Source: Candidatus Nanopelagicus abundans (lineage in GTDB: Bacteria > Actinomycetota > Actinomycetes > Nanopelagicales > Nanopelagicaceae). Taken from it: a DNA stretch of 64,000 nucleotides. The DNA is taken from NCBI RefSeq assembly GCF_002288305.1, contig NZ_CP016779.1, positions 806,001-870,000 of the forward strand, in the 5' to 3' direction. Of this stretch, positions 1 to 64,000 are shown in pieces (positions within the stretch are counted from its first letter, which is position 1; the number at the start of each line of letters is the position of its first letter). The notes beneath the pieces are model-generated. The model made no database searches. It was not told where the DNA came from and saw only the letters and a list, made by a program, of their open reading frames with translations. Both the position numbers and the translations under genes were made by a program.

Positions 1-281
1 TCATCAGCTAAAGCTTGAAACTTCTCACCCTTTGCCACGAAATCAGTTTCACAATTTAGTTCAAGCATTACTCCAAGATCACCTTCAGCTTTTGCAGTAA
101 CTAAACCGTTTGAGGTTGCCCGTCCTTCGCGCTTGGTAACACCTTTTTGTCCCTTAACGCGAATGATCTCAACCGCTTTTTGATAATCACCGCCGGCTTC
201 ATCAAGTGCTTTTTTGCAATCAAGCATTCCGGCAGCGGTCTGCTCTCTTAGTTTTTTAACATCCTCTGCTGTGTATGCCAA
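1..281 (-). CDS. tsf: Elongation factor Ts (N-terminal part, runs off the left edge)
   Basis: EF-Ts is the cytoplasmic guanine-nucleotide exchange factor that recycles EF-Tu in translation. Only the first 93 codons are in the window. The translation starts [14 protein letters not shown], matching the family's N-terminal UBA-like helix bundle, and the EF-Tu-contacting TDFV motif is seen at residues 79-82. I chose the TTG at 281-279, which directly follows the rpsB stop codon (284-282), because it gives the canonical N-terminus; no other start fits. Back-to-back placement with rpsB means co-transcription from the rpsB promoter. The rest of the gene lies to the left of the window. Confidence 0.95.
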
Positions 282-1097
282 TTAAGCACCAGCAGTCTCT
301 GTTGGCTCTTTAATTAAATCTTTTTCCCAATCAGCAAGTGGTTGTTCAGCAGTTTTTTCTGCTGCAGCAGCTGCTTCAGCAGCAGCCTTATCAGCAATCT
401 TTGCTGCTTGTGCTGATCTAACCTGTAGTCCGGCAACAATTGCATCTGTCATTACTCTTGTTAAAAGAGCAATTGAGCGAATCGCATCATCGTTACCAGG
501 AATCTTGTAATCAACCTCATCTGGATCGCAGTTGGTATCTAAGATTGCAATAACTGGAATGCCAAGCTTTTTAGCTTCAGCAACAGCTAGGTGCTCTTTC
601 TTAGTATCAATAACCCAAATAGCTGCAGGCAACTTTGTCATATTACGAATTCCATCAAGGTTCTTGTTTAACTTCTCTCGCTCACGGCGGAGAACAAGTA
701 ATTCTTTCTTTGTTAAAAGTTGATCGTTAGCGGTCTCAAGAGCCTCAAGCTCTTTAAGCCGTAGTACGCGCTTATAAACTGTTGGGAAATTAGTAAGCAT
801 TCCACCTAACCATCTCTCTGTTACATAAGGCATACCAACTCGGGCAGATTGCTCTTTAATTGGCTCATGTGCTTGCTTTTTAGTACCAACGAAAAGTACA
901 TGTCCACCTTTTGCAACTGCATCTTTAATAAACTCATAAGCGCTATCAATAAGGGCTAATGATTGTTGGATATCGATGATGTAGATGCCATTGCGCTCAG
1001 TAAAGATATAGCGCTTCATCTTTGGATTCCATCGACGAGTTTGGTGACCAAAATGCACACCACTGTCGAGAAGTTCTCGCATTGTTACAACTGCCAT
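282..1097 (-). CDS. rpsB: 30S ribosomal protein S2
   Basis: S2 is a primary small-subunit protein that bridges the head and body of the 30S particle. The 271-aa protein opens [20 protein letters not shown], the standard S2 start, and includes the RNA-binding region [16 protein letters not shown]. An Ala/Glu-rich tail of about 40 residues follows the conserved core and is common in actinobacteria. An open frame runs 24 nt further upstream, but the ATG at 1097 has a GGAG-type ribosome site 9 nt before it and gives the conserved N-terminus. It is the first gene of rpsB-tsf. A long structured leader precedes it. Confidence 0.96.
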
Positions 1098-1152
1098 AAC
1101 GGCACACTCCTTTTCGCTCATTTTTTACTAATTACTTTTAGTAAGAATGAGC

Positions 1153-1204
1153 ACTCGGTTTGTGATCTAGCAACTTGCTAGATCCCTAGCATCTAGAACC
1201 GAGT
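1153..1204 (-). promoter_or_regulatory. Nested stem-loop in the rpsB-tsf leader
   Basis: ACTCGGTT (1153-1160) pairs with AACCGAGT (1197-1204), and inside it ATCTAGC (1165-1171) pairs perfectly with GCTAGAT (1177-1183) around a 5-nt loop. No T-tract follows on either strand, so it is not an intrinsic terminator. It lies 56-107 nt upstream of the rpsB ATG. In other bacteria S2 represses its own mRNA through a leader structure; that this one does so is inference. Confidence 0.5.
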
Positions 1205-1396
1205 AGTTATTTCTAACTACACCGAACAGGTCCATAAGTTATTAATTAGTAATTAATTAATCACTTTAAGATGCGTGAAGTCACAGAACTTTCATTCCGT
1301 GCTGAGGCAAATCCTACCTGAACTTTTATGACCGAATTTCCACACCCTTATCGGGTTTATATGCGGGGAATTGAATAAATCAACCAATATTGGCCA
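1205..1396. other. Intergenic space upstream of rpsB
   Basis: This is the gene-free remainder of the 422-nt interval between rpsB and the methyltransferase gene. It is AT-rich and should hold the rpsB promoter (minus strand), probably in the TAATTAATAACTTATG stretch near 1235-1260, but no hexamer pair is good enough to call. No RNA gene or repeat is evident. Confidence 0.4.
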
Positions 1397-1543
1397 GTGA
1401 AATACACCTATCTTCTTACCAGCCTAGTTATTGGGGTAATGGTTGGTATTTCAATTGGAAATTATCAAAGTATAAATTGTGAAAATACTAGTAACTCATA
1501 CTGCTCACCACTTGATACCTCAAACACCCGCCGAAGCTTTTAG
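1397..1543 (+). CDS. Possible 48-aa single-span membrane protein
   Basis: A GTG-initiated frame encodes a 48-residue peptide with a hydrophobic stretch at residues 4-21 (YLLTSLVIGVMVGISIG), followed by a short hydrophilic tail with two Cys. The layout is that of a tiny anchored protein. It is the only plus-strand frame in the region and its last 24 nt overlap the 3' end of the convergent methyltransferase gene. There is no good ribosome-binding site, so it may be a chance frame. I do not recognise a family. Confidence 0.25.
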   Translation: MKYTYLLTSLVIGVMVGISIGNYQSINCENTSNSYCSPLDTSNTRRSF

Positions 1544-2689
1544 CTCTGAGGCAAGTAACTTTGCCAGGTATGGCTTTATCTGCCACTGACTTAGCATCTG
1601 CTGATATCTATCTTTATCAATATCAGAGGAGATTTGATTAGTTTTAACCGCTCTAATTAAAATATTACGAGCGGTGTGCTCTCCCCCAATGAATTCAACA
1701 ATATCCACCCGATAGCCAAGTAATTTTAAGATTTGCGCTCTGAGTGAATCAGTTATTAAATCCACTAACCGCTCTTTAACTAGTCCATTTTTTGTTAACA
1801 AGGCCCATGGCTCAGGTGCTTCCTTAATCTGAGTTTGCAGCTCATGCATACAACACGGCGCTGCCATAATAACTTGAGCATTATTTTTAACTGCCCAATA
1901 AATCGCATCATCCGTTGCAGTATCACATGCGTGGAGCGCGATAGCGATATCAACTACTTGATTAGGGGTATCAGAAATTTTGGCGGCAATAAACTTGGCC
2001 TCTACTTTTAGTTTCAGGGCTACTTTTTCATTATGCTCTTTTGATTCATCCCGTTCATCAACGCCAAGAATAGAAACTTTTTTGTATCTATTTTTTAAAA
2101 ATTCACCTACTGCAAAGGTTAAATAGGCGTGCCCGCAACCAAGATCAACAACAGAAATCTCATCTTGTTTTAAATCTTGAGTGTCTAATGTTTGGCTGAT
2201 TAATCTTAAAAACTCATCAACCTGCTTATATTTATCCATCTTGCTAGGTTTAATTCGCCCTAAAAGATCTGACATATCCAGAGCCTTAAATACTTGATTG
2301 CTCTCAGCTAGCATTCGCTGCTTCTGGCGATCATGAGAGAGATCTCTACTTAAATTCACTTTGCTTACTGAAACTAGCGCCTCATCTTTTTTTGAGATTC
2401 GCACCTGATATGACTCGGTTTGAGTATCAACTACTAAGTTGGCAAATCCGCTGCTAAATAAATGAGTAAAATTAAAATCTATCTCCACATTTTTAGTTAT
2501 ATCTTTCTTTCCATCACTTGAAATAATTTGCCATTTAATCTCTTCTTTAATTAATACTGGCTTAATATCAATTCGCTCAAACTCTGTTTGCATATTACGC
2601 CGCCGCCCTGAAAGGACTGCTCTAACAAAGTGCTCAGATTTAATCCTTTGATCTAATTGCGCAACAGCAACACCTAGTTCAATCTTCAT
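1520..2689 (-). CDS. Class I SAM-dependent methyltransferase (Methyltransf_32-like)
   Basis: A 389-aa protein with a C-terminal Rossmann methyltransferase domain. The SAM-binding motif VVDLGCGHAYL is at residues 180-190, with HACDTATDDAI at 253-263 and APCCMHEL at 277-284; the last two are typical of the Methyltransf_32 / GSTCD-like group. The first ~150 residues form a separate domain rich in charged strands and may bind the substrate, perhaps RNA. The substrate is unknown. The gene sits 7 nt downstream of xerC and is probably the last gene of that transcript. I infer the methyltransferase activity from motifs; the biological role cannot be read from context. Confidence 0.8.
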   Translation of the reverse strand: MKIELGVAVAQLDQRIKSEHFVRAVLSGRRRNMQTEFERIDIKPVLIKEEIKWQIISSDGKKDITKNVEIDFNFTHLFSSGFANLVVDTQTESYQVRISKKDEALVSVSKVNLSRDLSHDRQKQRMLAESNQVFKALDMSDLLGRIKPSKMDKYKQVDEFLRLISQTLDTQDLKQDEISVVDLGCGHAYLTFAVGEFLKNRYKKVSILGVDERDESKEHNEKVALKLKVEAKFIAAKISDTPNQVVDIAIALHACDTATDDAIYWAVKNNAQVIMAAPCCMHELQTQIKEAPEPWALLTKNGLVKERLVDLITDSLRAQILKLLGYRVDIVEFIGGEHTARNILIRAVKTNQISSDIDKDRYQQMLSQWQIKPYLAKLLASELKASAGV

Positions 2690-2696
2690 TTACTAA

Positions 2697-3596
2697 TTAC
2701 GCCCTTGGGTGTGCTTGTTTATAAGCTGATTGCAAACGCTCAGGTGAAACATGTGTATAGATCTGAGTTGTTGCTAAAGAGGCATGACCTAAAATCTCTT
2801 GAACAGTTCTTAAATCTGCGCCACCTTCTAGTAAATGTGTAGCTGCGCTATGACGAAGTCCATGTGGTCCCATAGAGGCGCCAACTGCCTTCATTGCTTC
2901 ATAAACAACTTCACGAACAGTTCGCTGATCAATTCTTTTTCCACGTGATCCTAAGAAGAGGGCATCTTGAGATGATTGATTAGCAAATTCACTTCTGCCT
3001 TTATTTAGATAATTATCAATAGTAGCCATTGCAGGCATGCCAACTGGCACAACTCTTTGTTTATCACCTTTGCCAATAACATTTAAGGTATTTCTTGATC
3101 TATCAACATCGCCAAGATTTAAGCCACATAATTCTGAAACTCGAATGCCAGAGCCATATAAGACCTCAACTAAAGCTAAGTCTCTAATATTTAAAGCACT
3201 TGGCTCCTCCACTGACTTAACTTCAAGTGCTTTAAGAACTGTGATGGCCTCTTCAATATTTAAAACCTCAGGTAATACTTTATGTGGTTTTGGTACGGCA
3301 AGATTTGCGCCCAAATCTGAATTCAGCCAACCATTTGCTGCTGCCCAATTAGTAAATGCTCTTATTGAAACAATTCGTCTAGTTAAAGTAGATCTTGCAA
3401 CACCAGTGCTTTGAAGATTAGCAAGCCATGACCTGATATGTTCAATTTCTAATTGATTAAACTCAACAATTCCTAGTTTGCTCATATGTTTTAAAAATGA
3501 TTCTAAGTCTGTGACATAACCTCTAATTGAATTATCAGATAAATTTCGCACCATCGCCAAGTGCTCTTCATACTGGGTGATAAGTGCAGCGGACAT
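2697..3596 (-). CDS. xerC: Tyrosine recombinase XerC
   Basis: XerC resolves chromosome dimers at dif together with a second Xer protein. The 299-aa protein has the N-terminal SAM-like core-binding domain (about 1-90) and the full catalytic set: Arg152 in GSGIRVSEL, the GKGDKQR lysine region at 175-181, His245/Arg248 in HGLRHS, His271 in LGHAS, and nucleophile Tyr280 in IYTHV. Length and motifs match chromosomal XerC, and its place next to rpsB-tsf is typical of actinobacteria. It follows cimA by 10 nt and is followed by the methyltransferase by 7 nt. This is a housekeeping gene, unlike the integrase at 58,482. Confidence 0.93.
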   Translation of the reverse strand: MSAALITQYEEHLAMVRNLSDNSIRGYVTDLESFLKHMSKLGIVEFNQLEIEHIRSWLANLQSTGVARSTLTRRIVSIRAFTNWAAANGWLNSDLGANLAVPKPHKVLPEVLNIEEAITVLKALEVKSVEEPSALNIRDLALVEVLYGSGIRVSELCGLNLGDVDRSRNTLNVIGKGDKQRVVPVGMPAMATIDNYLNKGRSEFANQSSQDALFLGSRGKRIDQRTVREVVYEAMKAVGASMGPHGLRHSAATHLLEGGADLRTVQEILGHASLATTQIYTHVSPERLQSAYKQAHPRA

Positions 3597-3606
3597 GATC
3601 AGCAGA

Positions 3607-5196
3607 TTACTCGGGTTTGCGCCCTTGCCTTAGTAAGCCATAGGTAACCGCGTCATCTAATGCCATTGCTGAGGCTGCAATTACGTTCTCATGAACGCCA
3701 ACTGTGCTCCATTCACCATTTCCATCACTAGTCTCAACTAATACTCGAGTTACAGCGCCGGTGCCAAGGCGTCCTTCTAAAATACGTACTTTGTAATCAG
3801 TTAACTCAAGTTTTGAAAGCTCTGGATAAAACTTCTCAAGACCTTTTCTAAGTGCGTTATCAATTGCATTCACTGGGCCATTTCCAACACCTTGGGCTGA
3901 AATCACTTCACCATTAGCACTTATTTTTACAGTTGCTTTTGAAGTCACATTACCTGATTCATCTTGGTGAACAGTTGTTTGCCAATCTTCAATGGTGAAA
4001 AAGCTTGGCCGCTTTCCCAAAACCTCAGTGCGAAGTAGTAATTCAAATGAAGCATCTGCTGCTTCAAAGGTGAAGCCTTTGCCCTCAAGATCTTTAACCT
4101 TCTCAACTACTCTACTTATTAAATCTTTATCTCCACCTAAATCAATACCAAGCTCAACAGATTTAAGTTCGATTGAGGCTCGACCTGCCATTTCAGAAAC
4201 TAACATTCGCATGTCATTTCCTACAGACTCAGGTGTCTCATGTTGATACATCATTGGATCTACCTTAATTGCAGAGGCATGAAGTCCTGCTTTGTGAGCA
4301 AATGCGGATGTGCCAACATATGGTTGGCGCGCACTTGGCGCAACATTTGTAATCTCAGCAACAGCATGAGAAATACGAAAAGCTTCTTGTAATTTGCCGG
4401 CAGGTAATACTATTTTATCTTTTTTTAACTCAAGATTTGCAATTATATTAACCAAATCAGCATTACCAGTTCGCTCACCATAACCATTTAATGTTCCCTG
4501 CACGTGAGTAACTCCGGCAGCAATAGCAGCTAGCGAGTTAGCAACGGCGCAGCCTGTGTCGTTATGGCAATGAATACCAAGGCGGGCCTTTGATGCACTT
4601 AAAACTTCATTTACAATACTTGATAACTCATCTGGCAGCATGCCGCCATTTGTGTCACAAAGCGCTACAACATCAGCGCCTGACTCTGCAGCGACTCTGA
4701 CTACTTCAAGTGCGTAAGCCTTATTTGAAAGGTATCCATCAAAGAAATGCTCTGCATCTAAAAATACTCGCTGCCCACTTGCTTTTAAAAACTTAATTGA
4801 ATCAGCGATCATTGCAAGGTTTTCATCTAAGTGGGTTTTAAGTGCTAGATCCACATGTCGATCATGACTCTTTGCTACCAGTGTTACTACTGGGGCTTTT
4901 GAATCAACTAATGCACGAAGTAATAAGTCATCTGCGGCTTTAACATCGGCACGTCTTGTAGCACCAAATGCCACAAAGGTTGCATTTTTAAGTTTTAACT
5001 CTGTTTGGGCTAATTTAAAAAACTCAGTATCTTTTGGATTTGCGCCAGGCCAGCCGCCTTCAATAAATCCAACACCTAGATCATCTAAATGCTTAGCAAT
5101 AGTTAACTTATCGTGGACAGAAAGATTTAATCCCTCTTGCTGGGCGCCATCACGAAGTGTGGTGTCATAGATATGAAATGAATCATTAATTGGCAT
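3607..5196 (-). CDS. cimA: (R)-citramalate synthase
   Basis: CimA condenses pyruvate with acetyl-CoA to citramalate, giving a threonine-independent route to 2-oxobutyrate and isoleucine. The 529-aa protein begins with the HMGL-like TIM-barrel signature YDTTLRDGAQQEG (10-22), has the metal-binding HCHND motif in the middle of the barrel and FAHKAGLHASAI near 300, and ends in a LeuA-type dimerisation/allosteric domain. YDTTLRDGAQQEG with GWPGANPKD is characteristic of the GSU1798 citramalate synthase group rather than LeuA. Its ATG overlaps the ilvE stop by 1 nt (TAATG), so it is translationally coupled in the ilv operon. Confidence 0.92.
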   Translation of the reverse strand: MPINDSFHIYDTTLRDGAQQEGLNLSVHDKLTIAKHLDDLGVGFIEGGWPGANPKDTEFFKLAQTELKLKNATFVAFGATRRADVKAADDLLLRALVDSKAPVVTLVAKSHDRHVDLALKTHLDENLAMIADSIKFLKASGQRVFLDAEHFFDGYLSNKAYALEVVRVAAESGADVVALCDTNGGMLPDELSSIVNEVLSASKARLGIHCHNDTGCAVANSLAAIAAGVTHVQGTLNGYGERTGNADLVNIIANLELKKDKIVLPAGKLQEAFRISHAVAEITNVAPSARQPYVGTSAFAHKAGLHASAIKVDPMMYQHETPESVGNDMRMLVSEMAGRASIELKSVELGIDLGGDKDLISRVVEKVKDLEGKGFTFEAADASFELLLRTEVLGKRPSFFTIEDWQTTVHQDESGNVTSKATVKISANGEVISAQGVGNGPVNAIDNALRKGLEKFYPELSKLELTDYKVRILEGRLGTGAVTRVLVETSDGNGEWSTVGVHENVIAASAMALDDAVTYGLLRQGRKPE

Positions 5197-6281
5197 TAGA
5201 TAACCCGTTTATTCCAGCCATGTTTATCAGGAGTACTGCCATGTTGAATTCCAAGTAGGCCAGCACGAATCTGATTTGTAATCGGTCCAGGCTTTCCATC
5301 ACCAGTTTGCCAGGTGCCATGAATACTTTTAGCAGCTCCAACAGCTGAAACAACTGCGGCAGTTCCACAAGCAAATATCTCAGTTATTTCACCGGATTTA
5401 ACACCATCTCGCCAATCATCAATTGAAATCATTGTTTCCTCGGTTTTAAACCCAAGGTCATTTGCTAAAGTTAAAATTGAATCGCGAGTAATTCCCGGAA
5501 GTAATGTGCCGGTAAGTTTTGGCGTCATTATCTTGGCATCTTTACCACTTCCCTTAATAAAGTAGAGATTCATGCCACCCATCTCCTCTACCCATTTTCT
5601 TTCTACTGCATCAATATATGCAACTTGATCACAGCCCTCTTTGGCAGCTTGTTTTTGCGCAAGAAGAGAAGCCGCGTAATTTCCTCCACACTTTGCTTCA
5701 CCAGTTCCACCAAGTGCTGCTCTTACATACTCTGTTGAAATCCAAACTGTTACAGCTTTATCTGCATTAAAGTAAGCAGCAGCTGGAGTTGCAATTAATA
5801 CATAAGTTGCATGATTTGATGGCCTAACACCTAGTCCAACTTCAGTTGCAATCATAAAGGGGCGTAAATATAAAGATTCACCAATCTTTTTTGGCACCCA
5901 TTCTTTATCAGCTTTAACTAATGCCTCAATAGTTTGTACAAAGAAATCAACTGGCATTTCAGGAAGTGCGATACGGGCAGCAGACTTTGCAAATCTTTTT
6001 GCATTTGCCTCTGGTCTAAATAATGAAACCCCACCATCTGGTTGAACATATGCTTTCATTCCTTCAAATACTTCTTGGCCATAATGAAAAACCATGGTGG
6101 CAGGATCAAGAGTTAATGGACCATATGCTTCTAACTTTGCATCTGCCCAGCCAGTATTTTCATTCCACTGCGCAATGACCATGTTATCGGTGTAGTACTT
6201 ACCAAAACCTGGTTCTAAAACTTTCTTATTACGCTCATCTGCAGCGACTGGATTTGAACTTGGGTTACTAATTATTTTCAT
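5196..6281 (-). CDS. ilvE: Branched-chain amino acid aminotransferase
   Basis: IlvE carries out the final transamination to Val, Ile and Leu using PLP and glutamate. The 361-aa protein has the fold-type IV features: [12 protein letters not shown] (68-79), YLRPFMIAT (138-146), the PLP lysine Lys197 in [13 protein letters not shown], and [11 protein letters not shown]. Its length fits the longer class II bacterial IlvE. It overlaps leuB upstream by 4 nt (ATGA) and cimA downstream by 1 nt, so the three are one transcript. Confidence 0.95.
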
Positions 6282-7315
6282 GCCACACCCGCTACTAAAG
6301 CTTGACCGATCTCTGTTGTTGAACGTTTTTTATCACCGCGGCTTGCAAGATCTCTAGCAACAGCTGACTCAACATCATTGGCAGCTTTAACCTCACCTAA
6401 ATGATTTAGCATCATAGAAATTGATAATACCGTTGCAGTTGGATCAGCCAAGTTTTTTCCAGCAATATCAGGTGCGCTGCCGTGTACTGGCTCAAACATT
6501 GATGGAAAAGCCCCGGTTGGATTTATATTTCCACTGGCAGCAAGACCGATGCCACCACAGATTGCAGCTGCAATATCAGTGATTATGTCGCCAAATAAAT
6601 TATCAGTAACTACTACATCAAATCGCTCAGGGTTAGTCACAAAAAACATTGAAGCAGCATCAACATGTAAGTAGTCGGTAGTAACTTGTGGAAAATCCTT
6701 AGCAACCTCACTAAATACTCGAGTCCAAAGTCCTCCTGCTCGAGTTAGCACATTATTTTTGTGTACCAAAGTTAGTTTTTTTCGTGGGCGTAATTGAGCG
6801 CGATTAAATGCATCTCGGATAACTCGCTCAATACCTTTATAGGTATTAATTGATTCCTCAATTGCAAGCTCTTTCGTTGTACCTTCATCCTTTATCGAGC
6901 CAGCGCCAACATATAAACCTTCAGTTCCCTCTCTGACTACAACAAAATCTATTCCTTTATTGTTAGTAATTGGTGAGGTAACTCCTGGAAATAATTTCGC
7001 AGGGCGCAGATTTATGTAATGTTCAAATGCAAACCGTAATTTAAGTAATAATCCACGCTCTAGTACTCCACTTGGCACTGTTGGATCACCAACTGCTCCA
7101 AGTAAAATAACATCAGATTTTGCAATCTCTGCCATAACTGAATCTGGCAAAGTTTCACCAGTTTTATGCCAATAGGCAGCGCCTAATTCATAATTTGTTT
7201 TATTAAAAACTAAATCATATTTTTTAGCAACCGCATCTAAAACCTTAAGTCCCTCGCTAACAACCTCAGGCCCAATGCCATCACCGGCTATTACTGCTAA
7301 ATTAAAATTCTTCAT
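6278..7315 (-). CDS. leuB: 3-isopropylmalate dehydrogenase
   Basis: LeuB oxidatively decarboxylates 3-isopropylmalate in leucine synthesis; with CimA it may also act on methylmalate for isoleucine. The 345-aa protein starts [18 protein letters not shown], has the substrate-loop region [18 protein letters not shown], the active-site [12 protein letters not shown], a [10 protein letters not shown] metal site, and the NAD-site [13 protein letters not shown]. Lengths of 340-360 are normal. The start overlaps the serA stop by 4 nt. It belongs to the ilvB operon. Confidence 0.95.
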
Positions 7316-8907
7316 TCGCTCACCAAATTCACAAACCTCACTAGTGATGAACCAGTTTCTTTAGCAATTATCTCAATTACCTCTTTTGGAATTACTGAAT
7401 CCACAGTTAGTGCCATCAAAGCTTGTCCGCCCTCTTGGGTACGACCAACTTGCATATCGGCAATATTTATTTTTAATTTGCCAAGCGCATTTCCAACTAC
7501 GCCAACAACACCAGGAATATCGGTATAGCGAAGGAATAGTAAATTATTTGTTGGCTTAAGATCTAGGTCTAACTTGTCTATTGCCACAATCTTCTGAGTC
7601 TGCTTAATTCCCATAAGTGTTCCACTAACAAAAACTTGACTGCCATCAGCACATGCTGCGCGTACTGAAACTAAATTTCGGTGATCAGGACTTTCTGGAT
7701 CCGTCATTACTGCAGAAGTTACAGATCGCTCTGCGGCTAAGTTAGGCGCATTCACATATGTAACATCCTCACAACCCATAGCAATTAATCCACCCTTTAA
7801 TGCACTAGTTGAAAGGACTGAAACATCTAGAGCAGATATTTCACCTCTTACCTCAACATCTAGTGAAACAATTACGTCACTAGCTAATGCAGTTGCTACT
7901 TGAGCTAACTTCTCAACAAGTGGCAATGCTGGGCGAACTGCTTCATCAATCACACCACCCTTAACATTTACAGCATCTGGTACTAACTCACCAGATAGCG
8001 CTTTGCGAACTGAAATTGCAACTGCAATACCAGCCCTCTCTTGTGCTTCATCCGTTGATGCACCTAAGTGCGGAGTTGCAACCACATTATCTAGTGTAAA
8101 AAGTGGTGAATCAGTACATGGCTCAGTTGCAAATACATCAAGGCCAGCACCAGCAACTTTGCCATTCTTTAATGCTTCATAAAGTGCACTCTCATCTAGT
8201 ACTCCACCACGCGCAGCATTAATAATTCTTACAGTCGGCTTAACTTTTTTAAGCGCATCAGTACCAATTAAATTAGCGGTCTCTTTAGTTTTAGGAAGAT
8301 GAATAGTTATAAAATCGCTAACTTTTAGTAACTCATCTAATTCAACTAATTTAACATTTAATTGTGCAGCTTTTGCTGGCTGAAGGTATGGATCATATGC
8401 AACTACATCCATTCCAAATGCTTGCATGCGGTGTGCAACTAATTGCCCAATCCGGCCAAAACCAACAACTCCTAGAGTTTTTTCAAATAATTCAGCACCT
8501 GTGTATTTAGATCTTGCCCACTTACCACCTTTAAGTGCGGCATGAGCTGGTGAAATATATCTGGCAGAGGCTAGAAGTAATCCAATTGCAAGCTCTGCGG
8601 CAGAGACAATATTTGAAGTTGGTGCATTAACAACCATTACACCAGCAGCCGTAGCCGCTGGAATTTCTACATTATCTAATCCAACACCAGCACGTGCAAT
8701 TACTTTTAATCCTTTTGCTGCAGATATTGCCTCTGCATCCATCTTGGTAGCAGAACGGATTAATACCGCATCTACTCCTTTAGATAATGCAACAAGTAAT
8801 TCACTTCGGTCAGCGCCATTACAATTGCGCACCTCAAAGTCAGGTCCAAGCGCATCTAAAGTGGCCGGACTTAACTCCTCAGCAATTAACACAACTGGTT
8901 TAGCCAC
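7312..8907 (-). CDS. serA: D-3-phosphoglycerate dehydrogenase
   Basis: SerA oxidises 3-phosphoglycerate, the first step of serine synthesis. The 531-aa protein is the long form: a catalytic/NAD domain with [13 protein letters not shown], the nucleotide motif [13 protein letters not shown], and the His/Glu region of [17 protein letters not shown], then the intervening ASB domain and a C-terminal ACT domain (last ~75 residues) for serine control. An in-frame ATG lies 27 nt upstream at 8934, but the consensus AAGGAGG falls inside that extension, so I chose the GTG at 8907. It then overlaps ilvC by 8 nt. Confidence 0.93.
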
Positions 8908-9934
8908 GCGCTGCAGTTCCCTCCTTGTAATCATCTTTGTTACCAGATTTAACCCATGACATCATTTTGCGAAGATCGCGACCAACCTGCTCAATCGGGT
9001 GAACCTCACCTTTTGCTCTTAGAGCTTTAAACTCTGGGGCACCAGCATCTTGATCATCAATAAATCGCTTAGCAAATGCACCGGATTGAATATCGGCAAG
9101 CACAGCTTTCATATTTTCTTTAACACTTGGATCAATAACTCTAGGACCTGAGATGTAATCGCCATACTCTGCTGTGTCAGATACTGACCAGCGTTGCTTA
9201 GCAATTCCACCTTCATACATAAGATCAACAATTAACTTTAACTCGTGCAAACACTCAAAGTAGGCAACCTCTGGTTGATATCCTGCTTCAATTAAAGTTT
9301 CATAGCCATACATAACTAATTGTGATGCACCACCACAAAGAACTGATTGCTCACCAAATAAATCTGTTTCACACTCTTCTGTAAAGGTAGTTAAAATTCC
9401 ACCAGCACGAAGGCCACCGATTGCCTTTGCATATGAAAGTGTGATTGGCCAAGCATTTCCAGTTGCATCTTGCTCTACTGCAACAATCACTGGCACACCG
9501 CGCCCTGCAGAGTACTCACGACGAACTAAATGTCCTGGTCCCTTTGGTGCAACCATACAAACATCAACTTTTGCAGATGGTTTGATATAGCCAAAGCGAA
9601 TATTAAATCCATGACCAAAAAATAGCGCTGCACCGTCTTTAATGTTTGGCGCGATTGAGTCATTATAAATATGGCGCTGAACGTGATCTGGCGCAAGAAG
9701 CATTACAACATCAGCACCCTTAACTGCATCGGCAACTGATGCAACCTTAAGACCCTCAGATTCAGCCTTAGCTCTAGATTTTGAATCTTTTGCCAAACCA
9801 ACTACAACATCAACACCGCTATCGCGTAGGGATAGGGCGTGTGCATGTCCTTGAGATCCATAGCCAATTACTGCAACCTTCTTAGATTGAATAAGTGCTA
9901 GATCTGCATCTTCATCGTGATACATCGTTGCCAT
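8900..9934 (-). CDS. ilvC: Ketol-acid reductoisomerase
   Basis: IlvC isomerises and reduces acetolactate or acetohydroxybutyrate with NADPH and Mg2+, the second common step of Val/Ile synthesis. The 344-aa class I enzyme has the Rossmann motif [13 protein letters not shown] (22-34), the [13 protein letters not shown] loop, and a C-terminal knotted domain containing the metal-binding Glu residues ([23 protein letters not shown]). The start has an AAGGAG ribosome site in the 28-nt gap after ilvN. It sits in the middle of the ilvB operon. Confidence 0.96.
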
Positions 9935-9962
9935 GTATTTCTCCTTCGGTTTGTTGGTTTAA

Positions 9963-10514
9963 TTAATTTTGATAATCAGCTGTAGAACTATTTGGGTCTG
10001 ACTCGTTAGCAGTTCCCATGGTGCTAAGCGTACGGTCAGCCAGGGTGTGATCCCCTCGCTCAAGTGCGACTAAGCCGGATTGAACTAACTCACGAATTCC
10101 ATGTGGTTTTAATTCTGTAAGCAAGGATTCAATTTCAGAAGACTGACCAACTGCTTCAATAGAGATTGTGCTCTTTGATTCATCAGCAATTACAGCTTTG
10201 TACTTATTAACTACTGCTTTAACAGCAGCTGTGTTCGCCACTTTTACTAATAAAATCTCTCGTTTTAATGAATCAGAATCCTTCATCTCTGAAATTCCAA
10301 TTACATTTACTAATTTAAATAACTGAGCACTCACCTGATCGAGCGCATGCCCTTCTAAATTTAAAACAATAGTCATCCGTGAAACCTTCGGATTTTCAGT
10401 CTGTCCAACTGCAAGAGAATCAATGTTGTAACCACGGCGAGAAAATAGAGAAGCAACTCGTGCAAGTACGCCAGGTGAATTTTCTACTAAAACGGCCAAG
10501 GTGTGAATAGCCAT
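9963..10514 (-). CDS. ilvN: Acetolactate synthase small (regulatory) subunit
   Basis: IlvN activates the catalytic subunit IlvB and gives valine feedback inhibition. The 183-aa protein starts [20 protein letters not shown], an ACT domain, followed by the second ALS_ss_C domain. A frame is open 21 nt further upstream, but the ATG at 10514 forms a TAATG coupling with the ilvB stop and has AGGAG 5 nt before it. Paralog-level confusion is unlikely: position between ilvB and ilvC is diagnostic. Confidence 0.95.
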   Translation of the reverse strand: MAIHTLAVLVENSPGVLARVASLFSRRGYNIDSLAVGQTENPKVSRMTIVLNLEGHALDQVSAQLFKLVNVIGISEMKDSDSLKREILLVKVANTAAVKAVVNKYKAVIADESKSTISIEAVGQSSEIESLLTELKPHGIRELVQSGLVALERGDHTLADRTLSTMGTANESDPNSSTADYQN

Positions 10515-12250
10515 TACAACTCCTGTGAATCCCAAACAGGCGCCATTGATCTGGCAACTGTAATGTCATCATTTGATGTTCCAGCAGCAACCATTGGCCA
10601 AACCATCGCATCACGGTGAACATTAAAATCAACTACAACTGGTCGATCATTAATTGCCATTGCCGCCTCAATAGTTTTATCTACATCCTCTGGTCTCTCA
10701 CAACGCAGACCAACACAGCCCATAGCTTCAGCTAACAATTTGAAATCTGGAACTCTCTTTGAATGCAGATCAGTATTTGAATAACGTTGGTTATAAAACA
10801 GCGTCTGCCACTGGCGAACCATTCCGAGAGATTCATTATTAATTACGGCAACTTTGATTGGAATATTATTTAGCGCACAAGTTACTAATTCTTGATTTGT
10901 CATTTGAAAACAACCATCGCCATCAATTGCCCAAACAGTTGTATCTGGTGCACCAACTTTGGCGCCCATTGCAGCTGGAACTGCATAGCCCATAGTTCCT
11001 AACCCACCTGAGTTAAGCCAAGTTCGTGGCTTTTCATAACCAATAAATTGTGATGCCCACATTTGATGCTGGCCAACACCGGCAGTAAAGATTGTGTCCG
11101 GACCTGAGATCTTGCCAATTCTTTCAATTACATACTGTGGTGAGACTGAACCATCAGATGGCTTGTCATAACCAAGTGGAAACTTTGTTTGCCACCCATA
11201 AACCTCATTAAGCCATGGAGTTAAATCTTGTGATTCTTTAGCAAGTGCTGCTTTAGTCACTGGATTTAGCGCAATTAAAATATTTTTTAGATCACCAATT
11301 AGTGCAACATCAGCATGACGATTCTTACCAATCTCAGCTGGATCAATGTCGGCGTGAATGATTTTGGCATTTGGTGCAAAGGTGGACAACTTACCCGTTA
11401 CTCGGTCATCAAAGCGTGCACCTAAAGTAATTAACAAATCTGCCTTTTGTAGAGCAGTTACCGCCGCTACCGTTCCATGCATACCAGGCATACCAAGATG
11501 TTGTTTATGTGAGTCTGGAAAAGCTCCACGCGCCATTAATGTTGTAACAACTGGAACGCCAGTTATTTCAGCTAATTGCATTAGCTCTTTGGCAGCATTC
11601 GCCTTAATTACACCGCCACCAACATAAAGAACTGGTTTCTTTGATTGAGTTATTAAGGCTGCTGCATCTCTAATCGCCTCACTCTTTGGCTCAACAACTG
11701 GGTTGTATCCAGCTAGGGAAACGTTTTTTGGATAGTTAAAAGTAGTCTCTTTTTGTAGCGCATCTTTTGCAATATCAACTAAAACAGCGCCAGGTCTACC
11801 CGTACTTGCAATATGGAAAGCCTCTGCGATCGCGCGCGGAATATCTGCAGGATCTGTAATTAAATAATTATGTTTTGTAAATGGCATGGTAATGCCACGA
11901 ATATCTGCCTCTTGAAAAGCATCGGTTCCAATTGCCGCCGATGGCACCTGCCCTGTTATTGCCACAACTGGAACTGAATCCATCTGCGCATCAGCAAGTG
12001 GTGTAACTAAGTTTGTTGCACCAGGACCTGAAGTTGCGATACAAACTCCAACGCGCCCAGTTACTTGGGCATATCCTGTTGCCGCGTGTCCTGCGCCTTG
12101 TTCATGTCTTACTAATATGTGTCTTATTTTTGAATCAAAAATTGGATCATAAGCAGGAAGGATGGCGCCACCTGGTATGCCAAACATGACATCAACACCA
12201 GCAGCTTCAAGTGCGTTAACTAAACTTTGCGCACCATTCATCTTGCTCAT
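10514..12250 (-). CDS. ilvB: Acetolactate synthase large (catalytic) subunit
   Basis: This TPP-, FAD- and Mg-dependent enzyme makes acetolactate or acetohydroxybutyrate, the committed step of branched-chain synthesis. The 578-aa protein has the TPP-activating Glu50 in [15 protein letters not shown], the FAD domain in the middle ([12 protein letters not shown]), and the TPP/Mg motif IDGDGCFQM ... [12 protein letters not shown] near 440-480. The ATG at 12250 has GGAAAGGAAAAG before it. It is the first structural gene behind a leader-peptide attenuator, so expression should respond to charged tRNA-Val/Ile. Confidence 0.96.
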
Positions 12251-12284
12251 CTTTTCCTTTCCTAATTCGGCCTACTAAAGCAAA

Positions 12285-12308
12285 ACCCCTCAGTTTTATC
12301 TGAGGGGT
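12285..12308 (-). terminator. Attenuator terminator hairpin of the ilvB operon
   Basis: ACCCCTCAG (12285-12293) and CTGAGGGGT (12300-12308) form a perfect 9-bp stem with a 6-nt loop. On the minus strand it is followed by TTTTGCTTT, an intrinsic terminator. It lies between the leader peptide and ilvB. A second hairpin (CTAACT 12314-12319 with AGTTAG 12326-12331) overlaps the leader stop codon and could be the pause or competing structure. Confidence 0.85.
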
Positions 12309-12327
12309 GCGAACTAACTTTTTCTAG

Positions 12328-12402
12328 TTAGCGCGCACGCTCAATAATCACCACGACCACTGATGTGATCGCAATTTGTGAGATAAGTGAGCTTTTCGTC
12401 AT
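12328..12402 (-). CDS. ilvB operon leader peptide (24 aa, Val/Ile-rich)
   Basis: A 24-codon frame reads MTKSSLISQIAITSVVVVII plus ERAR, with a run of four Val and two Ile near its end. It is followed after 20 nt by a terminator hairpin and then ilvB. This is the arrangement of transcription attenuation for branched-chain operons, known in enterobacteria and in Corynebacterium ilvB: a ribosome stalled at Val/Ile codons prevents the terminator. No ribosome-binding site precedes the ATG, and the predicted transcription start falls on its A, so translation is probably leaderless. Too short for routine gene callers. Confidence 0.8.
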   Translation of the reverse strand: MTKSSLISQIAITSVVVVIIERAR

Positions 12403-12408
12403 GGCATT

Positions 12409-12438
12409 AGTATCGCAAGTAGTGCGTGCACTAGTCAA
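12409..12438 (-). promoter_or_regulatory. Promoter of the ilvB leader
   Basis: On the minus strand TTGACT (12438-12433) and GATACT (12414-12409) are separated by 18 bp, a near-consensus sigma-70 pair. Seven bases after the -10 box is the A of the leader-peptide ATG (12402), predicting a leaderless transcript. A TGAGAT-N4-ATCTCA palindrome at 12443-12458 sits just upstream of the -35 and could be an operator. Confidence 0.65.
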
Positions 12439-12442
12439 CTCC

Positions 12443-12458
12443 TGAGATTGTGATCTCA
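12443..12458. promoter_or_regulatory. Palindrome upstream of the ilvB -35 box
   Basis: TGAGAT TGTG ATCTCA is a perfect 6-bp inverted repeat with a 4-bp spacer, 4 bp upstream of the -35 hexamer. Size and position suit a dimeric regulator, for example an Lrp-like activator. No T-tract follows, so a terminator for ilvD is unlikely. The regulator is unknown. Confidence 0.35.
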
Positions 12459-12490
12459 TTATTTGAGCCTACTTAGATAACGAAAAAGTA

Positions 12491-14182
12491 TTAATCACAG
12501 ACCGCGCCCTTTGAGGCGCTACCAACTAGTTTTGAATACTTGGCTAATACCCCGCGACGGTATTTATGTGGAATTGGTTTAAAGTTTTTCTTTCGCTCAT
12601 TCATTTCTTTCTCATCCACTAATAAATCTAATGTTCGCTTTTGGGTATCAATTCTCACGCGATCGCCATTTTTTACAAATGCAATTGCTCCGCCATCAAC
12701 AGCCTCTGGTGCAACATGACCAACGCAAAGTCCAGTTGTACCACCTGAGAATCTTCCATCTGTAATTAATAAGACTGTCTTGCCAAGACCAGCACCTTTT
12801 ATTGCGCCAGTAATCATTAACATCTCGCGCATACCAGGACCACCTTTTGGTCCTTCATATCTAATTACTACAACATCACCTGCAACAATTGAGCCATTCT
12901 CTAACGCATCCATCGCTGCTTGCTCGCGCTCAAATACCTTTGCTGGTCCTTCAAAAACATCAACACCTACTCCAGCCGTCTTACATACCGCACCATCACT
13001 AGCGAGTGAGCCTTTAAGAATTGTAATGCCACCACCTACCGCAAGTGGATTCTTTACTGCTTTAAGAATTTCACCATCGGCATCAGGAGGATTAATATCT
13101 TTAAGATTCTCAGCCATTGTTTTACCGGTAACAGTTAGACAATCACCATGTAGTAAGCCAGCATCTAGTAGTGCCCTAAGAATTACTGGAATTCCACCAA
13201 CCTTGTCCACATCAGTCATTACATACTTACCAAAAGGTTTTAAATCTCCAAGTAATGGAACCTTTGAACCAACTCTATGGAAATCCTCAAGAGTTAAATC
13301 AACTTCAGCTTCATGAGCTATCGCTAAAAGATGAAGTACTGCGTTAGTTGATCCGCCAAGTGCCATAACAACTGTGATGGCATTTTCAAATGCCTTTTTA
13401 GTTAAAATCTGTCTAGTAGTAATTCCCTGACGAATTAACTCAACAACAGCTGCTCCAGATTTGATTGCGTAATCATCACGACGTCGATCAATTGATGGAG
13501 GTGAAGCTGATCCTGGCAGTGATAAACCTATTGCTTCACCAACTGCTGCCATTGTGTTAGCGGTATACATGCCACCACATGCGCCCTCACCTGGGCAGAT
13601 TGCACGTTCAATTTTATCTACTTCTTCTTGTGTAATTAATCCGCGAGCGCACGCTCCAACCGCCTCAAATGCATCAATGATTGTTATATCTCTGCCATCT
13701 ACTTTTCCTGGCATAGTTGAACCTGCGTAAACAAAAACACTTGCAACATCCATACGAGCGGCCGCCATCATCATGCCAGGAAGTGATTTATCACAACCGG
13801 CGAAGGTAACCATTCCATCTAATCGCTCTGCTTGCATAACTGTTTCAACAGAATCGGCAATAACTTCACGTGAGACTAAAGAAAAATGCATACCTTCATG
13901 GCCCATTGAAATTCCATCAGAGACTGAGATAGTTCCAAATTGCATTGGGAAACCACCAGCTTCAATTACACCTTTCTTAGATGCTTTAGCTAAACGGTCG
14001 AGGGATAAATTACATGGCGTAATTTCATTCCAAGAAGATGCAATACCTATTTGTGGCTTAGCAAAATCTTCATCTTTAAATCCAACTGCTCTAAGCATGC
14101 CCCTGGCTGGTGCACGCTCCATGCCATCAGTTACTAAGCCAGATCGTGGCTTCATTTTATTTGTAGGCTTTTTATCGCTCAT
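12491..14182 (-). CDS. ilvD: Dihydroxy-acid dehydratase
   Basis: IlvD dehydrates the dihydroxy acids made by IlvC to the 2-keto acids of Val and Ile. The 563-aa protein carries the three iron-sulfur ligands Cys57 (TPCNLSL), Cys130 ([11 protein letters not shown]) and Cys202 ([14 protein letters not shown]) and the C-terminal [15 protein letters not shown] motif. It is transcribed 9 nt after gatB and upstream of the ilvB promoter, so it may be expressed both with gat and independently of attenuation. Length fits the family (about 560). Confidence 0.96.
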
Positions 14183-14191
14183 GAGATTAGT

Positions 14192-15688
14192 TTATTGCCC
14201 TAAGTGTTTTAGTAATAGTTCACGCACCTTAGCCGCATCAGCTTGTCCACCTGTTGCTTTCATCACTGCGCCAATTAACGCACCGGCTGCTGGAATATTT
14301 CCCTCTCGCACCCGCTGGGCAGTCTCTGCTTGCGCAGCCACTGCGTCAATGATTGCTTTCATAAGTTGTGAATCATCGGAGACAACCTTAAGTCCTCGCT
14401 TTGTGATCACATCAGCAGGTGAGCCCTCCCCTGCAATAACACCTTCCACAACTTGACGAGCTAATTTATCGGTTAATTCACCTTTTGTAATTAACGCAAT
14501 TACTTGAGCAACATCTTTAACTGATATTAACTCTGTTGCTAAAACTGATCGATCATTTGCAATTCTAGATATCTCACCTAGCCACCAGCTGCGAGCTTTA
14601 GTTGGATCTGCCCCTAGTAGAACTGTCTCTTCAACTGTGTCCAGTAATTCGGCGTTAACCATAGCTGCCATCTCTTTATCAGGAACTGACCAAGTAGTTT
14701 GTAATCTCTTTCTACGGTCTGCTGGTTTTTCTGGCAATATTTTTTTAAGCTCTTCAATCCATTTTGCATCTGGCACAACTGGAACTAAATCTGGCTCTGG
14801 GAAGTATCGATAATCTTCAGCCTGCTCTTTAGATCTACCAGGACGAGTTTGACCACTTTCTTCTAAGAAGTGACGGGTTTCCTGAATGATCCGCTCACCA
14901 TCTTCTAATCTGTTTGCTTGCCTAATTACTTCTCCAATTACTGCCCGCTCAACGGAGCGCAGTGAGTTAACATTTTTTGTTTCGCTCCTTGTTCCTAGTT
15001 TCCCGCTGTTAACTTGCGCAAGAGATAAATTAACGTCGCATCTAAGTGAGCCTTGCTCCATTTTTACATCAGAGACTTTAAGGCCGCGCAAAATATCGCG
15101 TAAAGCTGCCACATAAGCACGTGCTACTTGCGGTGCATACTTTCCAGTATCTGGCACAATCTTGGTAACAATTTCAACTAATGGAATTCCTGCTCGGTTG
15201 TAATCAAGTAGTGAGTACTCAGCGCCATGAATACGACCGGTTGATCCACCAACATGAAGTGATTTACCAGTGTCCTCTTCCATATGAACTCTTTCAATTT
15301 CAATTCTAAAAGTTTTATCACCTTCATCGGTTTGGATTTGAACGTCTAAGTAGCCATTTACACAAATCGGTTCATCATATTGAGAGGTTTGAAAATTCTT
15401 TGGCATATCTGGATAAAAGTAATTCTTACGAGCAAATCTTGAATAAGGCGCAATTGAGCAATTAAGTGCAAGACCAATAAGTATTGTGCTCTCAATCGCT
15501 CTTTTATTTACAACCGGTAGGGCGCCAGGAAGCCCAAGACAAACCGGGCAGGTTTGAGTATTAGGTAATGCACCAAACTCTGTAGCACAGCTACAAAACA
15601 TCTTTGATTTTGTATTTAATTCAACGTGAACCTCAAGCCCTAGCGTTGGTTCATATTTTTCAATTACTTGATCATAATTTAAACTCAT
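14192..15688 (-). CDS. gatB: Asp/Glu-tRNA amidotransferase subunit B
   Basis: GatB binds mischarged Glu-tRNA(Gln) or Asp-tRNA(Asn), activates it with ATP and receives ammonia from GatA. The 498-aa protein starts [20 protein letters not shown], has the zinc ligands Cys32, Cys34, Cys47 and Cys50 (FCSC...CPVC), the cradle domain and a C-terminal tail/YqeY-like domain ([11 protein letters not shown]). An upstream in-frame start 48 nt away lies inside gatA; the ATG at 15688 overlaps the gatA stop by 4 nt and is the usual N-terminus. Confidence 0.95.
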
Positions 15689-17184
15689 TTTGAACCTACT
15701 AGCTTTGGTGCAAAATCTAGGATCGGCTTTCCCCACTTTGATAGCAAGGCTGCTTCAAGGGCGCCTCCTACTAAATACATCCGATCATCTTTCATTGCCG
15801 GTGACATAATTTGAAAACCTACTGGCAAATTATCTTCTGCTGCTAATCCACACGGCAAACTCATGCCGCCAATACCTGCCATATTTACTGGAATAGTTGC
15901 AATATCATTTAAATACATTGCAAGAGGGTCATTACTTTTTTCACCAATTTTAAAGGCGGTAGTTGGTGCAGTTGGCGACACTAGAACATCACACTTAGTA
16001 AAGGCAGCATCAAAATCTTGTTTAATTAAGGTTCGAACCTTTTGCGCTGAACCATAATATGCATCATAGTAACCAGAAGATAATGCATAGGTTCCTAGAA
16101 TTATTCGCCTCTTCACCTCACGGCCAAAGCCTGCTTGCCTTGTTAAATTCATTACCTCTTCCGCACTTTTAACACCATCATCTCCTACACGCAAACCAAA
16201 GCGCATTGAATCAAATCTTGCTAAATTAGATGAGCACTCACTGGGAGCAATTAAATAATATGCAGCTAAGGCATACTCAAAGTTGGGACAAGAAACTTCA
16301 ACAATTTCAGCGCCTAACTTAACTAACTCAGCAACTGCTTCATTAAATTTATCCTCAACACCTTTTTGATAACCATCACCGGCTAATTGCTTAACCACAC
16401 CAATTTTCATTCCCTTAACATCTAGCTTTTTAGCAGCTGCCACCACATCAGGAACCCCTTGATTAATACTTGTTGAATCCTTATTGTCATAACCTGCAAT
16501 CTCTTGGTGTAATAAAGCAGTATCTAAGACTGTGCGCGCACAAGGCCCTGCTTGATCAAGAGATGATGAGAATGCAACTAAGCCATAGCGAGATACACCG
16601 CCATAAGTTGGCTTAACACCAACTGTTCCAGTAACTGCTGCTGGTTGACGAATTGATCCACCAGTATCTGTGCCAATTGCAAGTGGTGCTTCAAATGCGG
16701 CAAGGGCTGCTGATGATCCACCACCGGAGCCACCTGGAATTCTTGTTAAATCCCATGGGTTATGAGTTGGTCCATAAGCAGAGTTTTCAGTAGATGATCC
16801 CATTGCAAACTCATCCATATTTGTCTTACCTAAAATAATCACACCAGCATTTTTTAATTTAGTAACTACAGTTGAGTCATATGGTGGTCGCCAACCTTCT
16901 AAAATTTTAGAACCACACGTAGTTGGTATACCTTTTTGTGTCATTACATCTTTAAGGGCAAGTGGAACTCCAGCAAGTGGTGATAACTTTTCTCCCGCTG
17001 CTCGCTTTTTATCAACTGCGGCTGCTTGAGCAAGTGCGCCTTCTTTATCTAAATACAAGAATGCATGAACATCTTTATCAACCGCTGCAATTTGCTCATA
17101 ATGCTGATTTGTTAACTCAACTGCGCTAATCTCTTTTTTATTAAGTGCTGCCGACATAACCGAGGCGTTATCTCTAATACTCAT
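15685..17184 (-). CDS. gatA: Asp/Glu-tRNA amidotransferase subunit A (glutaminase)
   Basis: GatA hydrolyses glutamine and channels ammonia to GatB for tRNA-dependent Gln (and Asn) formation. The 499-aa protein has the amidase Ser-cisSer-Lys triad: Lys78 in ALKDV, Ser153 in PGGSGGGSS and Ser177 in [12 protein letters not shown]. Length is standard. It couples to gatC (1-nt TAATG overlap) and gatB (4-nt overlap). The intact gatCAB set implies that this organism uses the indirect pathway for at least Gln-tRNA. Confidence 0.96.
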
Positions 17185-17480
17185 TACGCTTCACCTAAAA
17201 TTTGCGGAACTTTAAATCTTCCTTCATCAATTGCCGGTGCACCCGATAATGCCTCTTCCGGAGTCAAACTTGGCAGCACAACATCTTCACGAGTTACATT
17301 ATTTACAGCAAGTGGATGAGATGTTGCAGGCACATCAGATGATGCCACTTCTTGCACTCTTGCAACGGCGCCAAGAATTACATCCATCTCACCAGCTAAA
17401 TGATCTAACTCGTCATCGCTCATAGTGATTCGAGCTAACCTAGCTAAGTTTGCGACTTCATCGCGAGAGATTGCGGCCAT
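17184..17480 (-). CDS. gatC: Asp/Glu-tRNA amidotransferase subunit C
   Basis: GatC is the small subunit that wraps around and stabilises GatA-GatB. The 98-aa protein starts [20 protein letters not shown], the usual N-terminal helix, and ends with the conserved [10 protein letters not shown] segment that docks on GatA. It is the first gene of gatCAB, 26 nt after proA on the same strand, and could be transcribed from proA. Confidence 0.94.
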
Positions 17481-17506
17481 AATTGGCGAGTATAACTGGT
17501 GTTAAT

Positions 17507-18775
17507 TCACTCGCGAATCTGACCGTTTCCGCTAACAATCCAAGTTGTAGTTGTCATTTGCTCAAGCCCCATTGGACCTCTGGCATGCATCTTTTGATTT
17601 GAAATTCCAATCTCTGCGCCAAAGCCCATCTGCCCACCATCAGTAAATCTAGTTGAAGCATTAACCATAACTGCAGCACAATCATTTAACGTTGTAAACA
17701 GCGAGATAGCATCTTTATCTTCTGCCACTATCGCCTCAGTATGGTTAGTACCATATTTAGAGATGTGCTCAATCGCTGCCATTACATCACTGACTTGTGC
17801 CACATTTATTTCTAGCGTGCCGTATTCAGTTGACCAAGATTTCTCAGTTGCTAAGTTAGCTTTAATATTTAATTTATCAGCAATACCTTTACTCTTTGCA
17901 TCAGCATTAATTGTTACAGCAGATTTGGCTAGGGCATCAAGTGCTAGAGGTAGAAACTTATCTACAATATCTTGATGAACTAACAGAGTCTCAGCAGCGT
18001 TGCAAACACTTGGCCGATCACACTTAGAATTAATTAAGATTGCAATCGCTTTATCAAAATCAGCTGATTTATCAACGTAGACATGACAAACTCCAGCGCC
18101 AGTTTCAATTGTTGGCACAGTTGCCTCATCAACTACAGATCTAATTAGAGCCGCACTTCCTCTAGGGATAACTAGATCAACTAAGCCACGAGCGGTAAGT
18201 AGCGCGGTCGCAGTTGCTCTATCCGTAGATGGGATTAATTGGATGATCTCTTCTGAAATTTTAGTACTTGCAATTGCCTTTTTCATTACTTTAATAAGCA
18301 CTTCATTACTGTGCGTAGCAGTAGATGAGCCACGAAGTAGAGCTGCATTTCCTGACTTAATTAAAATTACGGCCGCATCAACAGTCACATTAGGGCGGGC
18401 TTCATAGACCATACCCACCACACCAAATGGCACAGACTTTTGCTTTAGATTTAAACCATTATCTAAATTTCGTTCAACTAAAACTCGTCCTAGTGGATCA
18501 GGTAGTTTTGCAATATCTCTAGCCGCCTGCGCCATCGAAGTTATTCTCTCTTTAGTAAGTAGTAATCGATCTTGCAGTGATTCATTAATGCCAGCTGCTT
18601 TTGCAGCTGCCATATCCTGCTGATTTGCGGTTAAAATTAAATCTAAATTTTTCTCAAGTTCATCTGCGATATTAAGCAAAACTTGATTGCGCTGCTCAGT
18701 AGTTGAATTAGCAAGCGTGCGGGCAGCTACTCGAGCACGCTTTGCAATCTCTGCAATCATCGAGGTGGCTTCCAT
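17507..18775 (-). CDS. proA: Gamma-glutamyl phosphate reductase
   Basis: ProA reduces gamma-glutamyl phosphate with NADPH to glutamate semialdehyde in proline synthesis. The 422-aa protein is an aldehyde-dehydrogenase-fold enzyme with catalytic Cys258 in DRPSVCNAAETLL, the PFGVVGMVYEARPNVT segment and IPRGSAALI. An alternative ATG is five codons in; I keep 18775 because an AGG precedes it. proA and proB are usually adjacent; here a plus-strand hydrolase lies between them. Confidence 0.94.
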   Translation of the reverse strand: MEATSMIAEIAKRARVAARTLANSTTEQRNQVLLNIADELEKNLDLILTANQQDMAAAKAAGINESLQDRLLLTKERITSMAQAARDIAKLPDPLGRVLVERNLDNGLNLKQKSVPFGVVGMVYEARPNVTVDAAVILIKSGNAALLRGSSTATHSNEVLIKVMKKAIASTKISEEIIQLIPSTDRATATALLTARGLVDLVIPRGSAALIRSVVDEATVPTIETGAGVCHVYVDKSADFDKAIAILINSKCDRPSVCNAAETLLVHQDIVDKFLPLALDALAKSAVTINADAKSKGIADKLNIKANLATEKSWSTEYGTLEINVAQVSDVMAAIEHISKYGTNHTEAIVAEDKDAISLFTTLNDCAAVMVNASTRFTDGGQMGFGAEIGISNQKMHARGPMGLEQMTTTTWIVSGNGQIRE

Positions 18776-18807
18776 GACCTAAGCCTACGGTCAAATAGGC
18801 TACGGAT

Positions 18808-19968
18808 GTGCGACGATTATTTAGAGTCCTTAGAAATACCGTAATTTCACTACTTCTCTTATATGCGGCGCTATTTGTGTTCACTAAAGTTATTCACTAC
18901 CCAGAACCAATTGCTGCGATTAAATTGGGATTAGCACCTGCCTCAAAGACGCCAACACTTATGCCATGGCATGTGATTGATCCAGCCGCAAAGCCAATTG
19001 CTATTCCAGTTGCTTCTGAAAAAATGCCTGCCGAAATTATGTATAAAGGAACTTCATTAGCCTTTAATCAATTTTTAAAGCAAACCGATAGCAACGCATT
19101 TATTGTTTTCCGAAATGGCGTTATGACATATGAATGGTATAAAGATGGCGTAACTCAAAGTACACAACTTCCTTCATACTCTGTCGCCAAAACTATGACA
19201 TCAATCATGATTGGGCAATTAATTGCGCAAGGAAAAATTAAAGAAAGTGATAAATTTGTTACCTATTTTCCAGAATTAAAAGCGGGAACTAGTTTTGATC
19301 TAGTAACAATTAAGCAATTACTAGATATGCAGGCAGGTGTGGGTGTTAGTGATAATTACCCATCTGGTCCTTCAGGCTGGGGTGTAGCAATTGCGCAGAT
19401 GTATGCCTCAACTGATGTCGATTGGTTTTTAAAAAATAATCGAAAGATGGCATTTGAGCCGGGATCTAAATCAGAGTATAGAAGTGTAGATACGCAAATG
19501 CTTGGCATGATAATTAAAAAAGTGACTGGCAAAAAAGTGGCAGATTACTTTAGCCAAAATGTTTGGCAGCCAGCGGGCGCAAAATATCCTGCTACCTGGA
19601 ATGTGGATCGAATTGGTGGAACTGAAAAGACTTTCTGTTGCTTTAATGCATCCGGTATTGATTACGCCAGGATTGGTATGTTGTTTTTAAATGGTGGATA
19701 CGCCGGCCCAAATAAAATCATTGATAAAGCTTGGTTAAATCGCCTAACTACTCCAGTGACAACTTTAGATCGCAATTGGGGATATGGCGCACAAGTTTGG
19801 CATCCATATCCAAATACAAGTTTAATGCTAGGACTACATGGCCAATTTGTATTTATCAATCCAGAAAGTAGAACTGTGATTGTTAAGTTAAGTGATAATC
19901 CAACTGATTCTGATCATGAAAGTGACACTGCAAAAGCACTACTTGAAATATCTAATCTGAAGAATTAA
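18808..19968 (+). CDS. Membrane-anchored serine hydrolase, beta-lactamase class C / NylB-like
   Basis: A 386-aa protein with a single N-terminal membrane span (residues ~10-28) and an extracytoplasmic serine-hydrolase domain of the penicillin-binding-protein/class C fold. The SxxK nucleophile motif is SVAK at 125-128, followed by YRS at 224-226 in the place of the family's YxN/S motif, and a late GLHGQF that fits the third motif (HxG). These features match 6-aminohexanoate-dimer-hydrolase-like esterases or DD-peptidases; the substrate is unknown. It begins with GTG. It lies divergent from proA and its stop overlaps the convergent proB end by 4 nt, splitting the proBA pair. Confidence 0.82.
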   Translation: MRRLFRVLRNTVISLLLLYAALFVFTKVIHYPEPIAAIKLGLAPASKTPTLMPWHVIDPAAKPIAIPVASEKMPAEIMYKGTSLAFNQFLKQTDSNAFIVFRNGVMTYEWYKDGVTQSTQLPSYSVAKTMTSIMIGQLIAQGKIKESDKFVTYFPELKAGTSFDLVTIKQLLDMQAGVGVSDNYPSGPSGWGVAIAQMYASTDVDWFLKNNRKMAFEPGSKSEYRSVDTQMLGMIIKKVTGKKVADYFSQNVWQPAGAKYPATWNVDRIGGTEKTFCCFNASGIDYARIGMLFLNGGYAGPNKIIDKAWLNRLTTPVTTLDRNWGYGAQVWHPYPNTSLMLGLHGQFVFINPESRTVIVKLSDNPTDSDHESDTAKALLEISNLKN

Positions 19969-20753
19969 TTAGGCAGGAAGTAAGTTCCAACTGTCTTACC
20001 AGCTAATGCATCAGGTAAATCAGATAACTTAGTAAGCAACATTCCAATTCCAGCTGCTGTAACAAGTTTTGCTGCCTCAATTTTTGTCACCATTCCCCCG
20101 CTACCAACTCCAGCTGAGCCAATGCCTCCAATAGATTGAGCATCTATTTTTGAGATATCACTGACCTGATGAATTGCTTTTGCACCAGGCTTTGCTGGGT
20201 TAGCGTCATATAGACCATCAATATCAGTGACTAATACAAGTAAATCTGCTTTTAGTAAATTTGTAACTAATGCTGCTAAACCATCATTATCGCCAAATTT
20301 AATTTCTTCAGTTCCAACAGAGTCATTCTCATTAATAATTGGAACAACACTTAACTTAAGCAAAGAAAGTAGAACTTCTTTAATATTCTCTACATGCTTT
20401 GCCTTTGTAATATCATCTAATGTGATTAGAACTTGAGAAGTTGTAATTTTAAATCGATTAAATGATTGGGTATATCTAGCCATAAGTAAGCCTTGCCCAA
20501 CTGATGCAGCAGCTTGTTGGGAGGTTAGATCTGTAGGGCGCGAGTTAAGTCCAAGGGGTGCAAGACCAGCAGCGATAGCACCGGATGAAACAACTGCTAC
20601 CTCTTTACCTTCACTCTTAAGTTTTGCTACAACATCAACTAATTTATCAATTGCAGCTGGATCTAAATTGGCGCCAGCTTTACCAGTAAGTGTTGATGAA
20701 CCAACTTTGATAACAATTCGCTTAGCTGCGCTGATATTAACGGACATCTTCAT
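19965..20753 (-). CDS. proB: Glutamate 5-kinase without PUA domain
   Basis: ProB phosphorylates glutamate in the first step of proline synthesis. The 262-aa protein has the amino-acid-kinase fold: VIKVGSSTL at the N-terminus, [17 protein letters not shown] and [11 protein letters not shown], and [12 protein letters not shown]. It ends where the kinase domain ends, so the ~100-residue C-terminal PUA domain of the E. coli enzyme is absent, as in some other bacteria. It overlaps obg by 17 nt; the ATG two codons later at 20747 is an alternative start. Confidence 0.93.
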
Positions 20754-22212
20754 CCACTCTTGGCGTTTTAGGATTAGCTACATTGTACTCCCACTGCATT
20801 TCAATTTCGTCATCACTTAATTGATCAATGTCATCTGTTAATAAATCCATTCGCCATGGTGTGGAAAGACGAAGATCTTCTCCTCTAGGACCAGCTAATA
20901 ATTCAGCACCTGCTTCAATTGATGGCTCCCAATCAAAGATAACCGCTTCTTCCCCTGAACCAATTCTTACTTCATCTCCAGCTTTAGCACCGTTTTTAAA
21001 CAACTCTTTTTCTACGCCATATGAAGCAAGACGGTCTGCTAAATAACCAATAGCTTCAGCATTTGCAAAATCAGTTTGCTTAACCCATCGCTCTGGCTTA
21101 TCACCAATCACATTAAATGTGCCATCTTCATTTGCAATTACAACGAAACCAGCATCATCAACTGCAATTGGCCGTAGCACAATTCTGGCAACCTGCTCCT
21201 CTTTTTGAGCTTTTCTAACCTTTTGAATTATCTGCGCCATTGCATAAATTAACTCCTGCATGCCCTCTCGGCTTGCAGCTGAAACTTGAAATACTGGAAA
21301 ACCACGAGCTTGTAAAGTTTTTTCAACCATATCTGCCATAGCTTTACCATCTGGTAGGTCAATCTTATTTAGCGCAATTATTCTTGGTCGATCAGATAGA
21401 CCGCCATACTCTTTTAACTCTTCTTCAATTACATCAAAATCTTTAACAGGATCACGATCAGTCTCAAGTGTTGCGCAATCTAGAACATGCACTAACGCAG
21501 CACATCTTTCAACATGGCGCAAAAACTCATGACCTAAACCTTTACCTTGACTGGCTCCTGGAATTAAGCCAGGTACATCTGCGGCAGTAAAGCGAGTTTC
21601 ACCTGCTTGAACAACACCAAGGTTTGGTACCAATGTTGTAAATGGATAATCAGCAATCTTTGGCCGAGCCGCTGACATTGCTGCGATTAATGAAGATTTA
21701 CCGGCGCTTGGATATCCAACTAAACCAATATCTGCAACGCTTTTTAACTCTAAAAATAATGTGCGAGTATCACCTGGTTCACCTAAGAGTGCAAAACCTG
21801 GCGCACGTCTTTTTGAGTTTGCTAGGCCAGCATTACCTAACCCACCTTTACCACCTTGAGCTGCCATAAATCTTGTGCCAAAACCAACTAAATCTGCAAT
21901 CACATTTCCGTTAACATCTTTAACTACTGTGCCATTTGGAACAGAGAGAATTAAATCCTTGCCTTCAGCTCCATTGTTAAAATCACCAGCACCTTGCTTA
22001 CCATCTGTTGATTTACGATGTGGTGAGTGGTGAAAATCTAAAAGAGTGGTGGCATCTGGATCAACTACTAATACAACATCTCCGCCTCGCCCGCCGTTTC
22101 CACCATCTGGTCCACCTAGTGGTTTAAATTTTTCGCGGTGTACAGATACGCAACCATCTCCGCCTTTACCAGCATCAGCATGCAGAGTTACACGATCAAC
22201 AAAGGTTGCCAT
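20737..22212 (-). CDS. obgE: Obg family GTPase (ribosome assembly)
   Basis: Obg binds the 50S subunit and couples ribosome maturation to GTP and stress state. The 491-aa protein has the Gly-rich Obg domain (1-158, many GGxGG repeats), the G domain with [11 protein letters not shown] (G1), [11 protein letters not shown] (G3) and NKID (G4), the OCT domain near 350-430, and an acidic tail typical of actinobacteria. A terminator-like hairpin separates it from rpmA, suggesting reduced read-through. proB overlaps its end. Confidence 0.95.
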
Positions 22213-22247
22213 GTGAACTCCTTTCGCTAATTAGAAATCAAATAAAA

Positions 22248-22272
22248 ATGGGCCCGCAGATAGCGGACCCAT
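22248..22272 (-). terminator. Intrinsic terminator between rpmA and obg
   Basis: ATGGG-C-CCGC (22248-22257) pairs with GCGG-A-CCCAT (22263-22272), nine pairs with one mismatch and a 5-nt loop. On the minus strand it is followed by TTTTTATTTGATTTCT. It should end most rplU-rpmA transcripts before obg. Confidence 0.75.
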
Positions 22273-22290
22273 AATTAAATTCCGCTGGGA

Positions 22291-22545
22291 TTATGAAACC
22301 GGAAGAATATTTACTACTCGACGACCGCGTGCGCGACCAAATTCAACTGATCCACCAGATAGAGCAAAGAGTGTGTCATCTTTACCGATTCCAACATTCT
22401 TTCCTGGGTGGAAATATGTACCGCGTTGGCGAACTAAAATCTCGCCGCCCTTAACTACCTGACCGGCAAATCTTTTAATGCCAAGGTATTGAGGATTTGA
22501 GTCGCGACCATTACGTGTGGAGGAGACACCCTTTTTACTTGCCAT
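22291..22545 (-). CDS. rpmA: 50S ribosomal protein L27
   Basis: L27 reaches towards the peptidyl-transferase centre. The 84-aa protein reads [20 protein letters not shown] at its start and contains the [16 protein letters not shown] motif, both standard. No extended N-terminal cleavage sequence is present. It lies 26 nt after rplU and before a terminator. Confidence 0.97.
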
Positions 22546-22571
22546 CTTCTTTCACCTGCCTTAGTTAGTAG

Positions 22572-22880
22572 TTACTTGTTAATTCCAGTTATTTTTACGC
22601 GAGTAAGTTGTGAACGAAATCCTTGACGACGACGGTAGCCAGTCTTATTTTTGTAACGAAGGATTGCAATCTTTGGTCCCTTTTGTTCAGCTAAAACTTC
22701 ACCAGTTACCTTAACTGAAGCTAATGCTTTTGGATCAGCAGTTACATCTGCGCCATCTACTAGCAGAACTGCAGGAAAAGTTACCTTTGCGCCAACGGCA
22801 GCATCTAAGCGATCAACCACAAGAGTTTCACCAACTGAAACCTTCTCTTGTCGTCCGCCTGCTTTAACAATCGCGTACAC
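22572..22880 (-). CDS. rplU: 50S ribosomal protein L21
   Basis: L21 is an early-assembly 23S rRNA binding protein. The 102-aa protein starts [18 protein letters not shown] from GTG at 22880 with AGAAGGAG before it, and ends with the basic [19 protein letters not shown] segment. Genes rplU-rpmA are together as in nearly all bacteria. A possible structured leader lies upstream. Confidence 0.97.
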
Positions 22881-22918
22881 CGTGTGCTCCTTCTAGTTAT
22901 TAACCAAGATCACTTCTT

Positions 22919-22954
22919 ATCAATCTGGCTAGATGGATAAGGGTAGAGATTGAT
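22919..22954 (-). promoter_or_regulatory. Stem-loop in the rplU leader
   Basis: ATCAATCT (22919-22926) pairs with AGATTGAT (22947-22954); CTTATC/GATAAG within and beside it can form an alternative stem. It lies between the RNase E/G stop and rplU, 39-74 nt before the rplU start. No T-tract follows, so it is more likely a leader element than a terminator. Function is unproven. Confidence 0.35.
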
Positions 22955-22977
22955 TCGGTTAGGGTCAAATGCGCGGG

Positions 22978-25053
22978 TTAATTAGTTGAAATAACCCCAG
23001 TACTCACAGCCCGGCGACCTTTTCGCCGTCCTGCTGTTACAACTGGTGCCACTTCAACTGTTTCTTCCTTATTATCAGTTGTTTCAATATCTGAGTCTTC
23101 ATCATCTGAATCCTCATCATTTGAATCATCTGAATCATCATCAGAAACTGCTTTACTAGTTTTTGAATAACGCTGATCTAAATCTTTTTCAAGTGCAACC
23201 TTTTTTACTGGTTCACTGTGGATATGAATTCCGCGCCCACCACAACTCTCACATGTAGTTGAGAAAGCCTCAATTAATCCTTGACCTACTCGCTTGCGAG
23301 TCATTTGAACAAGACCAAGAGATGTTACTTCAGCAACTTGGTGTTTAGTTCTATCTCTGCCTAAGCACTCAACTAATCTGCGAAGTACTAACTCACGGTT
23401 TGATTCCAGAGTCATATCGATAAAGTCGATCACAATAATTCCGCCCATATCGCGCAGGCGAAGCTGGCGAGCAATTTCCTCGGCCGCCTCTAAGTTATTT
23501 TTTGTAACCGTCTCTTCTAAGTTGCCGCCCTTACCAATAAATTTACCGGTGTTAACATCGATAACGATCATTGCTTCAGTTCGATCAATCACCAAAGATC
23601 CACCTGATGGTAAGTAAACCTTGCGATCAAATGCCTTTGCTAACTGCTCTTCAACTCGGTTCTCTGCAAATATGTCGCGATTACTACTCCATTTTTCAAT
23701 CTTGCTAGCAAGTTCTGGGGCAATATGACCAATATAGTTTTGAATATCATCCCAAGCTTGATCACCTTGTACCAACATCTTGTTGAAATCCTCATTAAAA
23801 ATATCTCGGATTACTCGAACAGTTAGATCTGGCTCACCATATAAAAGTGATGGAGCAGAAGTACTTGAATCATTTGCTTTCTTTTCAATATCCTCCCATT
23901 GTCCTTTAAGGCGCGCTACATCTCGCTCTAACTCTGCCTCAGGTGCTCCTTCAGCTGCTGTTCTAATAATTACACCAGCTTGTTCTGGAATTAAATTCTT
24001 TAAAATACCTTTCAAACGATTACGTTCGTTATCAGGTAATCTGCGAGAAATTCCACTCATGCCACCACCTGGTACATAAACTAAATATCTACCTGGCAGA
24101 GAAATCTGGCTAGTTAATCTGGCACCCTTTTGACCAATTGGATCCTTAGTCACCTGAACTAATACAGATTGGCCACTCTTTAGAACATGTTCTATTTTGC
24201 GAGGAGCGGTATCTGATAAGCCATGTGCATCCCAATTAACCTCACCGGCATATAAAACTGCGTTACGGCCCTTACCAATATCAACAAATGCTGCTTCCAT
24301 CGAAGGTAATACGTTTTGTACCTTACCTAGATAGACGTTTCCAACATAGGAAATATTGCTATTACGGTTTACATAATGCTCAACCATGACTTCATCTTCA
24401 ATAATGGCAATTTGAGTTCGATCAGCAATTTGTCTTACCAACATACTGCGATCAACAGCTTCACGTCTTGCTAGAAACTCTGATTCAGTAATAACGCTGC
24501 CACGTTTGCGGGTGAAATCTCGACGCTCACGTCGATCTCCACGATCCCCGCGATCAAATTTGTTGCGATCGCGACGGTTAAAGCTTTTACTTTCAGGGCG
24601 AGCTTCTCTAACTCGAACTGGTCTTACCTTAACAACGGTTAGTACGCCATCTTCTTCAATAGTCTCACCAGGTGTTACACCTTCACCACGTGCACGGCGG
24701 CGTCGACGTCTTTTATGGGTTACGCCATCACTGACTTCACTTGAATCAGTTGTATCTTGTGAATTATCTTCATCATCTGTTTCAACTTCTTTGCCAGTTC
24801 TGCGTCTTCCTCGGCCACCGCGGCGGCGGCGACGACGAAATTCTTCACTCTCGCCCTCACTACTTTTAACCTCAGCAGTTTCAGTGGCTTTGCTAGTTTT
24901 AGTTGCAGGCGCGGCCTTACTTGCTTTAGTAACTGGGGCTGCTTGGAATAATGGAACTGGAATTGATCCAGCTTTTTTACTGCTCTTTTTTTCTTCGCCT
25001 TCTACCGCTTTTTTGGCAGCGCGCTTACGTGGTGCTTTAGGCTCATCGGCCAT
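22978..25053 (-). CDS. rne: Ribonuclease E/G family protein
   Basis: RNase E/G is the main endonuclease for mRNA decay and rRNA maturation. The 691-aa protein has a disordered N-terminal extension (1-~195) with two Arg tracts and acidic stretches, then an S1 domain (SNISYVGNVYLGKVQNVLP), the RNase H-like and 5'-sensor regions, the catalytic VIDVNTG ... IIVIDFIDM aspartates, the Zn-link CESCGGRG, and an acidic C-terminal tail. This layout, with the disordered part at the N-terminus, is the actinobacterial type. A TTG three codons upstream is too close to the AAGGA; I chose the ATG at 25053. Confidence 0.93.
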   Translation of the reverse strand: MADEPKAPRKRAAKKAVEGEEKKSSKKAGSIPVPLFQAAPVTKASKAAPATKTSKATETAEVKSSEGESEEFRRRRRRGGRGRRRTGKEVETDDEDNSQDTTDSSEVSDGVTHKRRRRRRARGEGVTPGETIEEDGVLTVVKVRPVRVREARPESKSFNRRDRNKFDRGDRGDRRERRDFTRKRGSVITESEFLARREAVDRSMLVRQIADRTQIAIIEDEVMVEHYVNRNSNISYVGNVYLGKVQNVLPSMEAAFVDIGKGRNAVLYAGEVNWDAHGLSDTAPRKIEHVLKSGQSVLVQVTKDPIGQKGARLTSQISLPGRYLVYVPGGGMSGISRRLPDNERNRLKGILKNLIPEQAGVIIRTAAEGAPEAELERDVARLKGQWEDIEKKANDSSTSAPSLLYGEPDLTVRVIRDIFNEDFNKMLVQGDQAWDDIQNYIGHIAPELASKIEKWSSNRDIFAENRVEEQLAKAFDRKVYLPSGGSLVIDRTEAMIVIDVNTGKFIGKGGNLEETVTKNNLEAAEEIARQLRLRDMGGIIVIDFIDMTLESNRELVLRRLVECLGRDRTKHQVAEVTSLGLVQMTRKRVGQGLIEAFSTTCESCGGRGIHIHSEPVKKVALEKDLDQRYSKTSKAVSDDDSDDSNDEDSDDEDSDIETTDNKEETVEVAPVVTAGRRKGRRAVSTGVISTN

Positions 25054-25173
25054 ATAAATCAAATCCTTCTCAAAAATTTAATTACTGCAGTTTTGCAGTA
25101 TCTCTTTCAATACTTTTTAATTAATTCCTATTAATTATGCTAAAAATATCGACGCTGTCGCTGCGAAGGCTCT

Positions 25174-25202
25174 TTATCCTCGCGCGGACTTGCGTGGGAT
25201 AA
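25174..25202 (-). promoter_or_regulatory. GC-rich hairpin in the 5' region of rne
   Basis: TTATCC (25174-25179) pairs with GGATAA (25197-25202), and CGCGC (25181-25185) with GCGTG (25192-25196) inside, leaving a 6-nt loop. It lies in the 197-nt gap between rodA and the RNase E/G gene. No T-tract follows on the minus strand. It could be an rne 5'UTR structure; nothing shows a function. Confidence 0.3.
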
Positions 25203-25250
25203 GTATCGCAGATCTCTGGCAATCCGCCAACTCACCTTATTTTAAGCGTG

Positions 25251-26396
25251 TTAACGGCTTCGGGCATGCACATTTTGTAATAAGCCGATTCCAATTAAAT
25301 TAGCAAACATTGATGATCCGCCATAGGAAAGAAATGGCAATGGCACACCTGTCATCGGCATTAATCCCATTGCCATACCAATATTTTCAAAGCTCTGGAA
25401 GATAAACCAAGCTATAACACCAATACAAACTAGCCTGCCAAATAAATCACGGCTTTGCCGGCAGATTATAAATGCTCTAATAAATATCAGTAGATAAAGA
25501 AATAAGATTAATGAGCAACCAACAAAACCTAATTCTTCACCAGCTACTGTAAAAATAAAGTCTGTTTGCTGCTCTGGCACAAATCGACCACTAGTTTGTG
25601 GTCCTTCAAACAAGCCTTTACCGAAAATACCACCTGAACCAATTGTGATTCTAGATTGGCGAATCTGATAACCAGTTGCTTGTGGATCTGAGGTGGGATC
25701 AACAAATGATTGCAAACGAGCAACTTGATAATCAGAGACTGCCCCAGTCTTAACCGCTGTGAAGCCACCAATTACCGCAAGTAATAAAAGTCCAACTACC
25801 CAAATAGGCCTAGCACCCGATACACCGATCATTGCCACAACCGCTGCTGAAATAATAAGTACAGTTCCTAAATCAGGCTGCATCACAATTAATAGCACTG
25901 GAATGGCTGCAATTGCTAAAGCTTTAATAACATCGAGATCACTTGGATCTTTCTGTGTTTGATCACGATCTGATAGGACCATAGCAATACCAACAATGAT
26001 GGCAATTTTGGCTAACTCAGCCGGTTGTAATTGAAATCCACCCGGTAGTGAGATCCAGGCACTGGAATTATTAACCTCTTCACCAATACCTGGAATAAAC
26101 ACAGCTACTAAACCAATAACTGAAATTAACCAAAGAATTGGTGCGTAGGCTCGAAGTAATCGATAATCAATTAAAGTGGTGCCGTAGGCAAGAAGTCCAC
26201 CAATTAAAATATTTAGAATATGCCGCTTTAAGTAGTACTCCGGATCTAAATCATTTGATCTAAACCACTCTCTAGTTGCTGCGTAAACTAATAATGTACC
26301 AATAAATAAGAGAGCAGCGACCGCTAGATTAAGTGTTAAATCAAAGCGAGAAAAAGTTGATAGACTTTTACTTCTAAATTTAACTAAACTGCTCAC
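25251..26396 (-). CDS. rodA: Rod-shape SEDS glycosyltransferase RodA
   Basis: RodA polymerises lipid II into glycan strands for sidewall growth, paired with the transpeptidase MrdA. The 381-aa protein has about ten membrane spans and SEDS signatures: QPDLGTVLI in the middle, and FQSFENIGMAMGLMPMTGVPLPFLSYGGSS near the C-terminus (shown as two overlapping known motifs: the NIGM/GLMPMTG part and PLPFLSYGGSS). Its start overlaps the mrdA stop by 4 nt. It closes the mre-mrd cluster. Confidence 0.95.
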   Translation of the reverse strand: MSSLVKFRSKSLSTFSRFDLTLNLAVAALLFIGTLLVYAATREWFRSNDLDPEYYLKRHILNILIGGLLAYGTTLIDYRLLRAYAPILWLISVIGLVAVFIPGIGEEVNNSSAWISLPGGFQLQPAELAKIAIIVGIAMVLSDRDQTQKDPSDLDVIKALAIAAIPVLLIVMQPDLGTVLIISAAVVAMIGVSGARPIWVVGLLLLAVIGGFTAVKTGAVSDYQVARLQSFVDPTSDPQATGYQIRQSRITIGSGGIFGKGLFEGPQTSGRFVPEQQTDFIFTVAGEELGFVGCSLILFLYLLIFIRAFIICRQSRDLFGRLVCIGVIAWFIFQSFENIGMAMGLMPMTGVPLPFLSYGGSSMFANLIGIGLLQNVHARSR

Positions 26397-28513
26397 TTTA
26401 ATTTCACCCCGCCAACCTTTACCCCAGTTAAATCAACCTTACTAGCTGCAATCTTTAGATCAACCTTAGCGATATTAGTTGGAACTCCATTTGGAAAGAC
26501 CGCCTTACTTGGATCAACTTTATTACCAGTTACACCAAATAAAGTTGAATAAATATCTCTTACTCCCACACCAGATGTTGATGCACCAAATCCACCCTGA
26601 CTAACCATCATTACAACTGCATATGTTGGATCTTCCGTTGGCCCATAGGAAGCAAACCAAGATGTGTCATCTTTAGCACTACCATTTGGATTTTTACCAA
26701 ATACCTGAGCAGTTCCTGTCTTTCCACTTACTGCAACTGGAAAACCTGAAAATACGCTACCTGCAGTTCCACGGGTGACAACCATTCGTAGCGCGCGATG
26801 AAGAAAATCCCAGGTGCTTTGCTCCTCTTTAATAACATCGGCAACTTCTGGCTTAAACTCTTTAATTACCTTGCCATCAGTATCAACTACTGCCCTAGCA
26901 ACTTGTGGTTTGTAATAAGTTCCATTATTTGCAATCGCTGCATACATCTGGGCTAATCTAATTGGCGTAACTAAAGTATCTCCTTGCCCGATTGAAAAGT
27001 TAACTGCATCACCAGCTCGAACCTTGTTGCCATCAAGGCAATTCTCTCTAGCAATTTCAATTAAATAACGGGTCAAATCCTGCTTCTTAGCCCGTTGCTG
27101 ATAATTACAATAGAAATCTTTATTTTGCTCAAACCAATTTTGCTTCCAGGTGCGGTTTGGCAAGCGACCACTTAACTCACTTGGTAAATCAATTCCAGTT
27201 ACTTTACCAACTCCAAAGGCTTTAGCGGCGTTGAAAAAGTAATCATTTGTCTTTGATTTTGGCTTAAGACCGCCATCTCTTACCCATTCATCATAGGCAA
27301 TTTGATACCAAAGTGAGTCACAAGATATTGCAAGACCAACATCAAGTTTTAACCGGCCAGCTGCAACGCTGTCAAAGTTATTAAATGTGCGATTGCCGAT
27401 TTCAACTGATGCTGGGCAGTTATATGAACCATCTAGTGGATAGCCAGCGTTTGCTGCTGCAACTACTGAAACTGATTTAAAAGTTGATGCTGGTGCAAAT
27501 AAACCTTGCAGCGGCCTAGATAAAGCTGGCACACCTTTCACTTCACTAAATAGATCCTCGGCCTGCTTAACTGTTAAACCTTTTTGCCAAATTTCTGGCT
27601 CATATGTTGGATAGGAGGCCATAGCAAGTACTCGGCCAGTTTTAATTTCAAGTACTACCGCAGCACCAGAATCTCCCCTATAACCAGATGCCCGTGCGCG
27701 TTTAACCGCTGCCTCAAGTGCTCGCTCAACTCCTGACTGTAACTTGGCATCAATATTTGTTACTAAATTATTTCCAGCAATTGCTTGAATATTTTTCGAT
27801 TCTTTTGTGACAACCTCTTTACGATTAACTAAAAAGGTTCTAACTCCGGGTGTGCCACGTAGATACTCGTTGTATTGAGTTTCAAGACCGGTTTTTCCAA
27901 CTACCTCACTTCGGTAGTAATTCTTACTAGAATTTTTAAGGTCCTCATCAGTTACAGATCCAACGTAACCTAAAACATGTGAGACATTTTCACCCTCTAA
28001 TGATGGATAACTTCTAATTGGAATAGATGCTACATTAACGCCAGCAAATTGATCAGAGTTCTCCATAATCTTAAGTGCCACATCTTGGGATGCTCCACCG
28101 ACTAGTGGAATTGGCTGATATCTAGTGCCATTCCAACATCCGGCTCGATTATTTACAGGTAATTCACCACATAACCTGGTGCGTTGATATATGTCAGCAT
28201 ATTCAAGATTAAATAATGCAGCTGTTCTGCGAAGTACCGTAGCTCCTTTATCAGATTGCTTATCTAATGTACTTCGGTCAATAAAAACCACAAGTCCAGG
28301 TAAATCAACTACTAAAGGTGAGCCATTTATATCGCTAATCGCCCCACGAATAGCGGGCGTAACGATATCGCGGCTTTGGATACTAATTGCTGCCTCTTTA
28401 TATCTACCACTTTCAAGGACTTGTAAATAAAATAATCTTCCAAATAATGCAAAAAGTAATGAAAAAACCAAACTTTGGAAAACAATTAAACTTATCTTAG
28501 ATCGCTGACTCAT
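26393..28513 (-). CDS. mrdA: Penicillin-binding protein 2 (elongation transpeptidase)
   Basis: This class B PBP cross-links new peptidoglycan during elongation. The 706-aa protein has one N-terminal membrane span (8-27), a dimerisation/pedestal domain, and the transpeptidase domain with Ser343 in STFK, the SCD motif at 397-399 (PBP2-type SxD) and KTG at 598-600. It overlaps mreD and rodA by 4 nt each, so the partners are made from one transcript. Confidence 0.94.
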   Translation of the reverse strand: MSQRSKISLIVFQSLVFSLLFALFGRLFYLQVLESGRYKEAAISIQSRDIVTPAIRGAISDINGSPLVVDLPGLVVFIDRSTLDKQSDKGATVLRRTAALFNLEYADIYQRTRLCGELPVNNRAGCWNGTRYQPIPLVGGASQDVALKIMENSDQFAGVNVASIPIRSYPSLEGENVSHVLGYVGSVTDEDLKNSSKNYYRSEVVGKTGLETQYNEYLRGTPGVRTFLVNRKEVVTKESKNIQAIAGNNLVTNIDAKLQSGVERALEAAVKRARASGYRGDSGAAVVLEIKTGRVLAMASYPTYEPEIWQKGLTVKQAEDLFSEVKGVPALSRPLQGLFAPASTFKSVSVVAAANAGYPLDGSYNCPASVEIGNRTFNNFDSVAAGRLKLDVGLAISCDSLWYQIAYDEWVRDGGLKPKSKTNDYFFNAAKAFGVGKVTGIDLPSELSGRLPNRTWKQNWFEQNKDFYCNYQQRAKKQDLTRYLIEIARENCLDGNKVRAGDAVNFSIGQGDTLVTPIRLAQMYAAIANNGTYYKPQVARAVVDTDGKVIKEFKPEVADVIKEEQSTWDFLHRALRMVVTRGTAGSVFSGFPVAVSGKTGTAQVFGKNPNGSAKDDTSWFASYGPTEDPTYAVVMMVSQGGFGASTSGVGVRDIYSTLFGVTGNKVDPSKAVFPNGVPTNIAKVDLKIAASKVDLTGVKVGGVKLK

Positions 28514-29031
28514 ACTCGTTCCCGATTAGTCAATAACATCTTTCGCACTTTAAGAATAAGTGGCATAAAGATAGGCGTGATTAAAAATGTCCAAATAAAG
28601 TTAGCAAAAATTACTAATAGATTTCGAAGTAATCCACCGTTATTTTGACCTAATAAAACTCCAATTACGACAAAACTGAGCATTGAAACTGATGCAGCTA
28701 CGCTTACTAAAGAAGCTAAGGCCAGTGGTCGATCAGTAAAATCACCAACTGATTCTCTGTTTACTGAGAATAGATAACCAATAAATGTCATTGCTAAGGC
28801 CCACTGACCAAAGGGTGTCTGAGCTGATGGTGATAGATCCATGATTAAGCCACCAATAAATCCGAAAACTAGTGAACCAGTTCTATCCTCTAGCGATAAG
28901 ACAACCATAAGAGTTGCGATATAAAGTGAAAATCCACCAATCGGAAAGTTTATCCGAGCAATTAAGGTAGTTTGAATTAGGAAAACTAAAAATAGAAATA
29001 GTGAGGTGTTAAGTACTCTGATACGGCTCAT
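28510..29031 (-). CDS. mreD: Rod shape-determining protein MreD
   Basis: MreD is an integral membrane part of the elongasome. The 173-aa protein has five to six hydrophobic spans, no charged catalytic residues, and a FGFIGGLIMDLS-like segment characteristic of MreD. It is placed between mreC (1 nt apart) and mrdA (4-nt overlap), which makes the assignment firm despite weak sequence conservation. Confidence 0.9.
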   Translation of the reverse strand: MSRIRVLNTSLFLFLVFLIQTTLIARINFPIGGFSLYIATLMVVLSLEDRTGSLVFGFIGGLIMDLSPSAQTPFGQWALAMTFIGYLFSVNRESVGDFTDRPLALASLVSVAASVSMLSFVVIGVLLGQNNGGLLRNLLVIFANFIWTFLITPIFMPLILKVRKMLLTNRERV

Positions 29032-29032
29032 A

Positions 29033-29947
29033 TTATTCGCTTGGTGAAGGTGTTGGCGTTGGCGTTACATACACAGTTGCCGTAGGCCGTGGTTTAGGTA
29101 TTAATGAATCCCTTGGATCACCTTTAGCTGCGGCAGTTACAACAGCAACTATGCTAATTTTTTCTAAATTAGTAGCACTTTCCACATCAGCATTTTGAGT
29201 AATTGATGAAGCATTGCTAAGCACAGTTACAACAACACCTACTGGTATGCCTGGCACAAATGGTCTATCCCCAGAACTACCCCTTGCAACTAATGCATCA
29301 CCTACCTTTATTTCACCAGTTGCATCAAGAAGTTGTAGTAAGAAAGATGAGCCGCCCTGACCAGAAACCACACCAATACTCTGCGTGCCTGCAATTCTCA
29401 CACCCACCTTAAAAGTTGGATCACTCATTAACAAAACAATTGAGCTATTACTTGTTACTGATTTAACTACGCCAACTAAACCACTTTCAGAAATAACCGT
29501 CATATTTTTTGTAATACCAGATCGACTGCCAACATCAATTGTTAATGTTTCTTTAAAGGTTGCAGTTGAACCCCGGTTAATAACCCGAGCTGCTACCACT
29601 TTATATCCACCACGGCCGGCAAGATCTAATACATTTTTAAGTTGGCTAAGCTGGTTGACCATATCTTCATCTAATATCTGCTTAGCTTTTAATAAATCGA
29701 TTTGCTTATTTAATTCAGTAATTTTCTTCTTTGATTGACTAAAGTTTCGAACATCACTTGTGAAATTACCGACTGGTGAAAATATTTTAGTGAACAAGTT
29801 CTCAACTGGTGAAATAACTGTTGAAACACCATTTCTTATACTGCTAGCTAAATTAACACCACGAAGATCTAGTGTGATTAGAAATAGTGAGGAAACCAGT
29901 AATAAAACTAGTAATAGCCGCGAACGATTACCGCCGCTACTAGCCAC
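29033..29947 (-). CDS. mreC: Rod shape-determining protein MreC
   Basis: MreC is a bitopic scaffold that links MreB with PBP2/RodA. The 304-aa protein has an N-terminal membrane span (about 10-30), a coiled-coil (about 75-110), the two-barrel periplasmic domain with VINRGSTATFKETLTIDVG and the GxVG-type motif GLVGVVKSVT, and a Pro/Thr-rich tail ending PTPTPSPSE that looks unstructured. It follows mreB by 19 nt. Confidence 0.93.
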   Translation of the reverse strand: MASSGGNRSRLLLVLLLVSSLFLITLDLRGVNLASSIRNGVSTVISPVENLFTKIFSPVGNFTSDVRNFSQSKKKITELNKQIDLLKAKQILDEDMVNQLSQLKNVLDLAGRGGYKVVAARVINRGSTATFKETLTIDVGSRSGITKNMTVISESGLVGVVKSVTSNSSIVLLMSDPTFKVGVRIAGTQSIGVVSGQGGSSFLLQLLDATGEIKVGDALVARGSSGDRPFVPGIPVGVVVTVLSNASSITQNADVESATNLEKISIVAVVTAAAKGDPRDSLIPKPRPTATVYVTPTPTPSPSE

Positions 29948-29966
29948 AAGTAAACTCCCTTATAAA

Positions 29967-31007
29967 TTAACGACGAGGTTCAGAGATTAAAACCTTCTCT
30001 AAGGCTTCAAACTCTTCAATACATTTTCCAGAGCCTTCTGCAACTGCTTGCAGAGGTCGCTCTGAAATATGAATTGGCATGCCGGTCTCATGGCGCAGTC
30101 TCTCATCTAGGCCGCGCAGTAATGCCCCGCCACCAGTTAAAACAATTCCTCGATCCATAAGATCACTAGCTAATTCAGGTGGAGTCTTATCTAAAGTATT
30201 TTTAACTGCATTAACAATTGCGGCAACTGGCTCCTCCAGCGCTTTTCGAATATCTGCAGATGTAACCAAGATTGTTTTAGGTAGTCCAGTTGCAAGATCG
30301 CGTCCGCGAATTTCTGCATCTGGCTCACCTGGCAGTGGAAATGCTGATCCAATTGCCATCTTAATCTCTTCAGCTGTTCGCTCACCTAGAAGTAATGAGT
30401 ATTCACGCTTAACCCAATTAATAATTGATTGATCTAACTCATCTCCGCCAATGCGGATTGAAAGTGCGGCAACTATTCCACCAAGTGAAATTACAGCTAC
30501 CTCAGTTGTTCCGCCACCAATATCTACAACCATATTTCCAGTTGGCTCATGAATTGGCAGATCCGCACCAATTGCAGCCGCCATTGGCTCTTCAATTATG
30601 TAAACCTTACGAGCACCTGCGGCATAGCCAGCATCTTTTACCGCGCGCTGTTCAACGCCAGTAATTCCAGATGGCACACAAACAACAATTCTTGGCTTCG
30701 CTAAGTAGCGACGTTTATGAACTTTTTGAATAAAATATTTAAGCATTCGCTCAGTGGTATCAAAATCTGCAATCACACCATCTTTAAGTGGGCGAATAGC
30801 AACAATGTTTCCAGGAGTTCTTCCAATCATTCGCTTTGCTTCAAGTCCAACAGCAAGAATCGCGCCAGTATCTTGATTGACTGCAACAACTGATGGCTCA
30901 TCAAGAACAATTCCGCGCCCGCGCACATAAACCAAAGTGTTAGCTGTGCCTAGATCTACCGCCATATCGCGGCCAATCCATGACATTCGGTTTCTTCCTT
31001 TAGCCAT
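29967..31007 (-). CDS. mreB: Rod shape-determining protein MreB
   Basis: MreB is the actin-like filament protein that directs cell elongation. The 346-aa protein has the phosphate-1 motif [11 protein letters not shown], phosphate-2 motif [15 protein letters not shown] and adenosine motif [14 protein letters not shown]. The ATG at 31007 has AAAGGAAGAGG in front. Presence of the whole mreBCD-mrdA-rodA set indicates a rod- or vibrioid-shaped cell. Confidence 0.97.
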
Positions 31008-31041
31008 CTGTGCCTCTTCCTTTATTATCCTGAGTTAACTT

Positions 31042-31461
31042 CTAATTTCCGAAAAAAATCTTAATCTCACGTGCTGCAGACTCTGGTGAGTCTGAACCGT
31101 GCACAATATTTTGTACAACTTTTGTTCCCATATCCCGTGCTAAGTCACCGCGGATGGTGCCGGCCTCTGCCACAGTTGGATCAGTTGCACCTGCCATTTT
31201 TCTAAACCCCTCAATTACTCGCTCACCTTGTGCCACCATTGCCACAATCGGCCCTGATGCCATGAACTCCATAAGTGGTTCATAAAACGGTTTACCTTCA
31301 TGCTCGGCGTAATGCTTTGCAAGAATTGTTCGGTCTGCAGTTAACATTTTTAAATTAGTAACTACATATCCTTTGCGTTCAATGCGTGCAATAACTTCGC
31401 CAACTAAACCGCGTTTAACGCCATCTGGTTTAACCAAAATTAAAGTTTGCTCTGAACTCAC
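31042..31461 (-). CDS. ndk: Nucleoside diphosphate kinase
   Basis: Ndk transfers phosphate between nucleoside tri- and diphosphates through a phospho-histidine. The 139-aa protein has the catalytic histidine in NIVHGSDSPESA, plus TLILVKPDGVKRGLVGEVIARIE at the N-terminus (first half binds nucleotide; KPDG is the hallmark). It lies between DUF4233 and mreB on one strand, 34 nt before mreB. Confidence 0.97.
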   Translation of the reverse strand: MSSEQTLILVKPDGVKRGLVGEVIARIERKGYVVTNLKMLTADRTILAKHYAEHEGKPFYEPLMEFMASGPIVAMVAQGERVIEGFRKMAGATDPTVAEAGTIRGDLARDMGTKVVQNIVHGSDSPESAAREIKIFFGN

Positions 31462-31501
31462 TAATCTATTCTACGCATCTTTGGCTAAGGCTGAAAATTG
31501 G

Positions 31502-31843
31502 CTAATTCGGCCCATTCTTATCCCGCTGTGCGATAAGACTCGCCTTTATTGCCTCACCCCTGCGGCCAAGGAGTATTGCGATGATCCAAAGTGTGGCGAA
31601 AACTCCGCCCATGTAATACATATGGGGAACAACTAGGCCATATCCAATTAAAAATATTTGCAAAAAACTTCCCAGTAAATACCCACCCTTACGCTTTAAA
31701 AGACCAGCATTGAAAATAAAAAGTATTGCCAGCACAGCTCCTAAGATAATTTCATTTACAGATGCATCATCTTTAGCAATTAACAGTGCAAATCCCATAA
31801 GTATTGACTCCATAGTTAGGACTGCAACTGCTAAAACTCTCAC
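31502..31843 (-). CDS. DUF4233 membrane protein
   Basis: A 113-aa protein with four predicted membrane spans: about 3-22, 32-48, 55-75 and 79-95. A basic C-terminus (RRGEAIKASLIAQRDKNG) follows. Its position between folC and ndk is the conserved context of the actinobacterial DUF4233 family. Its start overlaps the folC stop by 4 nt. Function is unknown; no enzymatic motif is visible. Confidence 0.8.
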   Translation of the reverse strand: MRVLAVAVLTMESILMGFALLIAKDDASVNEIILGAVLAILFIFNAGLLKRKGGYLLGSFLQIFLIGYGLVVPHMYYMGGVFATLWIIAILLGRRGEAIKASLIAQRDKNGPN

Positions 31844-33192
31844 TTAGACACTCCTTTTAATCTGCTAATAAATCCTCTTGCCATTCCAGCGGTAACTACT
31901 GAACCTGTAATTAAAACTGCACCTGGGCCATCACTTACCTGATTTGAAAGGTTTACCTTCTCTATCGCATAGGTAATGGCGCCGCCTAAATCTGAGATGA
32001 CCTCGATCTGCTCTGGCTTAAAGTATTTTGAGGCAATCTTAGCAAGTTCTGCTGAATCTAAAGCTCTTGGTGAATTACTTTGGGTTGTGATTATGTAATC
32101 AACTGCTGTTGATAACTGCTGCAAAATCCCATCCACATCTTTATCAGATAGGACTGCAACAACTGCAACTACCATCTGGAAATCAAATTCAGTGCTGATT
32201 GTTTTAGCAATCGCTGCTGCACCATGTGGATTATGGGCTGCATCAATAATTACCGTTGGGTCCTGATAAATAATCTCACATCTACCCGGTGATTTAATCT
32301 TGCTAAATGCTTGCCGCACTAACTCCTCATCTAACTTAACGCCAGCAAAGGCTTCAACTGAAGCTAGAGCAAGGCCTGCGTTATTACTTTGATGATCACC
32401 ATAAAGTGGTAAATAAATATCTTCAACATCAGCGTAAATACCTGCTAATGAAATTAATTGTCCGCCAACTGCCAACGATCGTTTTTTAACACTGAACTCA
32501 ACACCTTCTCGAAAGGGAATAGCTGAGACTTTTAAGACATTGGCCATTAATACCTTTGCCACTTCACTACTTTGGGCAGCTAAGACCACATTAGATTCTG
32601 GTTTAAATATGCCGGCTTTAGTTTGAGCAATTTCAGTCAGGGTATTTCCTAGGTACTCCATATGATCAAAACCAATAGGAGTCATTACTGATACCAAAGA
32701 GGATAAAACATTTGTAGCATCCCATTGCCCGCCCATACCAGCCTCAATAACACCAACATCTACCGGGTATTCAGCAAAAGCAACAAAAGCCATTGCAGTT
32801 AGTGCTTCAAAGTAGGAAATAGGAAATGGCTGACGTGAATCAATTAAATCTAAATACAAGGCAATGTCATCATAAGTTGTGATCATTTGCTGATCACTTA
32901 TTGGCTGACCTTTAATACTAATTCGCTCTGTAAAAGACTCTAGGTGCGGTGATGTATATCTACCCACTCGATAACCTAATTCAGTGAGTAATTGATCAAT
33001 CATTCGAGCAGTTGTTGTTTTTCCATTTGTGCCAGCAATATGAATACTTGGATAAGAGAGCTGTGGTGAACCGAGTGCATCTGTTAAAGCGATAATTCGA
33101 TCTAAGGTAGGTTCAATCTTACTTTCTGGCCAACGTTTATTTAATTCCTGCTCAATCTCATTTAATCGATTTGGCGGTAGCGAGCTACTCAT
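31840..33192 (-). CDS. folC: Folylpolyglutamate / dihydrofolate synthase
   Basis: FolC adds glutamate to (dihydro)folates in the cytoplasm. The 450-aa Mur-ligase-fold protein has the ATP loop HIAGTNGKTTTARM, the Ω-loop VGRYTSPHLESFTERI, and IDAAHNPHGAAAIA in the C-terminal domain, all diagnostic. It is directly abutting valS (0 nt) and overlaps DUF4233 by 4 nt. Whether it has both activities cannot be seen from sequence alone. Confidence 0.93.
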   Translation of the reverse strand: MSSSLPPNRLNEIEQELNKRWPESKIEPTLDRIIALTDALGSPQLSYPSIHIAGTNGKTTTARMIDQLLTELGYRVGRYTSPHLESFTERISIKGQPISDQQMITTYDDIALYLDLIDSRQPFPISYFEALTAMAFVAFAEYPVDVGVIEAGMGGQWDATNVLSSLVSVMTPIGFDHMEYLGNTLTEIAQTKAGIFKPESNVVLAAQSSEVAKVLMANVLKVSAIPFREGVEFSVKKRSLAVGGQLISLAGIYADVEDIYLPLYGDHQSNNAGLALASVEAFAGVKLDEELVRQAFSKIKSPGRCEIIYQDPTVIIDAAHNPHGAAAIAKTISTEFDFQMVVAVVAVLSDKDVDGILQQLSTAVDYIITTQSNSPRALDSAELAKIASKYFKPEQIEVISDLGGAITYAIEKVNLSNQVSDGPGAVLITGSVVTAGMARGFISRLKGVSK

Positions 33193-35796
33193 TTACTTTG
33201 GAAGTTTTTCAAGAAGAGCGGTTAATCTTTCAATATCTTCACTCGTTTGAGTAAGGCGCAGCCTGATCTCACTGACTACATCCATTGGCGCCTTCGCCAT
33301 AAATCCTTCGTTGTCTAATTTAACTTTTGCAGTATCACGATCTTTTTTAGCAGCTTCGAGGTCTTTAGTTAACCTAGATCTTTCAGCAACTAAATCAATG
33401 GCACCTGTTAAATCAAACTCAACTATTACTTGACCAATTTGAGTTTTAGCAGTGAAGTTTGCACTCTTATCCTCACACTTAAGGATGTGGCGAAGAGAAG
33501 GCTCATAACTAGATAGGCCAACTTTATCTAAACCAGTGAATTTTGCAGAAATCTTGGCAGTGCTCTTAATGCCTTGATCATTTCTAAATCTGCGAACCTC
33601 AGTAACGATCTCTTGCATCATATTAACTAGTTCAACTGATCCTTGATCTTGTGAAGATAAATCAGATTTTGGCCAATCTGTGATCATTAGAGATTCTTTG
33701 CCAGTTAAATTGCACCAAAGCTCTTCAGTAATAAATGGCATCACTGGATGCATCAGTCTAAGTACCTGATCTAATACTTCACCTAATACCCGCTGACTCT
33801 TAGTAGCATCATTACCAGCAAAAGTTGCCTTAGATAACTCTAAATACCAATCACATAAATCATCCCAAGTGAAGTGATAAATTAATTCACAAGCTTTTGC
33901 AAATTCAAATTTTTCAAATAATTCATCAGCGCTAGTGATTACTTGATCTAGTCTTGTGAGAATCCAATTATCAATTGCATTTAAATCACTTCGCTTTGCA
34001 AGCTCACCTTCTACTGTGGCGCCATTTAGCTTGGCGAATCTGGTGGCATTCCATAATTTAGTAGCAAAGTTTCGAGAGCCAGCAATCCAATCCTCAGCGA
34101 GCGCCTGATCAGTTCCCGGGTTAGCTCCTCTTGCTAAGGTAAAGCGAAGTGCATCTGAGCCATATTTATCCATAAACTCAATTGGATCAACAGTATTTCC
34201 ACGACTCTTACTCATCTTCTTACCAAATTGATCTCTGACTAAGCCATGTAATGCAATTACATTAAAAGGTTGCTTACCATCCATCGCAAATAAACCCATC
34301 ATCATCATTCGAGCAACCCAGAAAAATAAGATGTCATAACCAGTTACTAGTACGGAAGTTGGATAAAACTTCTTTAAATCATCTGTATCTGCCGGCCAAC
34401 CTAATGTTGAAAATGGCCAGAGTGCGGATGAAAACCAGGTATCTAATACATCAGGATCTTGGGTGTAACCAGCTGGTGGATTCTCATCCGGTCCACAAAC
34501 TATAACTTCACCATTTGGACCATAAAAAACTGGGATCCGATGTCCCCACCAAAGTTGGCGAGAGATACACCAGTCATGCATGTTATCTACCCACTCAAAG
34601 TATCGGGGCGACATCTCCTCTGGTTCAATTTTTACTCGGCCATCTCTAACCGCATCCGCTGCTGCTTTTGCAAGTGGTGCTACTTTTACAAACCACTGTT
34701 TAGAAAGTCTTGGCTCAATTGTGGTGTCACATCTTTGGCAGTGACCAACTGCGTGAACATATGGTCTCTTTTCACTAACAACTCTTCCTAATGTTCTAAG
34801 TTCTTCTACAACTGCTTTTCTAGCATCAAATCGATCCATGCCATCAAATTTTGTACCAGTTCCTTCCATTACACCATGCTCATTCATAATGATTACTAAC
34901 TCAACACCGTGCCTCATTCCCATCTCAAAATCATTTGCATCATGGGCAGCTGTTACCTTCACCGCACCTGTGCCAAAGTCAGGATCTACTAATTCATCCG
35001 CAATGATTGGAATCATTCGATCAACAAGGGGTAGTAATACTTTTTTGCCAACTAGGTGCTTATATCGCTCATCATTTGGATTTACCGCAACTGCGCCATC
35101 ACCTAACATGGTTTCAGCTCTGGTAGTTGCGATCGTAATATTCACATCATCATCACCATATTTAATAGAAACAAACTCACCAGAATCATCTTTATGATCA
35201 ACTTCAATATCTGAGATTGCTGTTAGACACCTTGGGCACCAGTTAATAATTCGCTCTGCCCTATAAATTAATTCCTTTTCATATAAACGCTTGAATATAG
35301 TTAGAACTGCTTTACTTAAATTCGCATCCATTGTGAAGGCTTCGCGGTCCCAATCAACTGAATCTCCTAGCCGTCTCATTTGATCTAATATCGCGCCCCC
35401 TGATTCTTCTTTCCATTGCCAAACCTTTTCAATAAAGGCTTCCCGTCCTAAATCATGACGAGTTTTACCAACTGCTGCTAATTGTTTCTCCACCACATTT
35501 TGCGTAGCAATACCGGCGTGATCCATGCCTGGCAGCCAAAGTGCTTCAAAACCTTTCATTCGCTTCATTCGTGTTAATAAATCTTGAATTGTGTGATCAA
35601 GTGCGTGACCAATATGAAGTGAGCCAGTCACATTTGGTGGCGGAATTACAATTGTAAAAGGTGGTTTTTTAGATTTGCTGTCAGCTTTAAAGTAACCAGC
35701 ATATTCCCATTTTTTATAAAGCCGATTCTCTATTTCAGCAGGAGTAAAGGTGGCAGCTAACTCTTTATTGCTACCGCTATCTTTATTGCCACTCAT
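33193..35796 (-). CDS. valS: Valyl-tRNA synthetase
   Basis: ValS charges tRNA-Val and edits misactivated threonine. The 867-aa class I synthetase has the HIGH box in PNVTGSLHIGHALDHT, the KMSKS box in GKKMSKSRGNTVDP, a CP1 editing domain in between, the anticodon-binding domain, and a C-terminal coiled-coil arm (last ~65 residues). Length fits bacterial ValS. No T-box or leader peptide is seen in the 11-nt gap after clpX. Confidence 0.97.
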   Translation of the reverse strand: MSGNKDSGSNKELAATFTPAEIENRLYKKWEYAGYFKADSKSKKPPFTIVIPPPNVTGSLHIGHALDHTIQDLLTRMKRMKGFEALWLPGMDHAGIATQNVVEKQLAAVGKTRHDLGREAFIEKVWQWKEESGGAILDQMRRLGDSVDWDREAFTMDANLSKAVLTIFKRLYEKELIYRAERIINWCPRCLTAISDIEVDHKDDSGEFVSIKYGDDDVNITIATTRAETMLGDGAVAVNPNDERYKHLVGKKVLLPLVDRMIPIIADELVDPDFGTGAVKVTAAHDANDFEMGMRHGVELVIIMNEHGVMEGTGTKFDGMDRFDARKAVVEELRTLGRVVSEKRPYVHAVGHCQRCDTTIEPRLSKQWFVKVAPLAKAAADAVRDGRVKIEPEEMSPRYFEWVDNMHDWCISRQLWWGHRIPVFYGPNGEVIVCGPDENPPAGYTQDPDVLDTWFSSALWPFSTLGWPADTDDLKKFYPTSVLVTGYDILFFWVARMMMMGLFAMDGKQPFNVIALHGLVRDQFGKKMSKSRGNTVDPIEFMDKYGSDALRFTLARGANPGTDQALAEDWIAGSRNFATKLWNATRFAKLNGATVEGELAKRSDLNAIDNWILTRLDQVITSADELFEKFEFAKACELIYHFTWDDLCDWYLELSKATFAGNDATKSQRVLGEVLDQVLRLMHPVMPFITEELWCNLTGKESLMITDWPKSDLSSQDQGSVELVNMMQEIVTEVRRFRNDQGIKSTAKISAKFTGLDKVGLSSYEPSLRHILKCEDKSANFTAKTQIGQVIVEFDLTGAIDLVAERSRLTKDLEAAKKDRDTAKVKLDNEGFMAKAPMDVVSEIRLRLTQTSEDIERLTALLEKLPK

Positions 35797-35807
35797 AAGG
35801 GGTAATC

Positions 35808-37106
35808 TTAGGCACTTTTTTCTTCAGAACTCTTTTCACCCTTAACCGCACGTTTTGGTCCAGAAGCAGTGCGAGGTACATAAGTTGGCGCCTCTTCTTT
35901 GCGCACTACCGCTGGAGTAATTACTACCTTTTCAATATCTTTACGGCTAGGAACTTCATACATCACAGCGAGTAGCGTCTCCTCCATAATTGCTCGAAGT
36001 CCTCGAGCTCCAGTTCCTCGCTTAATCGCAAGATCTGCAACTACTTCAAGGGCTTCATTACTGAACTCAAGTTCAACCTCATCTAGATCAAATAATTTCT
36101 GATACTGCTTAACTAACGCGTTTTTTGGTTCAGTTAATATCTGCATAAGCGCTTTTTGATCCAAACTTTCAACGCTAGTCATGATTGGTAAGCGACCAAT
36201 AAACTCTGGAATCATTCCAAATTTAAGTAGATCCTCTGGCATCGCGTCCCCAAAGATATCTGTCTTAACAATGTCATCACTTGTTTGTAGTTTTGCATTA
36301 AAGCCAACACCAGCTTTTCCTTTGCGGCTTTCAATAATCTTCTCAAGTCCAGCAAAGGCGCCACCAACAATGAACAAGATATTTGTAGTATCAATTTGCA
36401 AGAACTCTTGGTGAGGATGCTTGCGCCCACCTTGTGGTGGCACAGATGCGGTAGTTCCCTCTAATATTTTAAGAAGTGCTTGTTGAACTCCCTCACCTGA
36501 AACATCTCTAGTAATTGATGGGTTCTCAGCCTTTCTGGCCACCTTATCAATTTCATCAATATAGATAATTCCAGTCTCAGCTTTTTTCACATCAAAATCT
36601 GCTGCTTGAATAAGTTTTAGCAGAATATTTTCAACATCCTCACCAACATAACCAGCCTCCGTTAATGCTGTGGCATCTGCAATTGCAAATGGCACGTTAA
36701 GCATTCTGGCAAGTGTTTGGGCAAGTAATGTCTTACCGCATCCAGTTGGTCCTAAAATTAAGATATTACTCTTTGATAACTCAACTGCGTCATCTCTTTT
36801 GCTATCTCCTGATTGCACACGCTTGTAGTGGTTATAAACTGCAACAGATAAAGATTTTTTGGCCTGATCTTGACCAATTACATACTGATCTAAAAATTCA
36901 AATATCTCTTGTGGCTTTGGTAGCTCAGCTAAACCAAGGGAGGATGTTTCATTAAGTTCATCAATAATGATCTCATTACAAAGATCAATACACTCATCAC
37001 AAATATAAACGCCAGGACCGGCAATTAACTTCTTAACCTGCTTTTGAGTTTTGCCGCAGAAAGAACACTTAAGTAGGTCACCACTTTCACCAATACGGGT
37101 AGTCAC
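35808..37106 (-). CDS. clpX: ATP-dependent Clp protease ATPase subunit ClpX
   Basis: ClpX unfolds tagged substrates and feeds them to ClpP. The 432-aa protein has the N-terminal zinc domain (Cys14, Cys17, Cys36, Cys39), Walker A GPTGCGKT, Walker [10 protein letters not shown], the sensor/arginine-finger region [13 protein letters not shown] and the IGF-type loop equivalent near [10 protein letters not shown]. It lies 101 nt downstream of clpP2; a ClgR-like palindrome in that gap may provide its own control. Confidence 0.97.
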
Positions 37107-37189
37107 CGAAATTACTCCTGTTCGTTAGGGAAGAGAGATAAGGGTAGAACGAAGTAAGTAGTTAGTGCGGTGAAATAAGGCTTAAACCT

Positions 37190-37205
37190 GTTCGCTTATA
37201 GGCGA
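37190..37205 (-). promoter_or_regulatory. ClgR-like palindrome upstream of clpX
   Basis: TTCGCTTATAGGCGAA is an inverted repeat lying between clpP2 and clpX, about 85-100 nt before the clpX start. It resembles the ClgR consensus CGC-N5-GCG but with a 6-nt spacer. The same CTGTTCGC lead-in occurs at the site before clpP1. It could alternatively be a weak terminator for clpP2. Confidence 0.4.
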
Positions 37206-37207
37206 AA

Positions 37208-37846
37208 TTAACTCTTTGCTTTTGCCTTACGCGTTGCTAGAACTTGATCAATAAGTCCATACTCAACAGCTTCAGCTGAGGTTAAAATTTTATCTCGCTC
37301 AATATCTTTAGCAATATCAGCCTGACTCTTCTTAGAATGACGAGCTAACATCTCTTCAAGTAATGTGCGCATGCGCAAAATTTCTTTTGCTTGAATTTCA
37401 ATATCAGATCCTTGTCCGCCGCCTTCAGAGTATGGCTGATGAATCAAAATGCGTGCATGCTCAAGTGCGTATCTCTTACCAGGGGCGCCCCCTGCAAGTA
37501 ATACTGCGGCAGCAGAGGCAGCTTGTCCTAAACAAATAGTCATTACATCTGGTCTTACGAATTGCATCGTGTCATAAATTGCAGTTAGCGCTGTGAAAGA
37601 ACCACCTGGTGAATTGATATAAATCATGATGTCACGATCTGGATCCATTGACTCTAAGGTAAGTAATTGCGCCATTACATCATTTGCAACTGTGTCATCA
37701 ATTGCTTGGCCTAAGAAAATAATGCGCTCTTCAAATAGTTTTGTGTATGGATCAAGTCTCTTATAGCCATAGCTAGTGCGCTCTTCAATTGTTGGCAGAA
37801 TATAACGTGAGGTTATTTCATTTATTTTATTCATATCGGCCTTCAT
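37208..37846 (-). CDS. clpP2: ATP-dependent Clp protease proteolytic subunit (ClpP2)
   Basis: The second ClpP of the actinobacterial heteromeric ClpP1P2 protease. The 212-aa protein has catalytic Ser111 in [12 protein letters not shown] and His136 in [10 protein letters not shown], with the acid residue downstream, and an N-terminal segment [19 protein letters not shown] that forms the axial loop. It overlaps clpP1 by 4 nt. A start at the fifth codon (37834) is possible. Confidence 0.95.
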
Positions 37847-38460
37847 CGTGATGTTCCCCCACTACCTGATACCTGACCGGCTGATTTAACAACATGATCA
37901 ACAAATCCATACTCTTTTGCTTCCACTGCAGTAAACCAGCGATCACGATCTGAATCTTCCGTAATTGTCTCTGCCTTTTGTCCGGTGTGAAATGATATTA
38001 AATCAGCCATATTTTTCTTAGTAAAACTCATTTGCTCTGCTTGAATTTTAATATCAGAGGCGGTTCCACCAATTCCACCTGATGGTTGGTGCATCATAAT
38101 TCGAGCATGTGGCAGTGCATATCTTTTTCCAGCTGTGCCTGAACATAATAAGAATTGACCCATTGAAGCAGCAAGTCCCATTGCAACTGTTGCCACATCA
38201 TTTTTGATGTATTGCATGGTGTCATAAATTGCCATACCAGCTGAGATTGAACCACCTGGTGAGTTGATATAAAGGTAGATATCTGTTTCTGGATCCTCAG
38301 CTGCTAGTAATAACATCTGAGCACAAATTGCATTAGCCATTGAGTCTTCAACGACAGAGCCTAAAAAGATAATTCGCTCTTTAAGTAAACGTTGGTAAAC
38401 CTGATCATCAAGTCCGCCCATGCCACTAGCGCTAGCACGTGGGGTATTACTTAGTTCCAC
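37843..38460 (-). CDS. clpP1: ATP-dependent Clp protease proteolytic subunit (ClpP1)
   Basis: The first ClpP of the pair. The 205-aa serine protease has Ser99 in [11 protein letters not shown] and His124 in [11 protein letters not shown], and the KERIIFLG strand common to ClpP. The GTG start at 38460 has AAGGAG before it. It is coupled to clpP2 by a 4-nt overlap; together they form the double-ring protease served by ClpX. Confidence 0.95.
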
Positions 38461-38539
38461 TTTTATCTCCTTGTTTTAATACTGTCTTGACCTTAACAAT
38501 CTTTTACCAAAAATGCTTCCCGGTTTAAGCCTAACGCCT

Positions 38540-38557
38540 GTTCGCCTTAAGCGATTA
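38540..38557 (-). promoter_or_regulatory. ClgR box upstream of clpP1P2
   Basis: GTTCGCCTTAAGCGATTA fits the published actinobacterial ClgR consensus (CGC-YNTNR-GCG flanked by W positions, in one of its two orientations) at every specified base. It lies 80-97 nt upstream of the clpP1 start and overlaps the tig stop codon, where a clpP1 promoter would be. ClgR activates clpP1P2 in Corynebacterium and Mycobacterium; here this is inference. Confidence 0.6.
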
Positions 38558-39838
38558 TTTCTCTGCTACCGCAGGTTTAGGAGCAAGGGCTTCTAAATCA
38601 ATTTTCTTTCCAGATTTATCAATAACCTTAACTCGACCTAAAACTGAAGCAAGTGCCTTTGCGCGAGTGACCTCAGCCACCATTGTGCTTATCTGCCCAG
38701 CATCTGATACCTCTTTAATAAATTGATCAGGGCTCATGCCATATCGAGCGGCTGCGCGAACTAGGTACTCAGTTAGCTCTGTTTCATTTACCGAGATTGC
38801 CTCTGCCTTCACAATTGAATCAAGTAGGAACTCTCGAGTAATAGTTTGTGATACCTCTTTAGTTACCTCATCGCGATGTTTAGCATCATCTAATCGCCCC
38901 TCTTTTTCAAGGTGATCATTTACCTCTGCTTCAATAACATCTGCTGGTAGCGGCACATCAACTGTTTGAATTAGTTTTTCAATAAATAAATCCCGCGCCT
39001 GCCCGCCCTGCTCTAGCTCCTTTACCCGAGTTAATCGAGTCTTAAGATCATCTTTTAATTGCGCAATAGTTTCAAACTCTGATGCTAACTTAGCAAACTC
39101 ATCATCAATAGCAGGTAGCTCACGCTCTTTCACCGTCTTAACCAATACCTTAACGCTTCCTTTTTCTCCCTCAGCCATACCAACTAATGCTGTCTCAAAA
39201 CTTTTCGCACCCCCAGCGCTTAAGCCAATGAGTGCCTCATCTAAGCCATCAACCATTGATGCAGAGCCAACTTCGTAGGAGAGATCATTTGCAGTTCCAC
39301 CATCTAGCTCTTTGCCATCTTTCGTAGCTACTAAATCAATTGTTACAAAATCACCTTTTGCTACAACCTTTTCAACTGTAGTTAGTGTGCCAAAGCGAGT
39401 GCGTAGTGATTGAACCTGCTCATCAATATCACTCTCACTAACCGCAACATCATCGACTGTAATCTCAATCGTTGAAAAATTAGGCAGTTCAATTTCTGGC
39501 CTAACATCTACCTCAACAGTAAAACTAAACTTTTCATTATCTTTTAGCTCAGTGATATCAACATTAGGGCGTCCAATTACTAATACATCATTTTCTTTAG
39601 CAGCTTGTGAGTAGAAGGTAGGAAGTGCGGCATTAATTGCTTCGTCCAGTACAGCGCCTCGGCCAAATCTTTGATCAATCATCGCAGATGGCACTTTGCC
39701 TTTGCGAAAGCCTGGAATGTTTACTTTCTCACTTAAGGTTTTATAAGCACCATCAATATGTGGTTTTAGCTCATCAAAGGCAACCTCAATTGAAAGCTTC
39801 ACACGAGTTGGTGAAAGTTTTTCAACAGCGCTTTTCAA
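38555..39838 (-). CDS. tig: Trigger factor
   Basis: Trigger factor is the ribosome-bound chaperone and prolyl isomerase. The 427-aa protein has the ribosome-binding signature FRKGKVPSAMI in its N-terminal domain, a PPIase (FKBP-like) domain at about 150-240 (KGDFVTIDLVATKDGKELDGG, partly conserved), and the long helical C-terminal arms. Gene order tig-clpP1-clpP2-clpX is conserved across many bacteria. A tRNA-Pro gene lies just upstream on the same strand. Confidence 0.95.
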   Translation of the reverse strand: MKSAVEKLSPTRVKLSIEVAFDELKPHIDGAYKTLSEKVNIPGFRKGKVPSAMIDQRFGRGAVLDEAINAALPTFYSQAAKENDVLVIGRPNVDITELKDNEKFSFTVEVDVRPEIELPNFSTIEITVDDVAVSESDIDEQVQSLRTRFGTLTTVEKVVAKGDFVTIDLVATKDGKELDGGTANDLSYEVGSASMVDGLDEALIGLSAGGAKSFETALVGMAEGEKGSVKVLVKTVKERELPAIDDEFAKLASEFETIAQLKDDLKTRLTRVKELEQGGQARDLFIEKLIQTVDVPLPADVIEAEVNDHLEKEGRLDDAKHRDEVTKEVSQTITREFLLDSIVKAEAISVNETELTEYLVRAAARYGMSPDQFIKEVSDAGQISTMVAEVTRAKALASVLGRVKVIDKSGKKIDLEALAPKPAVAEK

Positions 39839-39875
39839 TTCTTACTCCCTTAAATAAATATTTCATTTTTCTTTT

Positions 39876-39951
39876 TGGTCGGGGCGGAGGGATTCGAACC
39901 CACGGTCTCCTGCTCCCAAAGCAGGCGCGCTAGCCACTACGCTACGCCCCG
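39876..39951 (-). tRNA. tRNA-Pro(TGG)
   Basis: A complete cloverleaf on the minus strand: acceptor CGGGGCG/CGCCCCG, anticodon stem CCTGC/GCAGG with loop TTTGGGA (anticodon TGG), T-loop TTCGAAT, and an encoded 3' CCA. The T-stem (GTGGG/CCCTC) contains one U-U mismatch at 50:64, which is unusual but tolerable. It is upstream of tig. Confidence 0.95.
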
Positions 39952-40069
39952 AAGGCTGAAAGTCTAGAGGGTGATTTTCCCTTCTCCTAACCAAAGTAAT
40001 AAGGTATGACCTGCTACGGCAAACCAAGTTAAACTTGGTAACTGCAATAGCAGATCACGCAATAATTTT

Positions 40070-40143
40070 GCGGGTGTAGCTCAATGGTAGAGTTCTAGCC
40101 TTCCAAGCTAGCTGTGCCGGTTCAATCCCGGTCACCCGCTCCA
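40070..40143 (+). tRNA. tRNA-Gly(TCC)
   Basis: Acceptor GCGGGTG/CACCCGC, anticodon stem CTAGC/GCTAG around CTTCCAA (anticodon TCC), T-arm CCGG-TTCAATC-CCGG, and an encoded CCA. A small ACCAAGT-TAA-ACTTGGT palindrome (40023-40039) lies 30 nt upstream. It is divergent from tRNA-Pro. Confidence 0.96.
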
Positions 40144-40146
40144 TAT

Positions 40147-41067
40147 TTAGTTAATTGCTCCGATTTCTTGGATAAACGATCTACCATTAAGAATTACTGG
40201 ATTTCCTGAACCTGAAGAATCACGAACTAGCACACTAAAATTACTATTACTCACAACAGATACAGTTCCAGTGATTACGAATGAAATTCGATTGTAATCA
40301 TCAACTCCATCAGATGATAATCCGAATCCATAACCATATTCGTAGTTTAATGAAGCTGAATTATCGGAACACTTTAATTCGGCTTGTGTTCTAAACTGTG
40401 ATATGAGTGAAGATAGTTTTCCATAAACAGTTATAGAGAAGAAGTATTTTTTACCTGCAAGTAGAGTTCCGAAACCAGTTGATTCTGATCCACCACCGAT
40501 CGTTCCTGATTCCATTGTCCATTGAGTAATATTTGCGAATTGAATGGCACTTGCACCACTCGCCCCCGTAGCACCAGCCGTACCTGTTGCACCCGTCGCA
40601 CCAGCTGCACCTGTCGCACCTGCAAGACCGGTTGGTCCGGTTGGTCCTGCTGCACCTGTCGCACCAGCTGGTCCAGTTGAACCTGCAAGTCCAGTTGAAC
40701 CCGCTGGACCTTGCGAACCTGCTGATCCAGTTGCGCCAGCACTACCGGCAGTTGCGTTTGCACTTGAACCATTTTTTCCATCAACTCCTGATGGGCCAAC
40801 TGGGCCAGTTGTTCCTTTTAATGAAATTGGTATGGGCCAAAGATTGTTTTTCTTTGGTCCATAAAAATTCATTGACTTAATATCAAGATAAAAATCACCA
40901 TTTAGTCCAAATTTGGCCGATGGCACACCAGCTCCACTTAAAATTGTGTTTGCCACTGTATTACCTGTGCGACCAGCAGCTTGGGCGCTAGTTGGTGAAA
41001 TAAGTATTGTGATTAGTGAGATTAATAGGATCTTGATAACTCTGGTATTTAGATTTGAAATTACCAT
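40147..41067 (-). CDS. Secreted collagen-like repeat protein
   Basis: A 306-aa exported protein. It has a signal peptide (hydrophobic 10-24, cleavage likely after PTSAQA at 30), a short [10 protein letters not shown]...[10 protein letters not shown] segment often found before bacterial collagen repeats, then an imperfect Gly-X-Y region at about 85-172, dominated by GAT/GPT/GST triplets, and a C-terminal β-rich globular domain (175-306) that may trimerise the stalk. I chose the ATG at 41067 because GGAGTGAAGAA precedes it; an upstream in-frame start would put 17 residues before the signal peptide. The role is unknown; surface adhesion or a filament is plausible. Convergent with tRNA-Gly. Confidence 0.85.
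40552..40815 (-). repeat. Degenerate 9-nt tandem repeats coding Gly-X-Y
   Basis: The DNA encoding the collagen-like stalk is a low-complexity array of 9-nt units (GGT/GCN/ACN type on the minus strand). It creates long open frames on both strands that are artefacts. Such arrays can change length by slippage, so strain variation is expected here. Confidence 0.8.
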
Positions 41068-41354
41068 TTCTTCACTCCATTCTGCACTCGTGGGACATAT
41101 GGCAAACCTTTTTGGCATGCTCAGAGCAATTTTGAATTATCTACGCAGCGTAGTTAAGTGGGCTAGCACTTGTAATCGTTAATACTCACAGCAGTTTTTA
41201 AGTAATAAGAGGCAGCACTCAGATGGGCAAACTCATATACTTTCACTATTAATAAAACTCTCAGTCCTGGCATAGATGTTTTAGATAACTCCCTCAGGTA
41301 GTAGTAGTTATCTGCTCACATCAGGTGCAGAGGTACTTGAAGAAATGGAGATCA

Positions 41355-41912
41355 ATGAATAAGAAGTTACTCGCAGTTATCACTTCAACTGCAATTGTGT
41401 TATCAGTTTCAACTACTTCAACTGCTTTTGCCGACAACGAAAAGGGCGAGAAGAGAATGTCTTCGATGCTATCTGGATTAGTTAGCAATGGAACAATTAC
41501 TCAATCACAAGCGGATGCAATTATTAAAGCTGCTGAAGGTATGAGAGCTGCTTCTAAATCAATTAAGGATGCCAATCGCACCGCACTTGATTCAGTCATT
41601 ACCTCAACCCTAGGTATTTCACTTGACACCTTAACTTCTCGCCTTAAAGCAGGAGAGACACTGTCGAGTATTGCCGGTGATAAAAAATCTGCTCTAATCA
41701 CAGCTTTAGTAGCAGAAATAAATAAGCAAATTGATGCCGCTCTAGCTGCAGGAAAAATTACCGCCGACCAAGCAACTGCTCAAAAGGGGAAGAGTGTTCA
41801 GCGGGTAACTAACATGGTTAATAATGTTAGAGGATTTGGTAAAAAAGCTAACCGCCCAGGTGTGCTGCCAAAGCCAACGAGTGCGTCATCAACCTCCTTT
41901 AAAACTGCCTAA
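41355..41912 (+). CDS. Small secreted helical protein of unknown function
   Basis: A 185-aa protein with a clear signal peptide (NKKLLAVITSTAIVLSVS, cleavage probably after STAFA, residue ~27). The mature part is helical with two related segments, GLVSNGTITQSQADAI near residue 40 and AALAAGKITADQATAQ near 135, each like the 'G-x-I/L-T-x-x-Q-A' repeats of secreted actinobacterial proteins, separated by LGISLDTLTSRLKAGETLSS. The ATG at 41355 has GGAG 4 nt upstream; a start 30 nt earlier lacks a site. The 287-nt space upstream holds no other gene. A strong terminator follows. Confidence 0.75.
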   Translation: MNKKLLAVITSTAIVLSVSTTSTAFADNEKGEKRMSSMLSGLVSNGTITQSQADAIIKAAEGMRAASKSIKDANRTALDSVITSTLGISLDTLTSRLKAGETLSSIAGDKKSALITALVAEINKQIDAALAAGKITADQATAQKGKSVQRVTNMVNNVRGFGKKANRPGVLPKPTSASSTSFKTA

Positions 41913-41956
41913 GTAATGGAGTAAATCTTTATTTACCTCTCCTCCTAGACACAACT

Positions 41957-41984
41957 CGCCTGACTTATGAAAATAGGTCAGGCG
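41957..41984 (+). terminator. Intrinsic terminator after the secreted-protein gene
   Basis: CGCCTGAC (41957-41964) pairs with GTCAGGCG (41977-41984); four more pairs close it on a GAAA tetraloop, followed by GTTTTGTTTT. It ends the 41355 transcript 45 nt past the stop and isolates rpiB. Confidence 0.9.
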
Positions 41985-42010
41985 GTTTTGTTTTCTGCCA
42001 AACTAGGCAT

Positions 42011-42466
42011 ATGAAGATCCATATTGGAAGTGATCACGCAGGACTTGAATTTAAAGCAGTAATCATCGCCCACTTAAAAAAGAGTGGCCATGATGTGACT
42101 GATCACGGACCACATGAATTTGATAGCCAAGATGATTACCCAGTTTTTTGTATTCCAACTGCGCTAGCAACAGCTGCTGATCCATCATCTTTTGGAATTG
42201 TTTTAGGTGGCTCTGGCAATGGTGAGCAGATTGCAGCTAATAAAGTTAAAGGCGTAAGAGCAGCGCTAGTTTGGTCAGTAGAGACGGCAAAACTTGCTCG
42301 CCAGCACAATAATGCAAATGTTATTTCAATTGGGCAACGTATGCATGATCAAGCTCTTTGTCTGCAGTTAGTTGATACTTTTCTAGAAACATCCTTTAGC
42401 GCAGATGAGCGCCACGTTAGAAGAATTAATCAGATATCTAATTATGAAAATAAAGGCAGTATCTAG
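42011..42466 (+). CDS. rpiB: Ribose-5-phosphate isomerase B
   Basis: RpiB interconverts ribose 5-phosphate and ribulose 5-phosphate in the pentose phosphate pathway. The 151-aa protein has IGSDHAGLEFK at the N-terminus and GGSGNGEQIAANKVKGVRAA in the middle. The usual RpiB catalytic Cys is absent and GSGNGE is present, as in the mycobacterial enzyme where a Glu acts as base. Its 3' end overlaps the convergent trmB by 4 nt. Confidence 0.95.
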   Translation: MKIHIGSDHAGLEFKAVIIAHLKKSGHDVTDHGPHEFDSQDDYPVFCIPTALATAADPSSFGIVLGGSGNGEQIAANKVKGVRAALVWSVETAKLARQHNNANVISIGQRMHDQALCLQLVDTFLETSFSADERHVRRINQISNYENKGSI

Positions 42467-43137
42467 TTTTTTATATATCTATAATCAGTAACGCTGTGGC
42501 CCTTTTTTAATCCTTGTCCTTCAAACTTTGAAAGTACTCGCCAACTAGGCCTAGCAACTATTCCGCCACTAAATGATGAGTTGGCATCAAAGCGAGATTT
42601 AATCCAATTTGCATATGGCTGCCAATCAGTTGCGATATGAATAAAGCCATTTGGTTTTAGTTTCCTGGCAACTAATTCCACAAACTCACTTTGCACCATC
42701 CGCTTCTTATGTTGACGATTTTTTGGCCAAGGATCAGGAAATAGCAAATGAATACCATCTATTGAGTTATCGGCAATAAAGTTTGCTAGGAGATAGGTGG
42801 CATCTTCTCTAATTAATTTAATATTACTTAACTGCTTTTCAAGTATTAATAAAATAAGGGCGGCAAGTCCTGGTTGATGCATCTCAACTGCCACATAGCC
42901 AACCTCACCACTCACCTGAGCGATTTCAGCTGTTGCCTCCCCCATGCCTGAGCCAATCTCTAAAATCACTAATTTTTTATCAGGAAATAGATCATTAAGA
43001 TTTAATTCTTCATCAATTACTAAGCCGTAGCTAGCCCAGTGCTGATTTATTGCCAAAGTTTGGGCGCGGGTCATCCGGTTACCACGAAGTGAGTAACTTC
43101 GATTTGAGGGGCGCTGCATTTTTGGCTTAACCTGCAA
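42463..43137 (-). CDS. trmB: tRNA (guanine-N7-)-methyltransferase
   Basis: TrmB makes m7G46 in the tRNA variable loop using SAM. The 224-aa protein has the SAM motif LEIGSGMGEATAEIA, and the family hallmark HLLFPDPWPKNRQHKKRMV, with the C-terminal HIATDWQPYANWI. A basic N-terminal segment (RSYSLRGNRMTRAQ) is typical. It is divergent from pepN. Confidence 0.95.
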   Translation of the reverse strand: MQVKPKMQRPSNRSYSLRGNRMTRAQTLAINQHWASYGLVIDEELNLNDLFPDKKLVILEIGSGMGEATAEIAQVSGEVGYVAVEMHQPGLAALILLILEKQLSNIKLIREDATYLLANFIADNSIDGIHLLFPDPWPKNRQHKKRMVQSEFVELVARKLKPNGFIHIATDWQPYANWIKSRFDANSSFSGGIVARPSWRVLSKFEGQGLKKGHSVTDYRYIKN

Positions 43138-43201
43138 TCTCTGCTTGGATAGCGTAATAATATTGAGTAAATAATTATTACTTACTTATTTAGGAGTGAA
43201 G

Positions 43202-45742
43202 TTGCCAGGATTAAATTCAACTAGGGCTGAGGCGCAGCAGCGCGCTAATCACCTTGCGGTGCAAAGTTATCAAGTTAGCTTAGATTTAACAGCCGGGGAT
43301 GAAAGCTTTACCTCACAAACAACCGTAAAATTTACTTGCAATCAGCCAGGCTATGAGAGCTTTATTGATGCGGTGGGCAGAAGTGTTATTTCAGCAACCT
43401 TAAATGGGCAAGTAGTTGATACTTCAAATTATGATGGCGAGAGCATTTTCTTAAAGAACTTAGCAGCAGATAATGAGTTAATTATAAAAATGAGTACGCC
43501 TTACTCAAATACTGGTGAAGGCCTGCAAAGATCTATTGATCCAGTTGATAATGAGGTTTATTTATACTCACAAGGTGAGACAGCTTTTATTAGAAAAGTG
43601 TATCCTTGTTTTGATCAACCAGATTTAAAGGCAACTTTTACCCTAACTGCAACTGCGCCCAAACACTGGAGCGTAATTTCAAACTCACCAGTTGCCGAAA
43701 AACTTGATTTAGCAGATGATAAAACGCAGTGGAAATTTAAACCAACTCCTAGAATTTCAACCTATATCACCGCGCTAATTGCCGGCCCCTACTACAGCGT
43801 TAGTGACACCTATGTTGGTAAGAAGAGTGTGCCACTTGGTATTTACTGTCGTAAATCACTAGCACAGCACTTAGATCCAGAGGATATTTTCTTAATTACT
43901 AAACAAGGCTTCACCTATTTTGAAGATGTCTTTGGCCTTGAGTATCCATTTGAAAAGTATGACCAGATTGCAGTGGTGGATTTTAACTGGGGCGCTATGG
44001 AAAATGCTGGCGCAGTAACTTTCTTAGAGCGCTTATTAGTTTTTAGATCAAAGGTTACTGAGCGGATGTATAACGCAAGAGCAAACACAATCTTGCATGA
44101 GATGGCCCATATGTGGTTTGGAAATATGGTGACTATGAAATGGTGGGATGATCTTTGGCTTAATGAATCATTTGCCGAATGGTCTTCATATTTAGCAATG
44201 GTTGAAGCAACAAGATTTAAAAACTCTTGGACCGGTTTTAATCAGGAGCGAAAGAATTGGGCTTATAGGCAAGATCAACTCTCATCTACTCACCCAATTG
44301 TTACTGATATGGCAGATATTGACACAGTTGCCGGCAACTTTGATGGTATTTCCTATGCAAAAGGTGCATCAGTACTTCAGCAATTAGTAGTACATGTTGG
44401 CCGTGATAATTTCATAGCTGGGCTGCAAAAATACTTTACTAAGCATGCGTTTGCGAACACAACATTAGATGATTTACTAGTTGAGTTAACTCAGGCAAGT
44501 GGTAAGGATTTAACTAGTTGGGTCTCAATTTGGCTACAAAGCGCTGGTGTTAACACACTTAGGCCCTCACTTGAGATTGAAAATGACATATACAAGTCAG
44601 TATCAGTTATTCAAGAAGCACCCACGATGCCAGTTGGATCAACGCAGCTTCGCCCCCACCGATTAGCGGTTGGTTTATATGACCTAAACGGTGAAAATAT
44701 CATACTTCGTAAATCTGTTGAGCTAGATGTTGCTGGTGATAAAACTATTGTTACTGAGTTAGCTGGTGAAAAAGTTGCTGATCTACTTCTTATTAATGAT
44801 CGAGATCTTTCATATGCAAAAATTAGATTTGATCAAAGATCAATTACAACTTTAAAAGCTCATTTAGGAAAGATTAGTGACTCACTAACTAGAGCCCTTT
44901 GCTGGTCTGCGGCCTGGGATATGTTGCGAGATGCTGAAATAAACGCCTCTGATTTTATTGAAATCGCGCTAACTGGTCTTAGCGGTGAAGATGACATTGC
45001 CACCATAACAACTATTGGATCTCAACTAGCTACAGCAGTTGAGATATATAGCGCTCCAACCAAGCGCGATTCAGCAAGACTTAGAGTTGGTAACGCCTAT
45101 GAAAAAATGTTGCAGGCAGCTAAAGCAGGAAGTGATCTGCAATTACAGTTTGCTAGAAACTTCACCAGCTTTGCTTCCAGCGCCGAACACAATGACTTAA
45201 TTAAAGAGTTACTTGAAGGAAAACTTGCTGGGCTCAAAGTTGATGCAGATCTTAGGTGGACCTTTGTAATTGCTTTAGCAGAGCGTGGCTTAATGGATAA
45301 AGAAGAGCTATCTGCGCAACTACTAAAAGATAATACGTTAAATGGTCAGCTCTCTTTTGCCAGCGCCTTAGCAGCTAGGCCAACAGCGGATGCAAAGGCA
45401 GAGACTTGGAAATCTATAACTACTGAAGACATTAGTACCTCACAGCGTGAAGCAAAGCTTGCTGGTTTTATGCGAGCACTGCATAGGCCATTACTTAGCG
45501 CATATGTTGATCCATACTTTGATTTATTACTTAGTATTTGGGGTAAGAAGTCATATGAGGTAGCAAGCTCATTTGTATCTGGTATGTATCCGATCTATAT
45601 AACCAATCAAAGTACTTTAGATAAAACAATTAATTGGCTAAATACCACTGGAAAAGATGGCCAAGCCGGTCTTCGCAGGTTAGTTTCGGAAAGCCGAGAT
45701 TCACTGAGCAGGGCGCTAAAGGTTCAAGAATTAGATAAATAA
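43202..45742 (+). CDS. pepN: Aminopeptidase N (M1 family)
   Basis: A cytosolic zinc aminopeptidase removing N-terminal residues from peptides. The 846-aa protein has the exopeptidase motif GAMENAGAVTF, the zinc site HEMAHMWFGN with the third ligand in NESFAEW, a β-barrel N-terminal domain and a helical C-terminal (ERAP1-like) domain. GTG at 43196 is in frame, but the TTG at 43202 has AGGAG 5 nt before it and gives the family's actinobacterial start MPGLNSTRAEAQQRA. The start choice is moderate, the identity firm. Confidence 0.94.
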   Translation: MPGLNSTRAEAQQRANHLAVQSYQVSLDLTAGDESFTSQTTVKFTCNQPGYESFIDAVGRSVISATLNGQVVDTSNYDGESIFLKNLAADNELIIKMSTPYSNTGEGLQRSIDPVDNEVYLYSQGETAFIRKVYPCFDQPDLKATFTLTATAPKHWSVISNSPVAEKLDLADDKTQWKFKPTPRISTYITALIAGPYYSVSDTYVGKKSVPLGIYCRKSLAQHLDPEDIFLITKQGFTYFEDVFGLEYPFEKYDQIAVVDFNWGAMENAGAVTFLERLLVFRSKVTERMYNARANTILHEMAHMWFGNMVTMKWWDDLWLNESFAEWSSYLAMVEATRFKNSWTGFNQERKNWAYRQDQLSSTHPIVTDMADIDTVAGNFDGISYAKGASVLQQLVVHVGRDNFIAGLQKYFTKHAFANTTLDDLLVELTQASGKDLTSWVSIWLQSAGVNTLRPSLEIENDIYKSVSVIQEAPTMPVGSTQLRPHRLAVGLYDLNGENIILRKSVELDVAGDKTIVTELAGEKVADLLLINDRDLSYAKIRFDQRSITTLKAHLGKISDSLTRALCWSAAWDMLRDAEINASDFIEIALTGLSGEDDIATITTIGSQLATAVEIYSAPTKRDSARLRVGNAYEKMLQAAKAGSDLQLQFARNFTSFASSAEHNDLIKELLEGKLAGLKVDADLRWTFVIALAERGLMDKEELSAQLLKDNTLNGQLSFASALAARPTADAKAETWKSITTEDISTSQREAKLAGFMRALHRPLLSAYVDPYFDLLLSIWGKKSYEVASSFVSGMYPIYITNQSTLDKTINWLNTTGKDGQAGLRRLVSESRDSLSRALKVQELDK

Positions 45743-45754
45743 GCTTTTAATTAC

Positions 45755-45928
45755 TTACTGGATATGAGTTAGATCTACCGGTGCTTTCTTACTTTTCTTT
45801 CTAGTTTCCTTAGCGGTGATGTAAGCAAAAAAAGATATAACAATAAATAAAGAAAGTGGCGCAATTACAAAGTAGGTAAGGGTTTGCAGGATTGTTAAGC
45901 CCTCACCAGCAAATGTGCCATCTTCCAT
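45755..45928 (-). CDS. 57-aa single-span membrane protein downstream of the HNH gene
   Basis: A short frame encodes MEDGTFAGEGLTILQTLTYF, then a hydrophobic span (residues ~12-36) and a basic tail ending KKSKKAPVDLTHIQ. Its ATG overlaps the stop of the upstream HNH gene by 1 nt (TGATG), the sort of coupling seen throughout this genome, and the hydrophobic-then-basic layout argues for a real N-out/C-in anchored peptide. I do not recognise a named family. It lies convergent to pepN in an interval that would otherwise be empty. Confidence 0.65.
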   Translation of the reverse strand: MEDGTFAGEGLTILQTLTYFVIAPLSLFIVISFFAYITAKETRKKSKKAPVDLTHIQ

Positions 45929-46452
45929 CACGCGCTGGCCGCTCCCATTGCCTCAACACCAAATGGCTTAAGGTATGGAATCCAAATTCGATCAGGCTTG
46001 CCAGTTCCTAAAATTCTCCAAGCAGCACCGACTGGCTCACGTGGGGTATGCCGCAGGCGCCAACCTAAATCTTTTAAGGTTCGATCAGCTTTAGCATGAT
46101 TACATTTATGACAAGCTGAGACAACATTTTCCCAATTATGCCCACCACCTCTGGACCTTGGAATTACGTGATCAATTGATGTGGCAGTTACTCCGCAATA
46201 AACACAGCGATTATTATCTCGAGCAAAGATTGCTCGCCTAGATAGAGGAACTGCATGGCGGTATGGAATCTTTACAAATTTATTTAATTTAATTACCGCA
46301 GGTAATGTGATGCTGCCGCGGGCGTAGTTAAGTATGCGCGATGAATCTTCCACGCTTGTTGCGCGCTCATTTAAGACGAGGATCAATGCTCGCCTTTCTG
46401 ATACGACACCTAGTGGCTCATAGGTGGCGTTCAGTACCAAAGTTTGTGACAC
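45928..46452 (-). CDS. HNH endonuclease family protein
   Basis: A 174-aa protein with a treble-clef HNH domain: CVYCG (zinc knuckle), SIDHVIPRSRGG (the catalytic His region), NVVSACHKCNHAKADR (second knuckle). The surrounding N-terminal half (VLNATYEPLGVVSERRALIL) is the conserved 'HNH with ββα' form found as a single copy in most actinobacteria; it is not linked to phage genes here, so it is more likely housekeeping than a homing enzyme. Start is GTG. The 57-aa membrane protein follows. Confidence 0.85.
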   Translation of the reverse strand: MSQTLVLNATYEPLGVVSERRALILVLNERATSVEDSSRILNYARGSITLPAVIKLNKFVKIPYRHAVPLSRRAIFARDNNRCVYCGVTATSIDHVIPRSRGGGHNWENVVSACHKCNHAKADRTLKDLGWRLRHTPREPVGAAWRILGTGKPDRIWIPYLKPFGVEAMGAASA

Positions 46453-46581
46453 TGAAAGCTTTCTCCTTTAAGGGCAGCGCGTGGCTCGTGCTGATGGGCA
46501 TATCTTGCCTGAGAATGGCTAAAAAAACATCCATTTAAGGCAGATTCCTAATTACATTTGGGTTAAAGTTTTCTTCTCATC

Positions 46582-47151
46582 ATGAAAATATCCCAAAATA
46601 TGCAATCAGCCCTGGATTGGTTCACCGGCGCCCCGCTAAATATCACCATTATTATCTCTTTAGCGATCAGTATCTCACTCCTTGGTCAACGCTCAATCTC
46701 TAGATTTATGAACCGAATAGCAAATGCAGATTTAATCCCAGGACCAAAGCGAAGTGGTGCTCGCCAAAAAGAGCGTGCAAAGACAACTAGTACTGTTTTA
46801 AAATCAACATTAAATGGCGCAATCTGGTTAGTTGCAATCTTTATGATCTTAGCCGAATTTGGTTTAAATCTTGGGCCACTAATTGCTTCAGCTGGCGTAA
46901 TTGGTGTGGCACTCGGTCTTGGCGCACAAACTTTAGTACGAGATATTTTATCTGGCATTTTTATGTTAGTTGAGGATCAGTATGGCGTTGGCGATAAGGT
47001 GGATGTATTAGATGTGCAAGGCGTAGTTGAAACTGTTGGACTAAGAATTACTACTGTTAGAGATAGTAAAGGAACAATCTGGTATCTTCGAAATGGTGAG
47101 ATATTAAAGGTTGGTAATAAATCTCAACCTAAAAACAGCACTAAGCGTTAA
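46582..47151 (+). CDS. Small-conductance mechanosensitive channel (MscS) family
   Basis: MscS channels relieve turgor during hypo-osmotic shock. The 189-aa protein has two N-terminal spans (about 21-40, 70-90), the pore-lining TM3 with the Gly/Ala-rich [20 protein letters not shown] segment, and the β domain [24 protein letters not shown]. It stops soon after the β domain and lacks the large C-terminal vestibule of E. coli MscS, as in many short actinobacterial members. It overlaps the convergent globin gene by 11 nt. Confidence 0.88.
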
Positions 47152-47512
47152 TCATCGCAGCAGCTGCTGCCTCTAAGTACTGCCAAAGCTCATCTCTTAA
47201 ATCATCAGCAAGATCAAGACCATCTACAGCATCTTTCATACACAGTAGCCATGCATCATGTTCTACTTTTGAAATATGAAATGGTGCATGCCTCATCCGA
47301 AGTCTCGGATGACCTCGCTCTTCACTATAAGTAGTTGGGCCGCCCCAGTACTGAGATAAAAACATCTGAAGTCTTTGCGCGGCGCCATGTAGATCATTAT
47401 CTGGATACATCGGGCGCAAAATAGGATTTACTGCAACTAAAGCATAGAAGTGTGAAACTAAGTCATTAAAGGTTTTTTCACCACCCGCTCTTTCATAAAA
47501 GCTTTGGCTCAA
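47141..47512 (-). CDS. glbO: Group II truncated hemoglobin
   Basis: TrHbO-type globins bind O2 and may act in respiration or in NO/oxidant handling. The 123-aa protein has [16 protein letters not shown], the distal-side W/Y residues in [22 protein letters not shown], and the proximal His in MRHAPFHIS. Length and the WGGP...[10 protein letters not shown] signature are diagnostic. The TTG start overlaps the upstream MFS stop by 4 nt and has GGAAAAGG before it. Confidence 0.93.
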
Positions 47513-48759
47513 TTATTGACCTTTTCCTTTAAGGTAATTTGTAATACAAAGTAACTAGTTATCACACATAGTATTCCAGTTATATAAAACGCAGCTGCGT
47601 AATCACCAAATTTAACTCTTAGTAAGCCAGCACCAAATGCAGCAATAGCCCCACCTATCTGATGGGAGGCAAAGACCCAACCATAAATTATTGCGCCCTT
47701 CTCTGGCCCTAATACTTGCCTACAAAGCATCACGGTAGGTGGGACTGTGGCAATCCAATCTAGACCGTAGAAAATAACAAAAACTAATGTAGAGGCCTGA
47801 ACTGTTGAAAATAATATAGAAGGCAATAAAAATAATGATAATCCGCGAAGTAAGTAGTAAAAGAAAAGAAGTTTTCTAGGATCAATTCGATCAGTTAGGT
47901 AACCAGATGAGATTGTGCCCACCACATCAAATACACCAATTAATGCCAACAAACTAGCAGCTGTTACCTGGGGCATTCCATGATCATGAGCTGCTGGAAT
48001 AAAATGTGTGCCAATTAATCCACTAGTTGAAAGTCCGCAAATAAAGAATGAACCAACTAAATACCAAAAATTTCTAACCTTGCTGGCATCTTTAAGTGCC
48101 TGGATTGCATTCTTAGCCGCATTACCTTTTTGTAACACTGGTGGCTGCCAATCATCATTCGCCCCATATGGCTTGGAGTTAACACTTTGTGGATCCTCTT
48201 TTAAAAAGAAATAAATCAACGGAACCATTAAAAAAGCACCGATTGAAACCATTAATGAAGAGGCGCGCCAACCTGGATCTTGCGCAAGTCTTGCCAAACT
48301 TGGCAAGAAAACTAATTGCCCAGATGCTCCTGCTGCAGTTAAGACTCCGATTACTAAACCACGCCTTTTAACAAACCATCTATTTGCAATAGTTGCGGCA
48401 AAGACCAATGCCATTGAACCAGTACCAACTCCAACAACGACTCCCCAAAGCAACATCAGATGCCAACTTTGACTCATCCAAATTGTCAGTAATGCGCCAA
48501 CACCAATCACAGTTAGTGCGCCCATCACCACTTTGCGCACGGTAAAGCGATCCATTAAGGCAGCTGCAAAGGGAGCGGTTAATCCATAAAGTAAAACATT
48601 TATTGCAATGGCGGCAGAGATAACATCGCGGCGCCAGCCAAACTCCTCCTCCAGTGGCAAAATTAAAACAGAGGGTGCACTTCTAAACCCTGCGGTAGCA
48701 AATAAAGTGCCAAAGGTTATGCCAGCAACTATCCAAGCTGGGTGGATTTTTTGTTTCAT
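47509..48759 (-). CDS. MFS transporter (monocarboxylate/oxalate-formate antiporter-like)
   Basis: A 416-aa protein with twelve predicted membrane spans. The N-terminal half has [16 protein letters not shown] and the loop 2-3 motif [15 protein letters not shown]; the middle loop (about 195-225) is charged; TM4-5 has the [17 protein letters not shown] segment common to MCT/OFA-type carriers. The substrate cannot be deduced; small carboxylates are likeliest. It is coupled to the thioesterase (1 nt) and the globin (4 nt), a three-gene unit of unclear joint function. Confidence 0.82.
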
Positions 48760-49163
48760 TAATTAGCCAAGTATTTATTTAAAAATTCTCGCTCATTTTC
48801 ATTAATTGGCCTAGATTTTCTGCTTCCTAAATCAATCATCACCTGCACAGTTTTCATCTTGGCATAAACCACAGCACCTTTTACTACCTCATAGCCCATC
48901 ACAAAGGATGAGTTTCCAATACTTTCTACCCATAAATTAAGATCATAAAAAGAGCCACCATCAGTAATTGGCAATAAATAATCAACCTCACCTCTAGCTA
49001 CAACCATCTCAATTAATGCTGAGCCCTCTTTGTTCTCAGCAAATTGTGAGTAGCCCCATTCAAAGCGGGCCTCTTGTGCGTAGGTTAAGTACTTTGCATT
49101 ATTAACATGACCAAATGCATCTAGATCATCCCAGCGAACAAATGCTTTATGTGTGTACTTCAT
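48759..49163 (-). CDS. Acyl-CoA thioesterase, YbgC/4HBT hotdog fold
   Basis: A 134-aa single hotdog domain starting KYTHKAFVRWDDLDAFGHVN, the 4-hydroxybenzoyl-CoA-thioesterase motif with the catalytic Asp (DxxxFGHVNNAKYL). Such proteins hydrolyse acyl-CoA thioesters in the cytoplasm. It is 13 nt downstream of ettA and overlaps the MFS gene by 1 nt. Confidence 0.9.
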   Translation of the reverse strand: MKYTHKAFVRWDDLDAFGHVNNAKYLTYAQEARFEWGYSQFAENKEGSALIEMVVARGEVDYLLPITDGGSFYDLNLWVESIGNSSFVMGYEVVKGAVVYAKMKTVQVMIDLGSRKSRPINENEREFLNKYLAN

Positions 49164-49176
49164 TATTACCTCTTAA

Positions 49177-50844
49177 TTACCTAGTTAATTTACGGTAGGT
49201 AGCGCGGTGTGGGCGGGCGGCATCAATGCCTAGGCGAGAGATCTTATTCTCTTCATAGCTTTCAAAGTTTCCTTCAAACCAAAACCACTTTGATTCACCT
49301 TCATAAGCAAGGATGTGGGTGGCAACTCGATCTAGAAACCAGCGATCATGGGAGATCACAACGGCGCAGCCTGGAAACTCTAGTAAAGCGTTTTCAAGTG
49401 AACCAAGTGTGTCAACATCTAAATCATTAGTTGGCTCATCAAGAAGTAACAAATTACCGCCTTGTTTAAGAGTGAGAGCTAGATTTAATCTATTTCGCTC
49501 ACCACCTGATAAGACGCCAGCCATTTTTTGTTGATCAGGTCCTTTAAAACCAAAGGCTGATACATATGCCCTACTTGGCATCTCAACATTTCCAACCTTT
49601 ATAAAATCAAGACCATCTGAGACAACCTCCCAAAGGGATTTCTTTGGATCAATACCACCACGAGATTGATCAACGTAGGAAATCTTTACCGACTCACCAA
49701 CTTTTACTTCACCGGAATCAGCTTTTTCCATTCCTAAAATTGTCTTAAACAATGTTGTTTTACCAGCGCCGTTTGGCCCAATTACGCCAACAATTCCATT
49801 TCGAGGTAGTGTGAAAGATAGATCATCAATAAGGATTCGATCATCAAAACCTTTAACTAGATTTTTACTCTCCACCACAATATCGCCAAGTCTTGGTCCT
49901 GGTGGAATTTGAATCTCTTCAAAATCTAACTTACGAGTTTTATCAGCTTCAGCTGCCATCTCTTCGTAACGAGTGAGCCGTGCTTTAGATTTAACTTGGC
50001 GCCCTTTTGCATTCATTCGCACCCACTCAAGCTCTTCTTTTAATCGCTTAGCGCGCTTAACATCTTTTTGTCCTTCAACCTTCATACGAGCTTCTTTTGT
50101 TTCTAAATAGGTTGTGTAATTTCCTTCATACGGATAAGCACGTCCGCGATCTAACTCTAAAATCCACTGCGCAACATTGTCTAAAAAGTATCTATCATGA
50201 GTGATTGCAACAACAGTTCCTTCATATTTACTTAAATGTTGTTCAAGCCACAAAACAGATTCTGCATCTAGATGATTTGTTGGCTCATCAAGGAGTAATA
50301 GATCAGGTTTTTGTAGAAGTAACTTACATAAAGCAACCCGCCTGCGCTCACCTCCTGATAAAACCTTCACATCAGCTTCAGGAGGTGGGCAACGAAGTGC
50401 ATCCATTGCTTGTTCTAATTGTGAATCTAAATCCCAAGCATTACGGTGATCTAATTGCTCTTGAAGAGTTCCCATCTCAGCTAGTAATTTGTCGTAATCA
50501 GCATCTGGGTTTGCCATCTCTTCACTTATTGCATTAAATCTATTTAATAAACCAATGGTTTCAGCCACACCCTCTTGCACATTTTCTAAAACATTTTTAT
50601 CTTCATTAAGCGGTGGCTCTTGTAATAAAATACCGACGGTATAACCAGGTGAAAGATATGCCTCACCATTTGATGGTTGTTGAATACCAGCCATGATCTG
50701 TAGCACCGTTGACTTACCAGCACCGTTAGGCCCAAGCACACCAATTTTGGCGCCAGGTAAGAACATCAAGGTGACGTCATCAAGAATTACTTTCTCACCA
50801 TGCGCCTTGCGCGCCTTTTTCATCGTGTAAATAAACTCAGCCAT
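49177..50844 (-). CDS. ettA: Energy-dependent translational throttle protein (ABC-F)
   Basis: EttA binds the ribosomal E site and gates entry into elongation according to ATP/ADP. The 555-aa protein has two soluble ABC domains, each with Walker A (GPNGAGKST near 36 and GPNGAGKTT near 360) and signature LSGGERRRV / LSGGERNRL, separated by the charged linker (about 240-310) and containing the EttA arm. No membrane spans. Start MAEFIYTMKKARKAHGEKVI is the usual EttA beginning. Confidence 0.95.
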   Translation of the reverse strand: MAEFIYTMKKARKAHGEKVILDDVTLMFLPGAKIGVLGPNGAGKSTVLQIMAGIQQPSNGEAYLSPGYTVGILLQEPPLNEDKNVLENVQEGVAETIGLLNRFNAISEEMANPDADYDKLLAEMGTLQEQLDHRNAWDLDSQLEQAMDALRCPPPEADVKVLSGGERRRVALCKLLLQKPDLLLLDEPTNHLDAESVLWLEQHLSKYEGTVVAITHDRYFLDNVAQWILELDRGRAYPYEGNYTTYLETKEARMKVEGQKDVKRAKRLKEELEWVRMNAKGRQVKSKARLTRYEEMAAEADKTRKLDFEEIQIPPGPRLGDIVVESKNLVKGFDDRILIDDLSFTLPRNGIVGVIGPNGAGKTTLFKTILGMEKADSGEVKVGESVKISYVDQSRGGIDPKKSLWEVVSDGLDFIKVGNVEMPSRAYVSAFGFKGPDQQKMAGVLSGGERNRLNLALTLKQGGNLLLLDEPTNDLDVDTLGSLENALLEFPGCAVVISHDRWFLDRVATHILAYEGESKWFWFEGNFESYEENKISRLGIDAARPHRATYRKLTR

Positions 50845-50899
50845 AGAGGCAAACCTTACCTGTTGTGATCGGTAGACTTATCCTCGTAAAGCACTAAAT

Positions 50900-50973
50900 G
50901 CGCCTGTAGCTCAGTCGGATAGAGCGAATGCCTTCTAAGCATTAGGTCGCAGGTTCGATTCCTGCCAGGCGCG
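50900..50973 (+). tRNA. tRNA-Arg(TCT)
   Basis: Acceptor GCGCCTG/CAGGCGC, D-arm GCTC-AGTCGGATA-GAGC, anticodon stem AATGC/GCATT with loop CTTCTAA (anticodon TCT), T-arm GCAGG-TTCGATT-CCTGC, discriminator G. CCA is not encoded. It is isolated on the plus strand between two minus-strand genes. Confidence 0.96.
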
Positions 50974-50979
50974 CACTAC

Positions 50980-52392
50980 TTAAGAATCAAATCCCAAACC
51001 AAGTCGGTCTAATAACTTCAGCCACAAATTACGTTTTCCTTCATTTTTATCAGCCCTGGTAATTGACCATTGAGTAAGCCTGATAAATAAAAATCTAAAT
51101 GGCTCTGGTGGAAATGGAATTGGTTTGTGTTTAACCATAGACAATCCTGTAGCTTCACTTTCAATACCATCTAATAAATCCAGCATGGTGGATGCACCAA
51201 ATCTAGTTGTAGCAACACCAAGGCCGGTGTAGCCAAGTACGTAGGCAACTTTGCCATCGAAATCTGTTCCCCAAAATGGTGAAAACCTTGAGCAGGTATC
51301 AATTGCTCCACCCCACCCATGGGTAAATTTAATTCCAGCTAATTGTGGAAAGGTTTTAAAGAAATTTGTTGCAAGCCTGGCATAAGTAAGGGGCCGAGTT
51401 TCATACTCAGATCTAACCTTGCCAGCGTAGTTATAAATTGCATCATAACCACCCCATAAAATCTCATTCTCTTTAGTTAACCGGTAGTAGTGGAACTGAT
51501 ACCCAGCATCGGATAATCCCTCTCTACCTTTCCAACCAATACTTTCTAACTGCTCAGCAGTTAATGGCTGTGTTACTAATTGAAAGTCATAAACTGCAAT
51601 TACATACTTTTTCACACTCTTAACAAGAGGCGTGTAGATATTGGTGGCCAGAGCCACCTTATTTGCTCTAATTGATCCATAGGCACTTTTAACAATTATT
51701 TGCTCACCATCTTGGATTAACTCCTCAACTTTAGAGTTTTCATAAATCTTCACACCGAGCGAGAGACAAACCTTCTCTAGTCCCCAAACTAATCTGGCCG
51801 GATCAACTAAGGCCGTGCCATCATGATCAAAGAGTGCTCCCTCATAAATTGGTGATTTAACCAGCGCTCTAATCTGCTCTTTATTTAACACCTCAACTTG
51901 ATCACCAGTCTTATTTCTAGCAACTGCTTCCTCTTTTAAACCAGCCATCTGCCATGGGGCAACTGCAACCCGTAGCTCACCATTTCTTTCAAAATCACAA
52001 TCGATCTTGTATTTCTTTATTGTCTCCTCAATCGCGTCAAGATTTTGCCTACCTAATTTTTCAATAGTTACCATCTCATCGGCAAAGCGGGTGTAACCAT
52101 TAACAAAACCATGAGTAAGAGAGCCATTACAAAAGCCGCCATTACGGCCTGAGGCGCCATTACCAGTCTCACGTTGTTCAATTATTACAACCTCACGCTT
52201 TGGATCTCGCTCTTTAGCAAGTAGAGCTGTCCAAAGACCGGTGTATCCGGCGCCGACAATACAAAGATCAGTTTCTATTTCACTGGTTAGGGATGAATGA
52301 GAGTCAGGCTCTAATGGATCTGCATCTAACCAATAAAGCGCCGGCTGAAGATCAGATAATGAATTAAGAACAATTGGATTAATGGCTGGCAT
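50980..52392 (-). CDS. FAD-dependent amine/amino-acid oxidoreductase (DAO family, PuuB-like)
   Basis: A 470-aa flavoprotein. The dinucleotide-binding motif DLCIVGAGYTGLWTALLA is near residue 40-57, followed by the ATG/'GNGASGRNGG' FAD-contact segment typical of DAO enzymes, and a late GYTGLGVATTRFGA motif. The closest type is gamma-glutamylputrescine oxidase or related oxidases of amines; the exact substrate is not visible. I place the start at the ATG 52392, directly after a ribosome site GGAG that is part of a strong RNA stem; an in-frame upstream start at 52422 would read through that structure. Likely controlled translationally by the leader. Confidence 0.82.
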   Translation of the reverse strand: MPAINPIVLNSLSDLQPALYWLDADPLEPDSHSSLTSEIETDLCIVGAGYTGLWTALLAKERDPKREVVIIEQRETGNGASGRNGGFCNGSLTHGFVNGYTRFADEMVTIEKLGRQNLDAIEETIKKYKIDCDFERNGELRVAVAPWQMAGLKEEAVARNKTGDQVEVLNKEQIRALVKSPIYEGALFDHDGTALVDPARLVWGLEKVCLSLGVKIYENSKVEELIQDGEQIIVKSAYGSIRANKVALATNIYTPLVKSVKKYVIAVYDFQLVTQPLTAEQLESIGWKGREGLSDAGYQFHYYRLTKENEILWGGYDAIYNYAGKVRSEYETRPLTYARLATNFFKTFPQLAGIKFTHGWGGAIDTCSRFSPFWGTDFDGKVAYVLGYTGLGVATTRFGASTMLDLLDGIESEATGLSMVKHKPIPFPPEPFRFLFIRLTQWSITRADKNEGKRNLWLKLLDRLGLGFDS

Positions 52393-52470
52393 GGGCTGAC
52401 TCCGGTGTGAACCGGATTCCACCCCTTTGCATAATTATCAGTGGCCCGGGTCCTCCGGAGTCCACACCCA
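52392..52470 (-). promoter_or_regulatory. Candidate cis-regulatory RNA (riboswitch-like) before the FAD oxidoreductase
   Basis: GACTCCGG (52398-52405) pairs perfectly with CCGGAGTC (52455-52462), 8 bp. On the transcript the 3' arm contains GGAG, the ribosome site 7 nt before the ATG, so the pairing hides it. Two competing helices are possible: CCGGT (52402-52406) with ACCGG (52411-52415), and GGTGTG (52404-52409) with CACACC (52463-52468). The region is far more GC-rich than its surroundings. The combination suggests a translational switch. I cannot assign a known riboswitch class; some strings recall cobalamin elements but order does not match well. Confidence 0.6.
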
Positions 52471-52570
52471 TAACGCAGATCTTTATCTAGCAATCTGTTT
52501 TTCGTCACAGTTACATCTTTATCTTACTCTAACTAAACAGTTGTATCCAAAACAACACAGAATTAAGCAT

Positions 52571-52613
52571 AAAAAATCCCCCGCACTCTAGGAGTGTGCG
52601 GGGGATTTCTTTT
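52571..52613. terminator. Bidirectional intrinsic terminator after pstS
   Basis: ATCCCCCGCAC (52576-52586) and GTGCGGGGGAT (52596-52606) form an 11-bp stem, extended by A-T pairs, with a 9-nt loop and T-runs on both strands. It lies 9 nt after the pstS stop and separates the pst operon from the oxidoreductase leader. Confidence 0.92.
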
Positions 52614-52621
52614 TTACTTAT

Positions 52622-53806
52622 TTACTTGATCTTTGCAATCTGTGACTTCGCCTTATCGTATAAAGCTCCAGTTATTTGGGCATAACCCTTTTCTGGAAAC
52701 TTCTTTGCACATTGCTCAAGTAGGTATGTGTGCCAAGCGGCAACTATCTTTTGTTGCTCAGGATTCTTCTTTGCAGCTTCTGGATAAACCAAGCCATAAG
52801 AAGCAGTAGCTATTGGATATCCACCTGAAATTGACTTCTTGTAATCAGCTGTAAGGCTTCCATTAGCTTCAATAGTTCCGCCACCTAAAAATGCTGAGGT
52901 ACCAGCAGCATCAGGAGCAATAAACTCACCGGCAGCGTTTCTAATATTTGCAACGCCTAATTTATTATCAGTTGCCCAGCTAACCTCACCATATCCAATA
53001 CCGCCAACTTTGCCCTTAACACCGGCTGCAACTAAAGCTGAACCTGATGCACCTTGGAAGTTAAAGAAGGTTGAGATGTTATTTGGTGTGGAGTTAGCAA
53101 AAGTACCGCTCGCTGTCTTTGGCCATAATCTTTCATTTGCTCCAGCGTTAGCACCTTTTAGAAACTTACCGAATTGCTCAGATGTTCCTGAAGAATCAGT
53201 GCGATAGTAAACAGTAATTAGCTGATTTGGTAGATCAATATTTACTACCTTCTCAGATGTACTGGCAATGACTGGCTTACCTTTTTTATCAAGTACTGGC
53301 ACAGTCTTAGTTACATTCTTGCCACCAACTTTAGTTGTTTGTTTCTTGGTCTTAAATTTAACTGTCTTAACAGTTCTTTCGTTGTCTGCAGCAATTAATT
53401 TGTCATTCCAGTTAGTAATGTAGCCAGAGAAAATCTGAGCAACTGTTGCTTCGCTTAGATAGATTGACTCTGTAACTGTTGGAAGATTGTACATAATTGC
53501 AATTGGAGCTGCATAAACTGGTGCATACTCTAAGTTAGCAGGGAAATCTGATGTGTAAACAGCATCTGATGCAGCAAAATCAACTAGATTTTTTGTGAAA
53601 TCAGTACGGCCTTTTCCTGAACCACCTGCGGTGTAATTTACGGTGTGGCCAGTATCTTTTGTAAACTCTACTTTACAAACATCAATTAGTGGTTGAGCGA
53701 ATGTTGCACCGCTACCATTAATCTGACCAGCAAAAGCTGGTGATGATGATAAAACTAATGCGGCTGTGGCAATTACGGTAACTGCCAATTTTCTTTGTAA
53801 CTTCAT
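52622..53806 (-). CDS. pstS: Phosphate ABC transporter substrate-binding protein
   Basis: PstS is the extracytoplasmic phosphate receptor. The 394-aa protein has a signal peptide (LAVTVIATAALVLSSSPAFA, cleavage after ~26), then INGSGATFAQPL, the phosphate-binding TAGGSGKGRTDF, and RTDSSGTSEQFGKFL. A Lys/Thr-rich insertion (about 150-185) sits between the lobes. No lipobox Cys is visible, so it may be secreted or held by the transporter. Unusually, it is the last gene of the cluster (pstC-A-B-S); it has its own AAGGAGG site and a 109-nt upstream gap that may hold a promoter. Confidence 0.95.
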   Translation of the reverse strand: MKLQRKLAVTVIATAALVLSSSPAFAGQINGSGATFAQPLIDVCKVEFTKDTGHTVNYTAGGSGKGRTDFTKNLVDFAASDAVYTSDFPANLEYAPVYAAPIAIMYNLPTVTESIYLSEATVAQIFSGYITNWNDKLIAADNERTVKTVKFKTKKQTTKVGGKNVTKTVPVLDKKGKPVIASTSEKVVNIDLPNQLITVYYRTDSSGTSEQFGKFLKGANAGANERLWPKTASGTFANSTPNNISTFFNFQGASGSALVAAGVKGKVGGIGYGEVSWATDNKLGVANIRNAAGEFIAPDAAGTSAFLGGGTIEANGSLTADYKKSISGGYPIATASYGLVYPEAAKKNPEQQKIVAAWHTYLLEQCAKKFPEKGYAQITGALYDKAKSQIAKIK

Positions 53807-53915
53807 TAATCCTCCTTGGAGTAATCGGTGCCTAAAAACTACTTAGGCCAGGAGAACTTGAGACTCATATCAGGTAAACATATGATGTTAGTTAAGTTAA
53901 CAATTGGTAACGAAA

Positions 53916-54860
53916 TTAGCCGAATCTTCCAGAGACATAATCCTCTGTTCGCTTCTCCTTTGGATTAGTAAATATCTCAGAAGTTGATGAGCTTTCAATT
54001 AATCGACCTGGGCCGCCATCTGATAAAAAGAAGCCTGTGTAATCAGAGACGCGTGCTGCCTGCTGCATATTGTGAGTAACAATCACAATACTGATGCTAG
54101 AGGCCAACTCTCTAATGGTTTCCTCAATTCGAAGTGTTGATCCTGGATCAAGAGCTGAGCAAGGCTCATCCATTAGTAGAACTTGTGGATTTACCGCAAG
54201 TGATCTGGCAATACATAAGCGCTGTTGCTGCCCACCTGATAACGCTCCGCCATACTCATCTAATCGATCTTTAACTTCATCCCAAAGACCTGCTCTTCTT
54301 AAGCAACTCTCAAGTAACTCATCTGCATTTTCAATTTTAATTTGAGCAAGTTTTAGCCCAGATAAAACATTCTCTTTAATCGTCATCGATGGGAATGGAT
54401 TTGGTTTCTGAAACACCATTCCCACCTTTAATCTAATCTTTGTAACATCTACTCCTGGATCATAAACATCTTTGCCATCTAGAATTACCTGACCAGCAAG
54501 AGCTGCAGTTGGAATAAATTCATGCATCCGGTTAAGGATTCGAATAAATGTGGATTTACCACAACCTGATGGGCCAATTAGTGCGGTTACTGTGCCAGAG
54601 AAGAAATCCATTGAGATATCTTCAAGTACATGTTTTTTACCAAACCAGGCATGAATTCCTTTTGCAGTTAGGCCAGTTAAACCAGCAATCGGCTTACCCA
54701 CCTTGGCAGTTCTGGCCGCTGCAACATCTGCTAGTGAATGAGTGGCAACTCTGCGATCTTGCGCTGAACTACTCTTTTGCCCACTCTCCGGCTTTCCTGT
54801 TAACTGACTCATATTTTCCTTTCGCTCATTGGGAGTTTCTGGTGAATTCTCATTACTCAT
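53916..54860 (-). CDS. pstB: Phosphate ABC transporter ATP-binding protein
   Basis: PstB powers phosphate import. The ABC domain starts near residue 65 ([20 protein letters not shown]), with Walker [11 protein letters not shown]-loop [12 protein letters not shown], signature LSGGQQQRL, Walker [14 protein letters not shown] and H-loop VTHNM. A Ser/Asn/Ala-rich N-terminal extension of about 60 residues is longer than typical (PstB ~255 aa). Start is uncertain: 54860 overlaps pstA by 4 nt; ATG 54812 has a better spaced AAAGGA. Confidence 0.94.
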
Positions 54861-55918
54861 TTTCTCCTACTTCCTTTAGCTGCTCCAAAGTATCTAGCCA
54901 GTGCAAAAAATATGAAGACAATAACCATTAATACAAAAACGCCCTGCCAAGCTCTACTAATAGCATTCTCACTTCCGATAAGTAGATTTTTCCAAACATA
55001 GTAAGGAAAAGCTGACATATTTCCTTGCGTAGGGTTTAAATTAATTGCATCAGCGCCACCAATTGTTAGAAGTAAGGGCGCAGTTTCACCGACTACTCGA
55101 GCTATTCCTAGAATTACCGCTGTAATTAACCCACTCCTTGCTGCTGGTATGACCACCATGGCAACTGTGCGCCACTGGGTAGCACCTAAAGCTAAACCAG
55201 CTTCACGAAGATCACTTGGAATAAGTTTTAATACCTCTTCAGAGGTTCTAGCCACAGTTGGAATCATTAAAACTGTTAACGCAAAGGCACCGGCTATGGC
55301 GCTATATGCATTTCCTAACTGCACCATCCAGACCGCGAAAATAAATAATCCAGCAACAATTGATGGCACACCACTCATTGCTTGTACGAAAAATCTAACT
55401 AGTCCAGCAAATCGACCTTTAACTTCAACTATATAAAGCGCGGTTAAAATACCAATTGGTGTGGAGAGCACGGTTGCAAAGGTAACGATGTAGGCAGTTC
55501 CAATCACCGCATGTATTAATCCACCCTCAGTTAGTTCAGATTCTGAGGCTGTTTGTGACATATCTTGAGTGAACATTGCACCTGGTGATAATTGTGAAGC
55601 ACCTAATCTGATAATTTCATATAAAACTGAAGCTAAAGCGATAATGACAAATGATGCCGCAATATAAACCAATACTGTGGTGGAGGAATTTACCGCAGCC
55701 TTACGATCTTTTTTGATCCAGCTAACTGCTGTAGCAGTAATTATTGACATAAAAATTAATGTCAAAGCAAATCCTAATTTACCTTTTAATGGTGAAAAGC
55801 CAACAATTGCCAAGGTTGCAACAACTGTAAATAACGCCCCAAGTAAATCAGTAATTAAGTCCTTTGGAGTTAGCTTCCAAGGATGCTCTGGCTTAACCAG
55901 CAAGACACTTTGGCTCAT
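54857..55918 (-). CDS. pstA: Phosphate ABC transporter permease PstA
   Basis: A 353-aa inner-membrane permease. Three to four hydrophobic segments in the first ~110 residues precede the core binding-protein-dependent transport domain, with the EAA loop [20 protein letters not shown] that contacts PstB and a further three spans. The N-terminal part is longer than in E. coli PstA. It lies 2 nt after pstC and overlaps pstB by 4 nt. Confidence 0.93.
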
Positions 55919-55920
55919 TT

Positions 55921-56901
55921 TTACTCTCTCGCCGTCTTATTAATAATAGCGTTGGCTAGAAAGTTAACCGCTAAGGTAACTAAAAATAGAACAAAGCCGG
56001 CTGCCATTAATGCTTGTAATTCAACTCGATCAGCTTCCCCGAATTTATTAACGATCATAGATGCCACTGACCCACCAGCGCTTAGTAAAACTTCAATTCG
56101 AATGTCATAAACTAAGTTAAGTACTGTGTAAACAGCAACTGTTTCACCAAGGGCTCGGCCTAAACCAAGCATGGCGCCACCAATCACACCACCGCGACCA
56201 TAAGGAATTACCACCGCTTTAATCATTGACCACTTTGTAGCACCGAGTGCGTAGGCTGCCTGGATTCGCTCTAACGGAGTTTGGGCAAATACTTCCCGTG
56301 CTACCGCAGTCACGATTGGTGTAATCATGATTGCTAACACTAAGCCTGCAATAAAAGGTGATCTAGTAAATACTGGTGCTGGCATATCAAAGAATGGAAT
56401 AAAGCTAAAGTACTTGTGAATTAATTTAGCCCAGTACTCTGCATGCGGCATTAAAACAAAGTAACCCCATAATCCGTAAACAATTGATGGGATTGCTGCC
56501 ATAACATCAACTACTACCACCATTGGTTTTTTTAGCCACTGCGGTGCGTAATATGATAAAAACAATGCGGTACCAACTGCAATTGGCACACCCATAATCA
56601 TCGCTAAAATTCCAGTAACAATTGTTCCGTACAGCATTGCGCCAACTCCATAAGCTGCAGGTTGACCTTCCTCCGGTATAGCGTCCACCCAATCAAAGCC
56701 AGTTATGAATCCCAAGCCAGCTGCTCGTATTGCTTCAAAGCCGTTATAAACTAAGAAAAATCCAATTAAACCTAAAAGTGCTAGTGAAAATAAGCCACCA
56801 GATGTAACTACACCCCTAAATACTTTGTCAGTAAATCTTGGCTGGGTGGTTATTACTCTAGGTATTGGCGCACTCTTTGCCTGTGGAAGAGTGGTTGTCA
56901 T
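55921..56901 (-). CDS. pstC: Phosphate ABC transporter permease PstC
   Basis: A 326-aa permease with six spans, first gene of the pst transcript. It shows the PstC features MAAIPSIVYGLWGYFVL, the EAA loop IQAAYALGATKWSMIKAVVIP, and GLGRALGETVAVYTVLN. A tandem PHO box lies 44-72 nt upstream of its start, indicating induction by phosphate limitation. It is divergent from orn. Confidence 0.94.
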   Translation of the reverse strand: MTTTLPQAKSAPIPRVITTQPRFTDKVFRGVVTSGGLFSLALLGLIGFFLVYNGFEAIRAAGLGFITGFDWVDAIPEEGQPAAYGVGAMLYGTIVTGILAMIMGVPIAVGTALFLSYYAPQWLKKPMVVVVDVMAAIPSIVYGLWGYFVLMPHAEYWAKLIHKYFSFIPFFDMPAPVFTRSPFIAGLVLAIMITPIVTAVAREVFAQTPLERIQAAYALGATKWSMIKAVVIPYGRGGVIGGAMLGLGRALGETVAVYTVLNLVYDIRIEVLLSAGGSVASMIVNKFGEADRVELQALMAAGFVLFLVTLAVNFLANAIINKTARE

Positions 56902-56944
56902 AGAGGAATAATGCTGTGCTGTGAGTTTATTTATGAGGACGCAG

Positions 56945-56973
56945 GGTTAAAACAAGGTGAACGAAAGGTGAAA
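56945..56973 (-). promoter_or_regulatory. PHO box (tandem PhoP/PhoB-type direct repeats) before pstC
   Basis: On the minus strand three consecutive 11-nt units read TTTCACCTTTC, GTTCACCTTGT and TTTAACCCTGC, matching the actinobacterial GTTCACC direct-repeat PHO box at exact 11-nt spacing; starts of the conserved 7-mers on the plus strand are 56945, 56956 and 56967. It faces pstC. The regulator gene is not in the window. Confidence 0.8.
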
Positions 56974-57008
56974 TCACACGGGCAGGTGACCCAATAGGCT
57001 TAACCCAT

Positions 57009-57557
57009 ATGAGCGCTGATCTTCCAAACATAATCTGGGTCGATTGTGAGATGACCGGGCTAGATATTCAAAATGATGCCCTAGTTGAGATTGCCGTCCT
57101 GGTAACTGATGCCCAACTAAATGTATTAGGCACTGGAGTTGATCTAGTTATTAAGTGTGATCCGGAGAAATTAGCTAACATGCAACAGGTTGTAATAGAT
57201 ATGCATACTAACTCTGGACTTATTAAAGAGATCCCAAATGGGACAACTTTAGATAAAGCAGATGAGGCGATCATCGCCTATCTAAAAAAATACGCACCTG
57301 TCGAAGGTAAATCTCCACTGGCTGGTAACTCTGTCTATGTTGATCGAGCCTTTATCGCTAGAGATCTACCCCTATTAAATAAGTATCTGCATTATCGAAC
57401 TATTGATGTCTCAACCATTAAAGAGTTAGCAAGAAGATGGCACCCTAAAACCTACTTCTCAGCCCCTGCTAAAGATGGAAATCATCGAGCACTCGGTGAT
57501 ATCAGAGACTCAATTGCAGAGCTTGATTACTACCGCAGCGCAATATTTCTTCCCTAA
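57009..57557 (+). CDS. orn: Oligoribonuclease
   Basis: Orn degrades 2-5 nt RNA fragments and pGpG. The 182-aa DEDDh exonuclease has Asp12/Glu14 in WVDCEMTGLDI, an internal NSVYVDRAFIARDLP, and the C-terminal HRALGDIRDSI with catalytic His and Asp. It is nearly always single copy in actinobacteria. The start ATG at 57009 follows the pstC-orn divergent region. Confidence 0.96.
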   Translation: MSADLPNIIWVDCEMTGLDIQNDALVEIAVLVTDAQLNVLGTGVDLVIKCDPEKLANMQQVVIDMHTNSGLIKEIPNGTTLDKADEAIIAYLKKYAPVEGKSPLAGNSVYVDRAFIARDLPLLNKYLHYRTIDVSTIKELARRWHPKTYFSAPAKDGNHRALGDIRDSIAELDYYRSAIFLP

Positions 57558-57624
57558 CCAGGCAGTAATTAATAGGTATAAAGAAGTACTTGGTATTTGC
57601 CGTATCATTGCCTTTGCAAAACAT

Positions 57625-57701
57625 GGTGGGCGTAGCTCAGCTGGTAGAGCACCCGGTTGTGGTCCGGGATGTCGCGGGTTCGAGCCCCGTCGCTCACCCC
57701 A
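57625..57701 (+). tRNA. tRNA-His(GTG)
   Basis: Acceptor GTGGGCG/CGCTCAC, extra G at -1 (57625) opposite C73 as required for histidine identity, anticodon stem CCGG/CCGG with loop containing GTG, T-arm GCGGG-TTCGAGC-CCCGT, and encoded CCA (57699-57701). Confidence 0.96.
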
Positions 57702-57747
57702 CTAATTTGGCAAAGAGTTAGTAATTAATTACACATAGGAGAGATAA

Positions 57748-58236
57748 ATGAAGCCGATGATCTTTGATGTTGTAATTGAGATTCCAGCAGGCTCTCGTAA
57801 TAAGTATGAAATCGATCATGAGACTGGTCAGATTAGATTAGATCGAATGCTCTTCACATCTACTCGTTATCCATATGATTACGGCTTTGTTGAAAATACA
57901 TTATCACTCGATGGTGATCCACTAGATGCACTAGTGATGCTAGATGAACCAACATTTCCAGGTTGTGTGGTCTCATGTCGAGTAATTGGCATGCTGCGCA
58001 TGAGTGATGAAGCAGGTGGGGATGATAAATTACTTTGTGTTGCAGCAGGTGATATCAGAAAAGATTATTTAACTAATATCTCAGATCTACCAAGCTTTGA
58101 GCTTGAAGAAATAAAACACTTCTTTCAGGTCTATAAATCACTAGAACCAAACAAAGTGGTCCACGGTGGTGATTGGGTAGATCAAAAGGCAGCAGAGGAT
58201 GAAATAAACGCCTCCTATAAGCGTTATAAAAAGTAG
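57748..58236 (+). CDS. ppa: Inorganic pyrophosphatase
   Basis: Ppa hydrolyses pyrophosphate and pulls biosynthetic reactions forward. The 162-aa family I enzyme has [13 protein letters not shown], the [21 protein letters not shown] segment (acidic DGDPLD metal site) and [22 protein letters not shown] precedes the ATG. It is the last housekeeping protein before the element. Confidence 0.96.
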
Positions 58237-58310
58237 TAATAAATAGGAAAACCTAACTGCGAATTTACCTTTAGTAAATCGCTGATAGGGTCGGGCAGTA
58301 ATAAAAAGCC

Positions 58311-58383
58311 GGGTTGTTAGCTCAGTTGGTAGAGCAGGTGACTCTTAATCACCGGGTCGGGGGTTCGAGTCCCTCACAACCCA
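58311..58383 (+). tRNA. tRNA-Lys(CTT), probable integration site
   Basis: Acceptor GGGTTGT/ACAACCC, D-arm GCTC-AGTTGGTA-GAGC, anticodon stem GGTGA/TCACC with loop CTCTTAA (anticodon CTT), T-arm GGGGG-TTCGAGT-CCCTC, discriminator A; CCA not encoded. The tyrosine integrase starts 98 nt after its 3' end, the standard layout of an element integrated into a tRNA 3' end. No second copy of the 3' half is in the window. Confidence 0.95.
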
Positions 58384-58401
58384 CTTATGAGCGTAAGTGA
58401 G

Positions 58402-58472
58402 ACTGACTTACTACTCTAAAAAGTCGCAAGACTTGGTGAGTAGGAATCAGTGAGTCCTTCCTTCAGGGAAGG
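58402..58472. repeat. Cluster of inverted repeats between tRNA-Lys and the integrase
   Basis: Nested arms: ACTGA (58402-58406) with TCAGT (58447-58451), TACTC (58412-58416) with GAGTA (58438-58442), AAGTC (58421-58425) with GACTT (58430-58434) around GCAA; then CCTTCC (58456-58461) with GGAAGG (58467-58472). The region could be the attL/arm sites bound by the integrase or a structured leader for it. The integrase ATG follows after 9 nt. Confidence 0.5.
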
Positions 58473-58481
58473 TAAGAGAAA

Positions 58482-59237
58482 ATGTTAGTTAATGAGTGGG
58501 TAGATACTGTTTGGAATGTTGTAAATGTTAGACCTAAAACACTCCACGATTACAAGCGGTTATATAAACGTCATCTAATGCCTGTGATTGGCTCCATGAG
58601 CCTAGATGAGGTTGATGTTGTAGTACTTCAAAGGAAGTTAATCTCACTGCCACCACAAACTGCAAGGCATTGTTTGATGTTGGTTAAGACCATCTATCGC
58701 GAGGCTAAGTTATACAAGGTGTGTAGTAACAACCCAGCAGATGGTTTAAGGACCGCTCCTATTCAAATATCTGAGAAGAAGTTTCTAGTCTGGGAGGATG
58801 TTGATGCTAGGGATTGGGGTAGATATAACCACCAGGTTAGATTCCTAGCCTTACACGGACTCAGGTGGTCTGAGGCTGCAGCAATTACCCAAGCAGATAT
58901 CAGGGATGATTTTGTATTTGTATCTAGAACTGTAAATGGTCCGTGTAAATCAAAGACTAGTGTTAGAAAAGTCCCCTATCTTGGCTGGTTTAAGCCACTT
59001 CCTATGACATATAAGCCAATGCAAAAGTGCGCCAACAAGCACGGGGTAACTGTTCATAGTTTTAGGAGAACCTATGCCTATCTACTTAAGACCCAAGGTA
59101 TCCACGTTACTACAGCTCAGAAATTGCTAGGTCACTCTGACCCAATGATGACCTTACGTGTATATACATCTGTGTTGGATAGTGAAATTAATGATACTGG
59201 TGAAAAACTTAAGAATTACTTACTCCTAAATGTTTAA
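58482..59237 (+). CDS. Tyrosine integrase of the tRNA-Lys element
   Basis: A 251-aa phage-type site-specific recombinase that would insert and excise the element. It has a short N-terminal core-binding domain (NEWVDTVWNVVNVRPKTLHDY) and a full catalytic set: Arg128 in HGLRWSEA, the Lys region SKTSVRKVP, His192/Arg195 in HSFRRTYA, His218 in LLGHSDP, and Tyr228 in RVYTSV. It lacks the arm-binding N-terminal domain of lambda-like integrases. All active-site residues are intact, so it may be functional. Start ATG 58482 with GGTAAGAG upstream. Confidence 0.9.
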   Translation: MLVNEWVDTVWNVVNVRPKTLHDYKRLYKRHLMPVIGSMSLDEVDVVVLQRKLISLPPQTARHCLMLVKTIYREAKLYKVCSNNPADGLRTAPIQISEKKFLVWEDVDARDWGRYNHQVRFLALHGLRWSEAAAITQADIRDDFVFVSRTVNGPCKSKTSVRKVPYLGWFKPLPMTYKPMQKCANKHGVTVHSFRRTYAYLLKTQGIHVTTAQKLLGHSDPMMTLRVYTSVLDSEINDTGEKLKNYLLLNV

Positions 59238-59241
59238 ACAG

Positions 59242-59262
59242 TTGGCAATTGACTATTGCCAA
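59242..59262. repeat. 8-bp inverted repeat after the integrase
   Basis: TTGGCAAT (59242-59249) and ATTGCCAA (59255-59262) around TGACT, 4 nt after the integrase stop. A second, GGTAAA-GAA-TTTACC, is at 59289-59303. No T-run follows, so protein-binding sites (excisionase or arm sites) are as likely as a terminator. Confidence 0.4.
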
Positions 59263-59388
59263 ATCTAATTTGCGCCACTTGGCTTTTTGGTAAAGAATTT
59301 ACCTAGGGACTGAGTTAGAGAGGTAGTTATTTTCACGGCAGTTTTAGTTAGACAAAAAATTTATACAGGTAAAGGTAGCTCTTATTAT

Positions 59389-59910
59389 TTGAGTCCAATA
59401 CCAGCTAAAAGGCATCTAATTGCAAATAGGGAGTACAAGGCAGCTAGGGTCTTGGACGCTCTATGCCTGCATATGGGAAGAGGTGAAAATTGGGTTCGAG
59501 TAAGTTACGACGGATTAGAACTCAATACAGGAATGTCTCGTAAATCTGTAGCAAGTGGTCTAAAAACTCTTGAAGCACTATGCATAATAGGAATTAAAAG
59601 AAGTAAGCAAACAAAAACACGAGCGAATACAAATGAATATTTCATTCAAGACTATGCCTATAACATCAAAGTTATGAAGCAAATTTCCAATGGTTATTTC
59701 CCGATAGTTGGAATGTGTAAGGCATGCTTTAAAAATGTTTATGCCTACGAAATTGGAAGGGCTGAGTCTTGTGATTATCACCGAAATTGTGGCGGTGAGG
59801 TCCATGTGCCCGGGGGCTTGCGAGACCGAGTGCTAAGCCTTAAGAAATCCAAAGGTAGGTTATCCCTAATTGAGAATAAGACTTTTGCAGTTGATATTTC
59901 CTCTGGATAG
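59389..59910 (+). CDS. Winged-helix protein with a C-terminal Cys/His cluster (element-borne)
   Basis: A 173-aa protein, not recognised by name. Residues ~15-90 look like a helix-turn-helix-36 / winged-helix DNA-binding domain (VLDALCLHMG, GLELNTGMSRKSVASGLKTL as the recognition helix region, then a basic wing RSKQTKTRANTNEYF). The C-terminal half has C110-x2-C113 and C128-x2-H131-x2-C134, a possible zinc site. It could be a replication initiator or a regulator. TTG at 59389 is the only standard start, but the frame is open to 59314 and the upstream codons read like protein (KIYTGKGSSYYL), so the true start may be a rare ATT near 59329, which has AGAGAGG before it. Confidence 0.6.
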   Translation: MSPIPAKRHLIANREYKAARVLDALCLHMGRGENWVRVSYDGLELNTGMSRKSVASGLKTLEALCIIGIKRSKQTKTRANTNEYFIQDYAYNIKVMKQISNGYFPIVGMCKACFKNVYAYEIGRAESCDYHRNCGGEVHVPGGLRDRVLSLKKSKGRLSLIENKTFAVDISSG

Positions 59911-60294
59911 TCCGAAGGTTGAAAAGAATTTATACTTACAGTGTCTCTAGGAAACTACAGCGGCGCGGCTGGCGCCTTGCCGCCCTTGAAAAACGCGTTA
60001 CTAGGCTTTTAGTTTTCGACTAGGAACACTGATGCAACAAGCCTGAAGTTCAAACGAAAGGCTTGTTGGCAGGATTAGGGGCAGCACTAGGGAAGTTTTC
60101 TAAATGCTCACATTCGCACTCATTCAGGCAAAAGTTTAATATCCCTGGGTCAAACTATATTTGACCTGCCTTTACGCATAAAAGACCCACTGATTCTCAG
60201 CCAGTCAGCACTTTTAAGTTGGTGCATAACTATCAGAACAAGGGCTAGTAGATGACTAGGTGCTTACTAGGAGTTCTAGTACTACATTTCAACT
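59911..60294. other. 384-nt gene-free stretch rich in inverted repeats
   Basis: No plausible protein frame. It holds the GC-rich structured segment at 59939-60068 (listed separately), a GGTCAAA-CTATA-TTTGACC hairpin at 60148-60166, and one copy of the 12-mer CCCTGGGTCAAA (60143-60154). The rest is ordinary AT-rich spacer, with the small gene at 60295 beginning at its end. Confidence 0.5.
59939..60068 (+). ncRNA. Candidate structured RNA or element-specific site
   Basis: An outer helix CAGTGT (59939-59944) / ACACTG (60026-60031) encloses GAAACTA (59951-59957) / TAGTTTTC (60010-60017, one bulge) and a GC-rich inner hairpin GCGGC...GCCGC (about 59959-59982). Immediately after comes a second hairpin CAACAAGCCT (60035-60044) / AGGCTTGTTG (60059-60068). 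In an AT-rich genome such a GC-rich, multiply paired block with no coding frame suggests an RNA gene, or a replication/transfer origin. Strand is a guess. It matches no RNA family I know. Confidence 0.35.
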
Positions 60295-60486
60295 ATGAAA
60301 TGGTTTTGGATTCAACTAGGTAAGTATTTTGATAAGCGAAATGGGATAGTTCGCGACCTTTCTCCAAAACAAAATCTCCACTGGACTAAAGCCAATAAGC
60401 CGCTTAGTGAGATGAGCAAAGAAGAGCAGCGTGAATTTATCACCAAGATGGCTAATGGATTTTTTGGAAAGCCCCCAAAAGAGTAA
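60295..60486 (+). CDS. 63-aa hypothetical protein
   Basis: A small frame starting MKWFWIQLGKYFDKRNGIVR, with a hydrophilic helical second half (MSKEEQREFITKMANGFF) and a KPPKE tail. Amino-acid composition is protein-like, but the nearest AGGAG lies 20 nt before the ATG, too far for normal use. No family recognised. It lies between the structured intergenic block and the convergent 178-aa gene. Confidence 0.4.
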   Translation: MKWFWIQLGKYFDKRNGIVRDLSPKQNLHWTKANKPLSEMSKEEQREFITKMANGFFGKPPKE

Positions 60487-60660
60487 ATTTTCACTCCGAT
60501 TTGGAGATAAATTTTAGGTTAATTATTCACAGGATTAATTGATTGTACAGTTCAGTAACAACCAATTAAACGTATGGCCACCGGCTATGAAGTAATTCCT
60601 AGTCCATCTAGCCCATCTTCTTTAAGAGCAGGGTGAGCTCCATCTAACTCATCACACCCT

Positions 60661-61197
60661 CTATTTTCTTGACCAAGGCAATTTATCGTCGCCCCGGGCT
60701 TTACTTGCAGCTCCAAGTCTCGTACTCATTAATTTTAAAGCTTCATTCCTAATCTCTTCACCTGGGATTAATGCTAAATAATTTCCGTCAAACACATCTC
60801 CAAGTGTTTCAATATAGGTGCGCCCCAGAAGAACAGCGTTGCCAGCATCTTCTAGAATCTTCTTTCGTTTTGATTTACCAAGAAATCCTGGATTATTTTC
60901 TATTTTATCAAAATCCAGATAGATTGATTTTGTCTCGTAATTAAATCGCTCAAATCTTTCAATGTAATTCCAGTGCCATTCTCTTAAACAAAGTACAGTA
61001 TTCATATTGTCATCTAATTTTGATGGTACATCTTTTCCTTCAGACCTGATTTTTTTGATTTTATCCCTGAGCTTTTCCCCACTAACTTGATTCTGATTGA
61101 AAGCTTCTTGAATAATTTTTAATTGAGATTCAATTTGAAAAATCACTGTTACTAACTCTGTAATTATTGGTTCAGTGTCAACAGCGCTTTTCTTCAT
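60661..61197 (-). CDS. 178-aa helical protein, partner of the zinc-repeat/GIY-YIG protein
   Basis: Not recognised. The protein is predicted mostly α-helical: an N-terminal Gln/Ile-rich helix pair (about 8-50) likely to form a coiled coil, a middle part with CLREWHWNYIERFERFNYE, and a basic stretch KSKRKK near 107-113. No signal peptide, membrane span or catalytic motif. Its ATG overlaps the stop of the upstream 540-aa gene by 4 nt, so the two are one translationally coupled unit. It may be a regulator, antidote or structural partner of that nuclease-like protein; this is inference from context. Confidence 0.65.
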   Translation of the reverse strand: MKKSAVDTEPIITELVTVIFQIESQLKIIQEAFNQNQVSGEKLRDKIKKIRSEGKDVPSKLDDNMNTVLCLREWHWNYIERFERFNYETKSIYLDFDKIENNPGFLGKSKRKKILEDAGNAVLLGRTYIETLGDVFDGNYLALIPGEEIRNEALKLMSTRLGAASKARGDDKLPWSRK

Positions 61198-62816
61198 CTC
61201 TTCACCCTACTCAATTCCTCTACCTTTGCCCAGATGGTTGGTAGGTCTATCTCTGAGGCATCTACTGTTTCAGTATGACCACCTTGTGGTATTTGTTCAG
61301 ACAGTAAATACTGTTGCAAACCCAAGTCATATCGCAGCCAAGTTAAAACTGCTTGTTCAATTTCATAGGCTTCTTCTGCTGTATCTAAATCAAGTTGACG
61401 ATAAGTTTTCCATCCTTGTTTTTTATGCTTTTCTAATCTATCCATTGATGAATCAATTCCACCTATTCCAATCTTGTGGCTATTCAGTGAATTGTGAGTA
61501 ATCAAATACAAGTAAGCTGGAGCTAGCAAATTAATACCACCAATTGAGCAGTACTTGCAGCCACTTCCACTTCTCAGAGAGCCATACGTGGGCGACACTT
61601 TTTTACCACAGACTAAGTGAATAGATTTAACAGGCGTTCTTACATTTGTAAATGGTTCCAATAGTTTAAAGCCACGAGATTTATACATTTTATTTGCTTG
61701 AGCTGCAGTTATGGGCTTAGTTCCAGCACAAAAGCTACAGCCAACATTTCCTCTTCTTAAATATGCAGCCCTCACCTCCACCTTTGTTCCACATACGGTG
61801 TGTATACAGAGCCAAGATTTTGAGCCACCAGGAAAATTAGTAAGAGGCTTATATTTATTTTTCTTTAAGAGTTCATAGGCTTCATCTTTACCAACCATAT
61901 TTTTTCCGCAGAAATCACACGGTCCTTGCCCACCATTTAGAGCACCATAACTTGGGGCGACCTCTCTTCCACAAGGTAGATGGATGCAACGCCAATTGAC
62001 TTTATTGCCTGGGTAAGGAACTAGGGGTTTTAATTTATTTTCTTTGAGTAATTGCTTCACTTTTTTCATATCAACTTTTTTTCCTGAGCAGTACTCGCAC
62101 ACGCCGTGTCCTTGTTGCACATTTGCCCAACGAGGTGAAACAGTTCTGCCGCATTCAATATGAACTGATTTCCAAGGTTTATGAGGACCTTTGAATTTTT
62201 CCTTTGGTTCAAGTCCTTTGCTTCTGAAAAATGTAAATGCTTTTGCTTGTGTTATTGGGACATTTCCAGAACAAACTAGGCAGCCCACTCTTCCAGATTT
62301 GATATGTGTGTATCTCGGTTTAACTTCACTGCCACAAATTATGTGTATAGATTTCCAAGGCTTTGCTGTCCCTGGGTAAGGAACTAATGGTTGCAAGTTT
62401 TTAGATAGGTAAAATTGGTAAGCCTCATCTGGGTCAACAAATTGGTCACTACAGTGATGACATCCCATACTTTCACCACGAGCAACAATCGCATACTTAG
62501 GACTGACTTCATTGCCACAAGCGATATGAATACTTCGCCAGGGTTTTTTGTTATCGCCAGGATATGGTTCTACTGGCTTCAATCCCTTACTTAGAAATAG
62601 CTTCACCGCATCGGGTGGATAGACCGCTTTGCCAGCACAATACTTGCAAGGACCTTGGCCCCTTTTAATTGAGTTCAAAGTAGGATAAACAATTCGCCCA
62701 CATTTTAAGTGCTTAGATTTCCAGGGTTTAATATTCCCACTATATGTTTCTAGTGGTTTTAGTCCAGCACGATTCATTATCGCAATTGCCTTTTTAGAAT
62801 CTGTCTTTACTGGCAT
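61194..62816 (-). CDS. Seven-fold zinc-ribbon/treble-clef repeat protein with C-terminal GIY-YIG-like nuclease domain
   Basis: A 540-aa protein. Residues ~10-430 are seven tandem repeats of 60-61 residues, each with a helix, a 'L-x-P-x-x-x-Y-x-G...K-P-W-x-S-I-H' segment and four putative zinc ligands H-x2-C-x16-18-C-x2-C. Ligand sets are H36/C39/C57/C60, H97/C100/C119/C122, H158/C161/C179/C182, H219/C222/C240/C243, H279/C282/C300/C303, H339/C342/C360/C363 and H400/C403/C420/C423; none is broken. Residues 433-516 resemble a GIY-YIG / T5orf172 domain: YLYLI (435-439), HKIGIG (447-452), Arg460, His464, Glu487 and GGHTE (512-516). The array probably reads DNA or RNA and the last domain may cut it, as in homing or defence nucleases. 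Its position on an integrated element, upstream of a coupled gene, supports this. Target unknown. Confidence 0.75.
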   Translation of the reverse strand: MPVKTDSKKAIAIMNRAGLKPLETYSGNIKPWKSKHLKCGRIVYPTLNSIKRGQGPCKYCAGKAVYPPDAVKLFLSKGLKPVEPYPGDNKKPWRSIHIACGNEVSPKYAIVARGESMGCHHCSDQFVDPDEAYQFYLSKNLQPLVPYPGTAKPWKSIHIICGSEVKPRYTHIKSGRVGCLVCSGNVPITQAKAFTFFRSKGLEPKEKFKGPHKPWKSVHIECGRTVSPRWANVQQGHGVCEYCSGKKVDMKKVKQLLKENKLKPLVPYPGNKVNWRCIHLPCGREVAPSYGALNGGQGPCDFCGKNMVGKDEAYELLKKNKYKPLTNFPGGSKSWLCIHTVCGTKVEVRAAYLRRGNVGCSFCAGTKPITAAQANKMYKSRGFKLLEPFTNVRTPVKSIHLVCGKKVSPTYGSLRSGSGCKYCSIGGINLLAPAYLYLITHNSLNSHKIGIGGIDSSMDRLEKHKKQGWKTYRQLDLDTAEEAYEIEQAVLTWLRYDLGLQQYLLSEQIPQGGHTETVDASEIDLPTIWAKVEELSRVKR

Positions 62817-62885
62817 AAGCCTATTCTGCCCCTAAGCACCGACCTTTGTAACAGAAAATTTTGGGCAGACTATATACATATAGAG

Positions 62886-62928
62886 CAAGCGCAGATTAAA
62901 CAACCCTGGGTCAAATACTTTGCGCTTG
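62886..62928. repeat. Intergenic hairpin with CCCTGGGTCAAA in its loop
   Basis: CAAGCGCA (62886-62893) pairs perfectly with TGCGCTTG (62921-62928); the loop contains TTAAACAACCCTGGGTCAAA. The same 12-mer CCCTGGGTCAAA occurs at 60143-60154, also preceded by TTAA and within a hairpin-forming intergenic region. It lies upstream of the zinc-repeat gene and overlaps the end of the 87-aa frame. Confidence 0.45.
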
Positions 62929-63174
62929 AGTTCTCTCCCAAATCTTTATGACAGGCCTAACTATCTCTGGCTCATTACTCTCCTCTACCAAAGAAAGGTA
63001 GCTAACCTGAGAGATGTCTTTAAATTCCCAAGATGAATCAAACTCATTCCAGGAGCTAATCTCTGCTGAGTCAGCCGCTAGAACAGCCTCATCCTCATTA
63101 CTTCCCCACACAACAAGTTCAAAATCAAGATTAAATCTTTTGGTAACTCTGTACTTTCTCTGCGGTGAACTCAT
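62911..63174 (-). CDS. 87-aa hypothetical protein
   Basis: A frame starting MSSPQRKYRVTKRFNLDFEL, a short acidic protein with a β-rich start and a middle run NEDEAVLAADSAEISSW resembling small phage or element proteins with a 'RNA/DNA helicase-associated' β-α pattern, but I cannot name a family. Its codon use is like its neighbours. The only site before the ATG is AGG at 1 nt, so translation may be weak. It is on the same strand as the zinc-repeat gene, 94 nt upstream of it. Confidence 0.45.
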   Translation of the reverse strand: MSSPQRKYRVTKRFNLDFELVVWGSNEDEAVLAADSAEISSWNEFDSSWEFKDISQVSYLSLVEESNEPEIVRPVIKIWERTQAQSI

Positions 63175-63226
63175 ACCTGAATTCTGCTACCCACCACTGA
63201 CAGCTCTTAAGGACTACCCTTGGTCT

Positions 63227-63490
63227 ATGCCAAGAGTATTTCTAACCCCCTTTGTAATTGCTGGGCTGCTGTTATTGCCAAGCTGCTCAAGTGGAGAAAT
63301 GGAAAGCAATGCTTGCGATGGGGTTTCATTGACATTTAGCGAACTCGCTGCTGAGGCTAAAGCTGCAATTGGTTATGAAGAGCAAAGATTTGCTAGTTTG
63401 AAAGCAATATATTACGGATTAGAAAATGAGGAATGCTTTTCCTCAGAGATAATTGCTTCCTTAAAGGCTAAGTTAGTTACTTGGCAATAA
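63227..63490 (+). CDS. Small putative lipoprotein
   Basis: An 87-aa protein with a lipoprotein signal peptide: hydrophobic FLTPFVIAGLLLL and a lipobox L-P-S-C (Cys at residue 20), then a hydrophilic mature part with two further Cys (NACDG, EECFSS) that could pair. The frame is open further upstream to 63014, but only the ATG at 63227 gives a sensible export signal. AAGGA lies 13 nt before it. Function unknown. Confidence 0.6.
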   Translation: MPRVFLTPFVIAGLLLLPSCSSGEMESNACDGVSLTFSELAAEAKAAIGYEEQRFASLKAIYYGLENEECFSSEIIASLKAKLVTWQ

Positions 63491-63692
63491 ATCACTTGTA
63501 ATAACTTGCTGGTTTTTACACCATCCCTACAGAAACCTTTTAAAGGGGTAAATAGTGCCGAGTTGGGAGAGGTTTAGAGCTTGCAGGTCATATTGGGTAG
63601 GTCTGAAATCTAATCGCCCCAACTCTCACTTTAGGAGATATTTCTAGTTAGGGTGTATTAATAGGAGTGAAAGGAAATTAAATAAGGTGGGG
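63491..63692. other. 202-nt convergent intergenic region with a long inverted repeat
   Basis: No gene seen. GAGTTGGG (63560-63567) pairs with CCCAACTC (63618-63625) around a 50-nt loop, which itself contains weaker complementary stretches. It lies between two convergent genes, so it may serve as a terminator region, though no T-tract is attached. Confidence 0.4.
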
Positions 63693-63983
63693 TTACTTAT
63701 CGTCCCAACCATAGTAAGACTGACAAAGGCCTTGAATAGTTCCCAGTGCATCAATCCATTCTCTTTCAAATCCAGCCCTTACTGACTGTTCGCGGCTTGC
63801 ATCTAATGCATCGCTAGCTTTAGCAACTGGTAAATACACTGGGTCAGCTAAAGCTGCTAGAGAAAATTCAGTTTGGAAAACTCCAACATTTACAGAATCT
63901 TTTCCTCCCCAGTCTGATGCAAATGCTTTACAACCTAAATCAATATGCCGCTTTGCATCTATGCGATTAAGAAAGGAATACAT
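63693..63983 (-). CDS. Hypothetical protein, possibly longer and cut by the right edge
   Basis: The frame encodes at least 96 residues from the ATG at 63983, reading MYSFLNRIDAKRHIDLGCKA with a C-terminal ...QSYYGWDDK. The frame remains open to the window edge (LVLPQ precedes the Met) and no ribosome site is visible before the ATG, so the true start may lie outside. Two Cys and several Trp are present; no family recognised. Confidence 0.4.
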   Translation of the reverse strand: MYSFLNRIDAKRHIDLGCKAFASDWGGKDSVNVGVFQTEFSLAALADPVYLPVAKASDALDASREQSVRAGFEREWIDALGTIQGLCQSYYGWDDK

Positions 63984-64000
63984 CTGCGGGAGGACAAGGC

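Follow-up and report, generated by a model that had tools for sequence, protein, structure and literature searches.

Genomic context of the oxidase gene

The window is a 64,000-nt stretch of the genome of Candidatus Nanopelagicus abundans, an acI actinobacterium whose assembly consists of one contig of 1.16 Mb; the acI family is among the most abundant lake bacteria. On the minus strand of the window lies a gene for a FAD oxidoreductase, directly preceded by a leader RNA that is matched by covariance model R1 with 105 bits (E 9e-28; Table 1). The earlier assignment of the gene product to the DAO-type oxidases is borne out by its Pfam match, while the nearest NCBIfam models, TIGR03329 and NF050086 (putative aminophosphonate oxidoreductase and L-pipecolate oxidase), both score far below their cut-offs, and a sequence comparison with solved structures at E 1e-10 gave no match. 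Judged by this protein, the nearest named relative is Candidatus Planktophila sp. BS7 (Candidatus Nanopelagicaceae; 90%). In one relative (locus L011, genome G289), undetermined bases (XX) near the start of the DAO frame leave the N-terminus uncertain.

Table 1. Features of the leader and its oxidase gene, in window coordinates.
Feature	Position	Strand	Sequence, basis and remarks
DAO-family FAD oxidoreductase	50980..52392	-	470 aa; ATG 52392-52390; PF01266 E 2e-55
Whole conserved leader RNA	52390..52512	-	covariance model R1; 3' end is the start codon
Probable sigma-70-like promoter	52521..52550	-	-35 TTGGAT 52550-52545, 18-nt spacer, -10 TAAGAT 52526-52521; read from sequence
Stem P1, 5' strand	52503..52510	-	CUGUGACG; pairs with 52468-52475; 6/8 pairs vary on both sides
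Stem P1, 3' strand	52468..52475	-	CGUUAUGG; covariation
One-sided 5-nt bulge between P1 and P2	52498..52502	-	AAAAA in the window, mostly AACNA/AANNA elsewhere (alignment A3)
Stem P2, 5' strand	52492..52497	-	CAGAUU; 6/6 pairs vary on both sides
Stem P2, 3' strand	52476..52481	-	GAUCUG; covariation
Stem P4 outer, 5' strand	52462..52465	-	GUGG; swap test favours the native strands (z -3.4; 0/300)
Stem P4 outer, 3' strand	52441..52444	-	CCAC; covariation, swap test
Invariant core, inner P4 hairpin	52445..52459	-	UCCGGAGGACCCGGG; CCGG-AGGAC-CCGG; invariance, hence pairing without covariation signal
Putative Shine-Dalgarno (SD)	52420..52428	-	AAAGGGGUG; 16S 3' tail GGATCACCTCCTTTCT; kept with P3 in reduced leaders
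Hairpin P3, 5' strand	52411..52416	-	UCCGGU; 2 pairs vary on both sides; relatives have other hairpins in the equivalent position
Hairpin P3, 3' strand	52401..52406	-	ACCGGA; same basis as the 5' strand
8-bp helix, 5' arm	52455..52462	-	GACUCCGG; real complementarity, no covariation; overlaps P4
8-bp helix, 3' arm	52398..52405	-	CCGGAGUC; overlaps P3; includes GGAG

In most genera examined, the genes are ordered aminobutyraldehyde dehydrogenase, PotD, PotA, PotB, PotC, the leader with the DAO gene, and a ureohydrolase, with a GABA transaminase gene opposite. The best solved relatives of the ureohydrolase are a 'probable agmatinase 2' and a guanidinobutyrase, and, judged from the protein families, the set would make up a coherent pathway of amine uptake, oxidation, aldehyde oxidation and urea removal, leading to GABA. 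Polyamine ABC transporters have been reported in all four first-completed acI strains (PMC5301498). The window genome retains the operon at ~793-802 kb, but there the DAO slot is taken by another gene and the start of the ureohydrolase gene occurs in an additional stray copy, whereas the DAO gene and leader are found ~60 kb away, behind pstS; the two were thus relocated together, so that the leader stays with its gene. The slot itself (locus L204, genome 791500-803500, outside the window) holds an ORF of ~409 aa or more with an HEFFH-like motif, and the duplication of approximately the first 25 ureohydrolase codons beside this ORF suggests an insertion. Between pstS and the leader, at 52571-52607 of the window, there is a strong GC hairpin with a T-run on both sides, by its look a bidirectional terminator. 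At other loci, a TAnnnT hexamer is present before P1 at the place equivalent to that of the probable promoter.

Distribution of the leader

Among 296 genomes of the family, the covariance model, built from 19 leaders, detected the leader in 121, including 54 of the 108 high-quality ones, compared with 81 by plain DNA search; the oxidase itself is present in 142 of the 296. The same oxidase gene follows the leader in every locus context read, and several relatives have no leader. The leader is usually present in single copy per genome, and in the apparent two-copy cases seen the copies lie on small contigs or contig ends, so that true duplicates are not established; a second match in genome G293 is weak and lies inside an unrelated coding sequence. 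In a class-level draw of 395 genomes, all 21 matches fell within the family, and in a phylum-level draw of 396 genomes the window genome was the sole convincing match; further matches, at E 0.008-0.04, have an incomplete core and resemble chance matches. A search of viral contigs returned no match. Unlike widespread riboswitch classes, the leader is confined to a single gene within the family; this and its absence from several relatives were counted against our best explanation.

Covarying stems and an invariant core

Structure statistics are based on an alignment of 87 distinct leaders (A3). The conserved element starts ~40-50 nt further upstream than the region of the 8-bp helix on which the preliminary description had centred, and two extra stems, P1 and P2, are found there. 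Across P1 and P2, two-sided changes occur at 12 of 14 pairs, with 96-97% of the cells paired, and in a test in which strands were swapped between genomes the native pairing was clearly better (z -10.6 for P1, -10.7 for P2). P1, P2 and P3 together reach a covariation score of 0.452 with 14 two-sided pairs, against at most 0.121 for slid alignments, and none of 500 shuffles was as good. G-U cells far outnumber A-C cells in P1 and P2 (146 vs 27), which identifies the minus strand as the RNA strand, and for the same reason a reading as a DNA operator only was rejected. A conserved, structured 5' leader with covariation, as expected of a riboswitch, is therefore present.

The outer part of P4 encloses the invariant core, and its variants still pair (GUUGA/UCAAC, GUGGU/ACCAC, GUGGG/CCCAC, GGGCGU/AUGCCC and others). 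Strict-column pairing is lower for P4 (81%) because of a bulged A in one group, and one measure, the number of pairs with two-sided change, was not above shuffles. Within the 15-nt core, 13 positions are identical in 87/87 distinct leaders, and the other two each differ in one leader. Among further candidates, a hairpin GGGGU/ACUCC beside P1 was rejected, its covariation being no better than that of shuffles, and so were helices that would join the variable linker or the P2 loop to another part of the leader, none of them being convincingly better than swapped ones.

An Rfam scan, the check proposed with the preliminary description, found no Rfam 15 family at or above gathering threshold for the leader. 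A relaxed scan of 52300-52620 likewise yielded no specific match to the leader on the minus strand; the one overlapping match was a weak plus-strand BjrC174, and nearby His_leader and Thr_leader matches are below threshold and correspond to the pstS-side terminator hairpin. On comparative sequence evidence, the leader is a real, uncatalogued and strongly conserved structured cis-regulatory RNA, and it likely controls translation of the oxidase.

The start-site module

The conserved AAGGGGUG (minus strand 52428-52420) is complementary to the 16S tail, the usual sequence of which is present in the genome, and is probably the main SD; GGAG, taken for the ribosome site in the preliminary description, is not conserved as an SD and probably plays no main part. 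In 87/87 leaders the SD sits 23-27 nt before the AUG, unusually far, as in mRNAs of the polyamine modulon, with P3 in between. For P3, the swap test gave z -3.2, one compensatory change from G-C to A-U is seen (UCCAGC/GCUGGA, genome G150) and the top pair changes several times; the inner pairs are almost invariant, which was counted against our best explanation.

Some relatives have the SD and hairpin without P1, P2 and core, with repeated losses. In a group of g11 genomes of this type, GAGGUGA is combined with UUUCCGG...CCGGAAA, and more distant oxidase genes that lack the rest of the leader have GUGGGUGA with GGUCGGC...GCCGACC or similar; in genomes G178 and G200 the SD and hairpin are gone too. 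This suggests that the start-site module may be the older part, to which P1, P2 and the core were added for regulation, an ordering that we infer. In the g11 group (L083, L085, L178-L182, L185-L190), a near-palindrome ACTACTAGTAGT, or ACTACTACTAGT in some, lies ahead of the SD. The idea that the SD reads GGGGUGA only where the core is present fails, since in G125, G126 and G192 the core occurs together with GAGGUGA, by which core-SD pairing is weakened there, another point against our best explanation.

Across the family leaders in A3, oxidase codons 3-5 strongly favour xxC ATC GAC when compared with the other codons of the gene: where codon 4 encodes Ile, 89 of 97 cases are ATC, against ~30% at other positions of these genes, and at codon 5 GAC accounts for 79 of 90, against ~20%, both uncorrected for kinship. 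From this bias a start-codon hairpin CGAUG...CAUCG is possible, although it is absent in the window's genus. An upstream ORF in the leader was rejected, as starts and frames are not conserved and many leaders read NTG GGG TAG.

Predicted competing folds

According to the preliminary description, an 8-bp perfect helix includes GGAG and looks like a translational OFF switch. The arms, GACTCCGG at 52398-52405 and CCGGAGTC at 52455-52462 in forward-strand letters, are indeed perfect reverse complements; GGAG lies 7 nt ahead of the AUG at 52392 and the 3' arm ends 5 nt ahead of it. On the minus strand, a fold of -42.1 kcal/mol is predicted for the 111-nt region; shuffled sequences gave -33.5 +/- 3.6 (z -2.38), and 197 of 200 folded less well, so that local stability is above chance but modest, and no more than suggestive. 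In forced folds of the window sequence, competition between helices is predicted, with the P4/P3 state at -42.4 and the 8-bp-helix state at -46.1 kcal/mol. A structured leader with predicted mutually exclusive folds at the start of the oxidase gene stands, whereas the helix as its conserved structure does not: across 87 homologues its covariation score is 0.005, below shuffles, its swap z is -0.6, and outside the window's genus it never reaches its full 8 bp. Although this perfect helix gives the lowest predicted energy for the window sequence, with neither covariation nor a GGAG conserved as SD, a switch built on it is very improbable. The OFF direction is not supported either: the SD is not part of any stem of the conserved fold, with which an ON switch agrees at least as well.

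In 78 of 87 leaders the P4/P3 state is predicted to be more stable than the core-SD state; the mean difference is 4.1 kcal/mol, and 27 leaders are within 3 kcal/mol. Since the predicted energies are close, alternative folds are plausible in each leader. The core-SD pairing is invariant across leaders and so carries no covariation signal, which also counts against our best explanation, and the conserved evidence favours the P1/P2/P4/P3 fold.

Proposed mechanism and alternative explanations

We propose that the leader is a family-specific cis-acting RNA controlling oxidase translation by the fold, switch and amine signal set out here, a reading to which we give a probability of roughly one half. 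In the fold that the comparison shows, the bulged hairpin P1/P2 is followed by outer P4 around the invariant block and by P3 between a strong putative SD and the start, where P3 would shorten the 23-27 nt spacing and thereby allow the SD to function. In the alternative fold, the invariant block would pair with the SD (ACCC/GGGU) and with the P3 strands (CCGG), by which the SD would be hidden and P3 broken; in the window's genus, the 8-bp helix may be an analogous, stronger alternative to this pairing. A signal stabilising the P1/P2 and P4 fold would turn translation ON, and we hypothesize an ON switch on these grounds. The signal would most likely be a small molecule of amine breakdown, such as agmatine, putrescine, spermidine, 4-guanidinobutyrate or guanidine, since in most genera the neighbours of the gene serve polyamine uptake and breakdown; given the polyamine/agmatine operon in relatives, the amine suggested in the preliminary description is a sensible guess at the ligand. 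The stronger claim, a new riboswitch class in which a polyamine or guanidino ligand frees an SD working across a bridging hairpin, so that a breakdown enzyme is switched on at the level of translation, is tentative and should be regarded as possible rather than probable.

The same features could belong to a binding site for a regulatory protein, for which the oxidase is one possibility, that contacts P1/P2 and the invariant hairpin and controls ribosome access. One gene per genome, the narrow distribution and the short invariant hairpin block fit such a site as well as an aptamer, yet no candidate binder was identified and the same genomes lack a second site before another gene, which leaves this explanation unlikely, though one to be reckoned with. 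Two others appear less probable still, both to the same degree. Polyamines might, with no specific pocket involved, stabilise the bulged hairpin and help the distant SD to reach the AUG, as the spacing of 23-27 nt, the bulged 5'-UTR hairpin and the polyamine breakdown gene would have it; the invariant 15-nt block and narrow association, however, demand more sequence specificity than this mechanism needs, and the hairpins described for it lie at the initiation site, whereas the bulge here is ~80 nt upstream of the SD. Alternatively, the folded leader could be a constitutive translation enhancer or standby site that stabilises the mRNA or recruits ribosomes with no sensing, in keeping with the loss of the leader tolerated by several lineages and with GGAGGA in the core, which resembles an SD; a 15-nt block without variation, however, is seldom required by such enhancers, and the closeness in energy of the alternative folds also speaks against it.

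Comparison with known systems

A literature search of partial coverage found no description of the present leader, and the acI genome paper scanned THI, FMN, cobalamin and AdoCbl models only (PMC5301498). As a strongly covarying leader whose core is invariant and which is absent from Rfam, it offers a small, testable RNA linked to the uptake and breakdown of dissolved amines, and its layout of SD, hairpin and AUG would make a clean case for testing start-site bridging. The spermidine riboswitch, a four-stem SAM-I variant by which transcription is stopped at synthesis genes in Bacillota (PMC10853860), likewise concerns a polyamine-related gene, but the leader has other stems, neither a SAM-I match nor the four-stem SAM-I architecture, and precedes a breakdown gene. 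If it were a true polyamine sensor, it would be a second natural polyamine-sensing class as far as the searched literature shows, and one that works at the translation of a gene for breakdown. With the guanidine riboswitches it shares a possible guanidine/agmatine-linked ureohydrolase in its operon, although it matches no Rfam class. The polyamine modulon of E. coli comprises mRNAs with a distant SD or a bulged hairpin (PMC7177335), both of which recur here as a distant SD and a bulged 5'-UTR hairpin, whereas no invariant core or family-wide conserved architecture is described for those mRNAs (PMC7177335). The leader differs from translational riboswitches in serving one gene in one bacterial family, in the hairpin between SD and AUG and in its hypothetical ligand, but it has in common with them a 5'-UTR position, covarying stems around an invariant core and, as predicted, alternative folds that overlap the SD.
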